In this document: one piece after another, positions 1 through 9,721 of the stretch
How the letters are laid out: each line of letters starts with the position of its first letter
Numbering within the stretch: position 1 is the stretch's first letter
Source: Bacteroidota bacterium
GTDB lineage: Bacteria > Bacteroidota > Bacteroidia > Bacteroidales > B39-G9
Reading direction: 5' to 3'
DNA: 9,721 nucleotides
NCBI GenBank assembly: GCA_003648455.1
Contig: QMPG01000094.1
Coordinates: forward strand, 1-9,721
The notes under the pieces: model-generated
The model's input: only the letters and a program-made list of their open reading frames with translations
What the model was told of the DNA's origin: nothing
Database searches by the model: none
Made by a program: the position numbers and the translations under genes

Positions 1-132
1 ACTTTAACAATAGATATCAAAGATGATATATTGTATATACATTGGATTGATGTATTGAGTACAAACATTGATGAAGATACTCATCAGATAGTAAGTAGAT
101 TCGAAAAGTATTTGGAGGTTATTTATGGTTAG
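1..132 (+). CDS. mrpE: Na+/H+ antiporter subunit MrpE/MbhA, 3' end only
   Basis: Only the last 43 residues are in the window; the frame is open from base 1 to a TAG at 130-132. The visible part reads as the soluble C-terminal domain of MrpE: a beta-type stretch (LTIDIKDDILYIHWIDV), then acidic residues and a terminal helix ending FEKYLEVIYG. The motif of Ile-Asp-Ile-Lys-Asp-Asp followed by His-Trp-Ile is typical of this subunit. MrpE/MbhA is a small membrane protein of the Mrp cation/proton antiporter module and is needed for its assembly. The stop overlaps the start of mrpF by 8 bases, so the two are probably translationally coupled. The N-terminal membrane helices lie upstream of the window. 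Identification rests on the domain remnant plus the perfectly placed downstream mrpF and mrpG. Confidence 0.88.
   Translation, partial: TLTIDIKDDILYIHWIDVLSTNIDEDTHQIVSRFEKYLEVIYG
114..118 (+). promoter_or_regulatory. Shine-Dalgarno site for mrpF
   Basis: GGAGG sits six bases before the ATG at 125, inside the end of mrpE. It fixes the mrpF start and is one of the few strong ribosome binding sites in the operon. Confidence 0.7.
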
Positions 133-385
133 TATATTATTGTATATTTCATTGGGTTTTATGCTGTTGGGTATAACTCTTTCAATGATAAGATTTATTA
201 AAGGTCCTTTATCTGTCGATAGAGTTATTTCTTTTGACGTAATGACAGTTGGCTCTCTTGGTTTAATTGCATTAATTGCATTTTTTACAAATAGAATCAT
301 TTATATTGATGTAGCTCTTGTTTATGGACTTTTAAGTTTTATTGGAGTATTAATTGTTGCACGTTATTTAGAAAGGGGATTGTAA
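125..385 (+). CDS. mrpF: Na+/H+ antiporter subunit MrpF/MbhB
   Basis: An 86-residue protein, the usual MrpF length, with three predicted membrane helices (about residues 3-22, 35-54 and 58-80). The family signature lies between helices 1 and 2: R23-F-I-K-G-P, then D32-R33-V and D38 at the start of helix 2. The third helix carries D62 (YIDVALVYGLLSF) and the protein ends in a basic YLERGL tail. MrpF is part of the Mrp cation/proton antiporter module, and in Mbh/Mbx complexes it belongs to the membrane arm that moves Na+. The start is supported by GGAGG six bases upstream. The gene overlaps mrpE by 8 bases and is followed after two bases by mrpG. Confidence 0.93.
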   Translation: MVSILLYISLGFMLLGITLSMIRFIKGPLSVDRVISFDVMTVGSLGLIALIAFFTNRIIYIDVALVYGLLSFIGVLIVARYLERGL

Positions 386-387
386 TT

Positions 388-768
388 ATGGACGGAACAT
401 TGCAAATAATCGGGGCAATACTTACATTAATAGGTTCAATATTTTTGTTTTTAGGCTCATTGGGACTTGTCAGAATGCCCGACAGTTATAACAGAATACA
501 GGCAGGAACAAAAGCATCTACATTAGGAACGATTCTTACCCTACTTGGAATTGCTTTTATTAATCCAGATTGGTCAGGTAAACTTATTTTATTAATTTTA
601 TTTGTTTTACTTACTAATCCTATCTCATCTAATGTGTTGGCACGAGCTGCTCATTATATTAACATTCCTCTTTATAAAAAAACAGTTATCGATAAATTAC
701 AAAAAGAAGAGACAATTAAAGTGGATGTTTCAGATAAAGAAATAAATACTAATAAAGATAAACAATGA
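388..768 (+). CDS. mrpG: Na+/H+ antiporter subunit MrpG/MbhC
   Basis: A 126-residue protein with three predicted membrane helices (about 6-28, 42-59 and 64-80). The MrpG signatures are clear: GSLGLVRMPDSYNRIQAGTK (about 23-42), with the conserved Arg-Met-Pro-Asp-x-Tyr-x-Arg core, and LTNPISSNVLARAA (about 75-88) at the end of helix 3. The last 30 residues are a strongly charged, lysine- and glutamate-rich cytoplasmic tail that is not needed for the family match. An AAAGGGGA stretch precedes the start and may act as a ribosome binding site. The stop overlaps the next start in an ATGA arrangement, indicating translational coupling. Role: accessory membrane subunit of the Mrp-type ion-translocating module. 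Confidence 0.94.
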   Translation: MDGTLQIIGAILTLIGSIFLFLGSLGLVRMPDSYNRIQAGTKASTLGTILTLLGIAFINPDWSGKLILLILFVLLTNPISSNVLARAAHYINIPLYKKTVIDKLQKEETIKVDVSDKEINTNKDKQ

Positions 769-1013
769 TTTTAAATATTATAGCTATTTTTCTTTGCTTA
801 GCAATTTTAGTAATGGCAGTCATTGCTGTTATTCACAAAAAATTGATTATTGCAATTATTGCATCAGGAGTTGTTAGCCTGTTTGCCTCAATAATATTTT
901 TGTTGCTTGCAGCTCCTGATGTTGCAATGACAGAGGCTGCAATCGGTAGTGGATTAACTACAATTATATTTTTCTATGTTTTAAATAAAATTAGAAAGGA
1001 AAGCAATGGTTAG
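765..1013 (+). CDS. mbxD: MbhD/DUF4040-type hydrogenase subunit (MrpA C-terminal-like)
   Basis: An 82-residue, three-helix membrane protein. The signature APDVAMTEAAIG (about 50-61), with D52 and E57 at the start of the third helix, is characteristic of the MbhD family. This family corresponds to a segment of the C-terminal region of full-length MrpA. In stand-alone Mrp antiporters the segment is fused to the large MrpA subunit; in Mbh/Mbx complexes it is a separate small gene, as here. That points to the respiratory-complex version of the module. The gene starts in a 4-base ATGA overlap with mrpG and overlaps the next gene by 8 bases. Confidence 0.85.
   Translation: MILNIIAIFLCLAILVMAVIAVIHKKLIIAIIASGVVSLFASIIFLLLAAPDVAMTEAAIGSGLTTIIFFYVLNKIRKESNG
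995..1000 (+). promoter_or_regulatory. Shine-Dalgarno site for the MbhE-MnhB fusion gene
   Basis: AAAGGA ends five bases before the ATG at 1006, inside the coding end of the MbhD-type gene, and supports that start. Confidence 0.5.
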
Positions 1014-1710
1014 AAAATTTTTAATATTTATATTGCTTGCCACATTCTCAGTAATATTTATTAACCTTTATCAAGATTTTAAAGGACAAGATAAATTAAA
1101 TGATTTATCAACGTATTATGCTGAAAATGAACCGCAAGAATTAGGAGCGCAAAATATTGTTACATCAATTGTCGTTACTTATCGTGGATTTGATACTCTT
1201 GGTGAAGTAACTATTTTATTTCTCGCAGCTTCAATAATTGGTTTTTTCTTAAAAATTAAAGAATCTGATAAAAATAAAAAAAGAGAATTAAGAAAAACAA
1301 GTGAAATACTTGAAACCGCATCTAAAATTTTAGTGCCGTTAATTTTCTTATTAGGTGTTTATGTATTTGCTAACGGGCATCTCACACCCGGAGGAGGTTT
1401 CCAAGGAGGTGCAATAATGGCATCCGGCATGGTTCTTATGTTATTGGCTAATCCCGAAAAAGATGTTAAACATTCATTGTTTTCCGGCATCGAATCAATT
1501 TCCGGCTTTACTTATGTAATTCTTGGACTTCTCGGAATTTATTTTGCTTATGGTTTCCTTGATAATAGAGTGTTACCACTTGGACAATTTGGAAATATTT
1601 TTAGTGCAGGATTAATACCGGTTATCTATACTTTTATAGGTTTAAAAGTTGGTTCGGAATTAACAAATATTGTTGGAAATCTTAAAGAAACACAAAAAGA
1701 AACTGAATAA
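1006..1710 (+). CDS. mrpB: Fused MbhE + MnhB/MbhF antiporter subunit
   Basis: A 234-residue membrane protein made of two family domains. Residues 1-85 resemble MbhE, which matches the end of the MrpA C-terminal region: one N-terminal helix, an external loop, then NIVTSIVVTYRGFDTLGE (50-67) with R60, D63 and E67 leading into a second helix. Residues 85-103 form a charged Lys/Glu-rich cytoplasmic linker. Residues 104-225 are an MnhB/MrpB domain with the glycine-rich signature GHLTPGGGFQGG (124-135) and about four helices. In the Pyrococcus mbh operon these are, as I recall, two genes, and in mbx a single fused one; this arrangement therefore resembles mbx. Role: structural and ion-path subunit of the Mrp module. 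The start has an AAAGGA site five bases upstream. Confidence 0.88.
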   Translation: MVRKFLIFILLATFSVIFINLYQDFKGQDKLNDLSTYYAENEPQELGAQNIVTSIVVTYRGFDTLGEVTILFLAASIIGFFLKIKESDKNKKRELRKTSEILETASKILVPLIFLLGVYVFANGHLTPGGGFQGGAIMASGMVLMLLANPEKDVKHSLFSGIESISGFTYVILGLLGIYFAYGFLDNRVLPLGQFGNIFSAGLIPVIYTFIGLKVGSELTNIVGNLKETQKETE

Positions 1711-1721
1711 ATTATTTGTTT

Positions 1722-2078
1722 ATGGAATATATTAGTTTAATAACCGGCTTTATAATGCTCATGATTGGGCTTTGGGGCATTTTGACTCAAAAAAATATTA
1801 TAAAAATAATAATTAGCTTTACAATTTTTGATTCTGCCATAAATATAATTATTATTAGTATAGGTTATATTAGTGGCAGAACAGCACCAATACTCGATAA
1901 AGCAGTTCCTGTTAAAGATGCAGTTACAAAAATTGTTGACCCAATACCTCAAGCTCTTGTCTTAACATCAATTGTTATTAGTTTGGGAGTAACAGCCTTA
2001 ATGCTTGCTTACGCATTAAAACTTCACAAATATAAAAACACATTAGAAATTAATAAGTTTAAAGATTTAAAATGGTAG
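1722..2078 (+). CDS. mrpC: Na+/H+ antiporter subunit MrpC/MbhG (NuoK-like)
   Basis: A 118-residue, three-helix protein homologous to MrpC and NuoK. The hallmark is DPIPQALVLTSIVIS (about 73-87), entering helix 3. The loop before it (SGRTAPILDKAVPVKDAVTK) is longer than in NuoK, as in MrpC/MbhG. An upstream TTG at 1716 is in frame and would add two residues, but the ATG at 1722 gives the normal MrpC N-terminus and is preferred; neither has a recognisable Shine-Dalgarno sequence. The stop overlaps the next start by 7 bases. Role: membrane subunit of the cation-translocating arm, next to the MrpD-type antiporter domains. The basic tail (KLHKYKNTLEINKFKDLKW) is probably cytoplasmic. Confidence 0.92.
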   Translation: MEYISLITGFIMLMIGLWGILTQKNIIKIIISFTIFDSAINIIIISIGYISGRTAPILDKAVPVKDAVTKIVDPIPQALVLTSIVISLGVTALMLAYALKLHKYKNTLEINKFKDLKW

Positions 2079-5000
2079 CACCTATTTATATTATTGCGAT
2101 TTCTCTTGGTATAGCTTTTTTGATTGGTATTTTTCGAAAAAGCAACAAGAATGTTAGCGGAATGCTCATGCTTTTAGCTCTTGCTTGTATGAGTTTTATT
2201 TCTGCTCAATGGTTTATCTCTTTTATGACTTCAACTCAAAGTCCCGAATATATTTATACTGCAGGATTTAAACCACCGTTTTCTATTAATTTATTGATGG
2301 GCTTAAACGAATCGTTTTTCACATTAATAATAAATTTAGCTGCATTTTTAGGAGCTATTTATCTTTATAATGACCTCAAGAAACAAGGCACCAATGCAAT
2401 GTCTGTATTCTTAGGATTTGCTATGGCATTGAATGTTATGGTAATGACACGAGACATATTTAACTTATATGTTTTTCTTGAAATTGTTAGTGTAGCAACT
2501 GCAGGGCTTATTATTCTCGATAAAGGTTTAAAATCTACATCCGCAGGTTTTAAATATATGATAGCTACAGGTATTATTTCAAGTTTATTACTGATAGGAA
2601 TTGTTTTTGCATATAATTATTCAGGCACACTAAATATTGACGGATTGATAAATGCTAATATTGGTGTTTTGAAAGGAGGAGCAATAGCAATATTCTTAAT
2701 TCTTATAGCAATTGTTCTTGAATTAAAACCCTTTCCTGCAAATGGCTGGGCTCTTGATGTTTATCAGGCAGCTAATCCCGGTATCACCGCATTGATTTCA
2801 GCAGCAAGTGCTTCTGCTTCGTTTTATGTCTTATATAAATTACTGCCTATTGCAGGTGAAGCATGGTATCCTGTTATTGCTGTTTTAGGAATAATTACTT
2901 TTTTCAGTTCAAACCTATTAGGAATTAAACAAACTAATTCAAAACGATTGCTTGGTTATTCTTCAATAGGTCAAATAGGGTTGCTGTTAACCGTATTGGG
3001 ATTAAGTCCTCATTTAGGTAATAATTTCAAATTCATAATTTTCGGATTATTAATATCTCATTATTTTGCAAAAGCAGGATTATTCTGGTTGTCCGGAATA
3101 ATTAAGACTGAAAATATTAGAGATTGGGCTGCTATTCGTAAGAAACCATTTCTTTTGTTTTTTATGGGCACGTTTATTTTTGCCTTAGTAGGATTTCCTC
3201 CATTTCCATCATTTTTTGCTAAATGGCAATTAATTATGAGTTTGTCTAATGTTGGAATGTATGGCTGGGTGGTAGCTATTCTTTTAGGATCACTTTTCGA
3301 AGGAGTTTATCTTTTCCGTTGGTTTGGTTATGCAATGAAATTAGATAACGAAAAACTACCGTCATTTAAAGTGCCGGCTAATAAAATAATTCCGGTGGCT
3401 TTGTTCGCTTTATCAATTTATGTTGTTGGCTATTTCAGCTCAAGCATGATTGAAGGTGGTAGCACAATTAATTATATACCATTGTTCTTTGTTGCTTTTT
3501 TATTTTTAATTGATTTTTTACCCGTAATAATAAAAAATTCTATTGCAATTGCAGGAGTTGCTTATTATGCATATAACTTATTGCCCTCATTATATGATGA
3601 TAAGCTTAGATTTATCTTTGGTGTAATTTTCCTTATTGGAGGTATTATTTTACTTATACCGGGGTACTCACAGAAAGGTAAGCGTAAAGGTTTTTATCCT
3701 TTTGTGATATTGATGTATGCAGGTTTAATAGGTCTTATTGAAGCATCAAATATTTTGCAATTCTTTTTTGCTTGGGAATTAATGACAATGGGCTCATATA
3801 TTTTAATTATCAGAGGTAAAAAATCAATGCCTCACGGGTATAGTTATATGTTGTTTTCAATTGGTGGTGCTTATGCAATTTTAGCAGGTCTGGGTATTGC
3901 TCATGCCGGCCAAGCTTTATTGTCTCTCAATATTTTGAGTACTGTTACAATGTATGCCCCTTGGGTTTATGTTTTGCTTGCAATTGGTTTTATGACTAAA
4001 ACAGCTGCTGTAGGATTTCATATTTGGTTACCAGGAGCTCATGCTGAAGCAGAATCTGACGTATCCCCAATGGTTTCCGCTATTCTTTTAAAAGCTGGTG
4101 TTTTTGGTTTTGTTGTTTTAATGCTTGCAATGCGAACTCAATCTAATATATATCCAATTGCATACGCTTTAGGCTGGCTTGGTGCAATTACAGCTTTAGT
4201 TGGTAATTTAAAAGCCTCTTTTCAGGAAGATGCTAAAAGATTATTGGCTTGGTCTAGTATTGGTCAATTAGGATACATATTATTTGCTTTAGCTTTTATG
4301 ACAAATCTTGGTTGGTTAACGGCTATGACATATTCAATTAATCACTTTTTATATAAATCTTTATTATTCCTTGCTATTGGCGGTGTAGTTCTTAGAGTTA
4401 GAACTCATAATATGTACGAAATGGGAGGTCTGATTAAGAGAATGCCGTTCTCTTTTGTTGCTGTCCTTATAGGTATAATTGCTTTGGCAGGAATACCTCC
4501 TTTATCAGGATTTGCAGGTAAATGGTTGTTCTATAATGCTATTGTATTAAAAGGCTGGTATCTACAAGGTGTAATAATGTTTTTCTCTGGAATAATTGCT
4601 TTCCTCTATTGCTTTCAGTTGATTAATTCTGTTTTCTTAGGACAATTAAAGGATAAACACAGGCATGTAAAGGAAGCATCAATCTGGTTTCTAATACCCG
4701 AATATATTTTAATTGCAGGAATAATGTTTTTTTCTGTAAAACCGGGAGTTATTTTAAAACCAATAGGAGATTATCTTGCACAGTATTTCCCAAATAATGT
4801 CCTTCATTGGGTAGGTAATACAGCATATAGCCCATTAGGATACTGGAATGCCACAGCTATTATACAAGTTGTTGGAGTAATGTTTGTTGTGTTAATTCTA
4901 TGGTTGCTTCTTGTTAATAGAAGAAATACAAAAATCAAACAATTTAATATGGTTTATGCAGGAGAACGCCCATTTAGACCGGAATTGACTCATAATGCTT

Positions 5001-5194
5001 ATAATTTATATTCCGGATATTATAAAGGGGTGTGGTTTTTTGTAATACCATGGGTAACATATTGTTGGGATTCTATTGCAGATTTTACAAAAGCATCTTC
5101 AGATTTTTTAAGAAGAATATATAATGGCAATGGACAAAGTTATGCCATGCATATTATTTTATTTGTAGCTACAGTTTATTTTTTATTATTTTAG
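2072..5194 (+). CDS. mrpD: Giant fused antiporter subunit: two MrpD/MbxH domains plus MbhI-like tail
   Basis: A 1040-residue polytopic membrane protein, about twice the usual MrpD/NuoN length. Domain 1 (about 1-500) has E137 in NLYVFLEIVS, E217-L-K219, SSIGQIG at 297-303 and GFPPFPSFFAKW (374-385, K384). Domain 2 (about 505-900) repeats the fold: E569 in FFFAWELM, K643 in GFMTKTAAVGFHIWLP, H657, K674 in ILLKAG, SSIGQLG at 728-734 and GIPPLSGFAGKW (807-818, K817). These are antiporter-type charged residues of the complex I/Mrp family. The tail (about 925-1040) has a membrane helix, a WVTYCWDSIADF amphipathic stretch, the sequence YNGNGQSYA (1017-1025) and a last helix, matching the lateral-helix subunit MbhI. 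Mbx complexes have two MrpD-like subunits where Mbh has one; here they share one chain. No stop or frameshift interrupts it. Role: Na+/H+ translocation. Confidence 0.9.
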   Translation: MVAPIYIIAISLGIAFLIGIFRKSNKNVSGMLMLLALACMSFISAQWFISFMTSTQSPEYIYTAGFKPPFSINLLMGLNESFFTLIINLAAFLGAIYLYNDLKKQGTNAMSVFLGFAMALNVMVMTRDIFNLYVFLEIVSVATAGLIILDKGLKSTSAGFKYMIATGIISSLLLIGIVFAYNYSGTLNIDGLINANIGVLKGGAIAIFLILIAIVLELKPFPANGWALDVYQAANPGITALISAASASASFYVLYKLLPIAGEAWYPVIAVLGIITFFSSNLLGIKQTNSKRLLGYSSIGQIGLLLTVLGLSPHLGNNFKFIIFGLLISHYFAKAGLFWLSGIIKTENIRDWAAIRKKPFLLFFMGTFIFALVGFPPFPSFFAKWQLIMSLSNVGMYGWVVAILLGSLFEGVYLFRWFGYAMKLDNEKLPSFKVPANKIIPVALFALSIYVVGYFSSSMIEGGSTINYIPLFFVAFLFLIDFLPVIIKNSIAIAGVAYYAYNLLPSLYDDKLRFIFGVIFLIGGIILLIPGYSQKGKRKGFYPFVILMYAGLIGLIEASNILQFFFAWELMTMGSYILIIRGKKSMPHGYSYMLFSIGGAYAILAGLGIAHAGQALLSLNILSTVTMYAPWVYVLLAIGFMTKTAAVGFHIWLPGAHAEAESDVSPMVSAILLKAGVFGFVVLMLAMRTQSNIYPIAYALGWLGAITALVGNLKASFQEDAKRLLAWSSIGQLGYILFALAFMTNLGWLTAMTYSINHFLYKSLLFLAIGGVVLRVRTHNMYEMGGLIKRMPFSFVAVLIGIIALAGIPPLSGFAGKWLFYNAIVLKGWYLQGVIMFFSGIIAFLYCFQLINSVFLGQLKDKHRHVKEASIWFLIPEYILIAGIMFFSVKPGVILKPIGDYLAQYFPNNVLHWVGNTAYSPLGYWNATAIIQVVGVMFVVLILWLLLVNRRNTKIKQFNMVYAGERPFRPELTHNAYNLYSGYYKGVWFFVIPWVTYCWDSIADFTKASSDFLRRIYNGNGQSYAMHIILFVATVYFLLF

Positions 5195-5198
5195 GAGG
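5193..5198 (+). promoter_or_regulatory. Strong Shine-Dalgarno site for the NuoH-like gene
   Basis: AGGAGG overlaps the TAG stop (5192-5194) of the giant antiporter gene and lies seven bases before the ATG at 5206. It is the strongest ribosome binding site in the window and stands exactly at the boundary between the Mrp module and the complex I-like module. Confidence 0.8.
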
Positions 5199-5205
5199 AT
5201 TTTAA

Positions 5206-6108
5206 ATGAGTTTTATAGTTAGGTTAGCTTATACTTTATTAGGATTATTTATTGTGCTAAATTGGGGTTTAATTCAAACCGGATTGATGAATAAAATTAC
5301 TGCGAGAGTAGGTAAAAGATTTGGAATGCCTTTTTATCAACCATATCTTAATTTAGTTATGCTATATTCGAGACGTTCATCTGTTTCGCATGGAGTGATG
5401 TTTTATCTTGGTCCAATTTTTCGTCTTGCCGGTGGTGTAGGAATATTCTTATTTTTACCTTTAATTTATGGTTCTATATACTGGACAAATTTTTCTTTTT
5501 CAGGAGACCTCGTTTTAATTTTATATTTTCAGTTTTTTGGAATGCTTGGTATGGCTCTTGGTGCAGGCGAAGCAAGTCACCCATATTCTATAATTGGAAT
5601 TGGTAGAGGTTTGTCTCAAGTTACAACTGTTGAGATTCCTTTTACTCTTGCAATTATTTCTATTGCTGTACAATATCATACATTGTCTCTTGCCGACATT
5701 GTTGCTGCCCAACAAGGAGGAATAACTCATTGGGTAATGTGGACCAATCCATTTGCAACAGCTGCAGGTATGTTGGCATTTTTAGGATTTATGAGACACT
5801 CACCTTTCGATACCGTTATGGCTCCTCAAGAAATACCTATTGGACCACCAACTGAATATCACTCAGCTTTTCTTGGAGTGTTAAGATCTAATGCAGCAAT
5901 ATTACATGTTGTAGAATCTGTTTTGTTTATGAATCTGTTTTTTGGTGGTGCTACATCTTGGGTCGAATTAATTATTAAAACCTTCTTTATTTATTTCTGG
6001 TCAGTTTTCGTCGGAGCTGTTACTCCTCGTTTTAGAATTGACCAATCGTCAAGATGGTTTTTGAAGGTGCCATTACTTTTAGGAATATTAGCAATTATTT
6101 TTATATAA
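5206..6108 (+). CDS. mbxM: NuoH/MbhM-like membrane anchor subunit
   Basis: A 300-residue protein with about eight membrane helices, homologous to NuoH, EchB and MbhM. It links the ion-translocating arm to the peripheral redox arm. Visible signatures: ARVGKRFGMPFYQPYLNL (33-50), the counterpart of the RxGPRFGxPxYQP loop of NuoH; GEASHPYS (121-128); GRGLSQVTTVEIPFTL (133-148) with E143; the long loop FDTVMAPQEIPIGPPTEYHS (201-220) with E209 and E217; and a C-terminal TPRFRIDQSSRW stretch (273-284). These acidic residues form the conserved charged path between quinone-like cavity and membrane arm in complex I. The start is fixed by AGGAGG seven bases upstream. The gap to the next gene is only 7 bases. 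Confidence 0.93.
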   Translation: MSFIVRLAYTLLGLFIVLNWGLIQTGLMNKITARVGKRFGMPFYQPYLNLVMLYSRRSSVSHGVMFYLGPIFRLAGGVGIFLFLPLIYGSIYWTNFSFSGDLVLILYFQFFGMLGMALGAGEASHPYSIIGIGRGLSQVTTVEIPFTLAIISIAVQYHTLSLADIVAAQQGGITHWVMWTNPFATAAGMLAFLGFMRHSPFDTVMAPQEIPIGPPTEYHSAFLGVLRSNAAILHVVESVLFMNLFFGGATSWVELIIKTFFIYFWSVFVGAVTPRFRIDQSSRWFLKVPLLLGILAIIFI

Positions 6109-6115
6109 TTTAATT

Positions 6116-6790
6116 ATGACAATAGAAGAACAAAATAAAAAAAATAAATTTATAGATCCGGATCTAGAAAAAAGGGATGTTCTTTCTCCTGATGGAGAAG
6201 TGATTCATATTGATCCTATGAAGGACTATTTTTGTGACGCTCGTCCAACTGTTCACGATCCTGAAAATAAAGTTGTTGAAAAATTTTTAAATTGGTGTAG
6301 ATCTAATTCATTGTGGGTTCTTGGTTTTGGTACTGGTTGTGGAAGTATGGAAATTCCACCATTAATGACTTCGCGTTTTGATGCCAATCGTTTCGGTGTT
6401 CAAATGAGGCCTACTCCACGACAGTCTTCTGTGTTTATTATTTCAGGATATCTTGCTGTGAAAACATTAAAAAGAGCTATTAGAAGTTATGAACAAATGC
6501 AAGACCCAAAATATCTTATTGCTCTTGGCAGTTGCACTATTAATGGTGGTATGTATTATGATAGTTATAATACTATCAATCGTTTAGATTATTATCTGCC
6601 GGTTGACGTTTATATTGCAGGTTGTATGCCACGACCGGAAGCATTGCTTGCAGGATTTAATAAACTTAAAGAACGAATAAAAGCAGGTAGAGCTGAAGGT
6701 GCAAATGAATATGCCGAAAAATTTGACTGGTATAAAGCCAACCAGAAAAAAATTATTAAAGATTGGAATATGCCTGATTATAATTGGTAG
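6116..6790 (+). CDS. mbxJ: NuoB/MbhJ-like Fe-S subunit
   Basis: A 224-residue soluble protein homologous to NuoB and to the small subunit of group 4 [NiFe] hydrogenases. It should hold the 4Fe-4S cluster nearest the catalytic subunit. Core signatures: GFGTGCGSMEIPPLM (70-84), ALGSCTINGGMY (136-147) and YIAGCMPRPEALL (166-178). C75, C140 and C170 match three of the four cluster ligands. NuoB has a Cys-Cys pair and hydrogenases have CxxC at the first site; here there is only one Cys followed by Gly76, so the fourth ligand is not evident. The protein also has about 60 extra N-terminal residues, acidic and hydrophilic, containing C40 and C61. The C-terminal 30 residues are basic and aromatic. No Shine-Dalgarno sequence is seen before the ATG, which follows the previous stop after 7 bases. 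Confidence 0.92.
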   Translation: MTIEEQNKKNKFIDPDLEKRDVLSPDGEVIHIDPMKDYFCDARPTVHDPENKVVEKFLNWCRSNSLWVLGFGTGCGSMEIPPLMTSRFDANRFGVQMRPTPRQSSVFIISGYLAVKTLKRAIRSYEQMQDPKYLIALGSCTINGGMYYDSYNTINRLDYYLPVDVYIAGCMPRPEALLAGFNKLKERIKAGRAEGANEYAEKFDWYKANQKKIIKDWNMPDYNW

Positions 6791-6818
6791 TTAAAAATCG
6801 CAAATCATAAATTAAAAC
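6791..6818 (+). other. AT-rich spacer carrying AAATCATAAAT
   Basis: This short gap before the NuoC-like gene contains AAATCATAAAT at 6802-6812, which recurs exactly at 8568-8578 before the ferredoxin-flavoprotein gene. No Shine-Dalgarno sequence, hairpin or promoter is evident. Confidence 0.4.
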
Positions 6819-7355
6819 ATGATGGAGCAAATATTGCAAGACATTAGTAAACAATTTGAAATAACGGATATTGTTAAGAAAAGAGATAATCTTAACTTTA
6901 TTACATGTAAAAAGGAACAAACAATTTCTTTAATTACTTATTTAAGAGATATTAAAGGATTTTCGCATTTTGTTTTATTATCAGTAGTTGATTGGATTGA
7001 AGATGGAGTTTTTCAACTCGTTTATTTCCTTAACAACCCTGAGAAAAAGATTGATATTGGAATAAGAACGATGATTTCCCGAGATAATGCAACAATGACA
7101 TCGGCTCACCATTTGTGGGAACAAATTGCTACATATCAACGTGAGTTAAAAGAAATGTACGGAATAGATTTTCCAGGAAGTCCACGTGTTGACGAATCAT
7201 TTATATTAGAAGGATGGGATGATATTCCCCCTATGAGAAGAGAATTTGATACTAAAAAATATTCTGAAGAAACTTTTTTCCCAAGAGAAGGTAGAGAAAC
7301 AAATGATCCTGAAGAATATATGAAAAAAAAGCTATACCCAGATGAAGAAAAATAA
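6819..7355 (+). CDS. mbxK: NuoC/MbhK-like subunit
   Basis: A 178-residue soluble subunit homologous to NuoC (30 kDa subunit of complex I) and MbhK/EchD. The family signature is the stretch around W100: LWEQIATYQRELKEMYGI (99-116) followed by DFPGSPRVDESFIL, then EGWDDIPPMRREF (131-143). The N-terminal half has the usual mixed alpha/beta fold preceding it, with SVVDWIEDG at 55-63. The C-terminal 35 residues are highly charged. It has no redox cofactor; it supports the assembly and interface of the NuoB- and NuoD-like subunits. Two ATG codons in tandem (6819 and 6822) are possible starts and neither has a clear Shine-Dalgarno site. The gene overlaps the NuoD-like gene by 14 bases, which implies translational coupling. 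Confidence 0.92.
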   Translation: MMEQILQDISKQFEITDIVKKRDNLNFITCKKEQTISLITYLRDIKGFSHFVLLSVVDWIEDGVFQLVYFLNNPEKKIDIGIRTMISRDNATMTSAHHLWEQIATYQRELKEMYGIDFPGSPRVDESFILEGWDDIPPMRREFDTKKYSEETFFPREGRETNDPEEYMKKKLYPDEEK

Positions 7356-8535
7356 AAACGTTTTATGGTCACCGGATAGAAGTAAATTCCCTGAAAAAAA
7401 TCCAGATGGGAGCTTAAATGTTGATTTATCATCAGAAAAATATGTTAAAGTTTGGCATGGACCAAACCACCCCGGTGTAACAGGAAATATGTCATTAGAA
7501 CTTACAATCTGTGGTGATGAAATTGTTCAGGCAAAAACTCATGTTGGTTATCTTCATCGCGGGTTTGAAAAGTTGATAGAAAGACGCAAGTTTATTCAAG
7601 GTTTTACTACATGTATTCGTATGTGTGTTGCTGAACCGGATTCAAATGAATACAATTTTTCACGATGTGTTGAAGAATTATCAGGTATTGAAGTCCCTGA
7701 AATGGCCAATTGGTTAAGAACTCTTGCACTTGAAATGTCTCGCTTGCAAATGCTGTTAAGAATTGTGCCGGGTCAAGGTAATGCAACAGGCTTAGGTATG
7801 GGAGTACAATGGGGTATTTATCTTAGAGATTTAATTCTTGACAGATTTGAAGAACTAACAGGCGGTCGTGTTTATCATATGTATATTACTCCGGGAGGTG
7901 TCAGAGGTTTGTTACCCGATGGTTTTAAAAAACGCATGGAAGACACATTGGACAAAATTGATGCTTTTATTGGCAATATTACTAAATTAATGTATGATAA
8001 TGCTGTCTTCAAAAAACGAACTGTTGGTGTTGGATATTTAGATCCTTCATGGGTTGATAAATTTGGCGTTGGTGGTCCAAATGCACGTGCTGCAGGATTT
8101 AAACGTGATGTTAGAAAAGATTATCCTTATTTAATTTATGATAAATTAGATTTTGAACCATATACAGCAACAGATTCTGATATTTATACTCGCTCATTAG
8201 TTAGACGCGAAGATATCAGAACAACCGTTGATATTATTCGTCAGATATTAGCAAAAATGCCTGATAAGGGAGATATAAGAGCACAAACACCAAATGTTTT
8301 ACACTGGAAAATACCAAAAGGAGAAACATATGTGAGAAGCGAATCTTCACGAGGAGAATATGGATATTATATGGTAACCGACGGAAGTGAGTTCCCAAGA
8401 AGAATTAATTTAAGAGGACCAAGTTATGTACATGCAGTATCACTTCTTGAGAAAATGCTTATTGGAGCAAATATTGCTGATGTTGCATCAATGATGGTTT
8501 CTCTTGCAGCTTGTCCTCCTGAAATTGAAAGATAA
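7342..8535 (+). CDS. mbxL: NuoD/MbhL-like catalytic subunit without NiFe ligands (Mbx/Mbs type)
   Basis: A 397-residue protein homologous to NuoD and to the large subunit of group 4 [NiFe] hydrogenases. Family signatures: WHGPNHPGVTGNMSLEL (38-54), GYLHRGFEKLIE (69-80) and the C-terminal IADVASMMVSLAACPPEIER. Hydrogenases bind NiFe with two CxxC motifs. Here the first is CIRMC (C91, C95; CxxxC) and the second is reduced to C391-P-P-E394. There is also no C-terminal extension of the kind removed during hydrogenase maturation. The second His of the NuoD HPxxHG quinone-site motif is Thr47. The combination fits Mbx/Mbs, described in Pyrococcus as a ferredoxin-dependent sulfur/polysulfide-reducing Na+ pump, and argues against a hydrogenase or quinone reductase. 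The true electron acceptor here is not shown by the sequence. The next internal Met is at residue 50, so the first ATG is the start. Confidence 0.92.
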   Translation: MKKNKNVLWSPDRSKFPEKNPDGSLNVDLSSEKYVKVWHGPNHPGVTGNMSLELTICGDEIVQAKTHVGYLHRGFEKLIERRKFIQGFTTCIRMCVAEPDSNEYNFSRCVEELSGIEVPEMANWLRTLALEMSRLQMLLRIVPGQGNATGLGMGVQWGIYLRDLILDRFEELTGGRVYHMYITPGGVRGLLPDGFKKRMEDTLDKIDAFIGNITKLMYDNAVFKKRTVGVGYLDPSWVDKFGVGGPNARAAGFKRDVRKDYPYLIYDKLDFEPYTATDSDIYTRSLVRREDIRTTVDIIRQILAKMPDKGDIRAQTPNVLHWKIPKGETYVRSESSRGEYGYYMVTDGSEFPRRINLRGPSYVHAVSLLEKMLIGANIADVASMMVSLAACPPEIER

Positions 8536-8585
8536 ATTTTGATTGATGATTGATAAAAATAAATAGTAAATCATAAATAACAAAT
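8536..8585 (+). other. 50-base AT-rich spacer with small repeats
   Basis: The longest non-coding gap in the window. It holds a perfect tandem pair of GATTGAT (8541-8554) and the AAATCATAAAT element (8568-8578) shared with the spacer at 6791-6818. A six-base inverted match (ATGATT at 8546, AATCAT at 8569) is too weak and too widely separated to call a terminator. No Shine-Dalgarno sequence precedes the ATG at 8586. Confidence 0.45.
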
Positions 8586-9721
8586 ATGAGTTTAAAAGAT
8601 ATATTAACTCCATTTATAAAGTGGGAAAATGTTGTTAAAGAGCCCATAACGATTAAAGACCCTATTAACGATAGACCCGGGGCTCCCAGATATCGTGGTT
8701 TTCATAAAAATGATATTACAAAGTGTATAGGTTGTGGCTCATGTGAAGATATTTGCCCCAATAAAGCAATAGATTTAGTTCCTGTTGAAGGAATTGAAAC
8801 CAAAGACGGAGATAGCGGACTTCGACCAAAAATTGATTATGGCAGGTGTTGCTGGTGTGGCTTATGTGTTGACGTTTGTACTACCGGCTCTCTTAGTTTG
8901 TCTAATGAATATAAATGGATTGAAGAAGCGAGTGCTGATGCTTATAGATTTATACCGGGCGTTGATAAAAAACCTTGGGATGAAAATGAATTAGGTTGGA
9001 AAAAACCAACGCCTAATTATGAATTTTATGATCTTAAACGAGTTGAGATGCCGGAACTTGTGCCTGAGAAAAGAGATAGTTCCTTTGTTGAAATTGTTCA
9101 GGGTTACTCAAAAGAGCAAGCTCAACTAGAAGCCGACCGTTGCGTTGAATGTGGTATTTGTGTTGCTACTTGCCCTGCTCATATGGGAATTCCAGCTTAT
9201 ATTAAAGCTATTCGTGACGATGATTTAGAACATGGTCTGGAAGTATTATATGAGACAAATCCATTACCAGAAATTTGCGGACGTATTTGTACTCATAAAT
9301 GCGAATCCGTTTGTTCTCTTGGTCATAGAGGTGAGCCTTTATCAATACGTTGGTTAAAACGATATATTGCCGATCAAAATCCTTCTGAAAATTATAAGAA
9401 GATTTTAGAAACAGAAAATATTGAAAAAAATGGGAGAAAAGTTGCAATAATTGGTTCCGGTCCATCAGGATTATCAGCTGCATATTATCTTGCTTTATTG
9501 GGCTATGAAGTGAAAATTTTTGAATTATATCCCGAAGCTGGTGGTATGATGCGTTACGGAATACCCGAATATCGTTTGCCTTATGATCAAATAGATAAAG
9601 ATATTAATTATATTTTATCTCTCGGTGTTGAAATTCAGTATAACACAAGAGTAGGTGTTGATGTTTCTTTGGAAGAGTTAAAGAAAAATTATGATGCTGT
9701 ATTTGCCGGTACAGGTCTTCA
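8586..9721 (+). CDS. NuoI/MbhN-like ferredoxin fused to GltD/NfnB-like FAD oxidoreductase, 3' end missing
   Basis: The frame is open for 378 codons from ATG 8586 to the window edge. Residues 1-110 form an MbhN/NuoI-type domain with two 4Fe-4S motifs: C47xxC50xxC53xxxC57P and C88xxC91xxC94xxxC98, the latter lacking the usual Pro. After a 60-70 residue linker rich in Trp, Pro and charged residues comes a GltD-like Fe-S domain: C186xxC189xxC192xxxC196P, then NPLPEICGRICTHKC with C231, C235, C239 and C243. An FAD-binding Rossmann motif follows, G290-S-G292-P-S-G295 with E313 closing it, then AGGMMRYGIPEYRLP (318-332), a hallmark of glutamate synthase beta, NfnB and DPD-like flavoproteins. The NAD(P)H-binding half lies beyond the window. 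Expected role: pass electrons between ferredoxin, the complex core and NAD(P)(H). The fusion is seen; the nucleotide link is inferred. Confidence 0.9.
   Translation, partial: MSLKDILTPFIKWENVVKEPITIKDPINDRPGAPRYRGFHKNDITKCIGCGSCEDICPNKAIDLVPVEGIETKDGDSGLRPKIDYGRCCWCGLCVDVCTTGSLSLSNEYKWIEEASADAYRFIPGVDKKPWDENELGWKKPTPNYEFYDLKRVEMPELVPEKRDSSFVEIVQGYSKEQAQLEADRCVECGICVATCPAHMGIPAYIKAIRDDDLEHGLEVLYETNPLPEICGRICTHKCESVCSLGHRGEPLSIRWLKRYIADQNPSENYKKILETENIEKNGRKVAIIGSGPSGLSAAYYLALLGYEVKIFELYPEAGGMMRYGIPEYRLPYDQIDKDINYILSLGVEIQYNTRVGVDVSLEELKKNYDAVFAGTGL

What the first reader, a model, noticed from the sequence alone, without database searches (positions are those of the whole stretch)
8586..9721. 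MbxN-type ferredoxin subunit fused in frame to a GltD/NfnB-like flavoprotein
One open frame joins a two-cluster NuoI/MbhN-like domain (C47-C57, C88-C98) to a GltD-type module with eight more cysteines (C186-C243) and a GxGxxG FAD site (290-295). In known Mbh/Mbx complexes, MbhN/MbxN is a small stand-alone polyferredoxin that accepts electrons from soluble ferredoxin. Hard-wiring a pyridine-nucleotide-type flavoprotein onto it would let the ion-pumping complex exchange electrons with NAD(P)(H), or possibly bifurcate at the flavin as NfnB does. I recall that a gltD-like gene lies next to the mbx-like cluster of Thermotoga maritima, so association may be older than this fusion, but I cannot confirm it here.
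Basis: partly seen in the sequence, partly recalled or inferred. Interest (0 to 1): 0.8.

Follow-up and report, generated by a model that had tools for sequence, protein, structure and literature searches.

The report
Sulfur-reductase ion pump with NAD(P)H arm
A membrane ion pump related to respiratory complex I, of the kind that archaea drive with ferredoxin to reduce sulfur, here carries a permanently attached flavin enzyme half that should let NADH or NADPH drive it; the joined gene is real and found in several bacterial phyla, but its function is untested.

Summary
One frame from 8586 to the window end joins a two-cluster NuoI/MbsN domain to a GltD-type flavoprotein. Relatives 90-94% identical complete it (598-599 aa) and supply the missing NAD(P) Rossmann domain. 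It is no artefact: 83 full-length copies (81 distinct) keep all 17 cysteines, and 80 of 80 with enough upstream DNA follow the NuoD-like gene. NCBIfam already holds the architecture (PRK13984, 'putative oxidoreductase'); Thermotoga maritima scores over its cut-off.

Two points change the interpretation. First, J and L are closest to the sulfane reductase MBS and keep its three-cysteine catalytic cluster; a complete NiFe ligand set is found in 0 of 83 L proteins. Second, the flavin module is not NfnB: it lies outside the NfnB clade, has the lysine of non-bifurcating StnC where NfnB has glutamate, and no NfnA-type gene was found nearby.

Best reading: an NAD(P)H-driven, ion-pumping sulfane reductase, a quinone-free analogue of complex I with an independently gained nucleotide-oxidising arm. 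An 'RR' form (NADPH-like) and an 'LE' form (predicted NADH) exist, sometimes in one genome. Donor, acceptor and pumping are inferred, not shown.

The parts
8586..9721 (+). Fusion gene, NuoI/MbsN domain + GltD-type flavoprotein (378 of about 599 codons in the window)
   Evidence: completed in L002 and L001
8724..8756 (+). Residues 47-57: C47, C50, C53, C57 of the NuoI-type [4Fe-4S] pair
   Evidence: present in 83 of 83 fusions
8847..8879 (+). Residues 88-98: C88, C91, C94, C98 (and C89) of the NuoI-type [4Fe-4S] pair
   Evidence: present in 83 of 83
9078..9386 (+). Fer4_20 helical domain (residues 165-267) with eight Cys for two more [4Fe-4S] clusters
   Evidence: PF14691 105.5 bits; Cys present in 83 of 83
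9357..9359 (+). Codon of K258, aligned with StnC K170 (Glu cluster ligand in NfnB)
   Evidence: K in 83 of 83 fusions, E in 4ylf_B; meaning from PMC10482914 passages
9453..9470 (+). GSGPSG FAD site (residues 290-295)
9573..9575 (+). Codon of R330, aligned with StnC R239 and the NfnB Arg near FAD N5
   Evidence: R in 83 of 83
7342..8535 (+). MbsL/NuoD-like subunit; keeps C95 and C391 (MbsL C85/C385), has no C-x2-C pair at either site, and has T47/V96 at the complex I His/Tyr positions
   Evidence: 6u8y_L 289.8 bits against 198.7 complex I and 122.7 MBH
6819..7355 (+). MbsK/NuoC-like subunit
   Evidence: PF00329
6116..6790 (+). MbsJ/NuoB-like subunit with the three-Cys proximal cluster (C75, C140, C170)
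   Evidence: 6u8y_J 217.6 bits against 132.3 for the best NDH/complex I chain and 95.7 MBH; Cys counts
5206..6108 (+). MbsM/NuoH-like membrane anchor
   Evidence: PF00146
2072..5194 (+). Two antiporter-like subunits (MbsH and MbsH' type) fused in one 1040-aa protein
   Evidence: two Proton_antipo_M stretches; NCBIfam halves
1716..2078 (+). MnhC/NuoK-like subunit
   Evidence: PF00420
1006..1710 (+). MbhE + MnhB-like subunit
   Evidence: PF20501, PF04039
765..1013 (+). MbhD-like subunit
   Evidence: PF13244
388..768 (+). MnhG-like subunit
   Evidence: PF03334
125..385 (+). MnhF-like subunit
   Evidence: PF04066

Best explanation
The window holds most of an MBS-type respiratory complex whose electron-input subunit has become a NAD(P)H dehydrogenase by fusion. 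Proposed working: NAD(P)H gives a hydride to the FAD of the GltD half. Electrons leave one at a time through its two [4Fe-4S] clusters, then the two NuoI/MbsN clusters, to the three-cysteine cluster of subunit J at the J/L interface. There they reduce a sulfane-type sulfur compound (polysulfide or a relative), and the loop system shared with complex I drives the antiporter-like and Mrp-like membrane arm to build a Na+ or H+ gradient. Shown here: domain order, cluster ligands, operon, closest relatives, conservation, one clade for the fusions. Inferred: electron direction, acceptor, pumping, and cofactor (NADH for the LE form, to which the window's nearest relatives belong; NADPH for the RR form).
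Against: No activity is known for any member. The NADH-polysulfide potential gap is small (potentials recalled), so an NADH-driven pump has little driving force; the LE form may need ferredoxin as well or run in another direction. LE-means-NADH is weak: a GltD of the TIGR01317 family (L081) also has Glu in the matching stretch, while a GltD structure of the PDB is named 'Glutamate synthase (NADPH) small chain' (7mfm; that it is of the same TIGR01317 family is recalled). The model gives no cluster distances, so the wire between the halves is not shown. The two residual L cysteines are lost in part of the family (C95 in 64, C391 in 53 of 83), and 15 of 83 L have Cys at 92, 95 and 391, so the site varies more than in one solved MBS. 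No sulfur gene was identified beside the operon; of the neighbour clusters five were annotated.
Confidence: 0.55

Rival explanations
1. Ferredoxin still feeds the NuoI clusters and the flavoprotein is the exit: a ferredoxin:NAD(P)+ oxidoreductase, Rnf-like in function.
For: MBS takes electrons from ferredoxin; PMC6349859 (passages) states that P. furiosus Mbx is a ferredoxin:NADP+ oxidoreductase that may pump. The fusion would give that reaction a site.
Against: Electrons going from ferredoxin to FAD would not pass the J/L site, where complex I-like enzymes couple, so pumping would be unexplained, yet the three J cysteines are kept in 74, 74 and 73 of 74.
Confidence: 0.15
2. Flavin-based bifurcation or confurcation at the GltD FAD, as in NfnB.
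For: The GltD half resembles NfnB in fold; the Arg near FAD N5 is kept in 83 of 83.
Against: Glu ligand of NfnB replaced by Lys in 83 of 83, as in non-bifurcating StnC; fusions fall outside the NfnB clade; no PF10418 hit within 200 kb of the fusion on the same contig in 12 of 12 genomes, though many contigs are short.
Confidence: 0.08
3. A complex I-like NAD(P)H:quinone oxidoreductase with a GltD arm in place of NuoEFG.
For: Several host groups are expected to have menaquinone (recalled); the subunit set is complex I-like. Three of 83 L proteins have His at position 47.
Against: NuoB tandem CC absent, one Cys kept. In the alignment Nqo4 H38 and Y87 (quinone ligands, recalled) fall on T47 and V96 of L; T in 72 and V in 82 of 83. 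Best PDB match is MBS for J, L and the NuoI domain.
Confidence: 0.1
4. A group 4 (Mbh-type) [NiFe] hydrogenase, as such operons may be annotated in MAG papers.
For: PMC8542988 (passages) gives a group 4g Mbh for Ca. Zophobacter, among others; locus L051 is from Ca. Zophobacter. 15 of 83 L proteins, L051 included, have Cys at 92, 95 and 391, three of the four positions where hydrogenase ligands would align (C-x2-C spacing recalled).
Against: Cys at all four positions (92, 95, 391, 394) in 0 of 83; position 394 is Glu in 78, Asp in 4, Cys in 1. L051's L matches MbsL at 325 bits against 153 for MBH.
Confidence: 0.03
5. In Bacteroidota the GltD arm serves the DHOD-like flavoprotein encoded next door, as GltD and DHOD modules cooperate in dihydropyrimidine dehydrogenase.
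For: A PRK07565-type gene is directly downstream in 27 of 66 loci and second in one more (L026).
Against: Not next to the fusion in the closest relatives L001 and L002, nor in the two RR-type loci of that set, L054 and L055. In 12 genomes it is adjacent in 5, elsewhere in 11 and absent in 1.
Confidence: 0.05

Closest known systems
MBS, membrane-bound sulfane reductase of Pyrococcus furiosus (PDB 6u8y; PMC7684303)
   Same: Closest solved relative of J, L and the NuoI domain; three-Cys proximal cluster; two antiporter-like subunits plus Mrp-like module; the window keeps both residual L cysteines.
   Different: MbsN is a separate 208-aa chain fed by ferredoxin; here it is the N-terminal part of a flavoprotein. 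H and H' are one 1040-aa protein here.
StnC of the Sporomusa-type transhydrogenase (PDB 8oh5; PMC10482914)
   Same: GltD-type NADPH input module joined to an Fe-S wire, with the same Lys and Arg at the FAD/cluster.
   Different: StnC feeds the soluble bifurcating StnAB core; here the module feeds a membrane ion pump. StnC is outside the fusion clade.
NCBIfam NF010590 / PRK13984 'putative oxidoreductase'
   Same: Same full-length architecture, 611 positions; T. maritima over the cut-off.
   Different: L002's gene scores 902.7 bits, below the 946 cut-off; the model names no function or complex.
T. maritima MBX (PMC9431562, passages)
   Same: 13-subunit MBS homologue, mbxA up with sulfur.
   Different: The passages take ferredoxin as donor and mention no flavoprotein subunit; the listing counts no 'glutamate synthase' in the paper.
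NfnB / NfnL (PDB 4ylf, 5jca)
   Same: Fold and cofactor set of the GltD half.
   Different: Glu ligand, NfnA partner and clade not shared.

Membership tests
MBS-type sulfane reductase | Proximal cluster with three Cys in J | tested here: met
   C75 74/74, C140 74/74, C170 73/74; alignment to MbsJ
MBS-type sulfane reductase | J, L and N closest to 6u8y among solved structures | tested here: met
MBS-type sulfane reductase | Two antiporter-like subunits and Mrp-like module | tested here: met
   in the window the two are fused
MBS-type sulfane reductase | Stand-alone ferredoxin-accepting N subunit | tested here: not met
   N is fused to a flavoprotein in the window and in the 83 copies counted
MBS-type sulfane reductase | Polysulfide reduction | not testable with these tools
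   needs enzyme
Group 4 [NiFe] hydrogenase (MBH) | Four Cys (two pairs) for NiFe in L | tested here: not met
   window L has no C-x2-C at either site; complete set in 0 of 83, three of four in 15
Complex I (quinone type) | Adjacent CC in NuoB and His/Tyr quinone ligands in NuoD | tested here: not met
   roles of His/Tyr recalled
NfnB (bifurcating) | Glu ligand of the FAD-proximal cluster | tested here: not met
   Lys in 83 of 83; role
NfnB (bifurcating) | NfnA partner gene beside it | tested here: not met
   no PF10418 hit within 200 kb on the same contig in 12 of 12 genomes; several contigs are short
NfnB (bifurcating) | Arg at FAD N5 | tested here: met
   83 of 83; not specific, StnC has it too
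StnC-like GltD input module | Lys (K170) and Arg (R239) | tested here: met
StnC-like GltD input module | Grouping with StnC in a tree | tested here: inconclusive
   fusions form their own clade (0.996) without StnC, but the nodes joining it to other GltD families are weak, 0.32-0.40
NCBIfam PRK13984 | Full-length match | tested here: met
   L002 gene matches positions 4-608 of 611
NCBIfam PRK13984 | Score over 946 bits | tested here: not met
   L002 gene 902.7 bits; the window piece alone 575.9

The most novel reading that the evidence does not exclude
On the complex I scaffold, nucleotide oxidation was invented a second time. Complex I gained NuoEFG; this lineage fused a GltD module onto the N subunit of an MBS-type sulfane reductase. 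It then split into an NADPH form and an NADH form, so that one cell can run two dedicated, cofactor-specific ion-pumping sulfane reductases (RR and LE copies together in the assemblies G004, G008, G654 and G660).
Probability: 0.35. Interest if true: 0.8.

Novelty: new variant of a known kind. Interest (0 to 1): 0.62.

Why it matters
If true, bacteria of several phyla, and probably T. maritima, own a quinone-free, NAD(P)H-driven ion pump ending in sulfur. The T. maritima energy budget in PMC9431562 takes ferredoxin as donor of MBX, and MAG papers may call such operons H2-evolving group 4 hydrogenases. It would also be a second, independent way of giving a complex I-type machine a nucleotide-oxidising arm, and the donor question can be tested in a cultured organism.

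Tried and rejected
NfnB-type bifurcation: rejected on Lys/Glu, clade and missing NfnA neighbour. Quinone reading: rejected on ligand residues. Assembly error at the junction: rejected; 83 full copies. NADH from LE: kept only as likely, because L081 (TIGR01317) has Glu in the matching stretch and L082 lacks RR too. Passages of PMC6338057, PMC6085437 and PMC7414866 gave nothing on it; PMC6085437 does set MbxL apart from hydrogenases by the Cys pairs. PMC2246101 (one passage) did not describe TM1217; that this is the T. maritima gene is recalled. At the loose threshold the fusion model rings in 14 of 14 control genomes (over the cut-off in 1); at 1e-150 only T. maritima rings. The fold searches cover mainly residues 160-599; the NuoI half was not folded alone. 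Cluster distances were not available.

Prevalence at E 1e-150, the centre genome included: 2 of 296 in the phylum of G002, 13 of 296 in that of G012, 41 of 124 in that of G011; phylum names are read from locus titles only. Counts of 83 include both takes of L051/L088 and L043/L090; the 74 J proteins include L043 and L090 both. The tree used 25 of 69 LE copies, all 14 RR, 16 other GltD proteins and 5 PDB chains, rooted by me on NfnB.

Full report
What is there. The window is one operon on the + strand: MnhF, MnhG, MbhD, MbhE/MnhB and MnhC-like subunits, a 1040-aa protein with two antiporter modules, then NuoH-, NuoB-, NuoC- and NuoD-like subunits M, J, K, L. The last gene starts at 8586 and is still open at the end of the window. 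Its first 145 or so residues are a NuoI-type two-cluster domain; Fer4_20 and the beginning of an FAD domain follow. NCBIfam PRK13984 matches residues 2-378 in one stretch.

How common and how constant. 66 of 67 loci encode a relative; 60 hold a full fusion. All 17 cysteines are present in 83 of 83. The L gene is directly upstream in 80 of 80 copies with at least 450 bases of upstream sequence (one search counts 79 and reports none for L103; the map shows L there, the fusion frame having been called too long). In 38 of 40 loci with 8.7 kb upstream, matches to all ten other window genes were found on the same strand; L024 lacks the MnhG match and L038 the J match. Titles name Bacteroidales and other Bacteroidota, Spirochaetes, Cloacimonadota, Delongbacteria, Neomarinimicrobiota, Fermentibacteria and a deltaproteobacterium, among others. 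Of 14 control genomes only T. maritima is over the cut-off of the fusion model. The fusion is rare in the sampled phylum of G002 (2 of 296, G002 included) and common in that of G011 (41 of 124, G011 included).

What kind of complex. Among solved structures J, L and the NuoI domain are closest to MBS of P. furiosus: J 217.6 bits against 132.3 for the best NDH/complex I chain and 95.7 for MBH; L 289.8 against 198.7 and 122.7; the NuoI domain 92.2 against 56.2 for the next complex I chain. MBS has a proximal cluster held by three Cys of MbsJ, and the paper reports that the iron without Cys is needed for polysulfide reduction (PMC7684303, abstract and passages). The three Cys are kept in 74, 74 and 73 of 74 J proteins. 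The fourth, C25, not needed in MBS, is Gly in 65 and Cys in 9. In L the window has Cys at 91, 95 and 391 and Glu at 394, so no C-x2-C pair. Across 83 L proteins the full four-Cys set at 92, 95, 391 and 394 occurs in none, but 15 have the first three; C95 is kept in 64 and C391 in 53. The His and Tyr that bind quinone in complex I (recalled) align with T47 and V96, Thr in 72 and Val in 82 of 83, with His in 3. So neither a hydrogenase nor a quinone reductase is expected, though the L site varies.

What kind of flavin module. In a tree of GltD domains (25 of 69 LE copies, all 14 RR, 16 others, 5 PDB chains, rooted on NfnB) the fusions form one clade (support 0.996), separated from NfnB (0.974). 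One RR copy, L068, branches first; the other 13 RR copies (0.787) and the LE copies (0.884) are sisters, so RR may be older. The branching among other GltD families is poorly supported. The Stn paper (PMC10482914, passages) reports that StnC carries a GltD-type NADPH module whose FAD does not bifurcate, with Lys170 where NfnB has a Glu cluster ligand. That position (K258) is Lys in 83 of 83 fusions, and the Arg (R330) is kept. Lys is also found in 12 of the 15 other GltD proteins compared there, the fusion fragments L008 and L027 left out, so it marks non-NfnB GltD modules in general rather than StnC alone. In 12 genomes PF10418, the NfnA/PyrK-type iron-sulfur domain, occurs but never within 200 kb of the fusion on its contig. 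A one-way input module is therefore more likely than a bifurcating one.

Cofactor. NfnB binds the NADP phosphate with two conserved Arg (PMC6405883, section 8 part 1); that these are the RR of the YRR motif is my inference. 14 of 83 fusions have RR there; 69 have LE after a stretch six residues longer (eight in two copies). In the model the pair comes just after strand 445-448. The LE form, which the window's nearest relatives have (the window itself ends before this point), is thus predicted to prefer NADH, with the caveat of L081. Four genomes hold both forms at separate places: G004, G008, G654, G660; they are assemblies without names, so contamination cannot be excluded.

How it most likely works. 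NAD(P)H to FAD, two GltD clusters, two NuoI clusters, the J cluster, then a sulfane compound, with ion pumping through the membrane arm. Donor, acceptor, direction and pumping are inference from relatives. The main difficulty is energy: with potentials as recalled, NADH to polysulfide leaves little for pumping; NADPH or additional ferredoxin input would help. Ferredoxin may still dock, which would make the complex a two-donor machine.

What is known. The architecture is in a curated model and probably in T. maritima, so the fusion is not new as a sequence. The T. maritima paper (PMC9431562, passages) treats the 13-subunit MBX as ferredoxin-fed. In the listings of ten answered paper searches I saw no description of the fused subunit. 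I class it as a new variant of a known kind.

Noticed in passing
window 2072-5194: The two antiporter-like subunits (MbsH and MbsH' type) are one 1040-aa protein; similar lengths in the other complete loci, but two genes in L057 and L070.
   Followed up: partly
L038:11806-12789 and 27 other loci: A dihydroorotate dehydrogenase-like gene (PRK07565 type) follows the fusion: directly in 27 of 66 loci, second in L026; in 20 it overlaps or starts within 20 bases. Function unknown.
   Followed up: partly
L002 after 2940, L001 after 11797, and others: A CBS-pair protein follows the fusion in the closest relatives (cluster found in 19 of 66 loci); a rubrerythrin/ferritin-like gene in 6.
   Followed up: no
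L051 (Ca. Zophobacter franzmannii): PMC8542988 gives a group 4g Mbh for this genus in its text. The L subunit here has three of the four Cys positions (Glu at the fourth) and matches MbsL at 325 bits against 153 for MBH, so such an annotation may be wrong; which gene the paper meant was not checked.
   Followed up: partly
L042, L043, L045, L047, L051, L052, L068-L070, L088, L090, L096, L098, L100, L105: L proteins with Cys at 92, 95 and 391, possibly intermediates between hydrogenase and MBS ligand sets.
   Followed up: no
L022/L068, L047/L069, L088/L087, L090/L089: LE and RR copies in one genome; G354 and G563 have two LE copies each.
   Followed up: partly
L026 and L060: Broken frames in the fusion; in L026 the HH and M genes of the same operon are split too, so poor assembly or decay.
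   Followed up: no
L072-L075, L077-L080, L083, L084, L086: The same genomes carry other GltD domains in long frames of about 680 to 1490 aa; one (L079) has a NuoG match behind it.
   Followed up: no
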